NCBI RefSeq assembly: GCF_004217315.1
Contig: NZ_SGWR01000001.1
Span: 372,001-436,000, forward strand
DNA length: 64,000 nt
Direction of reading: 5' to 3'
DNA from: Corticibacter populi
Lineage (GTDB): Bacteria > Pseudomonadota > Gammaproteobacteria > Burkholderiales > Burkholderiaceae_C
Shown: piece after piece, positions 1-64,000 of the stretch
Layout: every line of letters begins with the position of its first letter
Numbering within the stretch: the first letter of the stretch is position 1
The notes under the pieces: model-generated
What the model was told of the DNA's origin: nothing
Database searches by the model: none
The model's input: only the letters and a program-made list of their open reading frames with translations
Made by a program: the position numbers and the translations under genes

Positions 1-45
1 CCCACCATGGTGTTCGGGCACGATAGCAGCAAAAAAAAGCACTGA
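1..45 (+). CDS. possible C-terminal end of a gene entering from the left
   Basis: Frame 1 is open from the first base to a TGA at 43-45 and reads PTMVFGHDSSKKKH, a short charged tail of the kind often found at a protein C-terminus. Nothing else supports it, and another frame is also open to about base 92. Bases 46-244, between this stop and the next gene, hold no feature I can recognise. Confidence 0.25.
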   Translation, partial: PTMVFGHDSSKKKH

Positions 46-244
46 CAAGGTAAATTCCGGGCATTTGTTGTTACGAATCAAAACATTTTGAGGCGTGTTG
101 CCCGATCGCAACGACAGGGTGAATTTCAATGCAAATCAGCGGCTTGTGCTGGTTTCTTGATGGCTGCTATGTAACACGATCGGCCTGTTTGCACAGAACG
201 CCGCGAAGGGCAAACCGGGCCGGTCAATGGGCATCCAGATGGCT

Positions 245-1225
245 TCAATCGACCTGCGCGCCCGTGGCCTTGACGATGGGCGCATAGCGTTCACGCTCGG
301 CATGCATGAAGGCATCGAAATCGGCTGCGGTGCTGGGGGCGGGGGTGGCCAGCAGCATCTCGAAGCGCTGGGCGATGTCCCGGCCGCCCAGTGCCTCGGT
401 AAAGACACGGTTGAGCCGGGCGATGGACGCCTCTGGCGTGCCGGCCGGCACGACCAGACCCCACCAGGTATCGATGGCGAAGCCGGGCAGGGTCGCGGCC
501 ATGGTGGGCACGGCGGGCAACTGGCTGCTGGGCTCGAGGGTGGTGACAGCCAACGGGGTCAGCTTGCCCGCGCGGATGTTGGGGGCGGCGGCGGCCAGAT
601 TGTCGAAGTTGAAATCGACTTCTCTGGAGAGCAGGGCGAGCTGCGCCGGGCTGGCGCCGTTGTAGGGCACATGCACGGCATCGATGCCGGCCATGTTCTT
701 GAACAGTTCGCCGGCCAGATGGCCGGCGCTGCCGTTGCCGCCACTGCCATAGTTGAGCTTGCCCGGATGCTGCCGGGCGTAGGCAATCAGATCCTGCAGC
801 GACTCGATGCCCTTGGCGCGGGCGGCGTCGCTGTTCATGACCAGCACATTGGGAATGCGGGCGACCAGGGTAACGCCGGCGAAATCCTTGGCTGGGTCAT
901 AGGGCATGCTCTGGTACAGCCATGGATTGATGGCGATGGTGGCGACGGCGGCAATACCCAGCGTCTTGCCATCGGCGGCGGCGCGCGCGACCTGGCCCAG
1001 GCCGATGTTGCCGCCCGCTCCCGGCCGGTTGTCGATGATGATGGTGCCCAACTCGCCCTTGGCAGCCTCGGCCAGGGCGCGCGCGGTGGTGTCCAGCGGG
1101 CCGCCCGGCGCATAGGGCACGACGATGGTAGTCACCGCCTGCGCATCGGCTGGTGCGGCATGCGCATGCAGGGAGAGGAGGCCCAGGACGGACAGGGCCA
1201 GGGCTGCGATGGTTCTTGGATTCAT
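245..1225 (-). CDS. Bug-family tripartite tricarboxylate transporter substrate-binding protein
   Basis: Periplasmic solute-binding protein of the Bug/TctC family, which captures small carboxylates or related compounds. I start it at the ATG at 1225, giving 326 aa, because this places a clean signal peptide at residues 1-23 (hydrophobic core AALALSVLGLLSL, cleavage after AHA). The family hallmarks follow: the VVPYAPGGPLDTTAR segment near residue 36, then IIDNRPGAGGNIG and the later NYGSGGNGSAGHLAGELF segment. An upstream in-frame ATG at 1273 is possible but would bury the signal peptide, and neither start has a strong ribosome-binding site. No membrane subunits TctA/TctB lie nearby, so it is an orphan binding protein, as most Bug proteins are. 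The ligand cannot be told from sequence. Confidence 0.9.
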   Translation of the reverse strand: MNPRTIAALALSVLGLLSLHAHAAPADAQAVTTIVVPYAPGGPLDTTARALAEAAKGELGTIIIDNRPGAGGNIGLGQVARAAADGKTLGIAAVATIAINPWLYQSMPYDPAKDFAGVTLVARIPNVLVMNSDAARAKGIESLQDLIAYARQHPGKLNYGSGGNGSAGHLAGELFKNMAGIDAVHVPYNGASPAQLALLSREVDFNFDNLAAAAPNIRAGKLTPLAVTTLEPSSQLPAVPTMAATLPGFAIDTWWGLVVPAGTPEASIARLNRVFTEALGGRDIAQRFEMLLATPAPSTAADFDAFMHAERERYAPIVKATGAQVD

Positions 1226-1306
1226 GGCGATGCGAAGGGAGGTCAGGGCGCCGGCTGCGATGCGGCGGGGCACGGAGATTGGATGGGGCGCTGAGTGTGG
1301 CGGGGA

Positions 1307-2356
1307 TTATGCCGCCACGTCGGCAGCGGTCGTGAAGGCGTCGGCGTAGAAGGCGTCCTCGGGCAGACTGCGGCTCTCGGTGTAGGCCGTGCGTGCGCTG
1401 TCGACCACGATCGGTGCCCCGCAGGCGTAGACCTCATGGCCAGAGAGATCATCGAAGTCGTCCAGCACGGCCTGGTGCACGAAGCCGGTACGGCCCTGCC
1501 AGTCGTCCTCGGGCAGGGCGTTTGAGACGACCGGCACGTAGTGCAGATTCGGCAGGCTGCGGACTTGCTCCAGCACCCAGTCGTTCATGTAGAGGTCGGC
1601 CGGGCGGCGTCCGCCCCAGTAGAACGCGATCGGTCGCATGATGCGCTTGTGCCTGACATGTTCGAGCATGGCCTTGATGGGAGCGAAGCCGGTGCCGGAA
1701 GCCAGCAGGATGATGGGCTTGCCGGAATCCTCGCGCAGATAGAAGCTGCCGAAAGGTCCCTCGATGCGCAGGATTTCCTTTTCCTTCATGTTGGTGAAGA
1801 CATGCTCGGTGAATTGGCCGCCGGGATGGTGGCGGATGTGCAGTTCCAGCCCAGGCGACTCGGCCTGCACATGCGGAGCCACCGCCATCGAATAGGCGCG
1901 GCGCGAGCCGTCCTTGAGCAGGAACTCGACGTACTGTCCGGCGTGGTAGCGGAAGGTTTCCGTGGCTGGCAGCTGCAACAGCACCTGCATCACGTCCGGG
2001 CCCAGCGGTACCAGCTGGCGCACGCGCACGGGCATCTTGCGGATCGGGAAGGCTCGCTCGTCGGTAACCTGGCGTGACTCGATCACCACGTCGGTGAACG
2101 GCTTGGCGCGGCAGGTCAGGATGTAGCCTTGCTGGCGCTCCTGCTCGCTCAAGGCCTTGGCGGCATAGGGCAGCATCTGCACCTCGCCGCGCTCCATGCG
2201 GCACTTGCAGGAGCCGCAGGCGCCATCCTTGCAGCCATAGGGCAGGCCGATGCCCTGTCGGATCGCGGCGGCGAGAATGAACTCATCGGGCTGGGTCTGG
2301 AAACTGCGGGAACTGGGCAGGACGGTGACGTTGTAAGAGGTCGGCTGGCTGTTCAT
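1307..2356 (-). CDS. 2Fe-2S ferredoxin/NAD(P)H-flavin oxidoreductase (CDP-6-deoxy-delta-3,4-glucoseen reductase family)
   Basis: Electron-transfer flavoprotein of 349 aa from the ATG at 2356. An N-terminal plant-type ferredoxin domain carries the cluster cysteines C42, C47 and C50 (YGCKDGACGSCKC) and C82. A ferredoxin-NADP reductase module follows: the FAD-binding RAYSMA motif and, further on, the nucleotide-binding LLASGTGFAPIKAM and a late YACGAPIVV segment. Proteins like this are usually labelled CDP-6-deoxy-L-threo-D-glycero-4-hexulose-3-dehydrase reductase (AscD-like), but no deoxysugar genes are near, so its role is probably general electron supply to an unknown oxygenase or reductase. 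It is divergent from the SDR gene at 2460. Confidence 0.9.
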   Translation of the reverse strand: MNSQPTSYNVTVLPSSRSFQTQPDEFILAAAIRQGIGLPYGCKDGACGSCKCRMERGEVQMLPYAAKALSEQERQQGYILTCRAKPFTDVVIESRQVTDERAFPIRKMPVRVRQLVPLGPDVMQVLLQLPATETFRYHAGQYVEFLLKDGSRRAYSMAVAPHVQAESPGLELHIRHHPGGQFTEHVFTNMKEKEILRIEGPFGSFYLREDSGKPIILLASGTGFAPIKAMLEHVRHKRIMRPIAFYWGGRRPADLYMNDWVLEQVRSLPNLHYVPVVSNALPEDDWQGRTGFVHQAVLDDFDDLSGHEVYACGAPIVVDSARTAYTESRSLPEDAFYADAFTTAADVAA

Positions 2357-2459
2357 GGTCTTGAAGGCTGGCAGTGTGCATCCGGGCCGTCGCGCAGCGC
2401 GCGCTCGGTGTTTGCTGCTGTTTGCGTTAGCATCCCCGGTTTCTCTCCAACCGCGTATT

Positions 2460-3413
2460 GTGCCCTTGATTTCCCTGCCCCCTCGAGCCCTGCCGGCACG
2501 CTTTCGGCGCAGCCGTGTCCTGGTCATCGGCTGTGGCGACGTTGGCCTGCGCATGGTGCGGCAGCGGGCCGCACGATCGCCAACAGGGGCGGACGGCCCG
2601 CATGGCCCGCACGGTGTGCACTTTTATGCACTGACAAGCGATCCAGATCGTCGGCAGCTGTTGCGCGAGGCCGGCGTCACCCCCTTGCTGGGCAATCTTG
2701 ACCAGCCGCGCAGCCTGCGCCGGCTGGCGGGTCTCGCCACGTACCTGGTCCATCTGGCGCCGCCGCAGTCCAGAGGCGAGCAGGACCTGCGCAGCCGCGC
2801 GCTGCTGCAGGCGCTGCGGCGTGCTCGTCCACCCGCGGCGTGCGTTTATGTGTCGACCAGTGGCGTCTATGGAGACTGCCAGGGCCAATGGGTGCGCGAA
2901 ACGCGCGCACCAGCGCCGATGAGCGCGCGGGCCCGGAGACGCCTCGATGCCGAGCGCATGCTGCGCCGGGTCAATCGTGCGGGCTGGCGCACCATGGTGC
3001 TGCGGGCCCCCGGCATTTATGCGCTCGACCGGGCACAGGGCACGCCTGCGGCGCGCCTGCAGCGGGGCACGCCGGTGCTGCGCAGCGAGGACGATGTATT
3101 CACCAACCACATCCATGCCGACGACCTGGCGCGGGCCTGCTGGCTGGCGCTGTGGCGAGGCGCTCCCGGGCGCGTCTTCAACGCCAATGACGACACGGTG
3201 CTCCGAATGGGCGATTACTTCGATCTGGCGGCCCGGCTCCTGTGCTTGCCGGCGCCGCCACGCATCAGCCGCGAGCAGGCGCAGAATGTGCTGACGCCCG
3301 CCATGCTCAGCTTCATGAGCGAATCGCGCCGCCTCGACAACCACCGCCTCAAGCATGAGTTGCGGCTGCGGCTGCATTACCCGACGGTGACCGAAGGTCT
3401 GGGAGTCGGTTGA
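2460..3413 (+). CDS. NAD(P)-dependent SDR-family oxidoreductase (YeeZ-like)
   Basis: Extended-SDR protein of about 317 aa. The Rossmann fold begins with VLVIGCGDVG near residue 20. The YVSTSGVYGD segment contains the serine and tyrosine expected of an SDR active site, although a canonical YxxxK is not obvious, as in YeeZ-type proteins. Later HADDLARAC and VFNANDD segments are typical of epimerase-like SDRs. The start is uncertain: the frame is open back to an ATG at 2355, but that overlaps the divergent gene's start codon and gives a non-conserved leader, so I favour the GTG at 2460. The substrate is unknown. Confidence 0.75.
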   Translation: MPLISLPPRALPARFRRSRVLVIGCGDVGLRMVRQRAARSPTGADGPHGPHGVHFYALTSDPDRRQLLREAGVTPLLGNLDQPRSLRRLAGLATYLVHLAPPQSRGEQDLRSRALLQALRRARPPAACVYVSTSGVYGDCQGQWVRETRAPAPMSARARRRLDAERMLRRVNRAGWRTMVLRAPGIYALDRAQGTPAARLQRGTPVLRSEDDVFTNHIHADDLARACWLALWRGAPGRVFNANDDTVLRMGDYFDLAARLLCLPAPPRISREQAQNVLTPAMLSFMSESRRLDNHRLKHELRLRLHYPTVTEGLGVG

Positions 3414-3446
3414 TGGCCTTGCTGTGCTGACTACCCGACCCCGTAA

Positions 3447-3467
3447 AAGATCGTCAACAGGTTCTTA
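3447..3467. repeat. single arm of the AGAACCTGTT repeat family
   Basis: The plus strand reads AAGATCGTCAACAGGTTCTT followed by A. The same string, with three substitutions, is the right arm of the hairpin at 23122-23160. Read on the minus strand, its first bases TAA are the stop codon of the DUF4124 gene ending at 3465. See the copies at 12772, 43891 and 62903. Confidence 0.6.
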
Positions 3468-4307
3468 GCGCCTTGGCAGAAGGTCGTCTTGTGGCCCGGC
3501 CCCTGGCGCCTGCACGGGCACAGGTGGCTTGATGTTGGGGAAAATCACCGGCGCGTTGGTCTGCGGTGGCCGGGGCGGCGCAGGCGGCCGCTGCCCGCCG
3601 GGAGGCTGGGGCCGGGGTGGTGGTGGGGCGTACCACCCGCCGCTGCCCGGCCAGCCATGGTTGCCGGGGTAGGGTGGGCGGCGTGGCACCACGATGATGG
3701 GCGACACCTGTTGCGCGGCACGATTGCGCTGTATGGCGGCATAGCTGGCCGGATCCAGGCAGGCGCGGTCGACCTGATCCTGCGCGGCCAGCAGCCGGGC
3801 ACGTTCTTCGCTGCTGTAGCGGCCGTGGTCGAGGGTCGCGGCCTCCAATGCGGCATGGGCGTCGCGGCAGGCGGCGGAGTTGGCATGGCCGCCCGTTCTG
3901 GGTGCCGCGATGGCTTGCGCTGCGGCCCGCTCGGCCTGCAGGCGGCGTTCGGCTTCCAGGCGCTCGATCTCGAGCTGCATTTCGCGTTCCCGCAGTTGCT
4001 GACGTTCGGCGTTGCGCTGCCGAGCTTCTTCGGCTCGCAGGCGGTCGGCCTCGATCTGCTCGGCGGTTCTGGGCGCTTCGATCTGGGCCGCGCGGGCCCC
4101 TTTGGGGCAGGCGGCATCGGTGTACTGCACCTGTCCGGCGGCATCGATGCAGCGGTTGACCTGGGCCTGCGCGGCGCCGGATCCAGCACCCAGCAGCAAG
4201 GCGGCCATGACCACGCATACTTGCATAACTGCATGGCGGCCGGAACGGCGCGGCGCGGCGGATGCAAGGGCAGGACGGTGCGGCTGGATCAGGTCGGCCA
4301 TGCTCAT
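3465..4307 (-). CDS. DUF4124-domain envelope protein with coiled-coil and proline-rich tail
   Basis: Protein of 280 aa. Its ATG overlaps the stop of the upstream lipoprotein gene (ATGA at 4304-4307), which suggests translational coupling. After a long n-region, a hydrophobic segment at about residues 29-48 ends in AQA, a likely signal-peptidase site. If the internal ATG at 4226 is used, the signal peptide would be conventional. Next comes a DUF4124 module (VNRCIDAAGQVQYTDAACP), a charged helical stretch rich in E, R, Q and A (about 80-135) that probably forms a coiled coil, and a C-terminal third dominated by P, G and R. Function unknown; export to the periplasm is inferred. Confidence 0.75.
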   Translation of the reverse strand: MSMADLIQPHRPALASAAPRRSGRHAVMQVCVVMAALLLGAGSGAAQAQVNRCIDAAGQVQYTDAACPKGARAAQIEAPRTAEQIEADRLRAEEARQRNAERQQLREREMQLEIERLEAERRLQAERAAAQAIAAPRTGGHANSAACRDAHAALEAATLDHGRYSSEERARLLAAQDQVDRACLDPASYAAIQRNRAAQQVSPIIVVPRRPPYPGNHGWPGSGGWYAPPPPRPQPPGGQRPPAPPRPPQTNAPVIFPNIKPPVPVQAPGAGPQDDLLPRR

Positions 4308-4837
4308 CGCTCGTCGTTGGCTGGCATGCCTGGGCGATAGGTGATGTTGCCGCGCAGCGGCGTGCGTTGGCGGGGCTGTTGCGATTGCGGCGGCAAGGGC
4401 GGGCGCTGTGTCGATGCTCCCGGTGGCACCGCAGATGGTGGATTGGGCCTCGGTTGCGCCGGACCCTGGGCCTGCGGTGGCTGCGGCCGGCCGGGTCGAT
4501 CCTGGCCTGGCCGTGGTGGCCGGGGTCCGGCACCGGGACGATGGGCGGGGGGGCGGTTGGCCAGTGGCGGAGGCGGTGGACGATAGCCGCCCGGTGGTGC
4601 ATAGCGCGGTGGATGGGGGCTGCGGTAGCGGGGGGCGGGCCAGTAGCCGTAGGCGGGACCGGGAATCACCGGTGTCGCATACACGAGGCCAGGGTCATAG
4701 ACCCCATAGCTGCCATAGCCATAGCCGAATTCGCCGTAGCCCTGGCCGGCATAGTAGCCATCGGTCACTGCACAACCGCCAAGCAGCATGGCCGCGGCGG
4801 CCATGCCGAGCCGGGTGAACCAGTTTGCGTGGGACAT
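4304..4837 (-). CDS. proline- and tyrosine-rich lipoprotein
   Basis: Protein of 177 aa with a lipoprotein signal: a hydrophobic segment at residues 9-18 followed by the lipobox LGGC, so Cys22 would be lipidated. The mature part begins with a Gly/Tyr-rich stretch (GYGEFGYGYGSYGVYD) and continues as low-complexity proline, arginine and glycine. Such composition suggests an extended, wall-spanning or surface-associated chain. I recognise no catalytic domain. It lies upstream of, and overlaps by 4 nt, the DUF4124 gene, so the two are probably made together. Confidence 0.7.
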   Translation of the reverse strand: MSHANWFTRLGMAAAAMLLGGCAVTDGYYAGQGYGEFGYGYGSYGVYDPGLVYATPVIPGPAYGYWPAPRYRSPHPPRYAPPGGYRPPPPPLANRPPAHRPGAGPRPPRPGQDRPGRPQPPQAQGPAQPRPNPPSAVPPGASTQRPPLPPQSQQPRQRTPLRGNITYRPGMPANDER

Positions 4838-5097
4838 GCGTTATTCCTGCAGATGCTGAGAATGGGTGAATGAAGCATGACAGGTTTGGAAAACCGCATG
4901 GCGCTTGTGGGGGACATGCCTAGCGCAGCAGTCTGCCAACAGGGACCGGGATTGCGCAAGTGGTGCAAGCGGTGCATGTCGATGCCGGGACGGGCGTTTT
5001 GCACCATCATGTCGTACCCTGCCTGTTTCAACGCATGGCGCTGAGATGGGTTGACTGGTTCGGTGCGAACCAGCGCAATCATGGCACCATGCATAAT

Positions 5098-5114
5098 TGC
5101 ACCAAAAAAGTGCA
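5098..5114 (+). promoter_or_regulatory. NtrC-type operator, distal
   Basis: TGCACC-AAAAA-AGTGCA fits the dyad TGCACC-N5-GGTGCA with one mismatch. Its centre lies about 50 bp, close to five helical turns, from the proximal operator and about 160 bp upstream of the start site predicted from the sigma-54 promoter. That is enhancer-like spacing. Confidence 0.7.
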
Positions 5115-5147
5115 AATAAAATGAATCACAATATTGGTGCAATCAAT

Positions 5148-5164
5148 TGCATTTAATTGGTGCA
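5148..5164 (+). promoter_or_regulatory. NtrC-type operator, proximal
   Basis: TGCATT-TAATT-GGTGCA matches 10 of the 12 dyad bases of the NtrC consensus. It is centred about 110 bp upstream of the predicted sigma-54 start site. A third overlapping half-site (GGTGCA at 5136) faces it. Confidence 0.65.
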
Positions 5165-5239
5165 TCATGCGGTGGCGCTGAATCAGCCGGTGCATGGCTG
5201 TTTGCTGGCCTTCTCCATGCCAGTGCTTGCGCACGTTTT

Positions 5240-5255
5240 TGGCACATATTTTGCT
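5240..5255 (+). promoter_or_regulatory. sigma-54 promoter of glnA
   Basis: TGGCACATATTTTGCT matches the sigma-54 (RpoN) -24/-12 pattern TGGCAC-N5-TTGCW with the required 10-bp spacing between the GG and GC doublets. Transcription should begin near 5266, about 40 bp before the glnA start codon. With the upstream NtrC operators and the linked ntrBC genes this implies nitrogen-limitation control. Confidence 0.9.
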
Positions 5256-5304
5256 CGATCTGTGCCATCCCTTCTACCCAATGAAACAACAGCAGGAGTG
5301 CTCG

Positions 5305-6720
5305 ATGGTAAAGACAGTTGATGATGTCATGCAAATGATCAAGGAAAACGAGGTCAAGTTCATTGACTTCCGCTTCACTGACACGCGTGGCAAGGAGCAG
5401 CACGTCACGGTGCCCGTGTCGGCTTTCAGCGAAGACAACTTCAGCTCGGGTCAGGCCTTCGATGGCTCATCGATCGCCGGCTGGAAGGGCATCGAAGCCT
5501 CCGACATGCAACTGATGCCCGACCCGGATTCCGCCAACATCGATCCGTTCTTCCAGGAACCCACGCTGTTCCTGACCTGTGACGTGATCGATCCGGCCGA
5601 TGGCAAGCCCTATGAGCGCGATCCGCGCTCCACCGCCAAGCGTGCCGAGGCCTATCTGAAGGCCTCGGGCCTGGGCGATACCGCCTACTTCGGTCCGGAA
5701 CCCGAATTCTTCATCTTTGATGGCGTACGCTTCGAAAACTCGATGGGCCGCGTCTTCTATGAAATCGAAGAGTACGAAGCGCCCTGGAACACGGGCTCGA
5801 AGCTCGAAGGCGGCAACCGCGGCCACCGTCCCACAGTCAAGGGCGGCTATTTCCCGGTACCGCCGGTCGACAGCACGCAGGACATGCGTGCCGAGATGTC
5901 GCTGGTGCTCGAATCGCTGGGCATCCCTGTCGAGGTGTTCCACCACGAAGTCGCTGGTGCCGGCCAGAACGAGATCGGTACCAAGTTCAACACGCTGGTC
6001 AAGCGTGCCGACTGGACGCAGACTCTGAAGTACGTGGTGCAGAACGTCGCCAACCTTTATGGCAAGACGGCCACCTTCATGCCCAAGCCGCTGGTGGGTG
6101 ACAACGGCTCCGGCATGCACGTGCACCAATCCGTCTGGAAGGATGGCAAGAACCTGTTCGCCGGTGACGGCTACGCTGGTCTCTCGGACTTTGCGCTGTA
6201 CTACATCGGCGGCATCATCAAGCACGCCCGTGCACTCAATGCCATCACCAACCCCAGCACCAACAGCTACAAGCGTCTGGTGCCGGGCTTCGAAGCCCCG
6301 GTCAAGCTCGCCTATTCGGCCAAGAACCGCTCGGCCTCGATCCGCGTGCCATTCGTCTCCAATCCGAAGGGCCGCCGCATCGAAGCGCGCTTCCCCGATC
6401 CGATGGCCAACCCGTACCTGTGCTTTGCCGCACTGCTGATGGCGGGCCTGGACGGTGTCGAAAACAAGATCCATCCGGGTGAAGCCGCCACCAAGGATCT
6501 GTATCACCTGCCGCCGGAAGAGGATGCGCTGATCCCGACCGTCTGCCACAGCCTGGACCAGGCGCTGGAGGCACTGGATGCCGATCGCGCTTTCCTGACC
6601 AAGGGTGGTGTGTTCACCGACGCCATGCTCGATGCCTACATCGACCTGAAGATGGCTGAAGTCACGCGCTTCCGCCAGGCCGTGCACCCGGTCGAATACG
6701 AGATGTACTACTCGCTGTAA
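5305..6720 (+). CDS. glnA: type I glutamine synthetase
   Basis: Dodecameric GSI of 471 aa that condenses glutamate and ammonia with ATP. The chosen ATG at 5305 gives the family's usual N-terminus ([14 protein letters not shown]) and follows a CAGGAG ribosome-binding site; an in-frame ATG at 5281 would add eight residues. Visible hallmarks are [17 protein letters not shown] (latch and metal region), [10 protein letters not shown], the [10 protein letters not shown] glutamate/ammonium site and NRSASIRVP. The adenylylation tyrosine is present at residue 400 in [10 protein letters not shown], so activity is expected to be tuned by GlnE. Transcription is from the sigma-54 promoter at 5240, and a strong terminator follows the gene. 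Confidence 0.98.
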
Positions 6721-6754
6721 TCGGCGATTGGCCCCCTCTCTGGGTCCATGCCAG

Positions 6755-6783
6755 GCTGCCACCTTCGGGTGGCAGCTTTTTTT
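6755..6783 (+). terminator. rho-independent terminator of glnA
   Basis: A perfect 9-bp stem GCTGCCACC/GGTGGCAGC closed by a TTCG loop, followed by seven T. It starts 35 nt after the glnA stop. Confidence 0.93.
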
Positions 6784-6975
6784 CATGGTGGATGTCACAG
6801 CGTGGCGGTGGATGCCGGCCTTCTTTGCACGGCCGGGGCGTGCGCGGGCCATGGATTGGGGTAATATGGCAGTTCGCCTGCGAGGCGAAAGGGGGTTGCT
6901 CCTAATCTCTTGAATTTGTTAATCATTTCTGGATGACAGGGCGATTCGATGAAGCGCAAAGCGGAATTACCAAGA

Positions 6976-7470
6976 ATGAAAAAGACAAGCCTTGGCCTGT
7001 GGTGCCTGCTGGCATGGTGCAGTGTGGGTTTTGCCCAGGAGCGGGTCTATCGCTGCGGCAACGAATACACGAACAACCCGGTGGTGGCCAAGGAGCGCAA
7101 CTGCCAGCCCCTGGAGGGCGGCAACGTCACGGTGATCCAAAGTTCGGGTACGCGTGCGACGCCGCCGAGCCGGCCGGCAGCTGCACCGGCACAGGCCAGT
7201 TCCGCATCCAGCGCCTCCCGGGTGGCCGATACGGCGCAGCGCTCGCGCGACGCCGATGCGCGTGCCATTCTGGAGGCCGAGCTCAAGAAGTCCGAGGAAC
7301 GCTTGGCTGCGCTGCAGACCGAATACAACGATGGCTATCCAGTACGCACGGCACTGGAGCTGCGCAATCCGCAGGGTTATCTGGAGCGCACCGCGGAACT
7401 CAAAGCCAATATCGAGCGCACGCAGGCCGATATCGAGAGCATCCGGCGCGAAATTGCCCGCCAGCGCTGA
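6976..7470 (+). CDS. DUF4124-domain periplasmic protein
   Basis: Small exported protein of 164 aa lying between glnA and ntrB. From the ATG at 6976 the N-terminus is a standard signal peptide (MKKTSLGLWCLLAWCSVGFA, cleavage before QERVYRC); an upstream in-frame ATG at 6949 adds nine residues. The DUF4124-like head has paired cysteines (YRCGNEYTNNPVVAKERNC), then an Ala/Ser/Pro linker, then a charged helix (about 90-164) that likely forms a coiled coil. Function unknown. A hairpin with flanking A and T runs ends the transcript. Confidence 0.85.
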   Translation: MKKTSLGLWCLLAWCSVGFAQERVYRCGNEYTNNPVVAKERNCQPLEGGNVTVIQSSGTRATPPSRPAAAPAQASSASSASRVADTAQRSRDADARAILEAELKKSEERLAALQTEYNDGYPVRTALELRNPQGYLERTAELKANIERTQADIESIRREIARQR

Positions 7471-7515
7471 TGGTCGAGCGGCCTGTGCCACGGCCGCGCC
7501 ATGGCATGACAACGC

Positions 7516-7552
7516 AAAAACCCCGCAGGGTGTTCGCCCTCGCGGGGTTTTT
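7516..7552. terminator. bidirectional-looking rho-independent terminator
   Basis: An A-run precedes and a T-run follows a stem whose outer arms are CCCCGC and GCGGGG, so it could act in either direction. It separates the DUF4124 gene from ntrB, implying that ntrBC has its own promoter within 7553-7735. I could not identify that promoter with confidence. Confidence 0.88.
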
Positions 7553-7735
7553 GCCTGTCATGGAGCTGGCCTGGAACGATGACCGAAAAGTGTGCACGAA
7601 GATTGCTGGGATAAACGCAGCGCGGCCCCACATGCCATGAACGATGGCCTGGAGAGAGGACGCCGTGAACCGCAACAAGGCCATTGAGGTCGGGGCCATG
7701 GAAGCTGGCTTCGGGTTCGAATGGCAGGGAAGGCA

Positions 7736-8791
7736 ATGATGCAAACCGATTTTGACATGCTGGCGGCCTTGATCGTCAGGCTCGACCGCAGCGCCCACAT
7801 CATCGACGCGAACGCGGCAACGGAGAGCGTACTGGGCTTGTCTCGCCGCAAGCTGCGCGGCCTGAGTTTCACGCAATTCATGCCGCAGTCAGAGGCGTTC
7901 GAGATGGCCTTTGCCAAGGCCACCCAGCCCAGCGATTTCCTGATCTTCCGCTTCGAGACCAGTCTGCAGGGGCCGGCTCATGACGATCCGGTCATTCCGG
8001 TGCAGGCGAACCTGACACGGCTCGATGCCGCGCAGGAATGGCTGATGGAGATGTGGCCCCTCAACGAACAGGCCCGCCATCAGCAAGAGTCGCGTATCCA
8101 CGAGTTGGCCGAGACCAACAAGATGCTGCTGCGCAACCTGGCCCATGAGATCAAGAATCCGCTGGGCGGCATCCGTGGCGCGGCGCAGTTGTTGGGCATG
8201 GAGGTGCAGGATCCAGAGCTGCTGGAATACAGCCAGGTCATCATGCACGAGGCCGACCGGCTGCAGGCGCTGGTGGATCGGCTGCTGGAGCCGCATCGCC
8301 ATCCGCAGACGCTCGAGGACGTCAACATCCATGAGGTCTGCGAGCATGTGCGTTCATTGGTGCTGCTGGAATTTCCCAAGGGCCTGACGATCGAACAGGA
8401 CTACGATATCTCGTTGCCGGACTTCAAGGGCGATCGCAACCAGCTTGTGCAGGCCATTCTGAACATCGTGCAGAACGCTGCGCTGGTGCTCAAGCCCAAG
8501 ATCGCTCAGGGCACGGCGCGCATCGAATTGCGCACGCGCGTGGCACGCCAGGTCTACATCGGCATGAAACTGCACCGGTTGGCACTGGAATTGCATGTAG
8601 TGGACAACGGCCCTGGCATCAGCCCCGAAATCCGCGAACGGATTTTTTATCCGCTGGTCTCTGGTCGGGATGGTGGCTCGGGCCTTGGTCTGAGCTTGGC
8701 GCAAACCTACATCCAGCGCCACCATGGCATCGTCGAATGCGAAAGCGTGCCGGGCCGCACCTGTTTCAAGATCACCATCCCGCTGACATGA
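7736..8791 (+). CDS. glnL: nitrogen regulation sensor histidine kinase NtrB
   Basis: Soluble sensor kinase/phosphatase of 351 aa that sets NtrC phosphorylation in response to PII. The AGGGAAGG ribosome-binding site at 7726-7733 points to the tandem ATGs at 7736/7739; an ATG at 7721 is less likely. Domains in order are an N-terminal PAS (about 1-115), a HisKA region with the phosphorylated histidine at residue 137 in LAHEIKNPLGG, and a GHKL ATPase with VDNGPGI and GGSGLGLS. No membrane segments, as expected for NtrB. It lies 41 nt upstream of ntrC in the usual order. Confidence 0.96.
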   Translation: MMQTDFDMLAALIVRLDRSAHIIDANAATESVLGLSRRKLRGLSFTQFMPQSEAFEMAFAKATQPSDFLIFRFETSLQGPAHDDPVIPVQANLTRLDAAQEWLMEMWPLNEQARHQQESRIHELAETNKMLLRNLAHEIKNPLGGIRGAAQLLGMEVQDPELLEYSQVIMHEADRLQALVDRLLEPHRHPQTLEDVNIHEVCEHVRSLVLLEFPKGLTIEQDYDISLPDFKGDRNQLVQAILNIVQNAALVLKPKIAQGTARIELRTRVARQVYIGMKLHRLALELHVVDNGPGISPEIRERIFYPLVSGRDGGSGLGLSLAQTYIQRHHGIVECESVPGRTCFKITIPLT

Positions 8792-8832
8792 CGTCGCCGG
8801 AACAAACAACCGAACTGAAAGGACATTGCCGT

Positions 8833-10485
8833 ATGGAGCCGATATGGATTGTGGATGACGACCCTTCAATCCGCTTCGTGCTGGAAAAGGCGCTGGCCCG
8901 CGAGGAACTGGCGACACGCAGCTTCAGCCACCCGGCCGAGGTCACCGAGGCGCTGCAGGAGAAGGCGCAGTCGGGCAACGGGGCACTGCCGCAAGTGCTC
9001 ATCAGCGACATCCGCATGCCGGGTGGCTCGGGCCTGCAACTGCTCGAAAAACTGCATGCGCAGTATCCGAAGCTGCCCATCATCATCATGACGGCCTATT
9101 CGGATCTCGACAGCGCCGTCTCGGCCTTCCAGCGTGGCGCATTCGAATACCTGCCCAAGCCTTTCGATGTGAACAAGGCCATCGAGCTGATCCACCGCGC
9201 CATCCAGGAAGGCGAGCGGGAGGCTGGCGCCGGCGCTGCCGATGCGGGCGCCGTCATGCCCGAGATCCTCGGCCAGGCGCCGGCCATGCAGGATGTGTTC
9301 CGCGTGATCGGCCGTCTCAGCCAGAGCCTGGTGACGGTGCTGGTCACCGGCGAATCGGGCTCGGGTAAGGAGCTGGTGGCGCGCGCATTGCACAAGCATT
9401 CACCGGTTGCGCAAGGGCCTTTCGTGGCCATCAACACTGCGGCCATCCCGCAGGATCTGCTCGAATCCGAGCTGTTCGGCCATGAGCGCGGCTCTTTCAC
9501 TGGTGCGCAGACCCAGCGGCGCGGTCGCTTCGAGCAGGCCGATGGTGGCACGCTGTTCCTCGACGAGATCGGCGACATGCCCTTCGACCTGCAGACGCGA
9601 CTGCTGCGCGTACTCTCGGAGGGGCAGTTCTATCGCGTGGGCGGCCACACCTCGGTCAAGGTCAAGGTGCGTGTGATTGCCGCGACCCACCAGAATCTCG
9701 AGGAGCGGGTGGCCAAGGGACTGTTTCGCGAGGACTTGTTCCACCGTCTCAACGTGATCCGCGTGCGCCTGCCGGCGCTGCGCGAGCGCGCCGAAGACAT
9801 CCCGCTGCTGACCCGCTATTTTCTGCAAAAGAGTGCGCAACAGCTGGGGGTCGAGCCCAAGCGCATCTCGGACGATGCGGTGCAATTGCTCAGCCGCTTT
9901 CCGTTCCCGGGCAATGTGCGGCAGTTGGAGAACACCTGCCATTGGCTGTCGGTCATGGCGCCTGCGCAAGTCATCTCCAGCCATGACCTGCCGCCGGAGA
10001 TTTTGCAGGCGGTGCATGGCAAGGCACCTGCCGGATCAGCCGCCCAGGCGAGCAGTGCCGGAGCCCATGCCGATGGGGCAACTGCTGCGGCGCTTCCCGG
10101 CGTGGCAGGCGGGCCGGTCGGGCTGGTAGCGGCGGTACCATCGGACAGCCCGGATGCGGTGGCACAGACGCCACTGGGCCATGCGCTGGCAGAGCGGCAT
10201 CCAGGAGCACCCGAGGTCGACTGGACGGAAGGGCTGATGGTCGAGACCCGCCAGTTGCTCGATGCCGAACCCGGACTGGTATGGGACCGGCTCAGCCAGA
10301 AATTCGAATCGCACCTCATCCGCATGGCGCTCGAACACACGGGCGGGCGCCGCATGGAGGCGGCGCAAAAGCTCGGCATTGGCCGCAACACCATCACGCG
10401 CAAGATCCAGGAACTGCACATGGACGACGATTCGCGCAGCGGGCGCGGCAGGCATGAGGACGAAGGCCAGGCCGGCCCGGACTGA
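8833..10485 (+). CDS. glnG: nitrogen regulation response regulator NtrC, sigma-54 activator
   Basis: Enhancer-binding activator of 550 aa starting at the ATG after AAAGGACA. The receiver domain has phospho-acceptor Asp59 in LISDIRMP; the AAA+ domain has Walker A GESGSGKE at 173-180 and Walker B-type LFLDEIGDM; the C-terminus has a Fis-type HTH (RMEAAQKLGIGRNTITRKI). The sigma-54-contacting loop reads GSFTGA (220-225) rather than the common GAFTGA, a tolerated variant. The protein is about 80 residues longer than enterobacterial NtrC, mostly because of an Ala/Gly/Pro-rich linker around residues 400-470. It most likely activates glnA through the operators at 5098 and 5148. Confidence 0.96.
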   Translation: MEPIWIVDDDPSIRFVLEKALAREELATRSFSHPAEVTEALQEKAQSGNGALPQVLISDIRMPGGSGLQLLEKLHAQYPKLPIIIMTAYSDLDSAVSAFQRGAFEYLPKPFDVNKAIELIHRAIQEGEREAGAGAADAGAVMPEILGQAPAMQDVFRVIGRLSQSLVTVLVTGESGSGKELVARALHKHSPVAQGPFVAINTAAIPQDLLESELFGHERGSFTGAQTQRRGRFEQADGGTLFLDEIGDMPFDLQTRLLRVLSEGQFYRVGGHTSVKVKVRVIAATHQNLEERVAKGLFREDLFHRLNVIRVRLPALRERAEDIPLLTRYFLQKSAQQLGVEPKRISDDAVQLLSRFPFPGNVRQLENTCHWLSVMAPAQVISSHDLPPEILQAVHGKAPAGSAAQASSAGAHADGATAAALPGVAGGPVGLVAAVPSDSPDAVAQTPLGHALAERHPGAPEVDWTEGLMVETRQLLDAEPGLVWDRLSQKFESHLIRMALEHTGGRRMEAAQKLGIGRNTITRKIQELHMDDDSRSGRGRHEDEGQAGPD

Positions 10486-10608
10486 CAAGCCGGTACAAGC
10501 CGGCGCATCTCGCCTGATGGGCAAGCATTTGCACATGCCCCGGCCGTTGCATAAGAAGGTGCCGCGGCCTGCTTGGCATTCGCTGTGATTGGCGGCATTT
10601 GCCATGCC

Positions 10609-10620
10609 GGGGGGGGGGGG
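10609..10620. repeat. run of twelve G
   Basis: A 12-base homopolymeric G tract 60 bp past the 3' end of the minus-strand tRNA gene, in the 194-bp gap after ntrC. It is followed by GC-rich palindromic sequence (GCCGG...CCGGC). The rest of 10486-10679 holds nothing I can name. Confidence 0.8.
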
Positions 10621-10679
10621 CGCCGGCACATTCCGGCCGGATGCGCGCCAGTTTGCGAGGCGATGTGATCCGCGATGGC

Positions 10680-10990
10680 TGGTGCCCGAGGCCGGGGTCG
10701 AACCGGCACGACTGTGAGGTCGAGGGATTTTCGTACCACTTCGGCTTTCGCCGCCAGCGCTGTGCTGTTCGTGGTCTGGAGCACGCCTTCACCATAGCCT
10801 CGCGGCCGTAGGTGCCCGCCGTCTGCTCTCTACACCTTCCCGGTCTTTCCTGATCGGGCTTGGCTCGGCGTTGGCGCGGATGCTGGCATCCAGGGCGTTC
10901 GCCGAATTTGACGGGCGTCACCCCCGGCGTTTCCACCGGAGGGCTCAAATTGTTCAAGTCCCTTGTGTCTACCTATTCCACCACTCGGGC
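10680..10990 (-). tRNA. tRNA-Leu(UAA), interrupted by a group I intron
   Basis: The 5' exon is 10990-10956 and the 3' exon 10731-10680; joined, they make an 87-nt class II tRNA with encoded CCA. The acceptor stem GCCCGAG pairs with CTCGGGC. The anticodon arm AGGGA-CTTAAAA-TCCCT has anticodon UAA, there is a long variable arm (CGAC/GTCG), and the T arm is GCCGG-TTCGACC-CCGGC. The intron lies between U34 and A35 of the anticodon, the same position as in cyanobacterial and plastid tRNA-Leu(UAA). Standard tRNA models may report nothing here. The gene probably has its own promoter in 10991-11141, which is otherwise empty. Confidence 0.92.
10732..10955 (-). ncRNA. group I (IC3-like) self-splicing intron in tRNA-Leu
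   Basis: About 224 nt. The intron ends in G (10732) and its first segment holds GAG (10946-10944), which can pair with the exon's CUU to make P1 with the expected U-G wobble at the 5' splice site. Catalytic-core segments, read on the minus strand, are GTCAAATTCGGCGAA (10912-10898), CAACGCCGAGCCAAGCC (10873-10857), GAAGGTGTAGAGA beginning at 10839 with AGACGG downstream, and GCTATGGTGAAGGC beginning at 10798. A GAAA-capped hairpin GGCGAAAGCC (10752-10743) lies near the 3' end. From memory these closely match the Azoarcus tRNA-Ile intron. There is no room for a homing endonuclease gene. Confidence 0.9.
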
Positions 10991-11141
10991 GATGTGCAAT
11001 CGATGTTGCAATGTCTGTGCAGCTTTGCTGGCGTTTGCCGGACGATCGGCTGTGGCCAAAGCTGCAAGGCAGGCGATTCTACTGTATCCAGGCAGCACGG
11101 CGGCCGCGCAGGCGTAATCGTTTGGGCTGGCCAGTTGCTGG

Positions 11142-12311
11142 TCAATGCATGGCAGCGCTCTCTGCCTGGTGTCGGGTGGCTGCCACCGGTGTGCTGTGCA
11201 GGATGTCATCGAGGATGTCCGGAACCTCGAAAAGCGCCCGGTTGTGGATGGCGGCAACGCGTTGCCGTAGGGTGGGCAGCGCGGCCAGCATGGCGTCGGC
11301 GGCAGCGGCGACGCCGCGGTTGCTGGCGAAGGTCATGCCAAGGCCTTGTTCAGCCACCCATTCGGCGTTGTAGCGCTCCTGTGGCATGGTGGCGCCATTG
11401 TGCTGCAGCAGCACAGGCAGGCCGCAGCACAGCGCCTCGCTGATGCTGCCGGGGCCGGGCTTGCCGATGAAGAAGTCGGCCATGCGCATGAATTCGGGAA
11501 TGTCCCGGGTGAAGCCTTGCACCAGGCGCGGCGCCTGCGCGGGCTGGGCCCGCAGGGCCTCGGCCAGCGCCTGGTTGTGGCCGCACAGCAGGATGAGTTG
11601 CAGCGTTGGCAGGCGCTGCGCCAGGCCGAGCATGGTGCGCGCGCCATGGCCGCCGAACATTACCACCGCGGTGGGGCGTTGCGGATCCAGTCCGTGGCGC
11701 CGCATGGCGCTGGCGCGGTCCTCGCGTGGCGCGGCATAGAATTCCGGGCGCACCATCATGCCCGAGCTGCGATGCAGCCATGGCGCCCGGTAGCCGCGCG
11801 CCATGGCCTGTTCGGCCGCCCGTGCGGTGCCGCAGATCACGTGCTGGGCCTGGCCGGCTTCGATCCAAAAGTGTTCGCGCTCCAGATCGGCGAAGTCCGT
11901 CAGGATGGTGACGTATGGGGCCTCACTGCCAGTGGCGCGCAAGCCCTCGAACATGGCGCGGTTGAAATTCGGAACAAGCGAGACGACCAGATCCGGCCGC
12001 GTCTGCCCCCAATGGGTCGCCAGGCGTTGCACCAGCCGCCCCTGGGCCAGGCGGATGAGTTGTTGCAGTAGCCGCAGTTCCTGCCCCATGCCGCGTGTCC
12101 AGCCGTGTGCAAGGCGCTTGTTGTACAAATCTTCCGGGCGCAAGCCGGTGAGGCCCTGGAAGCGCTGCCCGGGGTCGAGCACATCGAACAGGTTGATCAG
12201 CCGCAGCTGCCATGGCCGCTGCTGTTGCAGCGCAATGGCTTCGAGCGCCAGGGCCGAGGCGCGATGTCCGCCGCCGGCATTGATGTAGACGAGATCGATG
12301 ATGAAGGGCAT
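11142..12311 (-). CDS. GT28-like glycosyltransferase (MurG/monogalactosyldiacylglycerol-synthase type)
   Basis: Protein of 389 aa from the ATG at 12311. The N-terminal INAGGGHRASA (residues 10-20) is the acceptor-side glycine motif of MGDG-synthase/MurG-type enzymes. The second half has VMFGGHGART and the donor-nucleotide motif GKPGPGSISEALCCGLPVLL. There is no signal peptide, so it would be a cytoplasmic or membrane-peripheral enzyme. The acceptor could be a lipid (diacylglycerol) or a polyprenyl intermediate; the MGDG-synthase resemblance is stronger than that to MurG, but the substrate is not provable here. It is divergent from the DMT gene. Confidence 0.8.
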   Translation of the reverse strand: MPFIIDLVYINAGGGHRASALALEAIALQQQRPWQLRLINLFDVLDPGQRFQGLTGLRPEDLYNKRLAHGWTRGMGQELRLLQQLIRLAQGRLVQRLATHWGQTRPDLVVSLVPNFNRAMFEGLRATGSEAPYVTILTDFADLEREHFWIEAGQAQHVICGTARAAEQAMARGYRAPWLHRSSGMMVRPEFYAAPREDRASAMRRHGLDPQRPTAVVMFGGHGARTMLGLAQRLPTLQLILLCGHNQALAEALRAQPAQAPRLVQGFTRDIPEFMRMADFFIGKPGPGSISEALCCGLPVLLQHNGATMPQERYNAEWVAEQGLGMTFASNRGVAAAADAMLAALPTLRQRVAAIHNRALFEVPDILDDILHSTPVAATRHQAESAAMH

Positions 12312-12432
12312 GGGGGAAGCATAGCGCCATGGCGCGCGAGCGCAACCAGCGAATTTATCGCGCCGATGCGACAAGACCATGACGGCGTTCGGCGGCGGCA
12401 GGCATGGCACGCCGGCCAGTAGAATGGCCTCC

Positions 12433-12774
12433 ATGTCAAAGCTGCTGCCCGTTGGCCTGCTGGTTCTCTCCAACCTCTTCATGACGCTGGCCTGGTATGG
12501 TCACCTGCGCTTTCCGCACGCGCCCCTGGTGAAGGTGGTGCTGTTGAGCTGGGGCATTGCGTTGATCGAGTATTGCCTGGCGGTGCCGGCCAACCGGATC
12601 GGGCATGCCTATTACTCTGCGGCCGAGCTCAAGACCATGCAGGAGGTCATCACGCTGCTCGTGTTTGCGGGCTTCTCGGTGTTTTTCCTCAAGGAGTCCC
12701 TCACGCTCAATCACCTGATCGGTTTTGCACTGATCTGCGCGGGGGCCTTTTTCGTCTTCAAGGGACCGTTCTGA
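12433..12774 (+). CDS. DMT-superfamily small membrane protein (DUF486)
   Basis: Integral membrane protein of 113 aa with four hydrophobic segments (about 5-22, 33-50, 70-85 and 92-110). The ETLLVFAGFSVFFLKE-like region, here EVITLLVFAGFSVFFLKE, and the ending GAFFVFKGPF are typical of the DUF486 branch of drug/metabolite transporters. Start at the ATG of MSKLLPVG. Its stop codon TGA is the first three bases of the palindromic repeat at 12772. Transported compound unknown. Confidence 0.85.
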   Translation: MSKLLPVGLLVLSNLFMTLAWYGHLRFPHAPLVKVVLLSWGIALIEYCLAVPANRIGHAYYSAAELKTMQEVITLLVFAGFSVFFLKESLTLNHLIGFALICAGAFFVFKGPF

Positions 12775-12960
12775 GAACCTGTTCAAAGTCTTGGCATGAG
12801 AGCCGTTGTGGTTGAAAGGTTGTGGCTGCAAGGCGCAAAACGCAGCCGGGCTGGTGGCCCAGCGAGGTTTTGCAACGCCGCAGACGCAGCATTTCAGCCG
12901 CAACCCACAGGGCATGGCGTTGCCATGCGGATCCATGCAGAGACTTTGAACAGGTTCTGA
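12772..12960. repeat. 189-bp palindromic repeat element, intact copy
   Basis: The left arm (12772-12791) and right arm (12941-12960) are inverted repeats matching at 19 of 20 positions, with an uninterrupted 18-bp core AGAACCTGTTCAAAGTCT. The interior contains a second palindrome (CATGGCGTTGCCATG near 12913) and no coding capacity. It is the size of a miniature mobile or REP-like element. The left end overlaps the stop codon of the preceding gene. Confidence 0.75.
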
Positions 12961-13140
12961 GCGCGCCTGCAAAGTCTCGACACGCTTGCAGTCGCGCCTG
13001 AAAAATCGTGGCGGCAAGGCGCAAACCGCAGCCGGGCTGGTGGCGCCGCGAGGATCTGCAGCGCCGCTGACGCGATGTTTCAGGTGCAAACTGAAGGACA
13101 TGGGCGCAGCCATGCGGTTGCGCGGCGAAACGTCGAACAC
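12961..13140. repeat. diverged tandem copy of the same element
   Basis: Directly adjacent sequence repeats the interior of the first copy with many substitutions: both have AAGGCGCAAA-CGCAGCCGGGC-TGGTGG followed by a GCGAGG segment, in the same order and orientation. The terminal arms here are eroded (GCAAAGTCTCGAC at the left). The remaining bases to 13224 hold nothing recognisable beyond the 3' flank of purU. Confidence 0.6.
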
Positions 13141-13224
13141 CCTTTGAGTGACCTGCACAGGCTTTTCCCGTGGTACACGCCACTCCACCAGGCGCCGTGT
13201 GCTGGCACCGGCGGCTGGCGTGCC

Positions 13225-14082
13225 TCAGCGGAAGATCACCGTCTTGTGGCCATTGAGGATGATGCGGTGCTCGCTGTGCCACTTGACGGCACGTGCGAGC
13301 ACCTGGCTTTCGGTGTCGCGGCCGCGCGCGGTGAGGTCTTCGACGGTGTCGTTGTGCGAAGCACGCGCCACGTCCTGTTCGATGATCGGCCCCTCGTCCA
13401 GATCGGCGGTGACGTAGTGGGCCGTGGCGCCGATCAGCTTGACGCCGCGCTCGTGTGCCTGGTAGTAGGGTTTTGCACCCTTGAAGCTGGGCAGGAAGCT
13501 GTGGTGGATGTTGATGGCACGCCCGGAGAGCTTGTGGCTGAGGTCGTCCGAGAGGATTTGCATGTAGCGGGCCAGCACCACCAGTTCGGCCTGCTCGTTC
13601 TCGATGATTTCATACTGCCGCGCCTCGGCCTGGGCCTTGCCTGCGGCCGTCACCGGAATGTGGTGGAAAGGCACGTTGTAGCTGGCGGCAAGCTGGTAGA
13701 AGTCGCGGTGGTTGCTGATGATGGCGCGGATGTCGATCGGCAGCAGGCCGCTTTTCCAGCGGAACAGCAGGTCGTTGAGGCAGTGGCCCTCGCGGCTGAC
13801 GAACACCACGGTGCGCACCGGCACGCTGGCGTCATGCAGGCTCCAGCGCATCTCCAGTGCGGGTGCGAATTCGGCCATGGCCGATTGCAGCTGGGCCAGC
13901 GAGGTGTCGGCGGCGCAAAACTGCACGCGCATGAAGAAGAGCCCGGTAGTCTGGTCGTTGAACTGGGCGGCTTCCTCGATGTTGGCGCGCTGGTCGAGCA
14001 AAAAGCCGGAGACGGCATGCACCAGGCCCTTGCGGTCCGGGCAGGAGAGGGTAAGGATGAAAGTTGGCTGTGCTTGGCTCAT
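13225..14082 (-). CDS. purU: formyltetrahydrofolate deformylase
   Basis: Enzyme of 285 aa that hydrolyses 10-formyl-THF to formate and THF, balancing the one-carbon pool and supplying formate to PurT. The N-terminal ACT domain (about 8-85: ILTLSCPDRKGLVHAVSGFL) is followed by a formyltransferase catalytic domain with VFVSREGHCLNDLL, the catalytic region INIHHSFLPSFKGAKPY and ATAHYVTADLDEGPII. The length matches E. coli PurU (280 aa). The start at 14082 is favoured; an ATG at 14094 would add four residues, and neither has an obvious ribosome-binding site. Confidence 0.96.
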   Translation of the reverse strand: MSQAQPTFILTLSCPDRKGLVHAVSGFLLDQRANIEEAAQFNDQTTGLFFMRVQFCAADTSLAQLQSAMAEFAPALEMRWSLHDASVPVRTVVFVSREGHCLNDLLFRWKSGLLPIDIRAIISNHRDFYQLAASYNVPFHHIPVTAAGKAQAEARQYEIIENEQAELVVLARYMQILSDDLSHKLSGRAINIHHSFLPSFKGAKPYYQAHERGVKLIGATAHYVTADLDEGPIIEQDVARASHNDTVEDLTARGRDTESQVLARAVKWHSEHRIILNGHKTVIFR

Positions 14083-14123
14083 AAGGGTTCGCATTGTCGC
14101 ATTGCCCAGGCGCTGCGGCGGCA

Positions 14124-15035
14124 TTACTGGGCTGGGGCGCGGCGCTGGTGAAACTGTTCGCAATGGTCCACGGGAGGCAGGGGCGGGGTCAGCACCCGCA
14201 GCTCGGCCAGCATTTCGTCTTGCGGCGCGCCAGCAGGGCCCCCGCCATTCTCGACCTGGAAGTAGACGCTGTAGGTATCGCCCTGTGGCAGCCGCAGATG
14301 GGCTGGCACGCCCGCATTGCGGATGACGTGGCCGTTGCCGGCGATCAGCACGGCTGTGCCGTGTGCGGGCTGCATGGCTTGCTCCAGCGTGGCGGCCATG
14401 CTGGCATCGCGGGCGAGCTGAATGCGCGCCATGCCCGGGACGGTTTCGGCCGGCAGCATGTGGCAATGGCCGGCTTCGATGGCCTGCAACTGGTACTTCC
14501 ATTCCGCTGCGGGCAGCAGGGTATCCCAGTGCGGGTTCTGCATCGCATCCTGCATGGCCGCACGCGGCAGGTTGCCGCCCAACACGGACACGCCATGGGA
14601 TACCGCCGCCATGATGACCGGGCGGTAGCGCTCCCATGGCCAGGCCCCGGAACTCCAGCGCAGCGCCTGCTGCACCTGCGTCTCGCTGGCGTTGCGCGCC
14701 AGGCCGGCGGTGGAGCCGCCGCGCTCGGCCATCTCGAGCACCAGCGCGGCAAGGCGCTGCTGCTCGAGAAGATGGTCCACGATTTCGAGTTGGGCGATGG
14801 CATGCTCGGGCGCATCGTGCTGCTCGCCCAGCAGCAGCACGGAGGCTTTGGCCATGGCCTCGGCATGGGGGCGCCAGTCGGTGTCGGTCTGCCCGAACAC
14901 GGCGGTGTTCGCGGACGCCGGGGCATCCCCCTCGGGCAGGGTGGAGCAGGCACTGAGGACCAGCATGGTCATGCCAAGGGCGGCGGTGCGCCAGACGGCG
15001 CCCGTGCAATCTCGAGAAACGAATGAATGGGGCAT
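14124..15035 (-). CDS. ChaN-family heme-binding-like lipoprotein
   Basis: Lipoprotein of 303 aa. From the ATG at 15035 a signal segment ends in the lipobox LSAC (MLVLSACSTLPEG). The mature domain matches the ChaN/DUF399 family: LLLGEQHDAPEH, where family members use His residues for heme and iron binding, VLEMAERG, and near the C-terminus LIAGNGHVIRNAGVP. ChaN in Campylobacter binds heme cofacially; whether this one does is inference. It lies just upstream of purU on the same strand with a 41-bp gap. Confidence 0.85.
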   Translation of the reverse strand: MPHSFVSRDCTGAVWRTAALGMTMLVLSACSTLPEGDAPASANTAVFGQTDTDWRPHAEAMAKASVLLLGEQHDAPEHAIAQLEIVDHLLEQQRLAALVLEMAERGGSTAGLARNASETQVQQALRWSSGAWPWERYRPVIMAAVSHGVSVLGGNLPRAAMQDAMQNPHWDTLLPAAEWKYQLQAIEAGHCHMLPAETVPGMARIQLARDASMAATLEQAMQPAHGTAVLIAGNGHVIRNAGVPAHLRLPQGDTYSVYFQVENGGGPAGAPQDEMLAELRVLTPPLPPVDHCEQFHQRRAPAQ

Positions 15036-15130
15036 GGCGTTGTCGATGGGGGATGGCAGATGGGGGGGCGTGAACGGGTGAGGCGACTTCCCCGGCGTGT
15101 GGCGGGCCTCGGCGTTGCGTTCCGGCGTTT

Positions 15131-16690
15131 TCAGAGTTGCGATTCGATCGGCAGCCAGCTCAGCACGCGCACAAACAGGCGCTGGCGCCAAGTACTCTTG
15201 GGTTCGTGAGTATGAATCTCGTCGGGGATGCTGCGCTCGTGCCAGCGCAACTGGCCGTGTTCGTCCAGGCGCACTGCGTAGCTGTAGCGTGGGCCAGAGA
15301 GCAGCCGGTATTCATCGAGCAGCGCTTCATAGAGCTGCGGGTTGTCGAAGGCCACGCCCATTTCGGTGTTGAGATTGATCGAGCGCGAATCCATGTTGAA
15401 CGAACCGATGAAACCGCGCGCGCCATCGAGCAGATAGGCCTTGGTGTGCAGGCTGGCACCACTGCTGCCGAACAACGAGCTGTCGCTGCCGGGCCGCGAA
15501 CGGATTTCGAAGAGCTCGAAGCCCTTCTCCAGCAATGGCTGGCGGTATTGCATGTAGCCGCTGTGCACCGCCAGCACGTCGTTGGCGGTCATCGAGTTGG
15601 TGACGATGCCCACTTTCGCTTGGCGTTCGGTGAGCGTGGCAAACATGTCCTGCATGCTGTCGTGATCGGGAACGAAGTATGGGGAGATGATGTAGGCGCT
15701 TTGCGTGGCCGAGGCCAGATCGCGCGTGATGTGGCGGTAGAGCCATTCCTCGCGGTTGCTGTCGGCGTGTTTGAGGGGTGGATCGGAGAGAATGTGGTAG
15801 CGATCGCTCCAGAACGGTGTGAGTTCCTGGGCGAAGTAGCGGATGACCTGTGGCGACAGGCCGACCCGCTCCAGATACTTGCGGGCCTCGTCGCTTTGGG
15901 CTTCGGAGCGGATTTGCTCCATCACCTCGGAGAGGCGGCCGACCTCCTTGTGGTTGAGCGCGTCGATGGGAACGGCCGCCGGGCTGTTCCAGAAGTCGTC
16001 GAAGATGGCGCTGGCCGCGCTGGTGACTGGTCCGAAGAGCAGCAGGTCCAGATCTCGGAAATTGGTGGTCGTGGCCGCATCGAAGTACTCGACGCCGACA
16101 TTCCGTCCACCCAGCACGACCATGCGGTCGTCGGCGATCCAGGCCTTGTTGTGCATGCGGTGGTTGACGCTCCAGATGCGCTGCACCATCTCCAGCAGCC
16201 GGCCGATGCCGTCTCGGTTGCGAAAAGGGTTGTAGACGCGCACTTGGATGTTCTCGTGCTGGCTCATCGCCAGCAGCGCGCCGTCCTTGCCGGAGGTGTT
16301 GATGTCATCGAACAGCAGGCGCACGCGCACTCCGCGTTCGGCCGCCTCCCACAGCTCCTTGAGCAACAGGTGGCCGGTGATGTCGTCCTTCCAGATGTAG
16401 TACTGCACATCCAGGCTGCGGCCAGCCTGCCTGGCCGAGATGGCGCGGGCGGCAAAGGCATCGAGGCCCTCGGTGAGCATGATGGCGGCGCTGTAGCCCT
16501 CTGGCTGGCGGGCCAGCAGAGGTTCGAGTTCCCGGTCGATCGGCGTCTGGCCCGCCTCGATCGGCAGCGTGTGGCTGGGCTCTCCCGTGGCGCGCGGCGT
16601 CAGGTAGTCCGCCAGCAGCACGCCGCTGATGGCGAGCACGATCAGCGCAAGCAGCAGCCAGCCGAGCGTGAGAAAAAGGTGTTTGCGCAT
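15131..16690 (-). CDS. phospholipase D-family cardiolipin synthase (ClsC-like)
   Basis: Membrane-anchored PLD-superfamily enzyme of 519 aa. One N-terminal membrane helix (about 6-28) follows MRKH. The first HKD motif is H180-x-K182-x4-D187 with GGRN downstream; the second is LHTKAYLLDG with GSFNMDSRS. YYIWKDDITG and LLFDDINTSG are typical of the ClsC/YmdC branch, which transfers a phosphatidyl group to make cardiolipin. The ATG at 16690 is preferred; the frame is open further upstream but that stretch looks non-coding. Confidence 0.88.
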   Translation of the reverse strand: MRKHLFLTLGWLLLALIVLAISGVLLADYLTPRATGEPSHTLPIEAGQTPIDRELEPLLARQPEGYSAAIMLTEGLDAFAARAISARQAGRSLDVQYYIWKDDITGHLLLKELWEAAERGVRVRLLFDDINTSGKDGALLAMSQHENIQVRVYNPFRNRDGIGRLLEMVQRIWSVNHRMHNKAWIADDRMVVLGGRNVGVEYFDAATTTNFRDLDLLLFGPVTSAASAIFDDFWNSPAAVPIDALNHKEVGRLSEVMEQIRSEAQSDEARKYLERVGLSPQVIRYFAQELTPFWSDRYHILSDPPLKHADSNREEWLYRHITRDLASATQSAYIISPYFVPDHDSMQDMFATLTERQAKVGIVTNSMTANDVLAVHSGYMQYRQPLLEKGFELFEIRSRPGSDSSLFGSSGASLHTKAYLLDGARGFIGSFNMDSRSINLNTEMGVAFDNPQLYEALLDEYRLLSGPRYSYAVRLDEHGQLRWHERSIPDEIHTHEPKSTWRQRLFVRVLSWLPIESQL

Positions 16691-16865
16691 GAAGCGGACC
16701 GTGGCAATGCCGTCGCGAACGTCGTGAATGACGTCGCATTCTACTGGCGCCACGGTGGCGCCCGCATGGGGCTCTGGGCGGGATGGCGGCGCAGCATCAG
16801 GCAGCGCGCAAGGGGGCTGCCAGGCGGAAGCGTCCAACGCAGCGGCTGGGCGTTGGAGCCGATGC

Positions 16866-17165
16866 TCAGTGAATCACGACCGGATGCTGTGCCAGGCCGG
16901 TGTAGCTGTCGAGGGTTTCCTCGACCTCTTCCTGCGTGGGGGTGTTGTGCTGCCACTCCTGGATCTGGGCATGGAAGACTTCCGCCCAGCTGCCGTCCAG
17001 ATAGACCTCGCGACCGGAGCGCTTGTCGACGATCTCGAAGCCGTGCCGCACCAGACTGTGGGACAGCGGCGCATCCATGCCATGGGAACCATCGGGCAGC
17101 ATCGGCGGCACGTCCTGCTGGATGTGGACCACGGCAAATGCTTCAGAGTCATACAGGGTATTCAT
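16866..17165 (-). CDS. DUF3567 family protein
   Basis: Small acidic cytoplasmic protein of 99 aa with no signal or membrane segment. DUF3567 is found mainly in betaproteobacteria; recognisable parts are the MNTLYDSEAFAVVHI opening, GFEIVDKRSGREVYLDG, and the EEVEETLDSYTGLAQHPVV ending. The start is supported by a perfect GGAGG ribosome-binding site five bases before the ATG. Function unknown. Transcribed alone, 200 bp or more from its neighbours. Confidence 0.9.
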   Translation of the reverse strand: MNTLYDSEAFAVVHIQQDVPPMLPDGSHGMDAPLSHSLVRHGFEIVDKRSGREVYLDGSWAEVFHAQIQEWQHNTPTQEEVEETLDSYTGLAQHPVVIH

Positions 17166-17398
17166 CGAATCCTCCGTAGTGATGGGTTCATTCCCTGCTG
17201 ATGGGGGCATTTGTATCGTTTTCAAGTGGGCGGTCTGCTTGGCTGGGTGTTCTCGGGGGCTGGCAATCTGCCGCATGCGCTGCTCGCACAGCGCGCGTTG
17301 CATGTCAGTATGCCGTAAAAAAAGTGCAGTTCAGATCTGGTGAATGTCAAGAGGGCAAGCGATTTTTGTGCCAGGTTCGCCATGAGCGGGCATGCTTC

Positions 17399-18196
17399 TC
17401 ATGGTGCCGTATCGGTTTGGGCCTGGTAATCGCGAAGCCGCAGGTCGACCACATCACCATCGTCCTCGCTGAGGTGGATACGCACCGGCAGGTAGCCCGT
17501 CTGCGGCGCCAGCCAGATGTCGGCCTGCTGGTCGCCCGGCTTGCGGGGCATGCGTTGCAGCCGGACGGCATCCATCGTGCCGGCCGGCAGGGTGATCGGT
17601 GCGTGCTCGACCACCTCGAACACCCAGGCTTCCTGCTTGTTGTTGGCGACCGTCCAGATCGGAATCTGCCGGCCCGGCTCGACGTAGCGCTGCGGCTGGC
17701 CGGCCACGGTGGCCGCCAGCTGGAAGAAGACGCTCAGCCGATCCTGCGCTCCTTCGGGCACGCTGGCCGATTGGGTCGCTTCGTCGGCGATGACACTGCC
17801 GCTGGCGGGGTCGAAGCGCAGGCTGCGCCGCTTGCGGGCCGAATCCTCGAAGCGCAACGGCTGCAGGAAGTGGGGCCGCAGCGTGCCGCTGCTGCGCTGC
17901 GAACGGGTGCCCACCAATGGCAGGCGGATAGCCTGGAAAGCCTCATAGTGCTCTCCATCCTGCTGCCAGCGCAGCTGTGCCCGGGCGCTGTAGCCCATGC
18001 CGCTGATGCGGCCCTCCACTTCGAAGGCCATGTCCGCTGATGGCGGTGGCGCAATCGCTTCGGCAGGCACGGTCTGCGCCGGTGCGGGCAGCAGCGCCGC
18101 GCCGATGAGCAGGCCTGCCAAGGTGCACAGGCTTGGCAGCTTCGGCAGCAGGCGGGTTGTCAGGCTGGGCAGGCGTGTCTGGAGTGGCAGTGGCAT
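17399..18196 (-). CDS. DUF3108-domain periplasmic protein
   Basis: Exported protein of 265 aa. A hydrophobic segment at about residues 24-40 ending in APAQ is the likely signal or anchor. The mature part has the DUF3108 pattern: EGRISGMGYSARAQLRW, the ARKRRSLRFD segment, then LSVFFQLAATV and IWLAPQTGYLPVRI. The fold is predicted to be beta-rich, in the envelope. Function unknown. In other betaproteobacteria a DUF3108 gene often sits near purN; here it is divergent from a nitroreductase. Confidence 0.85.
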   Translation of the reverse strand: MPLPLQTRLPSLTTRLLPKLPSLCTLAGLLIGAALLPAPAQTVPAEAIAPPPSADMAFEVEGRISGMGYSARAQLRWQQDGEHYEAFQAIRLPLVGTRSQRSSGTLRPHFLQPLRFEDSARKRRSLRFDPASGSVIADEATQSASVPEGAQDRLSVFFQLAATVAGQPQRYVEPGRQIPIWTVANNKQEAWVFEVVEHAPITLPAGTMDAVRLQRMPRKPGDQQADIWLAPQTGYLPVRIHLSEDDGDVVDLRLRDYQAQTDTAP

Positions 18197-18362
18197 GGAT
18201 GGAGCGATGTGTGAATGGCAGCCCAGGACAGACTGGCTCCCGGAAGCAGAGTTCCCGATGCGCCGACGGTGCCGGACGGCGCAGCCTGCGGAGACCATCG
18301 CCCGGCAACGGCATTGCCGGGCATGCACAATGGCGCATCGGATTTGAGGAAAGGAATGTCCA

Positions 18363-19016
18363 TTGACCAGCTTGGATCATAAGGCCGAGGCATCGGCCGC
18401 ATCAGCCGGCTTGGCTGCATCGATGGTGGGCGAGGGCGTTGCGGCCGATGCACTTTCGGCTTTGCTTGCGCGCCGTTCTGCCTGGCCGCTGGCCGAGCCG
18501 GGGCCGACGGATGCCGCGCTGGCGCGCATCCTCGATGCCGCGGCCTGCGCTCCCGATCATGCGGGCTTGCGCCCGTGGCAGTTTCAACTGGTGCGCGGCG
18601 CTGCCCGCCACGAACTGCTGCGGCAGGTGCTGGCGCAGCCGCAGGCCCAGGTGCCCGAGGTGCGCGAACTGCATGGCAAATACACCGCCAAGCTGACGAC
18701 GGCACCGGTGGTCATCGTGCTGGCGGCGCGCATCGTGCCGCATCCGAAGGCGCCGGAATTCGAGCAGTTGCTCACCTGCGGGGCGGCGGTGATGAACATG
18801 CTCAATGCTGCGCATCTGCTTGGCTATGCCGGCTTCTGGAGCAGTACGCCCGAGCCGTTGGACGGCCTGTTGCGCTCCGTGATGGGCTTTGCGCCGCAGG
18901 ATCACATGCTGGGACTGCTCAACCTTGGCACGCCGGTCAACCCACCGTCGCGGCAGCCGCGTCCGGTGCGCGCGACCTATGCGCGCGAATGGCCCCCATC
19001 GGCCCATTCGATATAG
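18363..19016 (+). CDS. nitroreductase-family protein (YdjA-like)
   Basis: FMN-dependent oxidoreductase of 217 aa. RRSAWPLAEPGP is the phosphate-binding arginine region, AACAPDHAGLRPWQFQLVRG follows, and AAVMNMLNAAHLLGYAGFW and LGLLNLGTPV close the fold. The start is a TTG at 18363, because a GAGGAAAGG ribosome-binding site lies eight bases upstream and the nearby ATG at 18356 is out of frame and reaches a stop after eight codons. The N-terminal 30 residues are Ala/Gly-rich and not conserved. Substrate unknown. Confidence 0.85.
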   Translation: MTSLDHKAEASAASAGLAASMVGEGVAADALSALLARRSAWPLAEPGPTDAALARILDAAACAPDHAGLRPWQFQLVRGAARHELLRQVLAQPQAQVPEVRELHGKYTAKLTTAPVVIVLAARIVPHPKAPEFEQLLTCGAAVMNMLNAAHLLGYAGFWSSTPEPLDGLLRSVMGFAPQDHMLGLLNLGTPVNPPSRQPRPVRATYAREWPPSAHSI

Positions 19017-19041
19017 GCAGAGACCGCGTAGAGACCGCGCG

Positions 19042-20073
19042 TCATGGAAGCGGATGCCACAGGCGCTGCCAGGTCTGCTCGACCTGCTGGCGCATCTGGC
19101 GGGGTCCCGCCACAGCCTGGGCTGGCGTGATGCTCTGCCATGGTGCTTGCTGCCCGTGCATGATGGGCTGCTGCCGGGCCACCGCAAAGCTGAAGAAGTA
19201 GCTGCCTTCGGTGCCCATGCGCAAATCCCGCAGCACCAACCGGCCATCGGTGATGTCGGCAGCCATGAAGCCGCTGGTGAACCACAGCAGTCGCTGGATT
19301 TCCGGGTTGTCCCCGGCCAGTTGCCGCACCAGGGGCATCTCGCTGGCGTGGTGCTGCAGTTGCAGCGGGGCGTCGCCATCGAAGATCGAGCGGTGGCCAA
19401 TGGCATAGCCTTGCGGTGTCATGACGATGATCCGCCACAGCATGGTGTTCAAAGGGGTATTGACCAGCAGGCGGGGCGCATCGGCGAGGCCCTGTTCAGC
19501 CAGGCCGGTGGCGACGATGCGGTCGGTCCAATGGCGTGACAATTGAGACCAGCCGATGTAGGCGGTGCTGATCACCAGCCCGGCCAGCAGTGCCCGTCCG
19601 GCCCAGCGGCGTGCGCCACCGATCCAGGCCAGCACCACGCCCAGCAGCAGGGGCAAGGTATAGAGCGGATCGATGATGAAGAGGCTGGACCACATGACGG
19701 GGTGGCTGGAACTGGGCCACCACAGCTGTGTGCCATACACCGTGAAGGCGTCGAGCAACGGGTGCGTCAGCAGGGCCAGCACGCTGCCCAGCAGCCAGGC
19801 GTTTGGCGCCTGCTGCACCGCGGGAACCCGGCGTCGCAGCAACCACCACAGCAGCCAGCCCAATAGCAGCAACAGCCACAGGGCATGACTAGGGCCGCGA
19901 TGCCAGGTGAAGATATCGACCGGCGTCTGCGAGAACAGCGGGACGATGAAGGTGTCGAGATCCGGTACGGTCCCCAGCAAGGCTCCTGCGGCCAGGCCTT
20001 TGCGGCGCTGGCGTGCCGGAAGCACGGCCGCCATGACGGAGGCCCCGAGGACGGCTTGCGAGAGGGAGTCCAT
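19042..20073 (-). CDS. YdjM/DUF457-type metal-dependent hydrolase-like membrane protein
   Basis: Membrane protein of 343 aa from the ATG at 20073 (MDSLSQAVLGASVMAA). DUF457 hallmarks are the metal-ligand-like LGTVPDLDTF, the HRGPSHALW motif and LLTHPLLDAFTVYG. Hydrophobic segments lie at about 80-98, 113-125, 150-167 and 176-192, followed by a 140-residue soluble tail. The family is annotated as inner-membrane metal-dependent hydrolase, but activity is not well established. Confidence 0.85.
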   Translation of the reverse strand: MDSLSQAVLGASVMAAVLPARQRRKGLAAGALLGTVPDLDTFIVPLFSQTPVDIFTWHRGPSHALWLLLLLGWLLWWLLRRRVPAVQQAPNAWLLGSVLALLTHPLLDAFTVYGTQLWWPSSSHPVMWSSLFIIDPLYTLPLLLGVVLAWIGGARRWAGRALLAGLVISTAYIGWSQLSRHWTDRIVATGLAEQGLADAPRLLVNTPLNTMLWRIIVMTPQGYAIGHRSIFDGDAPLQLQHHASEMPLVRQLAGDNPEIQRLLWFTSGFMAADITDGRLVLRDLRMGTEGSYFFSFAVARQQPIMHGQQAPWQSITPAQAVAGPRQMRQQVEQTWQRLWHPLP

Positions 20074-20186
20074 GCGGAACGTGATGCTTGCAGTTAGTTG
20101 CGTTGATCTTCTGTCATTGGATGGCATCTCCGCTCATCGCGATGGATTTGGCGGTGCGCTCGAAGGCCTGTGCGTCCATTAGGCCA

Positions 20187-21197
<1,011 letters not shown>

Positions 21198-21267
21198 GGC
21201 GGTGTTTCTCGTCGGGTGAGGCTTGGTATCTTGCTGCGATGGGTGAGTGGATGGTGGCGGGGCGGAT

Positions 21268-22119
21268 TCACTTTTCGGTGTCCACCAGTCCCTTGACGAA
21301 CCAGCGCTGCATCAGCACGACGACCAGCGCCGGCGGCAGCATCGCCAGGATGGCGGTGGCCATCACCACGTTCCATTGGTTGCCGGAGTCGCCGCCGGCG
21401 ATCATGCGCTTGATGCCGATCACCACCGGGTACATGTCTTCCGAGGTGGTGACGAGCAGCGGCCAGAGGTACTGGTTCCAGCCGTAGATGAACTGAATCA
21501 CGAAGAGGGCAGCGATCGAGGTTTTCGAAAGCGGCAGCAGGACGTCCTTGAAGAAGCGCATCGGGCCAGCGCCATCGACACGGGCGGCCTCGACCAGTTC
21601 GTCGGGCACGGTGAGGAAGAACTGCCGGAACAGGAAGGTGGCGGTGGCCGAGGCGATCAGCGGGATGGTCAGGCCCGCGTAGCTGTTGAGCATGCCCAGG
21701 TCCGAGACGACCTGGTAGGTCGGGCCGATGCGCACTTCCACCGGCAGCATCAGGGTGATGAAGATCATCCAAAAGAACAGGCCCTTGAGCGGAAACCGGA
21801 AGTACACGATGGCAAAGGCCGACAGCAGCGAGATGGCGATCTTGCCGACGGCGATGACCATGGCGGTGACGAAGCTGATCCACATCATGCGGGCCACCGG
21901 GGCTGTCGATCCGGCACCCTCGCCGCCGCCGAGCAGCGCGCTTTTGTAGGTTTCCCAGAAGTTGCCGCCGGGCAGCAGTGGCATCGGCGCCTGGACGATA
22001 TCCTGGGCGGTGTGGGTGGAGGCCACGAAGGCCAGGTACAGCGGAAAGCCGATCAGGATGATGCCGATCACCATCACCAGGTGCGACAGTGCGGCAAGGA
22101 GGGGACTGCGCTCGACCAT
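21268..22119 (-). CDS. ugpE: sn-glycerol-3-phosphate ABC transporter permease UgpE
   Basis: MalG-type permease of 283 aa with six predicted membrane helices. The EAA loop that docks on the ATPase reads [23 protein letters not shown]. UgpE-like features are [27 protein letters not shown] and the [15 protein letters not shown] segment. It starts two bases after the ugpA stop, so they are co-translated. The frame stays open far upstream through ugpA, but only the ATG at 22119 gives a normal UgpE. Confidence 0.94.
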
Positions 22120-22121
22120 GC

Positions 22122-23003
22122 TCAATACTGCACTTTCTTCTCGACGTAGCGGAACTGGATCACCGTCAGCGCGATGACGATGGCCATCAGCACCACCGAC
22201 TGGGCCGCCGAGCTGCCCATGTCCATGGCCTTGAAGCCGTCGTAGTAGACCTTGTAGACCAGAATGGCCGTATCGCGTCCGGGGCCACCCTGGGTGGTGG
22301 CATCGATGATGGCAAAGGTGTCGAAGAACGCATACACGATGTTCATCACCAGCAGGAAGAAGGTGGTGGGCGAGAGCAGCGGGAACTGGATGCTCCAGAA
22401 GCGCCGCCACGGCCCGGCGCCATCGATGGCAGCAGCCTCGATCAGCGATTTCGGGATGGCCTGCAGGCCGGCAAGAAAGAACAGGAAGTTGTAGGAAATT
22501 TGCTTCCAGACGGCAGCCATGACGATCAGCGCCATGGCCTGGTTGGAGTTCAGCAGGTGGTTCCAGCGCACGCCCATTTCGTTGAGCGCATAGGACACCA
22601 CACCCAGCGTGGGCGAGAACATGAAGAGCCAGAGCACGCCGGCGACGGCCGGTGCCACTGCATAGGGCAGCAGCAACGCCGTCTTGTAGGCCAGTGCGCC
22701 CTTGATGATGCGATCGGCGAACACCGCCAACAGCAGCGAAATGCCGATGCCCAGCACCGCCACCAACAGCGAGAAGATGGCCGTGGTCTTGAACGAGGCC
22801 AGGTAGAGCGGGTCGGAGAATAGACGCTTGAAGTTTTCCAGACCGACCCACTCGCGCGAGAAGCCGAAGGCGTCCTCCATCTGGAACGACTGCACCAGGG
22901 CCTGGCCGGCAGGCCAGAAGAAGAAGACCAGAATCACCGCCATTTGCGGTGCCAGCAGCAGCCAAGGCAACCAGGCCGAGCGGAAGAGAACGCGTTTTTC
23001 CAT
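22122..23003 (-). CDS. ugpA: sn-glycerol-3-phosphate ABC transporter permease UgpA
   Basis: MalF-type permease of 293 aa from the ATG at 23003 ([20 protein letters not shown]). There are six membrane helices; the EAA loop is [51 protein letters not shown] is a family-typical periplasmic part. It is first of the three transporter genes. The binding protein UgpB, which normally precedes ugpA, is missing: the 295 bp upstream hold only a repeat hairpin and a divergent gene. Confidence 0.94.
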
Positions 23004-23121
23004 GGATGTGTCGTGATCGGTGCCCGTGTTTTGTCTCGGCCGCGCAAGCTTGTGGTTTTTGAGGTGGCGCAAGTTTACATGCATGTGACGCATGTGATGC
23101 GTGCATCCGGCTCGCAAGCCC

Positions 23122-23160
23122 TGAGAACCTGTTCATGAAAAGATCGTGAACAGGCTCTCA
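23122..23160. repeat. hairpin copy of the AGAACCTGTT repeat family
   Basis: Arms TGAGAACCTGTTCA (23122-23135) and TGAACAGGCTCTCA (23147-23160) are inverted with one mismatch around an 11-nt loop. It looks like the two ends of the 12772-type element brought together with the interior lost. It sits in the 295-bp gap between divergent ugpA and yfiR; the rest of the gap shows nothing clear. Confidence 0.65.
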
Positions 23161-23298
23161 GGCTGCGCCCCTATGGCCGGCAGGGGAGGAAAACACCGCG
23201 GATCCCTTGGATGGTCGCCAATCCCATTGATAATCGCATGACCATGGCCTCGGCCGTCGTCGGCTGTCGTCTATTGCCGCCGCATTCGCCTGTACTGC

Positions 23299-23922
23299 AT
23301 GCCTCTTGTCCCCGCCTTCCTGATGCTGATGCTGCTTGCCTGTCTGGTGGGCGGCGGCGCATCGGCCCGGGCGCAGTCATCACCCGGCGAGCAGACCCGT
23401 GCCGCCGGTGCGGAGACCTTGGCGGCGGATGCCCAGGAGGAGACCCCGCGCGAGCTGGCACCCCATGAGCGCCAATTGGCGCGGATCGTCTACGGCATCC
23501 TGAGTTTCTCGCATTGGCCGCAGCCCATGCCGCATCGGGTGCTTTGTGTGCTGGGCAGCACGTCCTACTCTCCCATATTGGCGGCCGAGCCTGCCCGCCA
23601 GCAGACCCCCGCGTGGACCGTTCGCGCCGTCCGCAGCCCGGCCGCGAATGACCTGCTGTATCAGACATGCGATGCCATGTATGTCGGTGCGCTGCCTGAT
23701 GCCGAAAACCGGGCGTTGTGGTTGCAGATGCAGGGAAGGCCGGTGGTGACCATCAAGGAGCAGTCGGCCTATTGCGACGAAGGAGCGCTGTTCTGCCTGT
23801 ATTTCCACGAGGATGGGCGCATCGGTTTTCAGGTCAATCTGGATGCCGTGGCGCGCAGCGGCATTCGTGTGGATCCCCAGGTGCTCAAGCTGGCCCGGGA
23901 ACCCCTGGGGGATGCGCCATGA
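23299..23922 (+). CDS. yfiR: YfiR-family periplasmic repressor of the diguanylate cyclase YfiN
   Basis: Protein of 207 aa with a signal peptide (residues 1-25, ending SARA). After a 30-residue linker comes the YfiR domain: IVYGILSFSHWPQPMPHRVLCVLG, CDAMYVGAL, and the disulfide-region SAYCDEGALFCLYF, ending with a VNLDAVARSGIRVDPQVLKLA helix. In Pseudomonas, YfiR holds the cyclase YfiN inactive from the periplasm until redox or envelope stress. The gene overlaps yfiN by 4 nt (ATGA), consistent with stoichiometric production. Confidence 0.9.
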   Translation: MPLVPAFLMLMLLACLVGGGASARAQSSPGEQTRAAGAETLAADAQEETPRELAPHERQLARIVYGILSFSHWPQPMPHRVLCVLGSTSYSPILAAEPARQQTPAWTVRAVRSPAANDLLYQTCDAMYVGALPDAENRALWLQMQGRPVVTIKEQSAYCDEGALFCLYFHEDGRIGFQVNLDAVARSGIRVDPQVLKLAREPLGDAP

Positions 23923-25196
23923 ACGGTCTCACCAAGCAGCAGGAGAGAGCCGGACATGGAATCCGCCTGCGCGATCTGCTGCGCAGCACGCAGATCAGGG
24001 GCATCATGCTGGTCGTGCTTGCAACCGGTTTCTGCCTGACCCTGGCCGCGCTGTGGACGATCACCCGCTACGCCAACAACAACCTGGAATTGCTCGGCCG
24101 CACGCTGGCCTACAACCTCGAGGCACCGCTGGTTTTCAATGACGCGGTGGCCGTACAAAGCATATTGGACACCCTGGCGACCCAGGAGGATCTGTCCTAT
24201 GTCCGGGTGCAGAATGCGGACGGAACGGAACTGGGCCAGTCTCGCAATGACACCCCGGTGGCGGTGTTCATGGATCACATCGCCAACCTGCTGCTGGAGC
24301 AGCCTTTGCACATGCAGGTCACGCACGCGGGAGAGGTGGTGGGGGCGCTGGAACTGCGCATGCAGGGCCGGGTGCTGGTGCAGTTTCTGCTGGCGGGTGG
24401 GGGCCTCATCCTGCTCTGGCTAGTGCTGGGTGTGCTGATGGCCGCCTGTGTGTCGGCCCGCCTGCAGCAACGCATCAGCCGGCCGCTGGATGTGCTGTCA
24501 GAGGCGACGCGGCAGATCACCTGGAGCAGGAACTTCGCGGGCCGGGTCCCGAATTCGCCCATTCTCGAATTCAACGAACTGACCAAGGACATCAACAAAC
24601 TGGTGGCTCAGGTGCAGCAGTGGCACGAACTGGTGTTGCATGAGAAGGCCGAGCTCGAACACCGTGCCGACCATGATGCCCTCACGGGCCTGGCCAACCG
24701 CAGCCGTTTCGAGGTGGCCATGCAGAAGGCGCTGCTTCATGCCATGCGCCAGCGTGGGCATTTTGCCTTGCTGTTCCTCGACTGCGATGGCTTCAAGAGC
24801 ATCAATGACTCTTTTGGCCATGCCGCCGGCGACCAGGTTCTCAAGAAGATTGCCAAGCGTCTGCAAAACAGCTTGCGCGATGACGACCAGATCATTCGGC
24901 TGGGCGGGGACGAATTTGCCGTGGTGATCGGCAGCATTCGCAGCGAGCAGGACGTGGTGCGCGTGGCCGAGAAGATCCTGGTGCGCATGGCCGCTCCCAT
25001 CTTTCTCGAGAATGCCGTGCTGATCGATCTGACCATCAGCATCGGGATTGCCCTCTACCCCCAGCATGGGGACAATACGCAGACTTTGAGCAAGGCGGCC
25101 GATCAGGCCATGTACCAGGCCAAGCGTCAGCGGCTTGGCTATGCGCTTCCGGAGCCCGGGCAGGCGCACATGGCGGCCGCAGGAAGCGTCATGTAG
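23919..25196 (+). CDS. yfiN: membrane diguanylate cyclase YfiN (TpbB-like)
   Basis: Makes cyclic di-GMP from GTP. Protein of 425 aa: membrane helix 1 (about 29-49), a periplasmic CHASE8-type sensor (NNNLELLGRTLAYNLEAPLVFND) that YfiR would bind, helix 2 (about 146-167), HAMP, and a GGDEF domain with DALTGLANRSRF, FLDCDGFKSINDSFGHAAGD and an intact GGDEF active site. No EAL domain. It is the output enzyme of the yfiRNB operon and is expected to promote attachment or biofilm when released from YfiR. Confidence 0.93.
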   Translation: MNGLTKQQERAGHGIRLRDLLRSTQIRGIMLVVLATGFCLTLAALWTITRYANNNLELLGRTLAYNLEAPLVFNDAVAVQSILDTLATQEDLSYVRVQNADGTELGQSRNDTPVAVFMDHIANLLLEQPLHMQVTHAGEVVGALELRMQGRVLVQFLLAGGGLILLWLVLGVLMAACVSARLQQRISRPLDVLSEATRQITWSRNFAGRVPNSPILEFNELTKDINKLVAQVQQWHELVLHEKAELEHRADHDALTGLANRSRFEVAMQKALLHAMRQRGHFALLFLDCDGFKSINDSFGHAAGDQVLKKIAKRLQNSLRDDDQIIRLGGDEFAVVIGSIRSEQDVVRVAEKILVRMAAPIFLENAVLIDLTISIGIALYPQHGDNTQTLSKAADQAMYQAKRQRLGYALPEPGQAHMAAAGSVM

Positions 25197-25226
25197 ACAT
25201 AATGTGTAGACGTGAGGAGTACCCCA

Positions 25227-25763
25227 TTGAGCAGCAAAGACACGACAACAAACAAGCGGCGGGCCGCGCGGCCGTTGCACTGGCTGTTGGCAGCCTGTCT
25301 GGCCACGGCATTGGCGGCATGCCAGACACATGCCGTCAAGCCGATCGGCTCGTTGACGGCGGCGCAGGTCGCGGCGCTGACTGAACAAGGGTTCGTGGCC
25401 GTGGGCGACGATGGCATGCAGCTGAACCTGTCCGGGCGCATCCTGTTTGCGCTCGACTCGGCACGGGTCGAGGCCGAGACGCGCGAGCACATCGCCAAGG
25501 TCGCCCGGACATTGCTCGGACTGGGCATCCAGACCGTGCGGCTCGACGGCCACACCGACAATCTGGGGGCGCCCGAGTACAACCAGTCCCTGTCGCTGCG
25601 GCGCGCGCAGACCGTGGCCGACCTGATGGCTGATGCGGGGTTCCCGCGCGAAGGCATCGGCATCCGCGGGCTGGGACAGACCGTGCCGGTGGCTGACAAC
25701 GCGACCGAAGAGGGCCGCAGCCAGAATCGCCGCGTCTCGGTGGTGGTCGGCAGCTTCTATTGA
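25227..25763 (+). CDS. yfiB: OmpA-like peptidoglycan-binding lipoprotein YfiB
   Basis: Protein of 178 aa. I start it at the TTG at 25227 because GAGGAG lies eight bases upstream; a GTG at 25212 overlaps that ribosome-binding site and is unlikely. The lipobox LAAC follows LATALAAC, so it is anchored in the outer membrane. The OmpA C-terminal domain (about 60-175) contains FALDSARVEA, VRLDGHTDNLGAPEYNQSLSLRRAQTVADLM and NRRVSVVV. In the YfiBNR system YfiB sequesters YfiR at the outer membrane and so activates YfiN. Confidence 0.9.
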   Translation: MSSKDTTTNKRRAARPLHWLLAACLATALAACQTHAVKPIGSLTAAQVAALTEQGFVAVGDDGMQLNLSGRILFALDSARVEAETREHIAKVARTLLGLGIQTVRLDGHTDNLGAPEYNQSLSLRRAQTVADLMADAGFPREGIGIRGLGQTVPVADNATEEGRSQNRRVSVVVGSFY

Positions 25764-25772
25764 AAGCCGGGT

Positions 25773-25802
25773 CAGGTTCTGCAGAAGACCATGCAGAACC
25801 TG
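25773..25802. terminator. hairpin between convergent yfiB and rdgC
   Basis: A perfect 11-bp stem CAGGTTCTGCA/TGCAGAACCTG with an 8-nt loop. It lacks a clear U-run on either strand, so termination is inferred only from its position. Its AGGTTCT core recalls the repeat family at 12772. Confidence 0.45.
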
Positions 25803-25826
25803 GATTGCGAGACGCGGCAGGGGGGC

Positions 25827-26720
25827 TTATTGCAGCGGCATCTCGCCGCCCAGCGCTTCGATCAGCTGCGGTAACAGCAGGCGCAACTCGCCGGTGGTGA
25901 GCGCCACGTCGGCATCGAAGTGGTCGTCGCCGTCGCTCTTGCCTTCGAACACGGCATCCGAGAACGCCAGCTTCTTGACCTGCAGCGCCTCGGTCAGCAC
26001 GAAACTGGCGCGATCACTCCAGCCCATGCCCAGGCGCGTGGGGCGCTTGCCGGCCTGGATGTGCTGGCGGATTTCCTCGATCTCCAGTGCGTGGCGTGCA
26101 TAGCGGACGGCGGCGCGCGTCTCATCGGCAGCCTTGAGTTCACACTCGTCGGCCAGTGAGAAGGCGCCGGGCGCGGCCTGTTCGCTGAGCCAATCGGCCA
26201 TCGCGGCTGCAGGCGTCTGCTCGGTCTGCAGCAGGCGTGGCGCGAAACCCGGCAATTGCTCGACCAGTGCGGTGATGATCTCGTCGGCGCGGCCCTGGCT
26301 GCCGGCATCGAGGACCAGCCAGTGACCGGCCTGGTCGATCCACACCCAGGTGCCCTGGCGCTTGGTGAAGGCCATGGGCAGCAGTTCCAGACGCGCCTCG
26401 TCCTTGAGATCACGGCGCTCCTTCTTGCCGGGCTTGCGGCCACTCTCGGCCTCGATGCGCTGGACCTTCTCGTCGACCTTGCTCTCGACCACCGAGGCCG
26501 GCAGGATCTTGGTCTCGGTGGCGAAGCGCAGAATCCATTGCCCGTCGATGGACTCGACCAGCGGGCCGTGCGCATCGCCACGCGGAGGCACCCAGCCGGA
26601 GGATTTTTCCTGCGTGGCCGAGCAGGGAATGAAGGGATTTTTCGCGAGGGCGCCTTCGGCGTCCGTCAGGTCGGCCTGCCAGTTCTCGGGCAGGCGGTAG
26701 ATCAGCAGGTTTTTGAACAC
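25827..26720 (-). CDS. rdgC: recombination-associated protein RdgC
   Basis: Ring-shaped double-stranded DNA-binding protein of 297 aa that restrains RecA in E. coli. The full family signature is visible: MFKNLLIYRLPENW, SGWVPPRGDAHGPLVESIDGQWILR, ILPASVVESKVDEKV, KKERRDLKDEARLELLP and AFTKRQGTWVWIDQAGHWLVLDA. Length matches the E. coli protein (about 303 aa). ugpQ lies 19 bp upstream on the same strand, so the two may be co-transcribed. Confidence 0.96.
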   Translation of the reverse strand: MFKNLLIYRLPENWQADLTDAEGALAKNPFIPCSATQEKSSGWVPPRGDAHGPLVESIDGQWILRFATETKILPASVVESKVDEKVQRIEAESGRKPGKKERRDLKDEARLELLPMAFTKRQGTWVWIDQAGHWLVLDAGSQGRADEIITALVEQLPGFAPRLLQTEQTPAAAMADWLSEQAAPGAFSLADECELKAADETRAAVRYARHALEIEEIRQHIQAGKRPTRLGMGWSDRASFVLTEALQVKKLAFSDAVFEGKSDGDDHFDADVALTTGELRLLLPQLIEALGGEMPLQ

Positions 26721-26739
26721 AGGTTATTCCAGATCGGGG

Positions 26740-27531
26740 TCACAGTGGCGCATGGGTGGTGCCAATGGGGCTGAAGAGATCGATGCGATCGGTGATGATG
26801 CCATCGGTGCCAAGGTCCTTGAGGCGCTGGGCATGCTCGGCCTCGTTGACCGTGTAACTGAGCGCCCGCAACAACCGCCCATGGCATTGCTGCACGCGTT
26901 CGGGCGTCCACAGCAACTGGTTGCAGACGAGCGCGGCGCAGCCGAGCTCGCCAGCGAGGGCCAGGCTGCCATCACTCCACTCGTCCATCAGCAGGGCTCG
27001 GGTCTGCGCAGGCACGGCCTGCCGGGCGGCGGCGAGGGCCTGCGGCTTGAAGGAGGAAAGCAGCGGCGGCGGCAGCGTGTCTGGCCATATTTGCGCCACC
27101 AGCTCGGCCACGGCGCGGCCGGTCTCGGATTCGGCACCAGGGCTGGGCTTGATCTCGATATTGATGGCGTAATGGTTGCGGATGCACCAGTGCAGCAGGT
27201 TGCGCAGCGTGGGCAGTGGCTCGCCGGCCCATCGGCGGGAATGCCAGGAGCCGGCGTCCAACTGGGCGAGTGTCCCCCAATCCTGCTCGGCGGCGATGCC
27301 CTCGCCATTGGTGGTACGTGCCAGCTCGGTGTCGTGCATCAGGAACAGCACGCCATCGCGGCTGAGCTTGGCGTCGCACTCGAACATGCGGTAGCCAAAG
27401 TGGGCGCCATGGCGAAAGGCCGCCATGGTGTTCTCGGGCGCGAGCTTGCCGGCACCGCGGTGCGCAACCCAGAACGGGTACGGCCATTCGGTCCATTCCG
27501 GGCGCGTCGCGCTGTGATGGGGGTTTGTCAT
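26740..27531 (-). CDS. ugpQ: glycerophosphodiester phosphodiesterase
   Basis: Cytoplasmic GDPD-family enzyme of 263 aa; no signal peptide. It hydrolyses glycerophosphodiesters to glycerol-3-phosphate and an alcohol. Catalytic motifs are present: WVAHRGAGKLAPENTMAAF, the metal-binding FECDAKLSRDGVLFLMHDTEL, and NIEIKPSPGAE. It normally follows ugpBAEC; here it lies about 4 kb from ugpC with yfiRNB and rdgC between, on the same strand as the transporter. It probably still works with that transporter. Confidence 0.94.
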   Translation of the reverse strand: MTNPHHSATRPEWTEWPYPFWVAHRGAGKLAPENTMAAFRHGAHFGYRMFECDAKLSRDGVLFLMHDTELARTTNGEGIAAEQDWGTLAQLDAGSWHSRRWAGEPLPTLRNLLHWCIRNHYAINIEIKPSPGAESETGRAVAELVAQIWPDTLPPPLLSSFKPQALAAARQAVPAQTRALLMDEWSDGSLALAGELGCAALVCNQLLWTPERVQQCHGRLLRALSYTVNEAEHAQRLKDLGTDGIITDRIDLFSPIGTTHAPL

Positions 27532-27657
27532 GGTGTATGCGTGTGGATGATGGGCCTTGCATGGCCTCCGTGCAGTCGAAGCGGCTGCGCTGTGTCCGCC
27601 TGGCGCCCTGCACGCGGCAGACAGCCGCAGCCATGGTCCGTGTGCGGTGCAGTGCGT

Positions 27658-28254
27658 TCAGCGCGGGGGCGCTTTGGTTTCGCCGGGCGGCGGCGGTTGC
27701 GATTGTGCACCGCTTTCTGTGCCGCTTTCAGCACCGCCGGTATCGAGATTGGCATCTGTCGCTGGCGCTGCCTGCATGTCGTCAGGCTCTGGGGCCGGCG
27801 CCGAGTCATCGGTGCCGCCTTCGTCACGATCCGCATCGGTTGGCTGGTCGCCCTCGGATGGTGGCTCGTCGTCCTCTTCCGGCGCTTCCTGCGGCACGGC
27901 CAGCGCCAGCATGCTGATGCTGTGCGGCACGTCCTCGCCACGCTGGCGCGCGCGGAACAGCGCGGCGCGCATCAGGAAGATGGTGGTGACCGGCGTGGTG
28001 ATCGAGATGAACAGGCCGATCAGCATGATGTTGATGGCCGGGCTGCCGCGCTGCACCGAGAAATGCACGATGGCGGCAATCATCACGCACCAGATGCCGA
28101 CCGTGGTGATCACGGCGGGCGCGTGCACGCGCGCGAAAAAGGAATTGAGGCGCAGCAGGCCGGAGGCCGCCAGCAGCGCGATCAGGCCGCTGAGGATGGC
28201 AAAGACGGCCACTGTGATCTCGGCCCAGAGGGGCAGGTGAATGGTGCCGGGCAT
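27658..28254 (-). CDS. mnhG: Mrp/Pha monovalent cation/proton antiporter subunit G
   Basis: Last gene of the antiporter operon, 198 aa. Residues 1-120 form the three-helix MnhG unit (ITVAVFAILSGLIALLAASGLLRL, VITTVGIWCVMIAAIVHF, INIMLIGLFISITTPVTTIFLMRAALFRA). The remaining ~75 residues are a hydrophilic tail rich in Asp, Glu, Pro and Thr, absent from typical 100-130-residue MnhG proteins. Its ATG overlaps the mnhF stop (TGATG). No terminator is obvious in the 126 bp before ugpQ. Confidence 0.9.
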   Translation of the reverse strand: MPGTIHLPLWAEITVAVFAILSGLIALLAASGLLRLNSFFARVHAPAVITTVGIWCVMIAAIVHFSVQRGSPAINIMLIGLFISITTPVTTIFLMRAALFRARQRGEDVPHSISMLALAVPQEAPEEDDEPPSEGDQPTDADRDEGGTDDSAPAPEPDDMQAAPATDANLDTGGAESGTESGAQSQPPPPGETKAPPR

Positions 28255-28535
28255 CACTCGATGACCTCCCCGCGCAGCAGGAACTTGGCCATGGCCGTGG
28301 TACTGACGAAACCGAGCAGCGCGATTAGCAGCGCCGCCTCGAAGTAGGCCCCGCTGTCGTAATAGATCGACAGGGTCAGCATCACGAACATGCTCAGCGC
28401 ATAGATGCAGTCCAGTGCCATCACACGATCCTGGGCACTGGGTCCGATCAGCAGGCGCAGCGTCGCCATCAACATGGCCAGTGCCAGCATGGCCAGGGAA
28501 ATGGGCAAGGCCCAGGCAAGGATTTGTCCGCTCAT
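28254..28535 (-). CDS. mnhF: Mrp/Pha antiporter subunit F
   Basis: Small membrane subunit of 93 aa with three hydrophobic segments (about 5-27, 37-55 and 62-82). The RLLIGPSAQDRVMALDCIYA segment is the family signature. It starts within the mnhE stop (ATGA) and ends within the mnhG start. MnhF stabilises the assembled complex in characterised systems; the specific role is inferred. Confidence 0.93.
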   Translation of the reverse strand: MSGQILAWALPISLAMLALAMLMATLRLLIGPSAQDRVMALDCIYALSMFVMLTLSIYYDSGAYFEAALLIALLGFVSTTAMAKFLLRGEVIE

Positions 28536-29059
28536 TCAAAAATCTCCATGAGGGGGCGCTCGTAGCGCTCCTTGACGGTCCGGATCACCTTCTCCGGTTC
28601 CACCTTGCCATCGAGCACATGCAGCAGCAGGGTGCTGCGATCCATCGACAGCTCGCCCCAGGCATTACCCGGGGTGATGCAGGTGATCAGCGCCAGCACG
28701 GCCAGGCCGTTGGGGTCGCGCAACTCCAATGGCACGTGGACGAACTCCGACGTGTCTTCGTTGCCTACACGGCGTAGCAGAACCTTCATCACCGCCCAGC
28801 CCGAGTGCCAGGCATCGATGGTGACGACCGCGAACAGGCGCAGGATGACCAAGGGCCGGCGCACGCGCACATAACGTGGCCGCAGCTTGGCACTGAAGAT
28901 GGGCACACCGAAGCCGAGTATGGCCGCCAGCACCATGTTGGCCAGCGAATAGCTTTGCGTCATCATCAACCACATGCCGAACAGCATGACGGACAGCAGC
29001 GGCCCCGGGAAAATCCTGCGCAGCCAGGTCTTCAAGTTTCTTTGCAGCCGTTTTCTCAT
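28532..29059 (-). CDS. mnhE: Mrp/Pha antiporter subunit E
   Basis: Membrane protein of 175 aa from the ATG overlapping the mnhD stop (ATGA). After a basic N-terminus come two close hydrophobic segments (about 18-52), then PLVILRLFAVVTIDAWHSGWAVMKVLL and the conserved ITCITPGNAWGELSMDRSTLLLHVLD of MnhE. It is part of the seven-function Na+(K+)/H+ antiporter that supports pH and sodium tolerance. Confidence 0.93.
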   Translation of the reverse strand: MRKRLQRNLKTWLRRIFPGPLLSVMLFGMWLMMTQSYSLANMVLAAILGFGVPIFSAKLRPRYVRVRRPLVILRLFAVVTIDAWHSGWAVMKVLLRRVGNEDTSEFVHVPLELRDPNGLAVLALITCITPGNAWGELSMDRSTLLLHVLDGKVEPEKVIRTVKERYERPLMEIFE

Positions 29060-30786
29060 GGTTGCGCCTCCGCGGCTTCGCCTTCTGCCGGCATGCTGTC
29101 GGGAAGCTGCTGAGTGGGGTAGGGGACCGGCCGGGTCGAGAGGACCGAGTTGACGTAGTCGTCCGGCGCATACAGGCCATTGGCGGTGGTCTGCATGTAG
29201 CGCATGATGTTGTCTGCGTTCACCGTCAGCGCCACGCAACTGCCCAGCAGGATCACCAGCGGGATACCCTCGACGATGCGCACCGTTGGCGGAGTGCGGT
29301 CGTGCGAGGCCCAGAAGTGCCGAATGCCCGCGCGCGAAAACGCTACCAGCGCGAAGAAGCCTGAGGCAATCAGCAGGCCCAGCAGTATCCAGCCTTCGAT
29401 GCCAGGCGTCTGGCCGGCCGAGGCGCCGATGCCCAGCGGGTTGAGCAGCGCGGTCAGCATCGCAAATTTGCCGAGGAAACCCGACAGCGGCGGCAGCCCT
29501 GCAATCAGCAGCGTGCAGGCCATGAAGCTCAGGCCCAGCAGCGCGACGGCGGCGGGCATGGCGCGGCCGACCAGCGCCTGCTCGCGCTCGTCGAGATTCA
29601 GCTCCTTGAAGGTGCTTCCCAGGTCGGGGGAGAGGAAAGGCGCCACGTCTTCCTCTTCATAAGGCGCATAGTCCTCGCCGTCATTGCGCCAGCGGTCCAT
29701 CAGGTCGGCCAGCAGGAAGCAGGCACTGACCGCCAGCGTGGAGCTGACCATGTAGTACAGCAGGCCGGCCGTCAACAGGTTCTGACCGAAGCCGAGCGTG
29801 GCCAGCAAGGTTCCCGAGGAGACGATGGCGCTGTAGCCGGCCATGTTGCCGAGCTTCTGCGAGCTCATCACGCCCAGCGAGCCGACGGCGATCGTGGCCA
29901 TGCCGCCGTAGATCAGCCATTGGCTGCCATATTGGGTGGAAATGCCGGCGTCATAGCCGAAGATCATGGTCCAAAGACGCAGGATGGCGTAGATGCCGAC
30001 CTTGGTCATGACGGCGAACAAGGCCCCGGCGGGAGCCGTTGCGGCACTGTAGGCCGGCACCAGCCAGAAGTTGAGCGGCCAGACCGCGGCCTTGATCAGC
30101 ACCGCCACGCCGAACACGCCTGCCGCGACATGCAGCAGCGCGCGGTCCTCCTCCAGCACGTGCGGCACGATGCGGGCCAGGTCGGCCATGTTCAGGGTGC
30201 CGGTGATGCCGTAGAACATCGAGATGCTGATCAGCAGCAGCGAGGAGGCGGCCAGGTTGATCGCAATGTAGTGCAGGCCCGCTTGCACGCGCGGGCGGCC
30301 CGAGCCATGCAGCAGCAGCCCGTAGGAGGCGGCCAGCAGGATCTCGATGAAGACGAACAGGTTGAACAGGTCGCCGGTCAGGAAGGCGCCGTTGAGGCCC
30401 ATCAGCTGCAACTGGAACAGCGAGTGGAAGTTGACGCCGGCGCGGTGCCAATGGGCCGAGGCGTAGACCGATGCGGCCACGCTGAGGATGCCGGTGAGCA
30501 CCAGCATCATGGCCGAGAGCCGGTCCAGTGCCAGCACGATGCCGAAAGGCGCTGGCCAGTTGCCGGCGAGGTACACGCCCATCGAGGTGGGGGCGGCCTG
30601 CTGGTGGGTCCACCGCATCAGGAAGATGGCGATGCCGAGGCCGGCGATGCTGCCGAAGATGTTCAGCAGCATCTTGACGCGCTGGCGATCCTCCTTGAGA
30701 AACAGGATGATGGCCGCCGTGAGCATTGGCAGCAGGATCGGCGCCAGCATCAGGTGCGGCATGAGCGAGCTGAGCCAGGTGGTCAT
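29056..30786 (-). CDS. mnhD: Mrp/Pha antiporter subunit D (NuoN/M-like)
   Basis: Large proton-translocating subunit of 576 aa, related to complex I NuoM/N, with about 14 membrane helices. Markers are NLFVFIEILLAASYGLLLHG, LIKAAVWPLNFWLVPAYSAATAPAGALFAVMTKVGIYAILR (half-closed helix with conserved lysines) and FMACTLLIAGLPPLSGFLGKFAML. A hydrophilic loop around 385-425 (DRWRNDGEDYAPYEEEDVAPF) is longer than in many MnhD proteins. The start is the ATG overlapping the mnhC stop; the frame is open further upstream but that part is the mnhC shadow. Confidence 0.94.
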   Translation of the reverse strand: MTTWLSSLMPHLMLAPILLPMLTAAIILFLKEDRQRVKMLLNIFGSIAGLGIAIFLMRWTHQQAAPTSMGVYLAGNWPAPFGIVLALDRLSAMMLVLTGILSVAASVYASAHWHRAGVNFHSLFQLQLMGLNGAFLTGDLFNLFVFIEILLAASYGLLLHGSGRPRVQAGLHYIAINLAASSLLLISISMFYGITGTLNMADLARIVPHVLEEDRALLHVAAGVFGVAVLIKAAVWPLNFWLVPAYSAATAPAGALFAVMTKVGIYAILRLWTMIFGYDAGISTQYGSQWLIYGGMATIAVGSLGVMSSQKLGNMAGYSAIVSSGTLLATLGFGQNLLTAGLLYYMVSSTLAVSACFLLADLMDRWRNDGEDYAPYEEEDVAPFLSPDLGSTFKELNLDEREQALVGRAMPAAVALLGLSFMACTLLIAGLPPLSGFLGKFAMLTALLNPLGIGASAGQTPGIEGWILLGLLIASGFFALVAFSRAGIRHFWASHDRTPPTVRIVEGIPLVILLGSCVALTVNADNIMRYMQTTANGLYAPDDYVNSVLSTRPVPYPTQQLPDSMPAEGEAAEAQP

Positions 30787-31148
30787 GATGCCTCGTTCTT
30801 TTCGGCCGAGCGGCTGCCATCGACGTGGTCGGTACCCGACATGCCGCGCAGTGCCAGCAGCACCACCAAGAACAGCGCGGTGGTGGCAAAGCCGATGACG
30901 ATGGCCGTCAGCACCAGCGCCTGCGGCAGTGGATCGGCATAGTGCATCAGGTCCTGCGGCAGACCGGGCTTGAGCACGGGCTCCTTGTCGACGGCCAGCC
31001 CCAGGCGGCCCATCGAGAAGATGAAGAGGTTGACGGCATAGCCGAGCAGCGCCAGACCAATGATGATCTGAAAGGTGCGTGGCCGCAGCAGCAGCCAGAC
31101 GCCGGCTCCGGTCATCACACCGATGGCGATGGCAAGCACTATTTCCAT
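30783..31148 (-). CDS. mnhC: Mrp/Pha antiporter subunit C (NuoK-like)
   Basis: Protein of 121 aa resembling NuoK: three membrane helices, with GLALLGYAVNLFIFSMG and DPLPQALVLTAIVIGFATTALFLVVLLAL as signatures. It begins ten bases inside the end of the AB gene and ends in an ATGA overlap with mnhD. The last 20 residues are hydrophilic. Confidence 0.94.
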   Translation of the reverse strand: MEIVLAIAIGVMTGAGVWLLLRPRTFQIIIGLALLGYAVNLFIFSMGRLGLAVDKEPVLKPGLPQDLMHYADPLPQALVLTAIVIGFATTALFLVVLLALRGMSGTDHVDGSRSAEKNEAS

Positions 31149-34100
31149 GGGCTTCCTTCGGTGTTGGAGTGAACGTTGAATCGGGCCACCGCCTCATAGG
31201 CGGCGCGGGCCCGCGCATAGTTGCTGGCGGCAGCTTCCTTGGCCTCGGCCTCTTCCTCGAGCTTGCGTGCGTGGTAGCGGTGTCCGCGCACCGATTGGTG
31301 AGCCAGTGCGGTGAGGATCAGCAGGGTCGAGCCGACCACCACGGTGAACACGCCCAGATCGAAGAACATCGCGCTGGCCACGTGGATCTCGCCCAGGTAA
31401 GGCAGCGTGAAGTGGGCCGTGTGCGTGGTCATGAACGGGTAGCCCAGGTACATCGAGCCGGCTCCGGTGGCGATGGCGCAGATCAGCCCGAAGCCGATCC
31501 AGCGGCGTGGATAGAGCGCGAGATTGGCCTCCACCCACTGGGTGCCCGAGACGATGTACTGCAGCAGCAGGCCCAGCGAGAAAACCAGCCCGGCGACGAA
31601 GCCTCCACCGGGCTCGTTGTGCCCGCGCATGAAGAGGTAGATCGCCACCAGCGTGGTGATGGGCAGCAGCAGGCGCACCAGCACCGCCGGCACCGTCAGG
31701 TAGCCGATGGCAGTATCCTTGGCCTGGCGGGGGTTGAAGAGGTCGGTGATCAGATCCTTGGGCAGCACGCGCTGCTGCATCGGCAGGTCCATGGTTTCAC
31801 GGGCCGGGCGGAAGCGCCGCAGCAGCGCGTATACCGTCAGCGCCACGATGCCCAGGACCACGATCTCGCCAAAAGTGTCGAAGGCGCGGAAGTCCACCAG
31901 CATCACATTGACCACGTTGGTGCCGCCACCCTCGGTGTAGGCGCGCTCGAGGAAGAAGGTCGAGGTACTCTGCGGGAATGGCCGGCTGAGCATGGCGATC
32001 GACAGCAGCGTGATGCCGACGCCGGCCACCACTGCAATGATCAGGTCGCGCGCACGGCGTGCCTGCGCCATGCTGTGGTCCATCGACCAGGAGGGCAGGC
32101 GGATGGACTTGTCGCGCTGCGGCAGCCAGCGCAGACCCAGCAGCAACAGGATGGTGGTAACGATCTCCACTGCCAGTTGCGTCAGGCCCAGGTCGGGTGC
32201 CGAGAACCACAGGAAGGTGATGCACACGCACAGGCCGGTCGCGCCCAGCATCACCATGGCGGCCAGGCGGTGGAACTTGGCCTGCCAGGCCGCCGCGATG
32301 GCACAGATGCCGCCGATCAGCCACAGGATCGCAAAGGCCGGCGAGAGCGTCTGCGTCGGCCGGTCACCGATGTTCAGACCGCCATACCAGAGCGGCACTG
32401 CCACCGCCCCGAAGGTCGCGATGACCAGCCAGAACATCTGCCACTGCAGCCGGCGGGTGGTCAGCAGCACGCGCAGGAAGCGCGAGAACAGCGTCAGCGA
32501 CGCCAGCAGGTATTCGAAGATGCGCTTGCCCGTCAGCGTCCATGTGAAGGCATAGTCGACGAAGTAGTTCCTGCCACGGATGAAGCGTGCGATGACAAAG
32601 AAGATCAAGCTGCCTAGGCCCATGGCCAGCACACTCATGATGAGCGGCTTGTTGATGCCATGCCAGATGGCCAGGCTGTAGTAGGGCAGCTCGCCGCCCA
32701 CCACGGGCGTGGCGGCGAGCGCCAGCACCGGGCCGACCACCAGATTCGGGGCAACGCCAACGGCCAGGCAGATCACCACCAGCAGGCCCACAGGCACGAT
32801 CATCCAGATTGGCGGATCGTGCGGGGTCTTGGGCAGGTCCTTGGCGGGCTTGCCGAAGAACACGTCATAGCCGAAGCGCAGCGAGTAGATGGCGCTGAAG
32901 ATGCCGAACACCACCGCCAGCAAAGGCAGGCCGGCCTGGATGTAGCCCGGCGCGTGCACCAGCACCGACTCCGAGAAGAACATCTCCTTGGAGAGGAAGC
33001 CATTGAGCAATGGCACGCCGGCCATCGCCGCGGCGGCCACCAGGGCCAATGTGGCGGTGATCGGCATCATGTGCCGCAGCCCCGAGAGGCGCCGGATGTC
33101 CCGCGTGCCGGTTTCATGGTCGACAATGCCCACCGCCATGAAGAGCGAAGCCTTGAAGGTGGCGTGGTTCATGATGTGGAAAACGGCGGCCACAGCGGCC
33201 AGTTCCCGGTTCATGCCCAGCAGCAGTGTGATCAGGCCCAGGTGAGAGATGGTCGAATACGCCAGCAGGCCTTTGAGATCATTCTGGAACATCGCCGTGT
33301 AGGCGCCGAACAGCAGGGTGGTCAGCCCCACGCCGCTGACGATCCAGAACCACTCCTCGGTGCCGCTGAGCACCGGCCAGAAGCGCGCCAATAGAAAGAC
33401 GCCCGCCTTGACCATGGTGGCCGAGTGCAGGTAGGCCGACACCGGCGTTGGCGCCGCCATGGCATTGGGCAGCCAGAAATGGAACGGAAACTGTGCGCTT
33501 TTGGTGAAGGCCCCCAGCAGGACCAGAATCAGCACCGGCAGGTACAGGCTGTGGCTTCTGATCTGCGCACCGGCTGCGAGCACGTTGTCGAGGTCGTAGC
33601 TGCCGACGATGTGGCCCAGCATCAGCATGCCCGCCAGCAGGCACAGGCCGCCGGCACCGGTGACCGTGAGGGCCATGCGGGCGCCGCGACGCGCATCCTT
33701 GCGATGGTGCCAGTAGCCGATCAGCAGAAACGAGAAGATGCTGGTCAGCTCCCAGAAGAAGGCCAGCTGGATGATGTTGCCGGACATCACCACGCCCGCC
33801 ATCGAACCCATGAAAGCCAGCAGGAACGAGAAGAAACGCGGCACCGGGTCCTGTGGCGACATGTAGTAGCGTGCGTACAACACCACCAGCGCGCCAATGC
33901 CATAGACCAGCAGCGCGAACATCCAGGCGAAGCCATCGAGCCGCATCGACAGGCTCAGCCCCAGTGACTGCAGCCAGGCGAATTCCTGCTCGTGAACGTC
34001 GCCACTGGCGATGGCGGGGTAATACAGGGCGAGTTGCACCGCGCAGAACACGGCGATCAGACCGGCCAGCGTGGACTCCAGATTGCGTGCATTGGAGGGC

Positions 34101-34168
34101 AGGACACTGGCGATGACACTGCCAATGAACGGAAGCAGAATGATGGTGCTGAGCGCAACGGGGTCCAT
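31139..34168 (-). CDS. mnhA: Mrp/Pha antiporter fused subunit A-B
   Basis: First and largest gene of the operon, 1009 aa. The N-terminal 500 residues are a NuoL-like antiporter unit (FFWELTSIFSFLLIGYWHH, LGAFTKSAQFPFHFWLPNAMAAPTPVSAYLHSA-type proton path and KASLFMAVGIVDHETGTRDI). A second membrane region follows, then the DUF4040-like part (VNVMLVDFRAFDTFGEIVVL), and from about residue 850 a complete MnhB domain (HNEPGGGFVAGLVFSLGLLLQY). Fusion of A and B is the usual form in group 2 Pha/Mrp systems of proteobacteria. Six genes thus supply all seven subunits. Confidence 0.95.
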   Translation of the reverse strand: MDPVALSTIILLPFIGSVIASVLPSNARNLESTLAGLIAVFCAVQLALYYPAIASGDVHEQEFAWLQSLGLSLSMRLDGFAWMFALLVYGIGALVVLYARYYMSPQDPVPRFFSFLLAFMGSMAGVVMSGNIIQLAFFWELTSIFSFLLIGYWHHRKDARRGARMALTVTGAGGLCLLAGMLMLGHIVGSYDLDNVLAAGAQIRSHSLYLPVLILVLLGAFTKSAQFPFHFWLPNAMAAPTPVSAYLHSATMVKAGVFLLARFWPVLSGTEEWFWIVSGVGLTTLLFGAYTAMFQNDLKGLLAYSTISHLGLITLLLGMNRELAAVAAVFHIMNHATFKASLFMAVGIVDHETGTRDIRRLSGLRHMMPITATLALVAAAAMAGVPLLNGFLSKEMFFSESVLVHAPGYIQAGLPLLAVVFGIFSAIYSLRFGYDVFFGKPAKDLPKTPHDPPIWMIVPVGLLVVICLAVGVAPNLVVGPVLALAATPVVGGELPYYSLAIWHGINKPLIMSVLAMGLGSLIFFVIARFIRGRNYFVDYAFTWTLTGKRIFEYLLASLTLFSRFLRVLLTTRRLQWQMFWLVIATFGAVAVPLWYGGLNIGDRPTQTLSPAFAILWLIGGICAIAAAWQAKFHRLAAMVMLGATGLCVCITFLWFSAPDLGLTQLAVEIVTTILLLLGLRWLPQRDKSIRLPSWSMDHSMAQARRARDLIIAVVAGVGITLLSIAMLSRPFPQSTSTFFLERAYTEGGGTNVVNVMLVDFRAFDTFGEIVVLGIVALTVYALLRRFRPARETMDLPMQQRVLPKDLITDLFNPRQAKDTAIGYLTVPAVLVRLLLPITTLVAIYLFMRGHNEPGGGFVAGLVFSLGLLLQYIVSGTQWVEANLALYPRRWIGFGLICAIATGAGSMYLGYPFMTTHTAHFTLPYLGEIHVASAMFFDLGVFTVVVGSTLLILTALAHQSVRGHRYHARKLEEEAEAKEAAASNYARARAAYEAVARFNVHSNTEGSPWK

Positions 34169-34558
34169 AGGGCGGAAATTCTACGGCAAGCCCTTGTTTT
34201 CAGCGGACAAAGCCCTGCAATATCCCGTCATTTGACGCCAACTTTCAGGCATTGTCTGACAAGGCGATTTCGCCAAATTCGTGCGATTTGGCGACTTTTG
34301 ATGCGGTTTCCGCCCGATTTCGGCGTGCGCCCGTCCAGCAGGGGGAGAAGTACCCTTTTTGAAAAGGGATTGTTACAAATTGTGGGTCATCCGCTTCCCG
34401 GGAAAAGGCGGCGCGGGCAGGCAAGCTTGGCCAGGCTTGCGATGGGTTGGCCCAGTGACAAAACGCAGCGGCCGCCACATGGCCGGGAGGTGATGCGAGG
34501 GATCGAAATCCGCTGCGCGGCCTGGCAAATCAGCGCCAGGTGCGGCGCTTTCGTTGAT
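34169..34558. other. intergenic region upstream of the antiporter operon
   Basis: This 390-bp gap between the mnhA start and the 3' end of the Rieske gene has no coding signal. It should contain the antiporter promoter. It holds a perfect inverted repeat, TCGCCAAAT/ATTTGGCGA with a 7-nt loop at 34270-34294, and a shorter one (CCCTTTTTGAAAAGGG near 34354). The first could be an operator or an RNA hairpin. Confidence 0.45.
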
Positions 34559-35695
34559 TCAGGTCGCGGCTTGGCCGCCCATTGCGCGGCGATACCACTC
34601 ATGGAAGTGCTGCATGCCGTCTTCCATCGGGCTCTGGTAGGGGCCGACCTCGCTGTCGCCACGCTCGAACAGGGCGCGACGACCGGCATCCATGCGCTCG
34701 CCGATCTCGTCATCCTCGATGGCCGTTTCCATGTAGGCGGCACGTTGCGCCTCGACGAACTCGCGCTCGAAAGCGACGATTTCCTCCGGGTAGTAGAACT
34801 CCACCACGTTCATGGTCTTGTCCACGCTGATCGGGTGCAGCGTCGAGACCGTTAGTACGTGCGGATACCACTCGACCATGATGTGCGGGTAATACGTCAG
34901 CCAGATCGCACCGTGCTCGGGCAGGCGGCCCTCGTTGTAGCCAAGCAGCACATCGTGCCAGCGCTTGTAGATATCGCTGCCCGATTGCTTGAGCGCATTG
35001 GCGATGCCGACGGTCTGTACCGAGTAATCCCTGCCGAACTCCCAGCGCAGGTCATCGCAGGTAACGAAGTTGCCCAAACCCGGGTGGAATGGACCGACGT
35101 GATAGTCCTCCAGATAGACCTCGATGAAGGTCTTCCAGTTGTAGTTGCACTCGTGCATCTCGACGTGATCGAGCGCAAATCCCTCGAAACTCAGCGCCGC
35201 GCGGGGGCCCATGCCGGCCAGATCGGCGACGATGTCGCGGCCGTTGTCTTCGAACAGCAGGCCATTCCATTCGCGCAGGCCATACTGGTTGAGGTTCAGG
35301 CAGGGGTCTTGCGGGAAGTGCGGCGCGCCCAGCAGCTCGCCGGCCTCGCTGTAGGTCCAGCGGTGCAGAGGGCAGACGATGTTGCCACCCGCGCTGCCCT
35401 TTTGCACCTCCAGCAGATTGCCGCGGCCACCCAGCATGATGGCCTGGCGGTGGCGGCAGACATTGGAGATGAGCTTGATGCTGCCATCGCGCTGGCGCAC
35501 CAGTGCGCGGCCCTGCCGCTCCTGCGGCAGGGCATAGTAATCGCCGACTTCGGGGACGGCCAGTTGGTGCCCCACATAGCGGGGCCCGGCCTGGAAGAGG
35601 ATTTCCAGCTCGCGTTGGAACAACGCTTCATCGAAGTAACTGGGAACTGGAAGTTGGCTTGTGGCCGGCTGCAGTTGAAGACTTAAATCAGACAT
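34559..35695 (-). CDS. Rieske 2Fe-2S aromatic-ring-hydroxylating-type oxygenase, alpha subunit
   Basis: Protein of 378 aa. The Rieske cluster ligands are C80-x-H82 (NVCRHRQ) and C108-x2-H111 (CPLHRWTY). The mononuclear iron site is in YLEDYHVGPFHPGL (bridging D197, ligands H199 and H204). No beta subunit or dedicated reductase is adjacent; the ferredoxin-reductase-like protein at 1307 is a possible electron donor but not linked. A Rieske gene next to xseB-ispA-dxs is common in Burkholderiales, and its substrate there is not established as far as I know. Confidence 0.92.
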   Translation of the reverse strand: MSDLSLQLQPATSQLPVPSYFDEALFQRELEILFQAGPRYVGHQLAVPEVGDYYALPQERQGRALVRQRDGSIKLISNVCRHRQAIMLGGRGNLLEVQKGSAGGNIVCPLHRWTYSEAGELLGAPHFPQDPCLNLNQYGLREWNGLLFEDNGRDIVADLAGMGPRAALSFEGFALDHVEMHECNYNWKTFIEVYLEDYHVGPFHPGLGNFVTCDDLRWEFGRDYSVQTVGIANALKQSGSDIYKRWHDVLLGYNEGRLPEHGAIWLTYYPHIMVEWYPHVLTVSTLHPISVDKTMNVVEFYYPEEIVAFEREFVEAQRAAYMETAIEDDEIGERMDAGRRALFERGDSEVGPYQSPMEDGMQHFHEWYRRAMGGQAAT

Positions 35696-36117
35696 GGTTA
35701 TCCTGACCTAAAGACCCCCCACAGGGGCGCGCGCTGGCGCAGATGGGAAAGATGGAAAAAGACAAAGCCGGCCTGATGCATGGGCACCGCCGGCTGACTA
35801 CGGTTGGCAATTCTACCAGTGCTGTGCCGGGCGGGGTTAATTCCGAGCGGTCGCAGCGAGTATTGGGCCGCTTTCGTCCACCATCGACCGTACCCGCAAG
35901 GGCCGGTTTCACCTTGCCTTAGAATCGGCAGGCCCGGCGTGACCGGAGCCTGCGCCTTTTCGGGGGAAACGCGAGGGCAGACCTGCTGCCCGTGTTGGTC
36001 TGTTTGCATGCCGAGCGAGGCATGGCCGCGCATTCCCGCGTTTTCCGCGATTGATTCATTCACGCCATCGATTGGCATCTTGCCGGTGCCATGCGGCGCC
36101 ACCCACTTTTTCAACAC
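35696..36117. promoter_or_regulatory. divergent promoter region, Rieske oxygenase / xseB-ispA-dxs
   Basis: A 422-bp non-coding gap between divergent transcription units, so both promoters should lie here. I could not assign -35/-10 elements confidently, and I see no riboswitch-like structure or repeat. Confidence 0.4.
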
Positions 36118-36360
36118 ATGTCCGCCAAACCAAAGAAAAGCTCGCCCGGTCAGCCCGCCAGCTATGAGGATGCGATGCAGGAGCTGGAGCAATTGCTGAT
36201 CCAGATCGAGTCGGGTGGCCTGCCACTGGAGCAACTGCTCAATGGCTACCAGCGCGGCGCGGAATTGCTGGCATTTTGCCGCACACGCCTTCAGGCAGTG
36301 CAGGAGCAGATTCAGGTGCTCGAAGGCGAGGCCGTGGTGCCGCTCAAGGAGGCGCCCTGA
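36118..36360 (+). CDS. xseB: exodeoxyribonuclease VII small subunit
   Basis: Small helical subunit of 80 aa that assembles with XseA into the single-strand nuclease ExoVII. The core [51 protein letters not shown] is unmistakable. Start at the ATG of MSAKPKK; an in-frame ATG at 36091 adds nine residues. First gene of the xseB-ispA-dxs operon; xseA is not in the window. Confidence 0.95.
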
Positions 36361-36451
36361 GCCCTGGCCCGTGCCTTTGGCGCTTCGCCTGACCTGGCAA
36401 GGGCGGGTTGCCACGAACCACCGAAAGTGATCTCCGGAAAGAAACCCCCAC

Positions 36452-37432
36452 GTGTCGCAAGTACCTCCCTCCATCGCTGACCACGCCGAAACCTTCGAGA
36501 CGTGGATGCGTCGCCATCTGGCGCTGCTCGAACAGGCGCTCGATGCCTTTGTCGCGCCGGGCGCACCGCCTGATCTGGCGGCGGCCATGCGGTATGGAGT
36601 GCTGGGTGGCGGCAAGCGCCTGCGGGCCCTGTTGGTGCTGGCAGGCCAGCAGTGTGTTGCCGCCGCCACGCCGGATGGACTGGCTGGACAGGAGCTGGCC
36701 TTGCGCGCGGGCTGCGCCGTCGAACTCATCCATGCCTATTCGCTGATCCACGATGACATGCCCTGCATGGACAACGACGTGCTGCGGCGTGGCAAGCCCA
36801 CCGTGCATGTGCAGTTTGGCGAGGCAGCCGCCTTGCTCGCAGGCGATGCCATGCAGGCGCTGGCCTTCGAGCTGCTGACGCCAGGTGCCGTGGAGCACGA
36901 TGGTGAACCGGCTGGCCCGCATTCGACCATGGATGCGGCGCTGGTCATTCAGGCGCGCCTCTGCGCGACGCTCGCTCGCGCTGCGGGCCCTTGCGGCATG
37001 GCGGGCGGGCAAGCCATCGATCTGGCTCATGTGGGCAAACCCATGGCCGCCGATGCGCTGCGCCGTATGCACCGCCTCAAGACCGGCGCGCTGCTGCAGG
37101 CGAGCGTGGTGCTGGGCGCGCAATGCGTGCCACAGGCCAGTGCGCAGGCTCTGACCGCGCTGAGTCAGTATGGCAGCGCCATTGGCCTGGCCTTCCAGGT
37201 GGTGGACGACGTGCTCGACGCCACCGCCGACTCGGCCACGCTGGGCAAGACCGCCGGCAAGGACGCCGCCGACGAGAAACCCACCTACGTCTCGCTGATG
37301 GGTGTCGAGGCTGCGCAGGCCTATGCAGGGCAATTGCACGCCGAGGCGCTGGCCGCGCTGGCGGCCAGCGGACTGGCGGACACCCGCCTGCTCGGCGGTC
37401 TGGCCGATCTGGTGGTGCGGCGCCGGCATTGA
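36452..37432 (+). CDS. ispA: farnesyl diphosphate (polyprenyl) synthase
   Basis: Prenyltransferase of 326 aa that joins DMAPP and IPP units. The first aspartate-rich motif DDMPCMDND is at 101-109 and the second is [20 protein letters not shown] and the [14 protein letters not shown] segment also match. The start is a GTG at 36452 and there is no better ATG. The ~15-residue Ala/Gly insert around 145-160 ([15 protein letters not shown]) is longer than in E. coli IspA (299 aa). Together with dxs it feeds quinone and undecaprenyl synthesis. Confidence 0.95.
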
Positions 37433-37520
37433 CATCGCGTTGGCTTGCGCCAGATCGACCTGCGCAAATGGTCCGCCTCCGACAGGCCGGCGGCCACGAC
37501 TGAAGTACAGTAGAAGCACC

Positions 37521-39443
37521 ATGACGACAAACGGCAACGCCTCCGATTCCTATCCGATCCTCCGCCTGGTGGAAAGCCCGGCGGACCTGCGCAAGCTGCC
37601 GCGCGAGCAGTTGCGGCCGCTGGCCGACCAGTTGCGCAGCTTTTTGCTGCACAGTGTGGCGCAGACCGGCGGCCACCTCAGTTCCAATCTCGGTACGGTG
37701 GAGCTGACGGTGGCGCTGCACTACGTTTTCAACACCCCCGATGACCGGCTGGTCTGGGACGTCGGGCACCAGACCTACCCGCACAAGATCCTCACCGGCC
37801 GGCGCGAACGCATGGCCACGTTGCGCCAGTTCGGCGGTATCTCGGGTTTTCCGCTGCGCAGCGAGAGCGCGTACGACACCTTCGGCACCGCGCATTCCAG
37901 CACCAGCATCTCCGCGGCTTTCGGCATGGCACAGGCCGCGCGCCTCAAGGACGAGGACCGTTGGTCGGTCGCCATCATCGGCGATGGCGCCATGACCGCC
38001 GGCATGGCCTTCGAGGCACTCAACAACGCCGGTGTGGCCGAGGACGGCAGGCTGCTGGTCATCCTCAATGACAACGACATGAGCATCAGCCCTCCGGTTG
38101 GGGCGCTCAACCGCTACCTGGCGCAGTTGATGAGTGGCCAGTTCTACGCGGCGGCCAAGAATGTCGGCAAATCGGTGCTCAAGCCGGTGCCGCCGCTCTT
38201 CGAGCTGGCCAAGCGCTTCGAGCAGCATGCCAAGGGCATGGTGGTGCCGGCCACGCTGTTCGAGAAGTTCGGTTTCAATTACATCGGCCCGATCGATGGT
38301 CACGACCTCGAATCGCTGATCCCCACGCTGGAGAACATCCGCAACCTCAAGGGTCCGCAGTTCCTGCACGTGGTCACGAAGAAGGGGCAGGGCTACCGGC
38401 TGGCCGAGGCCGACCCGGTCGCCTACCACGGTCCTTCGAAGTTCGATCCGGCCGTCGGCATCACCAAGCCGGCCGCGCCGCCGCGCCGCACCTTCACGCA
38501 GGTGTTCGGGCAATGGCTGTGCGACATGGCGGCCGAAGATGAGCGGCTGGTGGGCATCACTCCAGCGATGCGCGAGGGCTCGGGCATGGTCGAGTTCCAC
38601 CGGCGCTTTCCCGATCGCTATTTCGACGTCGGCATTGCCGAGCAGCATGCCGTGACCTTTGCCGCGGGCCTGGCCACCGAAGGCCTCAAGCCGGTGGTGG
38701 CGATCTACTCCACCTTCTTGCAGCGCGGTTATGACCAGTTGATTCATGATGTGGCGCTGCAGAACCTGCCGGTGGTGTTTGCACTCGACCGCGCCGGCCT
38801 GGTCGGCGCAGACGGCGCGACCCACGCCGGTGCCTATGACATCGCCTATGTGCGTTGCATTCCGAACATGAGCATGGCCTGTCCCGCCGATGAACGCGAG
38901 TGCCGCCAGTTGCTGTCGAGCGCCTACGCGCAGCAGCACCCGGTCTGCGTGCGTTATCCGCGCGGCGCCGGCGTGGGCGAGGAGCCGCTGGCCGATCTGG
39001 TGCCGCTGCCGTTCGGCAAGGGCGAGTTGCGCCGCCAGGCCCAGGCCGCACCCGCGGGACAGCGGGTTGCGGTGCTGGCTTTCGGCACGCTGCTGTATCC
39101 GGCGCTGCAGGCCGCCGAGGCGCTGGACCTCTCGGTGGTCAACATGCGCTGGGCCAAGCCGCTCGACGAGGACTTGCTGCGTGAGGTGGCCTTGGCACAC
39201 GACGCGCTGGTGACTCTGGAAGAGGGCTGTGTGATGGGCGGCGCCGGCAGCGCGGTGCTCGAGTCCCTGCAGCGTCTGCAACTGCAGCGGCCCGTGCTGC
39301 AGCTGGGTTTGCCCGATGCCTTCATCCCGCACGGCGATCCGGCCAGGCTGCTGGCTCTGCAAGGCCTCGATGCCGAGGGCATCGAGCGGCAGATCCGCGC
39401 GCGCTTTGGCTTCTGGCCAGGGACCGCTGCGGTGCAGGCATAG
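37521..39443 (+). CDS. dxs: 1-deoxy-D-xylulose-5-phosphate synthase
   Basis: Thiamine-diphosphate enzyme of 640 aa, the first step of the MEP isoprenoid pathway (pyruvate plus glyceraldehyde-3-phosphate). The chosen ATG at 37521 gives the standard length. Visible are [37 protein letters not shown], the ThDP/Mg motif [18 protein letters not shown] and, in the transketolase domain, [20 protein letters not shown]. It lies 88 bp after ispA, so it is likely co-transcribed. Confidence 0.97.
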
Positions 39444-39551
39444 ACCATACCGGCCCGGATGGAGCGTTCCTCAATGCAAGGCCGGCCCCCGAGGGTGATG
39501 GCGCATGCGGGGCACAGATGTCCGGCCACCATGTTTCAACAGGAGATAGCG

Positions 39552-39824
39552 ATGAAAAAACAGACCTTCATATGGATGGGCAGTGCGGTGCTGAGCCTGG
39601 CTGGCTGTGCCAGCAGCCAGGGTGGTGGCGCGGCCGCCGGGGGTGCGGACAGGACGGCAGTTGGCATGGCCAACCCGGCATCGGTGTATTGCCAGAGCCT
39701 TGGCGGCCGCTCGGAGCCGGTACAGGGCGCCAATGGCGTCTACAGCATCTGCCATTTGCCCGATGGCACGCAGATCGAGGAATGGGAGCTGTACCGCCGC
39801 GACCATCCGCAAACGCCGCGCTGA
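39552..39824 (+). CDS. DUF333 lipoprotein
   Basis: Lipoprotein of 90 aa with AGGAG about seven bases upstream of the ATG. The signal segment ends in LAGC (VLSLAGCASS). The mature domain matches DUF333 (often labelled putative hemolysin): NPASVYCQSLGGR, then CHLPDGTQIEEWELYRRDH. Cys residues at the start and middle may form a disulfide. Function unknown; it is a short monocistronic gene downstream of dxs. Confidence 0.88.
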   Translation: MKKQTFIWMGSAVLSLAGCASSQGGGAAAGGADRTAVGMANPASVYCQSLGGRSEPVQGANGVYSICHLPDGTQIEEWELYRRDHPQTPR

Positions 39825-39887
39825 ATGGCGTCCCCGCGCATGACGTGCCGCGAGCTCACGCGCAGGACGGCGACTTGACCTGCAGCT

Positions 39888-41390
39888 TCACTGAGGCGTG
39901 AGCTTCAGATGGAAACCCAGCTTTTCCCAGGCTGCGATTTCTTCTTGCAGCAGGTAGTAGGACTGCGGATGGCGCTCGGGCCAGTCACCATCGATGCCTA
40001 GGCGCAGGTTCTGGTTTTTCACGGCCGACCAGTGCAGAGCGGAGAGCTCCGGCTCCCGGCGGGCATTGCACAGCAGCAGCGCCAGTCGCAGGCACAGCAG
40101 CTGCCAGGCGAATATCGGATCGGCATCGATCTGCGCAGCCACCTTCTTGAGCTTGCCGCGATGGCCGACGATCAACTGCGCCAGCCGGCTGCGCTCGGAG
40201 GGCAGAAAGCCCGGGCAATCACCATGCTCGATGATGTAGGCGCCATGGTGGTGGTAGCGCTCATAGGCGATGCTGATGCCGATTTCGTGCAATTGCGCAG
40301 CCCACTGCAGAATCTGCAAATCCTGCCCGGTGGCCTTGGGCAGCTTCCAGGCTTGCCAGATGCTGCGGGCCGTGCGGGCCAGCCGGTCACCCTGCAGCCG
40401 GTCGTAGCCAAAGCGATTGAGCAGGCTGTCCACCGATTTCTGGCGGATGTCGCGCTGGGCATCGCTGCCATCGGCCTCGCGCTGGATCAGGTCCAGCAGC
40501 GCGCCCTGGCGCAGCGCGCCATCCGAGACCTTCAGCTCGGCAAAGCCGAGCATGTCCATCAACGAGACCAGGATGCACACACCGCCGCTGATGACGGCCC
40601 GCCGGTCCTCGCGCAGGCCGGGCAGTTCGATGCGATCGATGTACTGCATGTCGATCAGCATGGCCCTGAGCTGCGCCAGACCCTTGCGGGTAACGGTTTT
40701 CTCAGGCCCGCCCAGCTGGTGCAGCACTTGGGCGACGGCGGCCATGGTGCCCGAGGCACCATAGACGTGTTCGCGCGAATGGCCGGCGAAGCGGTCCAGC
40801 CATTCCTCGATCTGGGCATTGGCGGCAACCTCCGCCTTGGCAAAGGCCTTGGCGGTCAGCTTGCCGTCCGCGAAGAAGCGCTGCGACCATGACACGCTGC
40901 CCTGTGCCAGCGAGATCGCCTCGCGCGGCGTCTGCCCGACGCCGGCGATGATCTCCGTGGAACGCCCGCCAATGTCGATGACCAGGCGTTCCTCGGCTTC
41001 GTTGAGTGGCAGCAGGTAGGAGACGCCCTGGTAGATCAGGCGTGCTTCCTCCTGTCCGGAGATCACCTCGATCGGGTGGCCGAGCAGCTGCTGGGCCTTT
41101 TGCAGGAAAGTGGCGCGGTTACGGGCTTCGCGCAGGGTCTGTGTGGCCAGGGCCCGCACCTGCTGGGGCTTGAAGCCCTGCAGGCGTTCGCCAAAGCGTG
41201 CCAGGCATTGCCAGCCGCGCTCCATGGCTTCCTCGGTGAGCATGCCGTCGGCATCGAGGCCACCGCCCTGGCGCACCGTCTCCTTGATGTAGTCGACCCG
41301 TTGCAGGTGACCATTGTTGTAAATGCTGATTTCGAGTCGGAAGCTGTTGGAGCCAAGGTCCACCGCCGCCAGGCGTTCGCCGTCTTTCAT
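39888..41390 (-). CDS. ppx: exopolyphosphatase (Ppx/GppA family)
   Basis: Enzyme of 500 aa that removes terminal phosphate from polyphosphate; GppA activity on pppGpp cannot be excluded. The ASKHA-type phosphate loops are VDLGSNSFRLEI near the N-terminus and VIDIGGRSTEII around residue 140; the GASGTMAAVAQVL segment is next. The C-terminal HD-like part (LHEIGISIAYERYHHHGAYIIEHGDCPGF) matches the long Ppx form. The 108 bp between this gene and the next hold no clear element. Confidence 0.93.
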   Translation of the reverse strand: MKDGERLAAVDLGSNSFRLEISIYNNGHLQRVDYIKETVRQGGGLDADGMLTEEAMERGWQCLARFGERLQGFKPQQVRALATQTLREARNRATFLQKAQQLLGHPIEVISGQEEARLIYQGVSYLLPLNEAEERLVIDIGGRSTEIIAGVGQTPREAISLAQGSVSWSQRFFADGKLTAKAFAKAEVAANAQIEEWLDRFAGHSREHVYGASGTMAAVAQVLHQLGGPEKTVTRKGLAQLRAMLIDMQYIDRIELPGLREDRRAVISGGVCILVSLMDMLGFAELKVSDGALRQGALLDLIQREADGSDAQRDIRQKSVDSLLNRFGYDRLQGDRLARTARSIWQAWKLPKATGQDLQILQWAAQLHEIGISIAYERYHHHGAYIIEHGDCPGFLPSERSRLAQLIVGHRGKLKKVAAQIDADPIFAWQLLCLRLALLLCNARREPELSALHWSAVKNQNLRLGIDGDWPERHPQSYYLLQEEIAAWEKLGFHLKLTPQ

Positions 41391-41498
41391 GAGTCAGGGT
41401 TTCCAGTGTTTCCCCGCATTGTAGAGGGGCATTGGCGGGGCCAACTGTCAACGATATCCCTGCATCATGAAGGAATCATGACAGATGTGCTGCGCAGC

Positions 41499-42662
41499 CT
41501 ACATGGATTCCTCCAGCATCTGGCGGTAGTCGGCCGCACTGGCCAGGCGCGGGTTGGTGGCATGGCAATGGTCGGCCATGGCACGCTCGATGATGGTCTC
41601 GAACTGTGCCTGGCACACTCCCATGGCAGCCAGCCCGATGGGCATGCCCAGTTCGGCATTGCGGTCGCGCACGGCCTGGGCCAGTTGTCCGGCCACGGCG
41701 CTGGCGTCGGCACCTTGGGCAACCTCCAGGCCCATGGCGTGGGCCATGCGGTGCAGGCGCCGTTGCTGCTGCACCGATGGGGCTTGCGCGTTGAAGCGCA
41801 GCACCGCCGGCAGGAAGAGGGCGTTGAGCGTGCCGTGGTGCAGGCGCGGGTCAATGCCGCCCAGGCTGTGGCTGAGCGAGTGCACGCAGCCCAGTCCCTT
41901 CTGGAAGGCCATGGCGCCCTGCATGCTGGCGGCCATCATGTTCAGGCGTGCGTCGCGGTCCTGGCCGTCTCGGGTGGCTGCCGCGATGTGTTGCCAGCCG
42001 CGCCCGAGCCCGTCGAGGGCAATGCCGTCGGCCGGCGGATTGAAGGCTGCGGACATGAAGGTTTCCATGCAGTGCGCGATGGCATCCATGCCGGTGGCCG
42101 CCGTCAGGCTGGCAGGCAGGTCCAACGTCAACGCCGGGTCGCAAATGGCCACGCGCGGTACCAAATGCCAGGAGTGAAAGCCCAGTTTGCGGCCGTCGTC
42201 GACGATGATGATGGCGCCGCGCGCGACTTCGCTGCCGGTGCCGCTGGTGGTCGGGATGGCGACGAGCGGTGCGACGGCAGCCGTGATGCGCGCCGAGCCG
42301 CCTTCGATGGTGGCGTAGTCCCTGAGTGGCCCCTGGTGCGTGGCCGCAATGGCCACGCCCTTGGCGCAGTCGATCGAAGAGCCGCCGCCCAGCGCGATCA
42401 GGCCGTCGCAACGGTGCTCGCGGTAGAGTGCGGCGGCGGCGCGCACGGCCGCTTCGGTGGGGTTCGAGGGTGTTTGTTCGAACACCGCGCAGAACCGCTC
42501 GCCGAGTTGCTGGCGGGCTTGCCGCACGATGCCGGCGGCGGCCACGCCGGCATCGCTGACGATCAGCGGGCGGGCGATGCCGATGCGCTCGCACTCCTGC
42601 GGCAGCAGCGCGAGGGCGCCGAAGTCGAACTGGACCTGGGTGACGTATTGAATGAGGGCCAT
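41499..42662 (-). CDS. iron-containing alcohol dehydrogenase
   Basis: Type III (Fe-dependent) alcohol dehydrogenase of 387 aa. The NAD-binding [16 protein letters not shown] and [16 protein letters not shown] are standard, with iron ligands in [12 protein letters not shown] (about residue 195) and [25 protein letters not shown]. Start at the ATG of MALIQYVTQ. No linked pathway genes; the substrate could be a short alcohol, a maleylacetate-like acid or an aldehyde. Confidence 0.92.
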
Positions 42663-42866
42663 GTGAAGTCTCCTGCGCGTTGTCCTGAATGCCTTTTGCA
42701 AACTTTATCGGCACAACGGCCGGCCGGTCTTATGGCAAGCCCTGAGAAAGCCGCCAATTTCGGGCATTGACCTGCCCGACCGCCGCGTTGGCGACAGGCA
42801 TTGCCGTGGTGGCTGCACGCGCAGCGAGTTGCCGGCACAATACCGGCCGCGAGCACTACCCGACAC

Positions 42867-42889
42867 TGCGGCACAGTGACAGTGCCGCA
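42867..42889. promoter_or_regulatory. inverted repeat upstream of the esterase gene
   Basis: TGCGGCAC/GTGCCGCA with a 7-nt loop, 26 bp before the start codon. It could be an operator or a leader hairpin; no T-run follows. Confidence 0.4.
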
Positions 42890-42915
42890 ATACCAAGGAC
42901 ACAGGCACCAACACC

Positions 42916-43887
42916 ATGAGCACACCGACACATGAACCCTGGTGGGCGGAGTTGACGCCGGCGATGCGCAGCGTGCTCGAACGCATGGCGCGCGCCGGCC
43001 ATCCGCCGCTCTACACCCTGAGTGCGCAGAAGGCGCGGCAGGCCTACAGCCTGGGCTCCCAGGTGCTGGAGGAGACAGCACCAGAACTGGCGCGCACGCT
43101 CGACACCCGGATTCCTGCCCGCGACGGTCATGCCATGCCGGTGCGCCTGTATGTTCCGCAGGCGGCCACAGGCCAGGCCTTGCCGGCGGTACTGTATCTG
43201 CATGGCGGCGGCTTCACGATCGGCGGAATCGGTACCCATGACGTGCTGTGCCGGCGCCTGGCCCACAACACGGGGGCCGCCGTGGTGTCGCTCGAATACC
43301 GGATGGCGCCTGAACACCGTTTCCCCACCGCCGTCGACGATACCTGGGATGCGCTGGCGTGGCTAGCTCGGCATGGCCGCGCATGGGAACTGGATGCCGG
43401 GCGCCTGGCCGTGGCGGGTGACAGCGCCGGCGGCACGCTGGCTGCGGTGCTGGCCCTGCTGGCCCGCGATGCTGGCCTGCCGCTGCATGCCCAAGTGCTG
43501 ATCTATCCCGGCACCTGCGCGCATCAGGACACACCCTCACATCGGTGCTACGCCAACGGGCCGGTGCTGAGCAAACCGATGATCGACTGGTTCTTCGACC
43601 AGTACATTCCGCAGGCACAGCGCGAGGACTGGCGCTTCGCACCGCTGCTGGCGCCCGAACTCGATGGTGTGGCGCCAGCGCTTTTCGTGCTGGCCGAGTG
43701 CGATCCGCTGGTGGATGAGGGCATTGCCTATGCCGACCGCCTGCGCATGGCGGGCGTGCCGGTGCAACTGGAACTGTTTCGTGGCGTAGCGCATGAATTC
43801 ATCAAGATGGGCCGCGCGCTGCGCGAGGCCCAGCAGGCCCATGCGGCCATCGGCGCGTTCCTGCATGAAGCGTTTGCGCAGGAGTGA
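42916..43887 (+). CDS. alpha/beta hydrolase, HSL-type esterase
   Basis: Carboxylesterase of the hormone-sensitive-lipase family, 323 aa, cytoplasmic. The oxyanion motif HGGGF is at 96-100 and the nucleophile is S170 in GDSAGG. The acid is probably the Asp in CDPLVDEG and the base the His in VAHEF. Members of this family hydrolyse short-chain esters. The TGA stop at 43885 is followed within four bases by a copy of the terminal repeat family. Confidence 0.92.
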   Translation: MSTPTHEPWWAELTPAMRSVLERMARAGHPPLYTLSAQKARQAYSLGSQVLEETAPELARTLDTRIPARDGHAMPVRLYVPQAATGQALPAVLYLHGGGFTIGGIGTHDVLCRRLAHNTGAAVVSLEYRMAPEHRFPTAVDDTWDALAWLARHGRAWELDAGRLAVAGDSAGGTLAAVLALLARDAGLPLHAQVLIYPGTCAHQDTPSHRCYANGPVLSKPMIDWFFDQYIPQAQREDWRFAPLLAPELDGVAPALFVLAECDPLVDEGIAYADRLRMAGVPVQLELFRGVAHEFIKMGRALREAQQAHAAIGAFLHEAFAQE

Positions 43888-43890
43888 GTC

Positions 43891-43995
43891 TCAGAGCGTG
43901 TCCATATAGTCTCGCCACGCAGTTGCATGGCAGCGCCATGCTCCTCGGTTTTCAGGCACAACGGCAAACGCGCCGAGGCTTTGAACACGCTCTCA
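43891..43995. repeat. 105-bp element of the AGAACCTGTT-like repeat family
   Basis: Imperfect inverted ends TCAGAGCGTGTCCA (43891-43904) and TTGAACACGCTCTCA (43981-43995). The interior carries the palindrome CATGGCAGCGCCATG, like CATGGCGTTGCCATG in the 12772 element. Its right end, read on the minus strand (TGAGAGCGTGTTCAA), provides the TGA stop of ppsR. It fills the gap between two convergent genes. Confidence 0.6.
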
Positions 43996-44829
43996 AGCGT
44001 AGCGGCCCGTGCCGATGCCATTTTGCGGCTTGAGCACCTGGAGGATGGTGGTCGAGATCTCCTCGATCGACTTGGTCGTCGTCGACAGCCAATTGATGCC
44101 ATGGCGGCGCATCATGGCTTCGGCCTCGGCCACCTCCATGCGGCAATTGGCCAGGCTGGCATAGCGTGAGCCGGGGCGTCTTTCGTTGCGGATTTCGGAC
44201 AGACGCTCGGGCTGGATGGTCAGCCCGAACAGTTTCTTCTTGAGCGGCACCAGCGCGGGCGGCATCTGGTTGCGGTCGAAATCCTCCGGAATCAGCGGGT
44301 AGTTGGCTACCTTCAGGCCGTATTGCATGGCCAGGTACAGGCTGGTGGGCGTCTTGCCGCTGCGGCTGACGCCGATCAGGATCACGTCGGCGCTGGAGAG
44401 GTCGGTGTTGGACTGCCCGTCGTCATGCGCCAGCGTGTAATTGATGGCCTCCATGCGGTCGGAGTATTCCTTGCTCTTGCTGATATCGGTGAAGCGCCCG
44501 ACACGGTGGTGCGACTTGGCGCCCAGTTCTTCCTCCAGCGGGTGAACGAAGGTGCCGAACATGTCCATGACCATGCCCTTGCAGTGCTCGACGAAGGTGG
44601 CCTGGATGTCCGGGTTGACCAGGGTGGTGAAGACGATGGGCTTGCGCTTTTCCAGCTCGAACGTGTGGTTGATCTGGCGCACCGCCTGGTGGGCCTTGTC
44701 GACCGTATCGATGAAGGGCAGGCGCAGCTTGCGCACGCTCAGGTCGAACTGGGCCATGATGGCGTTGCCGAAGGCCTCGGCGGTGATGCCGGTGCCGTCG
44801 GAGACGAAGTAAACGGTTCGGTTGTGCAT
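43993..44829 (-). CDS. ppsR: PEP synthase regulatory protein (kinase and pyrophosphorylase)
   Basis: Bifunctional DUF299-family enzyme of 278 aa. It inactivates PpsA by ADP-dependent phosphorylation of the catalytic-loop threonine and reactivates it by phosphate-dependent dephosphorylation. Markers: [19 protein letters not shown] at the N-terminus and the P-loop GVSRSGKT at 153-160, with [21 protein letters not shown] after it. It is divergent from ppsA, its target. Confidence 0.96.
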
Positions 44830-45268
44830 GAATGGGGTTGGGCTGGATCGGAGGGCACAGGCGATCGGGCCGGCGGGCCCGTCGCAGCCCGCATCATAGT
44901 GGCAAGCCGCGTGGCGACCCTGGCGTTCGTCAAGCTGCTCGGCCTTGCCGCCATGACGCGGCCAAAACCCCTACAATATCCCGTCGGCATTGACGCCTGC
45001 GCCTTGTACCTCATATGCATTGGGTGATTTCGGGGTTCCAGCCCCTTGATCGGTTTGCTCGTGCGAGATGCGGAGCACACGGCCTGCCAGATATTCTTCA
45101 CTTCCTGATACCTCATCCTGCCCCATCTGCCATGCTGCTGGTCGTCCCACAACCAGAACAAGCAAAGCGCCCGCAGCCAGGCCTGCGGCAGGATTCGTCG
45201 TGCGCGCGCCCAGGCCCCATGGCTGGTCGGGCCCGCCGCCACCGGTTTTTTACTTCTGGAGTCTTCCC
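44830..45268. promoter_or_regulatory. divergent control region of ppsR and ppsA
   Basis: A 439-bp non-coding gap. A possible -10 TACAAT lies at 44972-44977 on the plus strand, although its -35 is unclear and it would leave a leader of nearly 300 nt. The same CAATATCCCGTC string recurs upstream of the antiporter operon (34218). CTGGAG at 45256 is the ppsA ribosome-binding site. Confidence 0.4.
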
Positions 45269-47683
45269 ATGTCCGAGCGTTTTGATGCGGCCGCCCTGGT
45301 CGTACCGTTTGAAAACCTGAGAATGAGCGACGTCGAGGTCGTTGGCGGCAAGAACGCCAGCCTTGGCGAGATGATCTCCCAGCTGCCGCAGGGCGTGCGC
45401 GTGCCCACCGGCTTTGCCACCACTGCCCACGCCTTCCGCGAGTTTCTCAAGTACGATGGCCTGGCCGACAAAATCAGCCAGCGCCTGGCGAAGCTGAATG
45501 TCGATGACGTGCGGGCTCTGGCCGAGGCTGGCGCCGAGATCCGCCACCTGGTCGAGTCGCAACCGTTCCCGCCGGAACTGGAGAAGGCCATTCGCGAGGC
45601 CTTTGCGAAGCTGAGCGAGGGCAATGACAAGGCTTCCTTCGCCGTGCGCTCCTCGGCCACCGCGGAAGACCTGCCCGATGCCTCGTTCGCCGGCCAGCAG
45701 GAGACCTTTCTGAACGTGGTCGGCATCGACGACGTGCTGGCCAAGGCCAAGGAAGTCTTCGCCTCCCTCTACAACGACCGCGCCATCAGCTACCGCGTGC
45801 ACAAGGGCTTCGCGCATGACGTGGTGGCCTTGTCGGTGGGCGTGCAGCGCATGGTGCGCTCGGACACCGGCGCGGCCGGCGTGATGTTCACCATCGATAC
45901 CGAATCCGGTTTCGAGGACGTGGTCTTCATCACCGCCAGCTATGGCCTGGGCGAGACGGTGGTGCAGGGCGCCGTCAACCCCGACGAGTTCTATGTGCAC
46001 AAGCCCAGCCTCAAGGCTGGCAAGAAATCGGTGATCCGGCGCAACCTGGGCTCCAAGCTGATCCAGATGGTGTTCTCCTCGCCCGAGGAAAAGGCCGCCA
46101 CCGGCAAGCTGGTGCAGACCGTGGACGTGCCGCACGAGCATCGCAACCGCTATTCGCTTGGCGACGCCGACGTCGAGCAACTGGCCCAGTACGCGCTGGT
46201 GATTGAGCAGCACTATGGCCGCCCGATGGACATCGAGTGGGGCAAAGACGGCACCGACGGTCACATCTACATCCTCCAGGCCCGCCCGGAGACCGTCAAG
46301 AGCCAGTCCAAGGGCAAGGCCGAGCAGCGCTTCAAGCTGCTGGGCACCGGCACGGTGCTCAGCGAGGGCCGTGCCATCGGCCAGAAGATTGGCACGGGCC
46401 CGGTGCGCCTGGTCCATGACATTGCCGAGATGGACAAGGTCCAACCCGGCGACGTGCTGGTCACCGACATGACTGACCCGAACTGGGAGCCGGTGATGAA
46501 GCGCGCCAGCGCCATCGTCACCAACCGCGGCGGGCGCACCTGCCACGCCGCCATCATCGCGCGCGAGCTGGGCATTCCGGCCGTGGTGGGCACGGGCGAC
46601 GCCACCGACCGCCTCAAGGAAGGCGCGCTGGTGACGGTGAGCTGCGCCGAGGGCGATACCGGCCGCATCTATGATGGCCTGCTCGAGACCGAGGTGGTCG
46701 AGGAACTGCGTGGCGAGATGCCCGAGATCCCGACCAAGATCATGATGAACGTGGGCAACCCCCAGCTGGCCTTCGACTTCGCCCAGATGCCCAATGACGG
46801 CGTGGGCCTGGCGCGGCTGGAATTCATCATCAACAACAACATCGGCGTGCATCCCAAGGCCATCCTGGACTACCCGAACGTGGCGCCGGACCTCAAGAGC
46901 GCCGTCGAGTCGGTTGCGCGCGGGCATGCCTCGCCGCGCGCTTTCTACGTGGACAAGGTCGCCGAAGGTGTGGCCACCATCGCCGCTGCGTTCTATCCGA
47001 AGCCGGTGATCGTGCGCCTGTCGGACTTCAAGAGCAACGAATACCGCAAGCTCATCGGCGGCAGCCGCTATGAGCCGGAGGAAGAGAACCCAATGCTGGG
47101 CTTCCGCGGCGCGACCCGCTACATCAGCGAGGACTTCCGCGAGGCCTTCGAGATGGAGTGCGCGGCCTTGAAGCGCGTGCGTGAGGAAATGGGCCTGACC
47201 AATGTCGAGATCATGGTGCCCTTCGTGCGCACGCTGAAGCAGGCCGCCGCAGTCGAGGAATTGCTGGCTGCCAACGGCCTCAAGCGTGGCGAGAACGGCT
47301 TGCGCCTGATCATGATGTGCGAGGTGCCGAGCAACGCCATCCTGGCCGACCAGTTCCTCGAGTATTTCGACGGCTTCTCGATCGGCTCGAACGACCTGAC
47401 CCAGCTGACGCTGGGCCTGGACCGTGATTCGGGCCTGGAGCTGCTGGCTGCCGACTTCGACGAACGCGATCCGGCGCTCAAGTTCATGCTCTCGCGCGCC
47501 ATCGCCGCCTGCAAGGCCCGGGGCAAGTATGTGGGGATCTGCGGCCAGGGTCCCAGCGACCACCCGGACTTCGCACTCTGGCTGGCGGAGGAAGGCATTG
47601 CCTCGATCTCGCTCAACCCCGACAGCGTGGTGAACACCTGGCAGCAATTGGCGGAGCAAGCCAGCAAGGCGGCCAAGGCCTGA
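45269..47683 (+). CDS. ppsA: phosphoenolpyruvate synthase
   Basis: Gluconeogenic enzyme of 804 aa converting pyruvate and ATP to PEP, AMP and phosphate. The N-terminal ATP-grasp domain has [11 protein letters not shown] and [18 protein letters not shown]. The mobile phosphohistidine domain has [16 protein letters not shown] with catalytic H426, next to the threonine that PpsR modifies. The C-terminal TIM barrel contains [32 protein letters not shown] and GICGQGPSD. The ATG at 45269 gives the standard N-terminus; the open frame upstream is not conserved. A terminator follows. Confidence 0.97.
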
Positions 47684-47756
47684 TCGGCCTACGCACCGTT
47701 ATGGGTACCTGCTGCGGCAGGGGGCCCGTGGAAGGTGCCTGATGCCGGATGCGCAA

Positions 47757-47791
47757 AGCGGGGTGACCTCTGGCAGGTCAACCCGCTTTTT
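47757..47791 (+). terminator. rho-independent terminator of ppsA
   Basis: A 13-bp stem AGCGGGGTGACCT/AGGTCAACCCGCT with one G-A mismatch, a 5-nt loop, then five T (the last base of the stem included). It lies 74 nt after the ppsA stop. Confidence 0.88.
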
Positions 47792-47841
47792 CGTTGGCGA
47801 TGACCGATCAGGCCTCGCCAGGTCTTGCCCTGCAGCCGCGT

Positions 47842-48819
47842 CTATTCGTTGACCAGCACCAGCTTGCCGCGCACGGCGCGCTGGCCCATGCGCTCGTAGG
47901 CCTTGTGCAACGCGCGCATCGGCAGCGTGCCATCCATCACCGGCTTGATGCGGCCCTGCACATACCAGTGCGCCAGCTCCTGCAGCATGGCGGCATTGGC
48001 GGCCGGCTCCTTTTGCGAGAAGGCACCCCAGAACACACCGACGATGGAGGCGCCCTTGAGCAAGGGCAGGTTCAGCGGCAGTGCCGGAATCGGCCCGGCG
48101 GCAAAACCGATCACCAAGTAGCGGCCGCGCCAGGCGATGGAGCGGAACGCGGGTTCGGCGAAGTCGCCGCCCACCGGGTCGTAGACCACATCCGGCCCGC
48201 GGCCATCGGTGAGGGTCTTGATGGTTTCGCGCAGATCCTCGCGCTGGTAGTTGATGGTGGCATCGGCACCGATTTCGCGGCACAGCGCGCATTTGTCGTC
48301 GGTCGAGGCGGCGGCAATCACCCGCGCGCCCTGCGCCTTGGCGATCTGGATGGCGGCAGTGCCGACACCACCGGCGGCGCCCAGCACCAGCACCGTCTCG
48401 TCCGCCCGCAGTGCGCCGCGGTCGATCAGCGCATGGTAGGAAGTCGCATAGGTCATGATGAAGGCTGCCGCATCCTCGAAGCTGAAGGCATCCGGCAGCG
48501 GCATGCAGAGCTTGGCCGGCACCAGGGTGTGCGTACCAAAGCCGCCGGTGCCGCTGAGTGCCGCGACGCGCTGGCCGATCTGCAGGTGCTGCACGCCTTC
48601 ACCGACCGCCTCGATGACGCCGGCATATTCCGATCCCGGCACGAACGGCAGCTCGGGCTTCATCTGGTACTTGTTCTGCACGATCAGCAGGTCAGGGAAA
48701 TTGAGGCTGGCGGCATGGATGCGCACCAGCACCTCGCCCTTGCCGGGCGTGGGGGTGGGCAGCTCGGTCCAGCGCAGATTGTCCACTCCGGTGGGGTCGG
48801 TACATAGCCAGGCGTGCAT
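47842..48819 (-). CDS. NADPH:quinone oxidoreductase family (MDR, zinc-independent)
   Basis: Medium-chain reductase of 325 aa. The GroES-like N-terminal half includes VRIHAASLNFPDLLIVQNKYQ and PFVPGSEYAGVI; the Rossmann motif VLGAAGGVGTAAIQIAKAQGARVIAA follows. There are no clustered zinc-binding cysteines. The start has a GAGGAG ribosome-binding site. It convergently faces ppsA; the terminator at 47757 separates them. Physiological substrate unknown. Confidence 0.9.
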   Translation of the reverse strand: MHAWLCTDPTGVDNLRWTELPTPTPGKGEVLVRIHAASLNFPDLLIVQNKYQMKPELPFVPGSEYAGVIEAVGEGVQHLQIGQRVAALSGTGGFGTHTLVPAKLCMPLPDAFSFEDAAAFIMTYATSYHALIDRGALRADETVLVLGAAGGVGTAAIQIAKAQGARVIAAASTDDKCALCREIGADATINYQREDLRETIKTLTDGRGPDVVYDPVGGDFAEPAFRSIAWRGRYLVIGFAAGPIPALPLNLPLLKGASIVGVFWGAFSQKEPAANAAMLQELAHWYVQGRIKPVMDGTLPMRALHKAYERMGQRAVRGKLVLVNE

Positions 48820-48951
48820 GGGGTCTCCTCGATGTGTGGCGCAAGAAAGGGATGGGCAGGCCCGATGGCACAGGGCACACCCGCAGTCCGTGCATTGAAG
48901 CGCAGATCGGCGCCGCAGGCAGTAACCAAGGCAACAGCGCGTCGGCATACA

Positions 48952-49223
48952 CTAGGGCGCGTCATCAGTCACCAAGGGGATCGCGTTGGAGCCCCAAAGG
49001 GCTGAGCGCGAGGCGGCAACCGCAGCAAGGCTCGATGCCTTGCGAGGATTGCCAACGCTGCGGGCGGCGCTTTGGGGCTCCAACCCGCAGGGCGAGCGGA
49101 GAAAATCGCCCCACTCGTCGTTGCACACCTTGCGCGTATCGACATACGCGCTGCGCTGTGCGCCTAGATTGGAGCGATTTTCTCCGCTCGCGCGACCACT
49201 TGGCGACTGATGACACGCCCTAG
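48952..49223. repeat. 272-bp palindromic MITE-like element
   Basis: Terminal inverted repeats of 28 bp differ at three positions; the outer 19 bp are CTAGGGCG(C/T)GTCATCAGTC. Inside are two more perfect 15-bp inverted pairs: GTTGGAGCCCCAAAG (48985) with its complement at 49070, and GAGCGGAGAAAATCG (49094) with its complement at 49175, plus a small CAAGGC/GCCTTG hairpin. The whole unit can fold as nested cruciforms and encodes no protein. It lies between a gene start and the clpB promoter. Confidence 0.8.
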
Positions 49224-49322
49224 GGCGTGAGCAGGTTCCAAGGCCGCTTTGGGCCCGGCCGATGGCCGCCCATAGCACCATTCGCAGGGGTGGATGCAAC
49301 GCAAAATTCGTTGGCACATCTG

Positions 49323-49350
49323 CTTGAATTTGACGAATCACACCTCAGAT
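49323..49350 (+). promoter_or_regulatory. sigma-32-like heat-shock promoter of clpB
   Basis: CTTGAA, a 14-bp spacer and CCTCAGAT resemble the RpoH consensus (CTTGAA, 13-15 bp, CCCCATNT) at the -35 perfectly and at 6 of 8 bases of the -10. It ends 28 bp before the clpB start, so the leader would be short. Heat-shock control is what is expected for clpB. Confidence 0.6.
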
Positions 49351-49378
49351 CATCACCAGTCAGGAGGATTTTTCATTC

Positions 49379-51970
<2,592 letters not shown>

Positions 51971-51999
51971 TTGAGAGACGAGACGGCCGTTTAAGAAAA

Positions 52000-52037
52000 G
52001 AAGCCGGTGGGCTGTATCAGCCCACCGGCTTCTTTTT
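52000..52037 (+). terminator. rho-independent terminator of clpB
   Basis: Perfect 14-bp stem GAAGCCGGTGGGCT/AGCCCACCGGCTTC with a GTATC loop and then five T. It starts 30 nt past the clpB stop. Confidence 0.93.
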
Positions 52038-52115
52038 CTGCGAAGTGTCTACGCTGGTCAATGCCTGAGCCAGCATACGCATGGACATCGCTTGGTGCCG
52101 AATCCCTGGTGGCCC

Positions 52116-52736
52116 TCAATGCGCCAGGTGCAGTCCGCATTCGCGGTGCTCTTCACCTTTGGTCGGATCGAAGTAATCGAAGTTGTTTGGCAGGTCGTGG
52201 GCCTTGAGGTAGTCGTTCATCTGCTTGGATGACCAATGCAGCAGCGGGGCGACTTTGAGGATGCCGTCCGGGTTCAGGCTCACCGGCTCCATTTGCGCGC
52301 GCAGCGCGGTGTCGCTGGCGCGCAGTGCGGTGAACCAGACTTCGGGCGCCGTCTCGCGCAGCGCGCGGTTGAAGGGCTCGAGCTTGACTTCTTCGGTGAA
52401 GGCGGCGTGGCGTGGATCGTCCAGCGCCGGCACCGGGCCATCGACGGCCTCGCGGTGCGCGCGCGAGCGGCGCGGCAGGTAGATGTGCAGGTTCAGTCCC
52501 AGCCTCCGGGTGACTTCGTCGGCGAAGCGGTAGGTCGCCTCGGTGTTGTAGCCGCTGTCCATCCAGACGATGTCGGTGTCGGGTTTGGCCTGTGTGACCA
52601 TGTGCAGGATCACCGCTTCGAAGGGACGGAAGTTGGTGGTGCAGATGGCCTTCTTGCCAAGGTTGAGTGCCCATTCGACCAGGCGCTGGGCATCCTGGCC
52701 GAGTTCGGCATTGACGGTGTTGAGGTCGAGTGACAT
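52116..52736 (-). CDS. cysH: phosphoadenylyl-sulfate reductase family protein
   Basis: Assimilatory sulfate-reduction enzyme, 206 aa. The PP-loop-type region is replaced as usual by CTTNFRPFEAVILHMVTQAKPDTDIVWMDSGYNTEATYRFAD; the C-terminus carries the catalytic ECGLH motif. The CC...CxxC iron-sulfur signature of APS reductases is absent, so PAPS is the inferred substrate. It is short (E. coli 244 aa) and isolated from other cys genes. The frame is open for a very long distance upstream, but only the ATG at 52736 gives the conserved protein. Confidence 0.88.
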   Translation of the reverse strand: MSLDLNTVNAELGQDAQRLVEWALNLGKKAICTTNFRPFEAVILHMVTQAKPDTDIVWMDSGYNTEATYRFADEVTRRLGLNLHIYLPRRSRAHREAVDGPVPALDDPRHAAFTEEVKLEPFNRALRETAPEVWFTALRASDTALRAQMEPVSLNPDGILKVAPLLHWSSKQMNDYLKAHDLPNNFDYFDPTKGEEHRECGLHLAH

Positions 52737-53024
52737 GGCGGGCTCCGGTGGCGGGGTGGATGGTGCGGCATGGGCCGGGGCACATGAGCCTCGCCCGTTT
52801 GCGCGCGCACTTGCCGAGTCGTGCGATTGTACCGGGCAGGGCCCTGGCGCACCGGTGCGACAGTCAGCTCCCCAGGCTGTCCGCAGGGAAATGCCACCAG
52901 CGGATTTCACATGCACAATATGCTGCGTTTGCCACGCACGGACGCTGGCACGACCGTGCCGCCGTGTCTGCATGTCAGCAGGGGCGGGCCACCGGAAAAG
53001 CAACACCATTTTGAGGATACGACG

Positions 53025-53852
53025 ATGAAACTGGGAATCGAAGGGCGCTGGGCGCTGGTCTGCGGCTCGAGCGCGGGCCTGGGACTGGGCTGCGCGCGGG
53101 CGCTGGTGCAGGAGGGGGTCAGCGTGGTCATCAATGCGCGCGGTGCCGTCAAGCTTGGAAAGGCGGTGGATGAACTGCGCCAGCTCTCGCGCAAGTATGC
53201 CCAGCAGGCACCGGAGCAGGCCGCGCCTGTGGTGCTGCCGGTGGCGGCGGACATCACCACGCCGGCCGGGCGCGAGGCGGTGTTCCAGGCTGACGGCGGG
53301 CCGGGCAAGGCTTTCGACATCGTGGTCAACAACGCTGGCGGGCCACCGCCAGGCGACTTTCGGCAGTGGGGCGAGAAGGAATGGCTGGCGGCGCTGCAGG
53401 CCAATATGCTCACGCCCATCGAGATCATCCGCGCAGTGGTCGATGGCATGGCCGAGCGCGGCTTTGGCCGCATCGTCAACATCACATCCAGCGCGGTAAA
53501 GGCGCCCATCGACATCCTCGGGCTTTCGAATGGTGCGCGCAGCGGCCTGACGGGCTTCGTGTCCGGACTGGCCCGCTCGCCCTTGGCTGGCAAGGGGGTG
53601 ACCATCAACAACCTGCTGCCCGGCAAGTTCGATACCGACCGGCTGCGCGGCACCTTTTCGGCTACGGCCGAAAAGAGCGGTCGCAGCCTCGATGAGGTGC
53701 GGACGGCGCAGGCCGCCCTCATTCCGGCGGGACGCTTTGGCACCCCCGACGAGTTTGGCGCCATCTGCGCGTTCCTCTGCAGCCAGCAGGCCGCCTACGT
53801 GACCGGCCAGAACTGGCTGGTCGATGGCGGTGCCTATCCGGGTACATTCTGA
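53025..53852 (+). CDS. SDR-family oxidoreductase
   Basis: Short-chain dehydrogenase of 275 aa with a TTGAGGAT ribosome-binding site. The cofactor loop reads VCGSSAGLGLG in place of TGxxxGIG; NNAGGPPPGDF is next. At the active site SSAVKAPIDILGLSNGARSGL has serine but the usual Tyr-x3-Lys appears as SNGARSG, so catalysis by the standard tetrad is doubtful, as in the YohF/Ga-like subgroup lacking YxxxK. The ending YVTGQNWLVDGGAYPGTF is typical. It lies 36 bp from the quinone oxidoreductase and probably forms an operon with it. Confidence 0.87.
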   Translation: MKLGIEGRWALVCGSSAGLGLGCARALVQEGVSVVINARGAVKLGKAVDELRQLSRKYAQQAPEQAAPVVLPVAADITTPAGREAVFQADGGPGKAFDIVVNNAGGPPPGDFRQWGEKEWLAALQANMLTPIEIIRAVVDGMAERGFGRIVNITSSAVKAPIDILGLSNGARSGLTGFVSGLARSPLAGKGVTINNLLPGKFDTDRLRGTFSATAEKSGRSLDEVRTAQAALIPAGRFGTPDEFGAICAFLCSQQAAYVTGQNWLVDGGAYPGTF

Positions 53853-53888
53853 ATTCCGACATACCGACCAGGCAAGGAGACCAGCACC

Positions 53889-54872
53889 ATGGCACGCGCA
53901 GTGGAAATTAGGCAGTTTGGTGGCGCTGAGCAGATGCAGCTCGTCGATGTGGCGGTGCTTGCACCGGGGCCGGGTGAAGTGCGCATTCGCCAGCACGCGA
54001 TTGGCGTCAATTTCATCGATGTGTACCAGCGCACGGGCCTCTATCCCAATACCTTGCCGCTGCGCTTGGGCATGGAGGCGGCTGGCGAGGTGTTGGCCGT
54101 TGGTGCAGGTGTCACGCATCTGGCGGTGGGGGACCGGGTGGCCTATGCGGGCTTTCCGCCCGGCAGCTACTGTGACGAGCGCAGCATGCCGGCCCAAGGC
54201 GTGTGCCGGCTGCCCGATGGCATCGGCTACGAGACGGGGGCGGCGATGATGCTCAAGGGCCTGACGGCGCAGTATCTGCTCAAAAGCTGCAAGCCGGTCG
54301 AGGGGCTGGAGCCGGGGGACCATGTCCTGCTGCATGCGGCCGCCGGTGGCGTGGGGCTGATTGCCTGTCAGTGGGCCAAGGCGCTGGGGCTGCGGGTGAT
54401 CGCGACGGCAGGCAGTGACGACAAGTGCGCGCTGGCCCTGGCCAACGGGGCCAGCCACGCCATCAACTACCGTCGCGAAGATTTTGCCCAGCGGGTGCGT
54501 GAAATCACGGCGGGAGAGGGCGTGAAGGTTGTGTACGACTCGGTGGGCAAGGATACCTGGGAAGGCTCGCTCGACTGCCTGCGGCCGCTGGGCCTGATGG
54601 TGAGCTTTGGCAACGCCTCGGGGCCGGTGCCGGAATTTGCCCCGGCGCTGCTGGCTGCCAAGGGCTCTCTGTATGTGACGCGGCAGACGCTGTTCGTCCA
54701 TACCCGCACGCGCGAGCGCGTGCAGCGCATGGCCGATGATCTGTTTGCCGTTGTGCAAAGCGGTGCGGTGAAGATCCACATCGACCAGCGTTTTGCGCTC
54801 GCCGATGTGCAGCAGGCACACCGCAGCCTGGAGGCTCGCAAGACCACCGGATCGAGCATCCTGCTGCCCTGA
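53889..54872 (+). CDS. quinone oxidoreductase (QOR-type MDR)
   Basis: NADPH-dependent reductase of 327 aa matching E. coli QorA throughout: IGVNFIDVYQRTGLYPNTLPLRLGMEAAGEV, LLHAAAGGVGLIACQWAKALGLRVIATAG, VVYDSVGKDTWEGSLDCLRPLGLMVSFGNASG and HRSLEARKTTGSSILLP. No zinc sites. The start has an AAGGAG ribosome-binding site. Confidence 0.94.
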   Translation: MARAVEIRQFGGAEQMQLVDVAVLAPGPGEVRIRQHAIGVNFIDVYQRTGLYPNTLPLRLGMEAAGEVLAVGAGVTHLAVGDRVAYAGFPPGSYCDERSMPAQGVCRLPDGIGYETGAAMMLKGLTAQYLLKSCKPVEGLEPGDHVLLHAAAGGVGLIACQWAKALGLRVIATAGSDDKCALALANGASHAINYRREDFAQRVREITAGEGVKVVYDSVGKDTWEGSLDCLRPLGLMVSFGNASGPVPEFAPALLAAKGSLYVTRQTLFVHTRTRERVQRMADDLFAVVQSGAVKIHIDQRFALADVQQAHRSLEARKTTGSSILLP

Positions 54873-54955
54873 TTGGATCTGGCGGGAACTGATCAGTACT
54901 TGCTTTCCTCCAGCAATCGGCCGGCATGCCATGACCTTGCCATGATTTCCATGAT

Positions 54956-55699
54956 TTACCAGGGCTGATTCGCCGGGCCAACCGTGAATTCGTTGATCGT
55001 CGTGTCCTCGGGCTGGTCGATGGCGAATGCGACGACGCTCGCGATGCGCTCTGGGGCAATGCCGTATCTGTCGTAGGTGCTCTGCATCTGGCCGAGCGTT
55101 CTCTTCTCGCTGATCGTCTTCAGCAACTCGGTGTTGATGGCGGCCGGGTAGATCGTCGCGGTGCGGATGTGGGTGCCTTCCATCGCGGACTCGATGCGCA
55201 ACACCTCCATGAAGTCGCGCACGAACCACTTCGTGCCGCCATAGACGGCGCCACCGGGATAGGCTTTGAGGCCGGCTACCGAGGACGTCGCGATGACGTG
55301 GCCGGACTTCTGCGCCAGGAACACCGGCAGCACGGCCGCAACGCCGTTGAGCACGCCCTTGACGTTGACATCGACCATCTGGTGCCAATCGTCGGTCTTG
55401 AGCGCCGACAAAGGCGAGTTCGGCATCAGGCCGGCGTTCAAAAAAACGACGTCCAGGCGCCCGAAAGTTTCTTTGGCGAGCTTGACGATGGCGTCGTTGT
55501 CTTCCTGCTTGATTACGTCCAGAACCTGGTAAATCACCTGTCCGCCACTTTGCGTGATCTCGTTCGCGATGCGCTTGAGGTGGTTTTCGCGCCGTGCGCC
55601 AAGCACGACCTTGGCGCCCTGGTTGGCAAGCAGCTTGGCGGTCGCTTCGCCGATGCCCGACGATGCGCCGGTGATGATGACAACTTTGTCTTTGATCAT
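54956..55699 (-). CDS. SDR-family oxidoreductase
   Basis: Classical short-chain dehydrogenase of 247 aa: TGASSGIG cofactor loop near residue 10, LNAGLMPNSPL, and catalytic SSVAGLKAYPGGAVYGGTK with Y-x3-K. Members are often linked to quinone or aldehyde detoxification, but the substrate here is unknown. It is the last gene of a minus-strand group; the alcohol dehydrogenase at 55715 ends 15 bp upstream of its ATG. Confidence 0.92.
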   Translation of the reverse strand: MIKDKVVIITGASSGIGEATAKLLANQGAKVVLGARRENHLKRIANEITQSGGQVIYQVLDVIKQEDNDAIVKLAKETFGRLDVVFLNAGLMPNSPLSALKTDDWHQMVDVNVKGVLNGVAAVLPVFLAQKSGHVIATSSVAGLKAYPGGAVYGGTKWFVRDFMEVLRIESAMEGTHIRTATIYPAAINTELLKTISEKRTLGQMQSTYDRYGIAPERIASVVAFAIDQPEDTTINEFTVGPANQPW

Positions 55700-55714
55700 G
55701 TCGTTTCTCCTGGT

Positions 55715-56764
55715 TCAAGCCGCGAGCGATGCGTTGTCGATCACGAAGCGGTATTTCACATCGCCCTTGAGCATGCGCTCGTAGGCACCGTTGATGTCCT
55801 CGGCGCGGATCAGCTCGATGTCCGCGACGATGCTGTGCTCGGCGCAGAAGTCCAGCATCTCCTGCGTCTCGGGGATGCCGCCGATCATGGAGCCGGCCAG
55901 GCTGCGGCGCTTGCCCACGAGGTTGTGTGGCTGCGTTGCCGGATGCGGCGAGGCCGGGGCACCCACCAACGTCATCGTGCCATCGCGCTTGAGCAGGACC
56001 AGGAAGGCGTCGAGGTCGTGCGGCGCGGCCACGGTGTTCAGGATGAAGTCGAGGCCCCTAGAATGTGCGGCCATCTCGCCAGGATTGCGCGAGACCACCA
56101 CTTCATCAGCGCCCAGCGCCTTGGCGGCTTCGCGCTTCGATTCCGAGGTGGTGAATGCCACCACGTGCGCGCCCATCGCGTGCGCCAGCTTGATGCCCAT
56201 GTGGCCCAGGCCACCGATGCCGACCACGCCGACCTTCTGGCCTGGCCCGACCTTCCAGTGGCGCAGCGGCGAGTACGTGGTGATGCCCGCGCACAGCAGC
56301 GGCGCAACGGCCGCCAGTTGATCCTCGGGATGGCGGATGTGCAGTACGTAGCGCTCATGGACCACGATCTGCTGCGAGTAGCCGCCAAGCGTGTAGCCGG
56401 GCGCGTCCGGCGTGGGGAAGTTGTAGGTGCCCACCATGTCGTCGCAGTAGTTCTCCAGCCCGTCGTTGCAGTCCTCGCAGTGCTTGCAGCTATCGACGAT
56501 GCAGCCGACGCCGACCAGATCGCCGACCTTGACGCCCGAGACGTGGGCGCCGACGGCCGAAACGCGGCCCACGATCTCGTGGCCCGGCACGCACGGATAG
56601 CGCGTGCCCGCCCATTCGGCGCGCACCTGGTGGATGTCGGAGTGGCAGACGCCGCAGTAGGCAATGTCGATCTGCACGTCATGCGCGCTTGGGGTGCGTC
56701 GGGTGATGTCGATGGGTTCGAGGGGAAGATGGCTTGCGTAAGCGCCGTAGGCTTTGGTGTTCAT
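55715..56764 (-). CDS. zinc-dependent NADP alcohol dehydrogenase (YahK/CAD-like)
   Basis: MDR alcohol dehydrogenase of 349 aa. The catalytic zinc region is YCGVCHSDIHQVRAEW with HE at 62-63; the structural zinc ligands are C93, C96, C99 and C107; GIGGLGHMGIKLAHAMGAHVVAF is the cofactor loop. YahK relatives reduce aldehydes such as isobutyraldehyde and cinnamaldehyde. Its 15-bp distance to the following SDR suggests co-transcription in the accessory block. Confidence 0.94.
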   Translation of the reverse strand: MNTKAYGAYASHLPLEPIDITRRTPSAHDVQIDIAYCGVCHSDIHQVRAEWAGTRYPCVPGHEIVGRVSAVGAHVSGVKVGDLVGVGCIVDSCKHCEDCNDGLENYCDDMVGTYNFPTPDAPGYTLGGYSQQIVVHERYVLHIRHPEDQLAAVAPLLCAGITTYSPLRHWKVGPGQKVGVVGIGGLGHMGIKLAHAMGAHVVAFTTSESKREAAKALGADEVVVSRNPGEMAAHSRGLDFILNTVAAPHDLDAFLVLLKRDGTMTLVGAPASPHPATQPHNLVGKRRSLAGSMIGGIPETQEMLDFCAEHSIVADIELIRAEDINGAYERMLKGDVKYRFVIDNASLAA

Positions 56765-56794
56765 GTGTGTGTCCTTTGAAAATGGGTTGGCCTG

Positions 56795-57112
56795 TCAGGC
56801 GGCGGGAACCAGGTTGACGACCTGGACCTCGTTGCGTGAGCCCAGGCGCATCCACGACCCGAAAGTTCCGGCGCCTTGCGACACCAGCAGCGTGAGCCCG
56901 TCGATCGGGTGGCGGCCGCTGGGCATGGGAAGCCATACTTCACGAGGAACGTGCCTGGGAAGAATTGGCCCGTGTGCGTAGAAGATCAGCATGTAGCCGC
57001 CGAGCACGGCTGCAGGCAGCAGGGCCAGCGGCCATGCCCGATTCAGGCCCAGCAGGCTCTTCAGCCGAAACTGCACGTACCAGACGGCGAAGGTCATCAG
57101 CAGCCAGACCAC
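56795..57112 (-). CDS. hypothetical small membrane protein
   Basis: A 105-codon frame beginning at a GTG directly after an in-frame stop. It has two hydrophobic segments (about 2-16 and 26-46) followed by a polar tail ending VQVVNLVPAA. I find no domain and no clear ribosome-binding site, so it may be the surviving end of a larger gene. It lies between the alcohol dehydrogenase and the cyclophilin-like gene, same strand. Confidence 0.4.
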   Translation of the reverse strand: MVWLLMTFAVWYVQFRLKSLLGLNRAWPLALLPAAVLGGYMLIFYAHGPILPRHVPREVWLPMPSGRHPIDGLTLLVSQGAGTFGSWMRLGSRNEVQVVNLVPAA

Positions 57113-57167
57113 GATGGGACGATGACGTCAGGCTTTTGCACGGGAATCTCCTGTCTTGCACCGTTGG

Positions 57168-57641
57168 CTAGTTCTTGGAAAAGACCACCCGCACGTCGCC
57201 ACGCCCGAGCCCTCGGGCCAGGCCGGAGGGGTCGTCCAAGCGGCCGACGCGGGTGTATGAGTACGGGGAATCGAAGGTCTGATAGAAGACGACCGCGGTA
57301 CGCGAGCCCCACAGCAGGAGATCGCCATTGCGGATCGTGCCGGGCCGGCTCGCATCGGTTGGAAGCGCCTTGGGCAGCTCACCGTGTTTCTCGTTGCCGT
57401 TGAGTTCCTCCATGTCCAGCGCCAGCGGCAACAGCGCGACAAAGGCGCGAGCAGCCTCGGTGTCGGCCAAGGTGATGGCAAAGCGGCGTTCGCCGACGGT
57501 CATCCACATGCGTGACTCCTCTGTTCTTTGGGAAGCTTGGGCAGCTCCTGCTGCGGCATCTGCGTGTGCCGCCGGGGTGGAAGGCTGTGCGGCGGTACTG
57601 CCGCACAGAGCGAGAAGCAGCGGCAGGCCGAGGCGTCGCAT
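57168..57641 (-). CDS. cyclophilin-like fold protein, exported
   Basis: Protein of 157 aa. From the ATG at 57641 there is a signal peptide (MRRLGLPLLLALCGSTAA); an in-frame ATG at 57737 would add 32 residues ahead of it. The mature domain is of the cyclophilin-like type: MWMTVGERRFAITLADTEAARAFVALLP, ELPKAL, GDLLLWGSRTAVVFYQTF and a final VRVVFS. Function unknown. The family often accompanies redox genes, as here. Confidence 0.75.
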   Translation of the reverse strand: MRRLGLPLLLALCGSTAAQPSTPAAHADAAAGAAQASQRTEESRMWMTVGERRFAITLADTEAARAFVALLPLALDMEELNGNEKHGELPKALPTDASRPGTIRNGDLLLWGSRTAVVFYQTFDSPYSYTRVGRLDDPSGLARGLGRGDVRVVFSKN

Positions 57642-57759
57642 GGTCTGCAAATGGCAGCGCAGGGGGCGGCGCCGGTCGATGCTGGGCGTCGTGGCGGGCG
57701 CGCTGCGCGTGCCGGCATCAAAGGTTTCGTAGACCATGAGGTTCTCCTTGCCGCGACTG

Positions 57760-58986
57760 TCAAACGGCGTTTTGACGTGCCTGTGCTCGTGACGTCTGAA
57801 AACTCAGGAAAGCGCCGATCAGCAGCACGACCGCGCTGGCGACGAAGGTGCTCTGGTAGCCGCTGGCATCGAACAGCATGCCGCCCACGGTCGATCCCAG
57901 GGCGATGGCGAACTGGACGACCGCCACCATCAAACCACCGCCTGCCTCGGCGTTGTGTGGCATGGCTTGTGCGACCCAGCTCCACCACCCCACCGGCGCA
58001 GCCGTGGCCATCAGGCCCCACAAGCCCAGCAACACGGCCACCGGCATGACCCAACCACCTACGGGGATCAGCGATACGGCGATGACCGACATGAGGACGG
58101 GAATGGCGATGAGGGGGCCGTACAGTCCCCGCTTGAGAAGCGAGCCGATGATGACGGTGCCAACAAAGCCCGCGACGCCGATCACCAACAGCAGCAGCGA
58201 CAGCGTGGACACGCTGACGTGCGCCACCGTTTCGAGGAAAGGACGCAGATAGGTGAACAGCGCGAACTGCCCCATGAAGAAGGCCCCGCACGCGGCCATG
58301 CCATAGGCGACAGTGCGATTCTTGAGCACCGTAAACACGTTGCCGGAGCCCGGTGCCCGCGCGTCCGGCTTCATCGACGGCAAGGCGATCCATTGCCAGG
58401 CCAGGGCGATCAACGCCACGGGAACCAGGCCAAAGAAGGCCCCACGCCATCCGATGATCGAGCCGAGATAGCTTCCCAGTGGCGCAGCGATCACCGTCGC
58501 CAGCGCGTTGCCACCGTTGAAGATGGCCAGGGCCTTGGGCACCTGGCTGGAAGGTACGAGACGCATGGCCATGGCCGCCGACATCGACCAGAAGCCGCCG
58601 ATCACCACGCCGATGAGGGCGCGTCCGGCCATGTAGGTCAGGTAGTTCGGGGCCAAAGCCACGATGGCACCGGAAACGCCCATCAGGACGGTCAGCACCA
58701 GAAGCAGTTGCTTGCGATCCATGGTGCCGGCCAGTGTCGAGATCGACAGGCTGGTCAGCACCGCAAATGCGCCGGAGATCGCGATGCCTTGGCCTGCCAT
58801 CCCCTCGGTGATCCGAAGGTCGCCGGCGATGGGCGTCAGCAGGCTCACAGGCATGAACTCGGATGCCACGAGTGCGAAGACGCACAGCGACATGGCGAAA
58901 ACCCCGCCCCAGTAGGCAGGTTGTGCGGCGGACTCGTCGGAGACCGCAGGGTTGCCCTTCAGGGCATTGGTTGCAGGATCAATCAT
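57760..58986 (-). CDS. MFS exporter of the DHA1/AraJ type
   Basis: Twelve-helix major-facilitator protein of 408 aa with a hydrophilic N-terminus of about 25 residues. The motif A-like loop is LAGTMDRKQLLL, and the GRALIGVVIGGFWSMSAAMAMRLVP motif C-type segment is typical of NepI/AraJ purine or sugar exporters. Substrate unknown. It is transcribed in the same direction as the rest of the accessory block, after the terminator at 59019. Confidence 0.92.
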   Translation of the reverse strand: MIDPATNALKGNPAVSDESAAQPAYWGGVFAMSLCVFALVASEFMPVSLLTPIAGDLRITEGMAGQGIAISGAFAVLTSLSISTLAGTMDRKQLLLVLTVLMGVSGAIVALAPNYLTYMAGRALIGVVIGGFWSMSAAMAMRLVPSSQVPKALAIFNGGNALATVIAAPLGSYLGSIIGWRGAFFGLVPVALIALAWQWIALPSMKPDARAPGSGNVFTVLKNRTVAYGMAACGAFFMGQFALFTYLRPFLETVAHVSVSTLSLLLLVIGVAGFVGTVIIGSLLKRGLYGPLIAIPVLMSVIAVSLIPVGGWVMPVAVLLGLWGLMATAAPVGWWSWVAQAMPHNAEAGGGLMVAVVQFAIALGSTVGGMLFDASGYQSTFVASAVVLLIGAFLSFQTSRAQARQNAV

Positions 58987-59018
58987 GGAGTGTGTTCTTC
59001 TTCTACGCCCACAGGCTC

Positions 59019-59053
59019 AAAAAAAGCCGCACCATCCGGCTGGATGGTGCGGC
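59019..59053 (-). terminator. rho-independent terminator of the hydrolase gene
   Basis: On the minus strand, a 12-bp perfect stem GCCGCACCATCC/GGATGGTGCGGC with a 4-nt loop, ending in seven T. It lies between the hydrolase (59099) and the MFS gene, so those two genes should have separate promoters. Confidence 0.92.
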
Positions 59054-59098
59054 CAGGACAGGACACTGAGATGACTCAGTCCATGGAGACGCGACCGC

Positions 59099-60205
59099 TC
59101 AGGCCAGGTATTGCTTGAAGAAAGCGGTCAGCTTGTCGAAGGGGATCTTTTCCAAGTTGTCGTAGAGGTCTACGTGGACGGCTCCCGGAATGATCATGAG
59201 TTCCTTCGGCTCGGCCGCCGCTGCATAGGCGGTTTCACTGAAATAGCGCGAGTGCGCGTTTTCGCCGTGGATGAAGAGGATCGGCCGCGGCGAAATCTCC
59301 TTGATGTAGGTCAGGATCGGCATGTTCATGAACGACAGCGGCGTGGTGATCGTCCAGGCGTTGCCAGAGTTGACGGCTCTCGGGTGATAGCCGCGCGGCG
59401 TCATGTAGTAGTTGTGGTAATCAACCAGGAACTGCGCCTCGCCGCCCTTCAGTTCGTTGTAGGCTGGCTGGTAGGCGGGCTTGCCAGCTTCCGCATCCTT
59501 CCAGCGCTGCTGGCTCAATTGCTCCAACGTCTGCGTCCGTTGCTCCAAGGTGACGCTGTCGTTGTAGCCCTTGGACATCACGCGGGTCATGTCGTACATG
59601 GTGCTGGCGGCCACGGCCTTCACGCGCTTGTCCACGGCGACTGCATTGAGCACCATGCCGCCCCAGCCGCAGATGCCGATCACGCCAATGCGCTCACGGT
59701 CCACATTCGGCTGCAGGCCCAGGCAGTCCACGGCGGCGCTCACGTCCTCGGTGTTGATGTCCGGCGAAGCGACATTGCGGGGTTCACCCCCACTTTCGCC
59801 GGTGTAGGACGGATCGAAGGCCAGCGTCACGAAACCGCGCTCGGCCATGGTCTGCGCATACAGGCCCGAGGACTGTTCCTTGACGGCGCCGAAGGGGCCA
59901 CACACCACCAGGGCGGCCTGCCTGCCGCTGACGCCCTTGGGCTGATACAAGTCAGCTGCCAAGGTGATGCCATAACGATTCGTGAAGGTGACCTTCTTGT
60001 GATCCACCTTGTCGCTCTTGGGGAACACCTTGTCCCATTTGTCGGTGAGCGTCAGGCGCGTCTGCGCGACAGCGGGGCTGGTGGCGACAGCTGCCACGCC
60101 AAGGCCAGCGATCCCGGTGGCCGTCATTTTCAGCACGTTGCGCCGACTTTGGTTGGCGCCATCTTGGCGGACGAGAGCGTCGCCAGCTTCTTGATTGTTT
60201 TCCAT
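59099..60205 (-). CDS. Tat-exported dienelactone-hydrolase-like alpha/beta hydrolase
   Basis: Protein of 368 aa. The Tat signal is SRRNVLKM (twin arginines 21-22) with a hydrophobic core and AVA cleavage near 48, so it is exported folded. The nucleophile elbow reads GICGWGG, putting Cys179 where most hydrolases have Ser, as in dienelactone hydrolases. A later GAVHVDLYDN supplies a likely catalytic His-Asp region. Related proteins are annotated as X-Pro dipeptidyl-peptidase/DLH. It stands alone between the terminator at 59019 and the broken SDR gene. Confidence 0.88.
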   Translation of the reverse strand: MENNQEAGDALVRQDGANQSRRNVLKMTATGIAGLGVAAVATSPAVAQTRLTLTDKWDKVFPKSDKVDHKKVTFTNRYGITLAADLYQPKGVSGRQAALVVCGPFGAVKEQSSGLYAQTMAERGFVTLAFDPSYTGESGGEPRNVASPDINTEDVSAAVDCLGLQPNVDRERIGVIGICGWGGMVLNAVAVDKRVKAVAASTMYDMTRVMSKGYNDSVTLEQRTQTLEQLSQQRWKDAEAGKPAYQPAYNELKGGEAQFLVDYHNYYMTPRGYHPRAVNSGNAWTITTPLSFMNMPILTYIKEISPRPILFIHGENAHSRYFSETAYAAAAEPKELMIIPGAVHVDLYDNLEKIPFDKLTAFFKQYLA

Positions 60206-60253
60206 GGTGCAGTTCCTTTCATGATCGTATTCGGAGATATGAGATAGGGAGGG

Positions 60254-60904
60254 TCAGACGGTTTGTCCGCCATCGACGACAAGGTTGGCGCCTGCGGTGA
60301 AACCAGCGTCCCCGGAGCACAGATAAAGTACGGCTGCTGCGATCTCCTCGGGCTTGCCGGGGCGGCCTACGGGTTCGTTGGCGATGACGGTCTGGAGGCC
60401 TTCTTCCGTACCTCCGGTGAAGCGGGCCATCATCGGCGTGTCGATGAAGCCTGGGGAAACGACGTTGACGCGGATGCCTTTGCGGGCATAGTCCAGCGCT
60501 GCAGCCTTGCTCATGCCGGTGAGGCCTCATTTGGTCGCGCAGTACGCCGCTTGGCCGGCGAAGCCCTTGACGGACGGCTGCGCCGGAGCAGGTGTTGACG
60601 ATGGCACCGCCAGAGCCCTGTTTGAGCATTTGCGCGATCTGGTACTTCATGCTGAAAAACACGCCGCTCAGGTTGGTGCTGATCTGGCGCTCCCATATTC
60701 AGCACTGGAGATATCGGCCAACGCAATGGCTCCATGCCCCACGCCTGCGTTGTTGAAAGCGGCGTCGAAGCGGCCGAGCGTGGCAACGGTCTTGGTGACG
60801 GCGGCGCCGGCCTTTGCGAAGGCGATGGCCGTTGCGCGCCCGATTCCGGTGCCGGCGCCGGTGACAAAAGCAACTTTGCCCGTGTAATCGAATTGGATAG
60901 CCAT
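60254..60904 (-). pseudogene. frameshifted and internally deleted SDR gene
   Basis: Three minus-strand frames must be joined to recover one SDR. The N-terminus (60904 to about 60680) reads [24 protein letters not shown] and [12 protein letters not shown]. The middle reads KYQIAQMLKQGSGGAIVNTCSGA. The C-terminus (from about 60514) reads SKAAALDYARKGIRVNVVSPGFIDTPMM and VVDGGQTV. At least two frameshifts are needed, and about 40 residues are missing between GAAV and [15 protein letters not shown]. The catalytic Tyr region is disrupted at the second shift. It is divergent from lysR. Confidence 0.85.
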
Positions 60905-61044
60905 GAGAACTCCTTCTGCAGTCTTGCTGGAAAGACATGGAAGGAGAGAGCATCAGCTCGTGCAGTCGCCGGCGGCCTTGATGGCCGAGGCGCAGACCTT
61001 CCATCGGTATGCAGCGAATTTTCCCGCGCGGGCCTTTCCTTGAC

Positions 61045-61086
61045 TAGCTAATGAATTCTTAAAATAGTTATAAGATTAGCTAATTA
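61045..61086. promoter_or_regulatory. probable LysR-regulator operator and divergent promoters
   Basis: A markedly AT-rich stretch in the 205-bp gap between the broken SDR gene and lysR. TAGCTAAT (61045) recurs as TTAGCTAATTA (61076), 31 bp apart, and TAGCTA is itself palindromic. The layout (regulator divergent from its target, T-N-A type repeats in between) is usual for LysR systems. Binding is inferred. Confidence 0.5.
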
Positions 61087-61109
61087 ATAGGTCATGAGAG
61101 ACTGAAAGT

Positions 61110-62033
61110 ATGGCCAGACGTAACCTCAACGATCTACTCTCCTTCGTCACGGTCGCGCGTGAGGGGAGTTTCACGCGCGCTGCGGCGCATCTGGGCGTGA
61201 CCCAATCGGCGCTGAGTCAGGCCATCAGCGGATTGGAAGCGCGTCTGGACATTCGCCTGCTGACACGAACCACGCGCAGTGTGTCGCCTACGGCCGCCGG
61301 GGAGCAGTTATTGCAGGCAATCGGGCATCGCTTCGATGAGATCGAGGCGGAGCTGGACCAGTTGTCGGAACTGCGCGACAAGCCAGTCGGGACAGTACGG
61401 ATCACCTGTGGAGATCATGTGCTGCGGACGACGCTGCAGCCCAAGCTGGCACCCCTGCTGCGGCAGTATCCCGACATCAGGGTGGAGTTCGATGTGAACT
61501 ACGGCTTCCGCGACATCGTGGCCGACCGCTTCGATGCCGGCGTGCGGCTTGGCGACACCATCGACAAGGACATGATCGCCGTCCCCATCGGACCGCAGCT
61601 ACGCATGGCGGTCGTTGCCTCACCTGACTATTTCTCAAAACACCCTAGGCCGAAGAACCCCCAGGACTTGATGAAGCACAACTGCATCAACATGCGGATG
61701 CAGTCCGGTGGCGGGCTGTACGTCTGGGACTTTCAGAAGCGCGGCCGACAAGTCAACGTGCGTGTTGATGGGCAGCTTGTTTTCAATACCTCTCCCAACA
61801 TGGTGGATGCGGCGCTCGACGGTCTGGGCATCGCATGGCTGCCGGAAGAGGAATTTGCGCCACACATTGAGCAAGGGCGGCTGGTTCGCGTGATGGAGGA
61901 TTGGTGTGCTCCGTTTGCCGGCTACTACCTTTACTATCCCAGTCGACGGCAACCTTCTCGAGCCTTTTCGCTTGTCGTGGATGCTCTGCGCTACACGAAG
62001 CCGAACGGAGTCAAGACGTCGGCTACAGCTTAG
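61110..62033 (+). CDS. LysR-family transcriptional regulator
   Basis: Regulator of 307 aa: winged HTH at 1-60 (LLSFVTVAREGSFTRAAAHLGVTQSALSQAISGLEARLDIRLLTRTTRSV) and a substrate-binding-like domain (92-295) of the group that includes DsdC/AaeR-like proteins (VRITCGDHVLRTTLQPKLAPLL). It probably controls the divergent accessory genes; a small aromatic or quinone effector is possible but unproven. Its last codons overlap an IS3 remnant, so the C-terminal few residues may have been set by that insertion. Confidence 0.93.
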   Translation: MARRNLNDLLSFVTVAREGSFTRAAAHLGVTQSALSQAISGLEARLDIRLLTRTTRSVSPTAAGEQLLQAIGHRFDEIEAELDQLSELRDKPVGTVRITCGDHVLRTTLQPKLAPLLRQYPDIRVEFDVNYGFRDIVADRFDAGVRLGDTIDKDMIAVPIGPQLRMAVVASPDYFSKHPRPKNPQDLMKHNCINMRMQSGGGLYVWDFQKRGRQVNVRVDGQLVFNTSPNMVDAALDGLGIAWLPEEEFAPHIEQGRLVRVMEDWCAPFAGYYLYYPSRRQPSRAFSLVVDALRYTKPNGVKTSATA

Positions 62034-62181
62034 CCACTTCCTTGCGCAGCCGCGCCATCTCCGCGTCCTCTCGTGCACGTCCAGGTCCTTGCCCGCTTGG
62101 GCCATCGCCATCCCCGCGCTCGGTGACCAGTTTGACCGTTTCAAGCTTGAGCTGATGTCTGAATTTCCTTCTCGTGACCAT
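62023..62181 (-). mobile_element. IS3-family OrfA remnant
   Basis: A 52-residue frame beginning VTRRKFRHQLKLETVKLVTERG, the start of an IS3-family OrfA (compare TRRKYSDEFKREAVRLVTERG), then scrambled sequence, then AEMARLRKEVAKL, which is the coiled-coil part normally 45 or so residues further on. The HTH core between them is lost. There is no OrfB and no intact ends. It marks the right edge of the accessory block. Confidence 0.7.
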
Positions 62182-62245
62182 CAGCCACCTTCCAATTTCA
62201 TCTCCCACCTTAACAAGGTGTCTTTGAAACTGGCAGCAGCTCAAT

Positions 62246-62278
62246 GAAAAAAGCCGCTGTCATCGACAGCGGCTTTTT
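62246..62278 (-). terminator. rho-independent terminator of the SWIB gene
   Basis: Stem GCCGCTGTC/GACAGCGGC with a 3-nt loop, flanked by A-run and T-run, so it can act on both strands. It lies 54 nt beyond the stop of the SWIB gene and can also end lysR transcription. Confidence 0.9.
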
Positions 62279-62331
62279 CATGCGGTGGGCCGCGACGCAA
62301 CGGCATGGCCGGTGCGTCTGCCTGGCGGAGT

Positions 62332-62598
62332 TCAGCTTACGTGCTTGCCGATCAGGCCGGCCAATTCGAACATGGAAACCTGATCCTTGCCGAAGATGGG
62401 TTTGAGCTTGGCATCGGCGTTGATGTTGCGCTTGTTCTTCGGGTCCTGCAGGTTGTTGGCCTTGATGTAGTCCCAGAGCTTCTTCACGATCTCGGTGCGT
62501 GGCAGCGGCTCGGCGCCGACCACGGCTGCCAGCTGGGCATTCGGTTTCAGCGGCTTCATGAAAGCGGCGTTGGGCGTACGTTTCTTGGCTGTGGCCAT
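62332..62598 (-). CDS. SWIB/MDM2-domain protein
   Basis: Protein of 88 aa consisting of a basic N-terminus (MATAKKRTPNAAFMKPLKP) and one SWIB/MDM2 domain (AAVVGAEPLPRTEIVKKLWDYIKANNLQDPKNKRNINADAKLKPIFG). Stand-alone SWIB proteins occur in chlamydiae and various proteobacteria and have been tied to chromatin or topoisomerase functions; the role here is unknown. An AAGGAATTT sequence precedes the ATG. Confidence 0.93.
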   Translation of the reverse strand: MATAKKRTPNAAFMKPLKPNAQLAAVVGAEPLPRTEIVKKLWDYIKANNLQDPKNKRNINADAKLKPIFGKDQVSMFELAGLIGKHVS

Positions 62599-63075
62599 GG
62601 AGAAATTCCTTTGTTCAAAGGGTGGTTGCTATAAGTCTTGCCGGCGTTGCCGCAAGGGGCAGCAGGCCCGGCTGGACGCTGTTCGATTCTACGGGAACAC
62701 CGCCGCACGGGGCGGTATGCGCCGGAAAGGCGGCCATCGAACGAAATCGGCCGAGTGACGCACCAAACTGTCAGGGCGTCCGCAGCCGCCTAGCCGGACA
62801 TGGCCGCAATGCTAGCGAAAAAAAGCGCCTGCTACCGCGATCCTGCGGAAAATTCCGTACTTTCCCGCCGATGCTATCGTAAACATCTGTTGCGCCATGG
62901 CTTCAGAGCCTGTTCATGGTGTCGTTGATCGGGCGGAGAACGGGCCGATGCCGCTTTCGTGCCATGATGCGGGCCCGCGCCTGTCATGGCCGTGCCTCAC
63001 CAAAATAGATAGAGGGGCCAGCCGCGCGCGGTCATTGGACGAAGCCCGGCCCTGAAGCGCTTACAATGCACGGCT
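62599..63075. other. non-coding region between SWIB and siderophore-binding genes
   Basis: About 477 bp with no gene. It contains a single arm of the terminal repeat family, TCAGAGCCTGTTCA at 62903-62916. It should include the promoter of the SWIB gene (left) and, on the right, that of the binding-protein gene at 63133. Confidence 0.5.
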
Positions 63076-63094
63076 GACAATCATTATCATTCAT
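63076..63094 (+). promoter_or_regulatory. Fur box
   Basis: GACAATCATTATCATTCAT matches the 19-bp Fur consensus at 13 positions and can be read as overlapping NAT(A/T)AT hexamers (AATCAT, TATCAT). It lies 39 bp before the start codon of a siderophore-binding protein, so iron repression is expected. Confidence 0.75.
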
Positions 63095-63132
63095 TGGCCC
63101 CTCGCGAGGGCGGCCGCTTCGCACTTTCGAGT

Positions 63133-64000
63133 ATGACCTCTCCATCCGTTTTTCCCCGTTCCCTGCGCGCCGGCTCTGCCGCGCTGGCTATGCTGGCTGT
63201 CTGCTGGACCGGGTTGGTGCCTGCGGCTGCGGCTGCGGCTGCGGCAGAGGTGACCAATGCAGCTGCCACCAAGGTGATCGAGCATGCCAAGGGACGCGCC
63301 GAGGTGCCGCTGCATCCGCAGCGGGTGGTGGTGTTCGATCTGGCCACGCTCGATACGCTCAGTGCACTGGGGGTGGATGCGATCAAGGGCGTGCCAGCCT
63401 TCAAGATGCCCGAGCATCTCAAGCAATACGAATCGGCCGACTTCACCAAGGTCGGTAGCCTGTTCGAGCCGGACTACGAGGCCATTCGTGCCTTGCGGCC
63501 GGATGTGATCTTCATCGGACGCCGCTCGGAAGCGCGCTATGCCGATCTCGAGAAGCTGGCGCCCACCGTGGACATGGCCATCGATGAAGACCACCCGGTG
63601 CAAAGCATTTTTGCCAATGTGCGCATGCTCGGCGAACTGTTCGGCAAGCAGCAGCGCGCGGAGGAACTGGTCGCTGAGACCGAGGCATCGATTGCCGAAC
63701 TGAAGAAGGTCACGCCCGATGCCGGCAAGGCCTTGCTGCTGCTGGTGAGCGGCGGCCGCATCAACAGCTACGGGCCGGGCTCGCGCATGGGCATGGTCTT
63801 CGACGTGTTCGGCGTTCAGCCCGCGCAGGCTGCCGGTAGCCATGAGCGGCATGGCCAGTCGGTTTCGTTCGAATACATTCTGCAGGCCAACCCCGATTGG
63901 CTGCTGGTGCTCGACCGCGATTCGGCCATTGGCCGGGAGGGTGAAGCGGCCAGGCAACTGCTGGACAATGCCCTGGTCAATGCGACGAATGCGGCCAAGA
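63133..64000 (+). CDS. siderophore ABC transporter substrate-binding protein (CeuA/FatB-like), 3' end outside the window
   Basis: The first 289 codons run to the window edge without a stop. The N-terminus is a signal peptide (basic MTSPSVFPRSLRAG, hydrophobic ALAMLAVCW, then an Ala-rich run). The mature protein reads VIEHAKGRAEVPLHPQRVVV, FDLATLDTLSALGVDAI, YEAIRALRPDVIFIGRR and later GSRMGMVFDVFGV with a conserved SFEYI segment, all typical of class III periplasmic ferric-siderophore binders. A GCGGCT hexamer is repeated three times in the signal-peptide coding part (63223-63246). A Fur box precedes it. Confidence 0.92.
   Translation, partial: MTSPSVFPRSLRAGSAALAMLAVCWTGLVPAAAAAAAAEVTNAAATKVIEHAKGRAEVPLHPQRVVVFDLATLDTLSALGVDAIKGVPAFKMPEHLKQYESADFTKVGSLFEPDYEAIRALRPDVIFIGRRSEARYADLEKLAPTVDMAIDEDHPVQSIFANVRMLGELFGKQQRAEELVAETEASIAELKKVTPDAGKALLLLVSGGRINSYGPGSRMGMVFDVFGVQPAQAAGSHERHGQSVSFEYILQANPDWLLVLDRDSAIGREGEAARQLLDNALVNATNAAK

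Follow-up and report, generated by a model that had tools for sequence, protein, structure and literature searches.

The minus strand of the 64,000-nucleotide Corticibacter populi stretch analysed here (the window) carries a tRNA-Leu(UAA) gene whose anticodon loop, CUUAAAA, is broken after U34 by a predicted group I intron (Table 1; bases are read on the reverse complement of 10680-10990). An earlier note, made from the letters of the sequence, had proposed a tRNA-Leu(UAA) interrupted at U34/A35 by 224 nt, with a spliced product of 87 nt. ARAGORN, run with introns allowed on positions 10600-11100, returned this very gene, a tRNA-Leu(taa) of 87 nt once a 224-nt intron at U34/A35 is removed, and placed it on the minus strand, a detail absent from the note. 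The same note had said that no homing endonuclease is encoded, and this is right: 224 nt leaves no room for one.

Default searches pass the gene by. ARAGORN at its default settings reports zero tRNAs in the whole window, and none of the 49 RF00005 tRNA matches in the genome falls inside it, in keeping with the earlier remark that this would be the only tRNA there and easy to miss. A covariance-model search for the intron, which the note had suggested, gave a match below the cut-off: RF00028 matches 10806-10965 on the minus strand over the whole model (positions 1-253 of 253) with an E value of 8.5e-6 and 29.9 bits, which is under the gathering score of 50 bits. At the curated cut-off the intron is missed, also in a genome-wide search with this family. 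Because the RF00028 score lies below the cut-off and default ARAGORN is blank, annotation at standard settings would overlook the gene.

Table 1. The interrupted tRNA-Leu(UAA) gene of the window and its parts
Feature	Position	Length	Strand	Remarks
tRNA-Leu(UAA) precursor gene, class II, CCA encoded	10680..10990	311 nt	-	ARAGORN intron mode and direct reading
5' exon, last base U34	10956..10990	35 nt	-	
Predicted group I intron, last nucleotide G (omega G)	10732..10955	224 nt	-	
3' exon, first base A35	10680..10731	52 nt	-	
Internal guide sequence GAGCCC	10941..10946		-	GAG as possible P1 partner of exon CUU, with a U.G pair at the 5' splice site
P7 5' strand GAGCA (guanosine-binding helix)	10824..10828		-	partner 10779-10783
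P7 3' strand UGCUC	10779..10783		-	
P3 5' strand GCCCGUC	10910..10916		-	partner 10814-10820 GGCGGGC
P8 region, CCUACGG...UAUGG motif	10792..10812		-	
P9 hairpin GGC-GAAA-GCC	10743..10752		-	

The interruption is a predicted self-splicing group I intron and is IC3-like. We set the helices on its own sequence and counted their pairs over a MAFFT alignment of 162 unique introns. The proposed helices are paired in 92.4% of cells, a share that falls to 31-40% once the 3' strand is displaced by 1-3 nt; the structure is therefore not a product of chance. P7 is paired in 810 of 810 cells and has two-sided changes at three of its five pairs (GC/CG and CG/UA exchanges); P3, paired in 1054 of 1134 cells, shows two-sided changes at five of its seven pairs. 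Such changes are also present in P4 (2/7 pairs), P6 (1/3) and P8 (3/4). Pairing is weaker at the first P3 pair (82/162 cells) and in the P2 helix (478/646), and P9, paired in 484 of 486 cells, has no two-sided change backed by three sequences. The MFE fold of the single sequence gives no signal (z -0.72). It is the pairing across the aligned introns that bears out the group I identity claimed in the earlier note.

The splice sites follow the same pattern. In the window's intron exon CUU lies opposite guide GAG and the terminal nucleotide is G; across the set a U precedes the 5' splice site in 173 of 188 introns and a G ends all 188, counts that hold partly by construction since both bases were demanded in the first-pass search. 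The features of IC3 type that can be seen in the sequence are a small core, the lack of P5abc, the anticodon-loop site and a putative P8/P9 tetraloop-receptor set. The P8 motif is presumably of the 11-nt receptor type. At 15 tRNA-Leu(CAA) intron loci (14 without one repeat; L071, L080, L081, L082, L102, L109, L118, L129, L141, L177, L183, L186, L205, L222 and L224) C replaces U before the 5' splice site, which would make this P1 pair C-G where U.G is the norm.

The strain appears to have no other gene for this tRNA. Its genome assembly (4.20 Mb, 9 contigs) is 99.68% complete, and ARAGORN assigns a type to 48 of its 49 RF00005 matches, the one without a call being a 100-nt match at C1:1018285. 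The leucine genes so typed are CAG (two), CAA, UAG and GAG. The earlier note had advised a check for a second tRNA-Leu(UAA) gene; neither the typed tRNAs nor pattern searches of the genome gave an uninterrupted tRNA-Leu(UAA) or halves of one. A CAA anticodon cannot read UUA. With no other UAA gene found, decoding rules make UUA decoding dependent on splicing, and most likely the strain reads UUA through splicing of the window gene, an event that we infer for this strain. It is very improbable that the gene is dead, with an intron that splices no longer and some other tRNA reading UUA. A cryptic intron-bearing tRNA would be no novelty, given that phage Daredevil is reported with clear plaques despite one (PMC10865867), but here no other UAA tRNA was found in a nearly complete genome, and the gene itself has kept both the counted core helices and the exon cloverleaf whole.

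The intron is not an isolated curiosity. A 20-nt P7 motif, with 1 mismatch permitted, is present in 58 of 299 genomes of the family, and a slightly looser motif in 38 of 300 genomes of the order and 44 of 299 of the phylum, some of the matches being without a resolvable tRNA. In a collection of named genomes the exact core pattern gave 66 stretches. The 64 that could be resolved comprise 37 betaproteobacterial, 16 gammaproteobacterial and 2 alphaproteobacterial cases, and 9 in unplaced or likely mislabelled bins. Exon resolution on 205 loci yielded 188 introns including the window's, or 180 distinct introns after 8 duplicates of gene and flank were dropped; the 17 P7-motif loci without a resolved tRNA lie in some cases at contig ends and are in others probably chance matches. 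One of these 17 (L079, in G110) resembles the Leu(UAA) case and was left out of the 27 family and genus introns discussed below.

The 180 introns occupy seven tRNA species. Leu(UAA) accounts for 112, Arg(CCU) for 19 and Leu(CAA) for 14; Ile(CAU) has 21 at site 36/37 and 9 at site 33/34; and the rarer hosts are Thr(UGU) with 2, Ser(UGA) with 2 and a phage Lys(UUU) with 1. The second tRNA-Ile(CAU) site, 33/34, is distinct from 36/37 and was observed at L067, L089, L106, L122, L145, L155, L161, L231 and L239. The group I introns in tRNA-Ser(UGA) (L142 and L230) are from two order-level genomes.

Plasmids and phages carry such genes too. The conjugative plasmid pCTX-M3 (NC_004464.2; L130 2388-2686; also L132) has an unannotated tRNA-Leu(UAA) near aac(3)-IId, with a group I intron of 213 nt (221 in the ARAGORN reading). 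The window's precursor matches 1281 of 72,556 plasmid records, most of which probably stem from the pCTX-M3-type element, judged by the 30 matches listed. Among complete E. coli genomes, 635 of 5426 have a related intron-bearing tRNA-Leu(UAA), with 589 of 670 places on plasmids, and none of the 15 matches listed has an annotated feature at the tRNA. Plasmid p1 of Cupriavidus sp. KK10 (L133) retains only the Leu(UAA) 5' exon and half the intron, a relic. In Gordonia phage Daredevil (NC_048021.1; L131 1672 and 1840-2151) a group I intron of 238 nt interrupts a cryptic tRNA-Lys(UUU) near the integrase, and the anticodon arm of this tRNA is present a second time about 170 nt away; Daredevil is the sole such phage contig among 64. 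IMG/VR contigs (L338-L457) hold at least 64 interrupted tRNA genes among the 120 contigs listed, mostly Leu(UAA), with Met/Ile(CAU), Lys, Thr, Asn and Arg types also present among the matches listed.

The earlier note asked whether introns of this kind moved between tRNA genes or were inherited with the tRNA-Leu locus. On a tree of the intron cores without P1, the tRNA labels need 12 changes, with a minimum possible of 9 and a shuffled mean of 62.2 (0 of 200 shuffles that low); the tree was built before duplicate removal, and 5 of the 188 introns were left out for want of an alignment anchor. Intron lineages are thus mostly faithful to one tRNA. The choice as posed is too narrow, since the entire intron-bearing gene travels between hosts. 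Exons and intron are identical, for example, in the gammaproteobacterium Pseudoxanthomonas winnipegensis and the betaproteobacteria Castellaniella defragrans, Acidovorax temperans and Tepidicella. In the pairs compared the flanks are also identical or nearly so, for up to about 270 nt on the upstream side and for 0.2 to several kb on the downstream side. Whole precursors identical across classes imply that the moving unit is the intron-bearing tRNA gene with neighbouring DNA. Judged from these sequences, the whole gene moves among alpha-, beta- and gammaproteobacterial hosts, in many cases on integrative elements.

The traces of these elements are split tRNA genes. In relatives, a native tRNA-Leu(UAA) 5' half, cut in the anticodon loop, lies about 175-225 nt upstream of the intron-bearing gene and continues straight into a conserved element end. 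An ungapped scan requiring at least 19 of 26 matches placed a native 5' half 150-300 nt upstream of 49 of the 111 Leu(UAA) loci that were eligible and of 11 of the 14 for Leu(CAA) (duplicates removed). For Ile it did so at 5 of 21 loci with the 36/37 site and 2 of 9 with the 33/34 site, and for Arg at 2 of 18; it found none at the Thr (0/2), Ser (0/2) and Lys (0/1) loci. The reversed-flank control gave 0 for every tRNA type (before duplicate removal). Downstream of five loci the ORFs encode TrbI, TrbG, TrbL and TrbJ-like proteins, TrbI being named by PF03743 and the others by reading. With duplicates removed, a trbI gene is nearby at 33 of 112 loci for Leu(UAA), 11 of 14 for Leu(CAA) and 1 of 9 for Ile 33/34, and at none of the other types, many loci having less than 1 kb of downstream sequence; in 34 of 38 Leu(UAA) cases, counted before duplicate removal, it lies at a distance of 260-287 nt.

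The other half of the native gene marks the far end. We matched a native 3' half in 9 of 30 genomes, all nine among the 12 that are element-linked and none among the 18 that are unlinked. It lies on the same contig as the intron-bearing tRNA in five genomes, in the same orientation and 51-63 kb apart, and on a different contig in three. When the native halves were rejoined, eight of eight were called tRNA-Leu(UAA) (G160 is not among the eight). At seven of the nine junctions a tyrosine integrase (PF00589, PF13356) begins about 177 nt away, with 90-100% identity from genome to genome; the remaining two have only some 220 nt of sequence on the integrase side. Both the trb end and the tyrosine integrase end were seen in G233, G130, G080 and G210. 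Leu(CAA)-carrying elements are inserted in tRNA-Leu(CAA), not in the UAA gene. We had considered tRNA-Gly as the attachment site of the element and dropped it once the split tRNA-Leu halves appeared.

Two further arrangements were observed. In G160 (L290 / L302, 2.67 Mb) a lone native tRNA-Leu(UAA) 3' half and an integrase-bearing element end lie 2.56 Mb from the intron-bearing gene, separated perhaps by rearrangement. In Sphingobium phenoxybenzoativorans (L194) the same element end and intron-bearing tRNA stand beside a partial core without any tRNA half, which looks like insertion at a secondary site.

All of these loci had first been found through the intron, and we therefore searched for the element end instead. 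Among 399 family genomes this gave 12 matches, of which 10 were already known via the intron and 2 were new. All 12 element ends are followed, within 156-203 nt, by an intron-bearing tRNA-Leu(UAA).

The sequence common to both junctions is CTTAAAATC, a 9-bp core (defined for Leu(UAA) only). In the element's own tRNA the intron splits this core as CTT/AAAATC. We propose that an element bearing conjugation genes recombines its core CTTAAAATC into the anticodon loop of the host tRNA-Leu(UAA). The insertion would split and kill the host gene, and the element would supply a complete intron-bearing tRNA-Leu(UAA) about 155-205 nt inside its own end. In the DNA of this replacement the intron would keep the core split; in the RNA, splicing would restore the anticodon loop. 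With the core so divided, the replacement gene should not be a target for the integrase, and we infer that this masking is why the intron is retained. At the level of sequence, the split native halves, the element between them and the intron-bearing replacement are all in evidence in relatives. The window gene, intron included, would have been gained horizontally, and the native intronless gene lost. We consider this full account probable: an element-borne, intron-split replacement, of which the window copy is a descendant that has displaced the native gene. A broader idea, that proteobacterial anticodon-loop group I introns are kept as DNA-level masks of integration sites and that stand-alone copies are fixed leftovers, is more tentative, and we put it at somewhat under an even chance.

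Phage contigs had seemed a source of general proof for masking. They failed as such: 63 of 64 with an interrupted tRNA have no second anticodon-arm copy (at least 11 nt) within 1.5 kb, and masking is therefore no general account of phage tRNA introns. The same count speaks for a rival reading in which a replacement tRNA is all that the element requires, while the intron masks nothing and persists as a neutral parasite because it splices well. The sections seen of PMC10865867 point the same way, in that they mention no intron in actinophage replacement tRNAs, so that an intron is probably not always needed. Such passive hitchhiking is possible, though we doubt it. The Leu(UAA) intron sits inside the core defined by both junctions; at linked loci of the Leu(CAA), Ile and Arg types the split native half stops in the very loop where the intron sits; the extra copy in phage Daredevil is of the anticodon arm split by that phage's own intron; and 12 of 12 elements found independently of the intron carry one. 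Introns of the anticodon loop would sit in that loop anyway, so their coincidence with the split site is suggestive and not proof. The many interrupted tRNAs in phage contigs without such copies (at least 64, among the 120 contigs listed) would also suit a role in tRNA protection, the intron-bearing gene or precursor evading the anticodon-loop nucleases of host defence. This is quite improbable, however, as the mature tRNA would have an ordinary anticodon loop.

How the gene came to the window is a separate matter from what relatives contain. By pattern match, the intron-bearing gene is present in 3 of 10 genomes of the genus and an intronless one in the other 7, with no overlap. Across family and genus a Leu(UAA) intron was resolved in 27 genomes, and in 26 of these the intronless pattern has no match; the 27th does have one, to a 3' half that ARAGORN leaves uncalled. 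In the window its neighbours are ordinary genes, ntrC on one side and a glycosyltransferase on the other. We recovered ntrC in six congeners, and the 1.2-1.5 kb read beyond it contains no tRNA-Leu(UAA) and no such glycosyltransferase; one intron-mode tRNA call inside ntrC of congeners was spurious. The two other intron-bearing congeners have the gene at one shared place that is not syntenic with the window locus. The window's exons share 75-82% identity with the five intronless sequences from congeners but 87-94% with 60 intron-bearing genes (58 from named genomes, 2 congeneric), a closeness that is partly chosen because an exact match to the window's intron core was the basis on which the named relatives were selected. 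Of the 20 Leu(UAA) introns nearest to it, 15 are element-linked, compared with 36 of the other 91.

The genome itself holds no native 5' or 3' half and no match to an element end, and trbI is absent within the window. The window copy thus lacks the split native halves that mark a tRNA-dependent element; it could act as a replacement tRNA. As possible element remnants we considered an integrase fragment elsewhere in the genome (69% over 48 aa), which has neither a tRNA half nor a core within the surrounding 3.1 kb, and four weaker integrase matches, which have no adjoining tRNA-Leu half; all were set aside. Ordinary flanks and the lack of element traces make the case for element descent indirect. 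With moderate confidence, we regard descent from an element-borne replacement as the most likely origin of the window copy.

Homing, reverse splicing or recombination could instead have brought the intron into the tRNA-Leu(UAA) already present in the host, to be kept there by vertical descent, with elements taking up such genes later. In the family and genus, 16 of 27 Leu(UAA) introns have no element link (tally before duplicate removal), and eight unlinked copies lie near tRNA-Gly/Cys genes, a place used by element-linked copies too. A route of recombination at tRNA loci in cyanobacteria is named by a title in the references of PMC3984707 (Rudi 2002). We nevertheless think this course unlikely, because the window's exons are closer to foreign intron-bearing genes than to congeneric intronless ones, its locus is not syntenic with that of the two other intron-bearing congeners, and exons and intron together are identical across classes.

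If replacement and masking are what these introns take part in, tRNA-borne group I introns have a job. Self-splicing tRNA introns and elements that integrate into tRNA genes would become one subject, the travel of endonuclease-less introns and their loyalty to one tRNA would be explained, and an essential tRNA would be replaceable by a mobile element's copy. The genes concerned also fall into an annotation gap: the window gene lies under the Rfam cut-off and is missed by default tRNA finding, and its E. coli relatives are without annotation among the matches listed.

The tRNA-Ile(CAU) IC3 intron of Azoarcus is a well-studied ribozyme. The window's intron is like it in having a small core, no homing endonuclease gene, a P3-P9 layout, a P8 receptor-type motif, a GAAA loop and a site in the anticodon loop, and unlike it in the tRNA that it interrupts and in its place within the loop (site 36/37 among our resolved Ile introns). 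The P7 pairs are GACUA/UAGUC in Azoarcus and GAGCA/UGCUC in the window. For the Azoarcus-like core described in the earlier note, the apparent likeness lies in the P7 and P8 motifs. A tRNA-Leu(UAA) intron of 231 nt, from the deep-subsurface Pseudomonas isolate D0715, was reportedly described by Vepritskiy and others in 2002 as an intron alone, and we know of no element context for it. It reportedly has the same tRNA, site, length class and CCUACG...UAUGG P8 motif as the window's intron, and is probably of the same lineage. Cyanobacterial and plastid tRNA-Leu(UAA) introns also share the tRNA and the U34/A35 site. Their sequence is far from the proteobacterial set, judged on one cyanobacterial example, which has a branch of 2.47 in our tree; the cyanobacterial intron pattern gave zero matches in viral contigs.

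Several published accounts touch on one side of the subject. Group I introns are described in tRNA-Ile2 of Acidovorax and Burkholderia (PMC8450103), betaproteobacteria are among the hosts of such introns (PMC4033280), and phage introns were at one time known in protein genes only (PMC3984707). On the side of integration, crossover in the anticodon loop is a known island type (PMC4383910), and one attB end lies in the anticodon loop of a tRNA-Leu (PMC3706429). Among open-licence papers, with limited coverage, we found none that links tRNA introns to integration sites.

The elements of the relatives, judged from their ends, are like Tn4371-family ICEs in that an integrase and trbI mark their opposite ends. 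ICE-AvDJ1, of Tn4371 type, extends from a phage-type integrase to trbI (PMC4465626), and in the open-licence papers searched we found no description of an intron-bearing tRNA-Leu beyond trbI. In tRNA-dependent lysogeny (Guerrero-Bustamante and Hatfull 2024, PMC10865867, in the sections seen) crossover by a tyrosine integrase takes place within a host tRNA at a core of about 10 bp, the host tRNA is not rebuilt, and the actinophage brings a cognate replacement. The relatives' loci have the same make-up: a short core in the host tRNA, a tRNA that is not rebuilt and a cognate tRNA on the element. Those sections concern actinophages and mention no intron, whereas the elements described here are proteobacterial, bear conjugation genes and carry replacements split by an intron.
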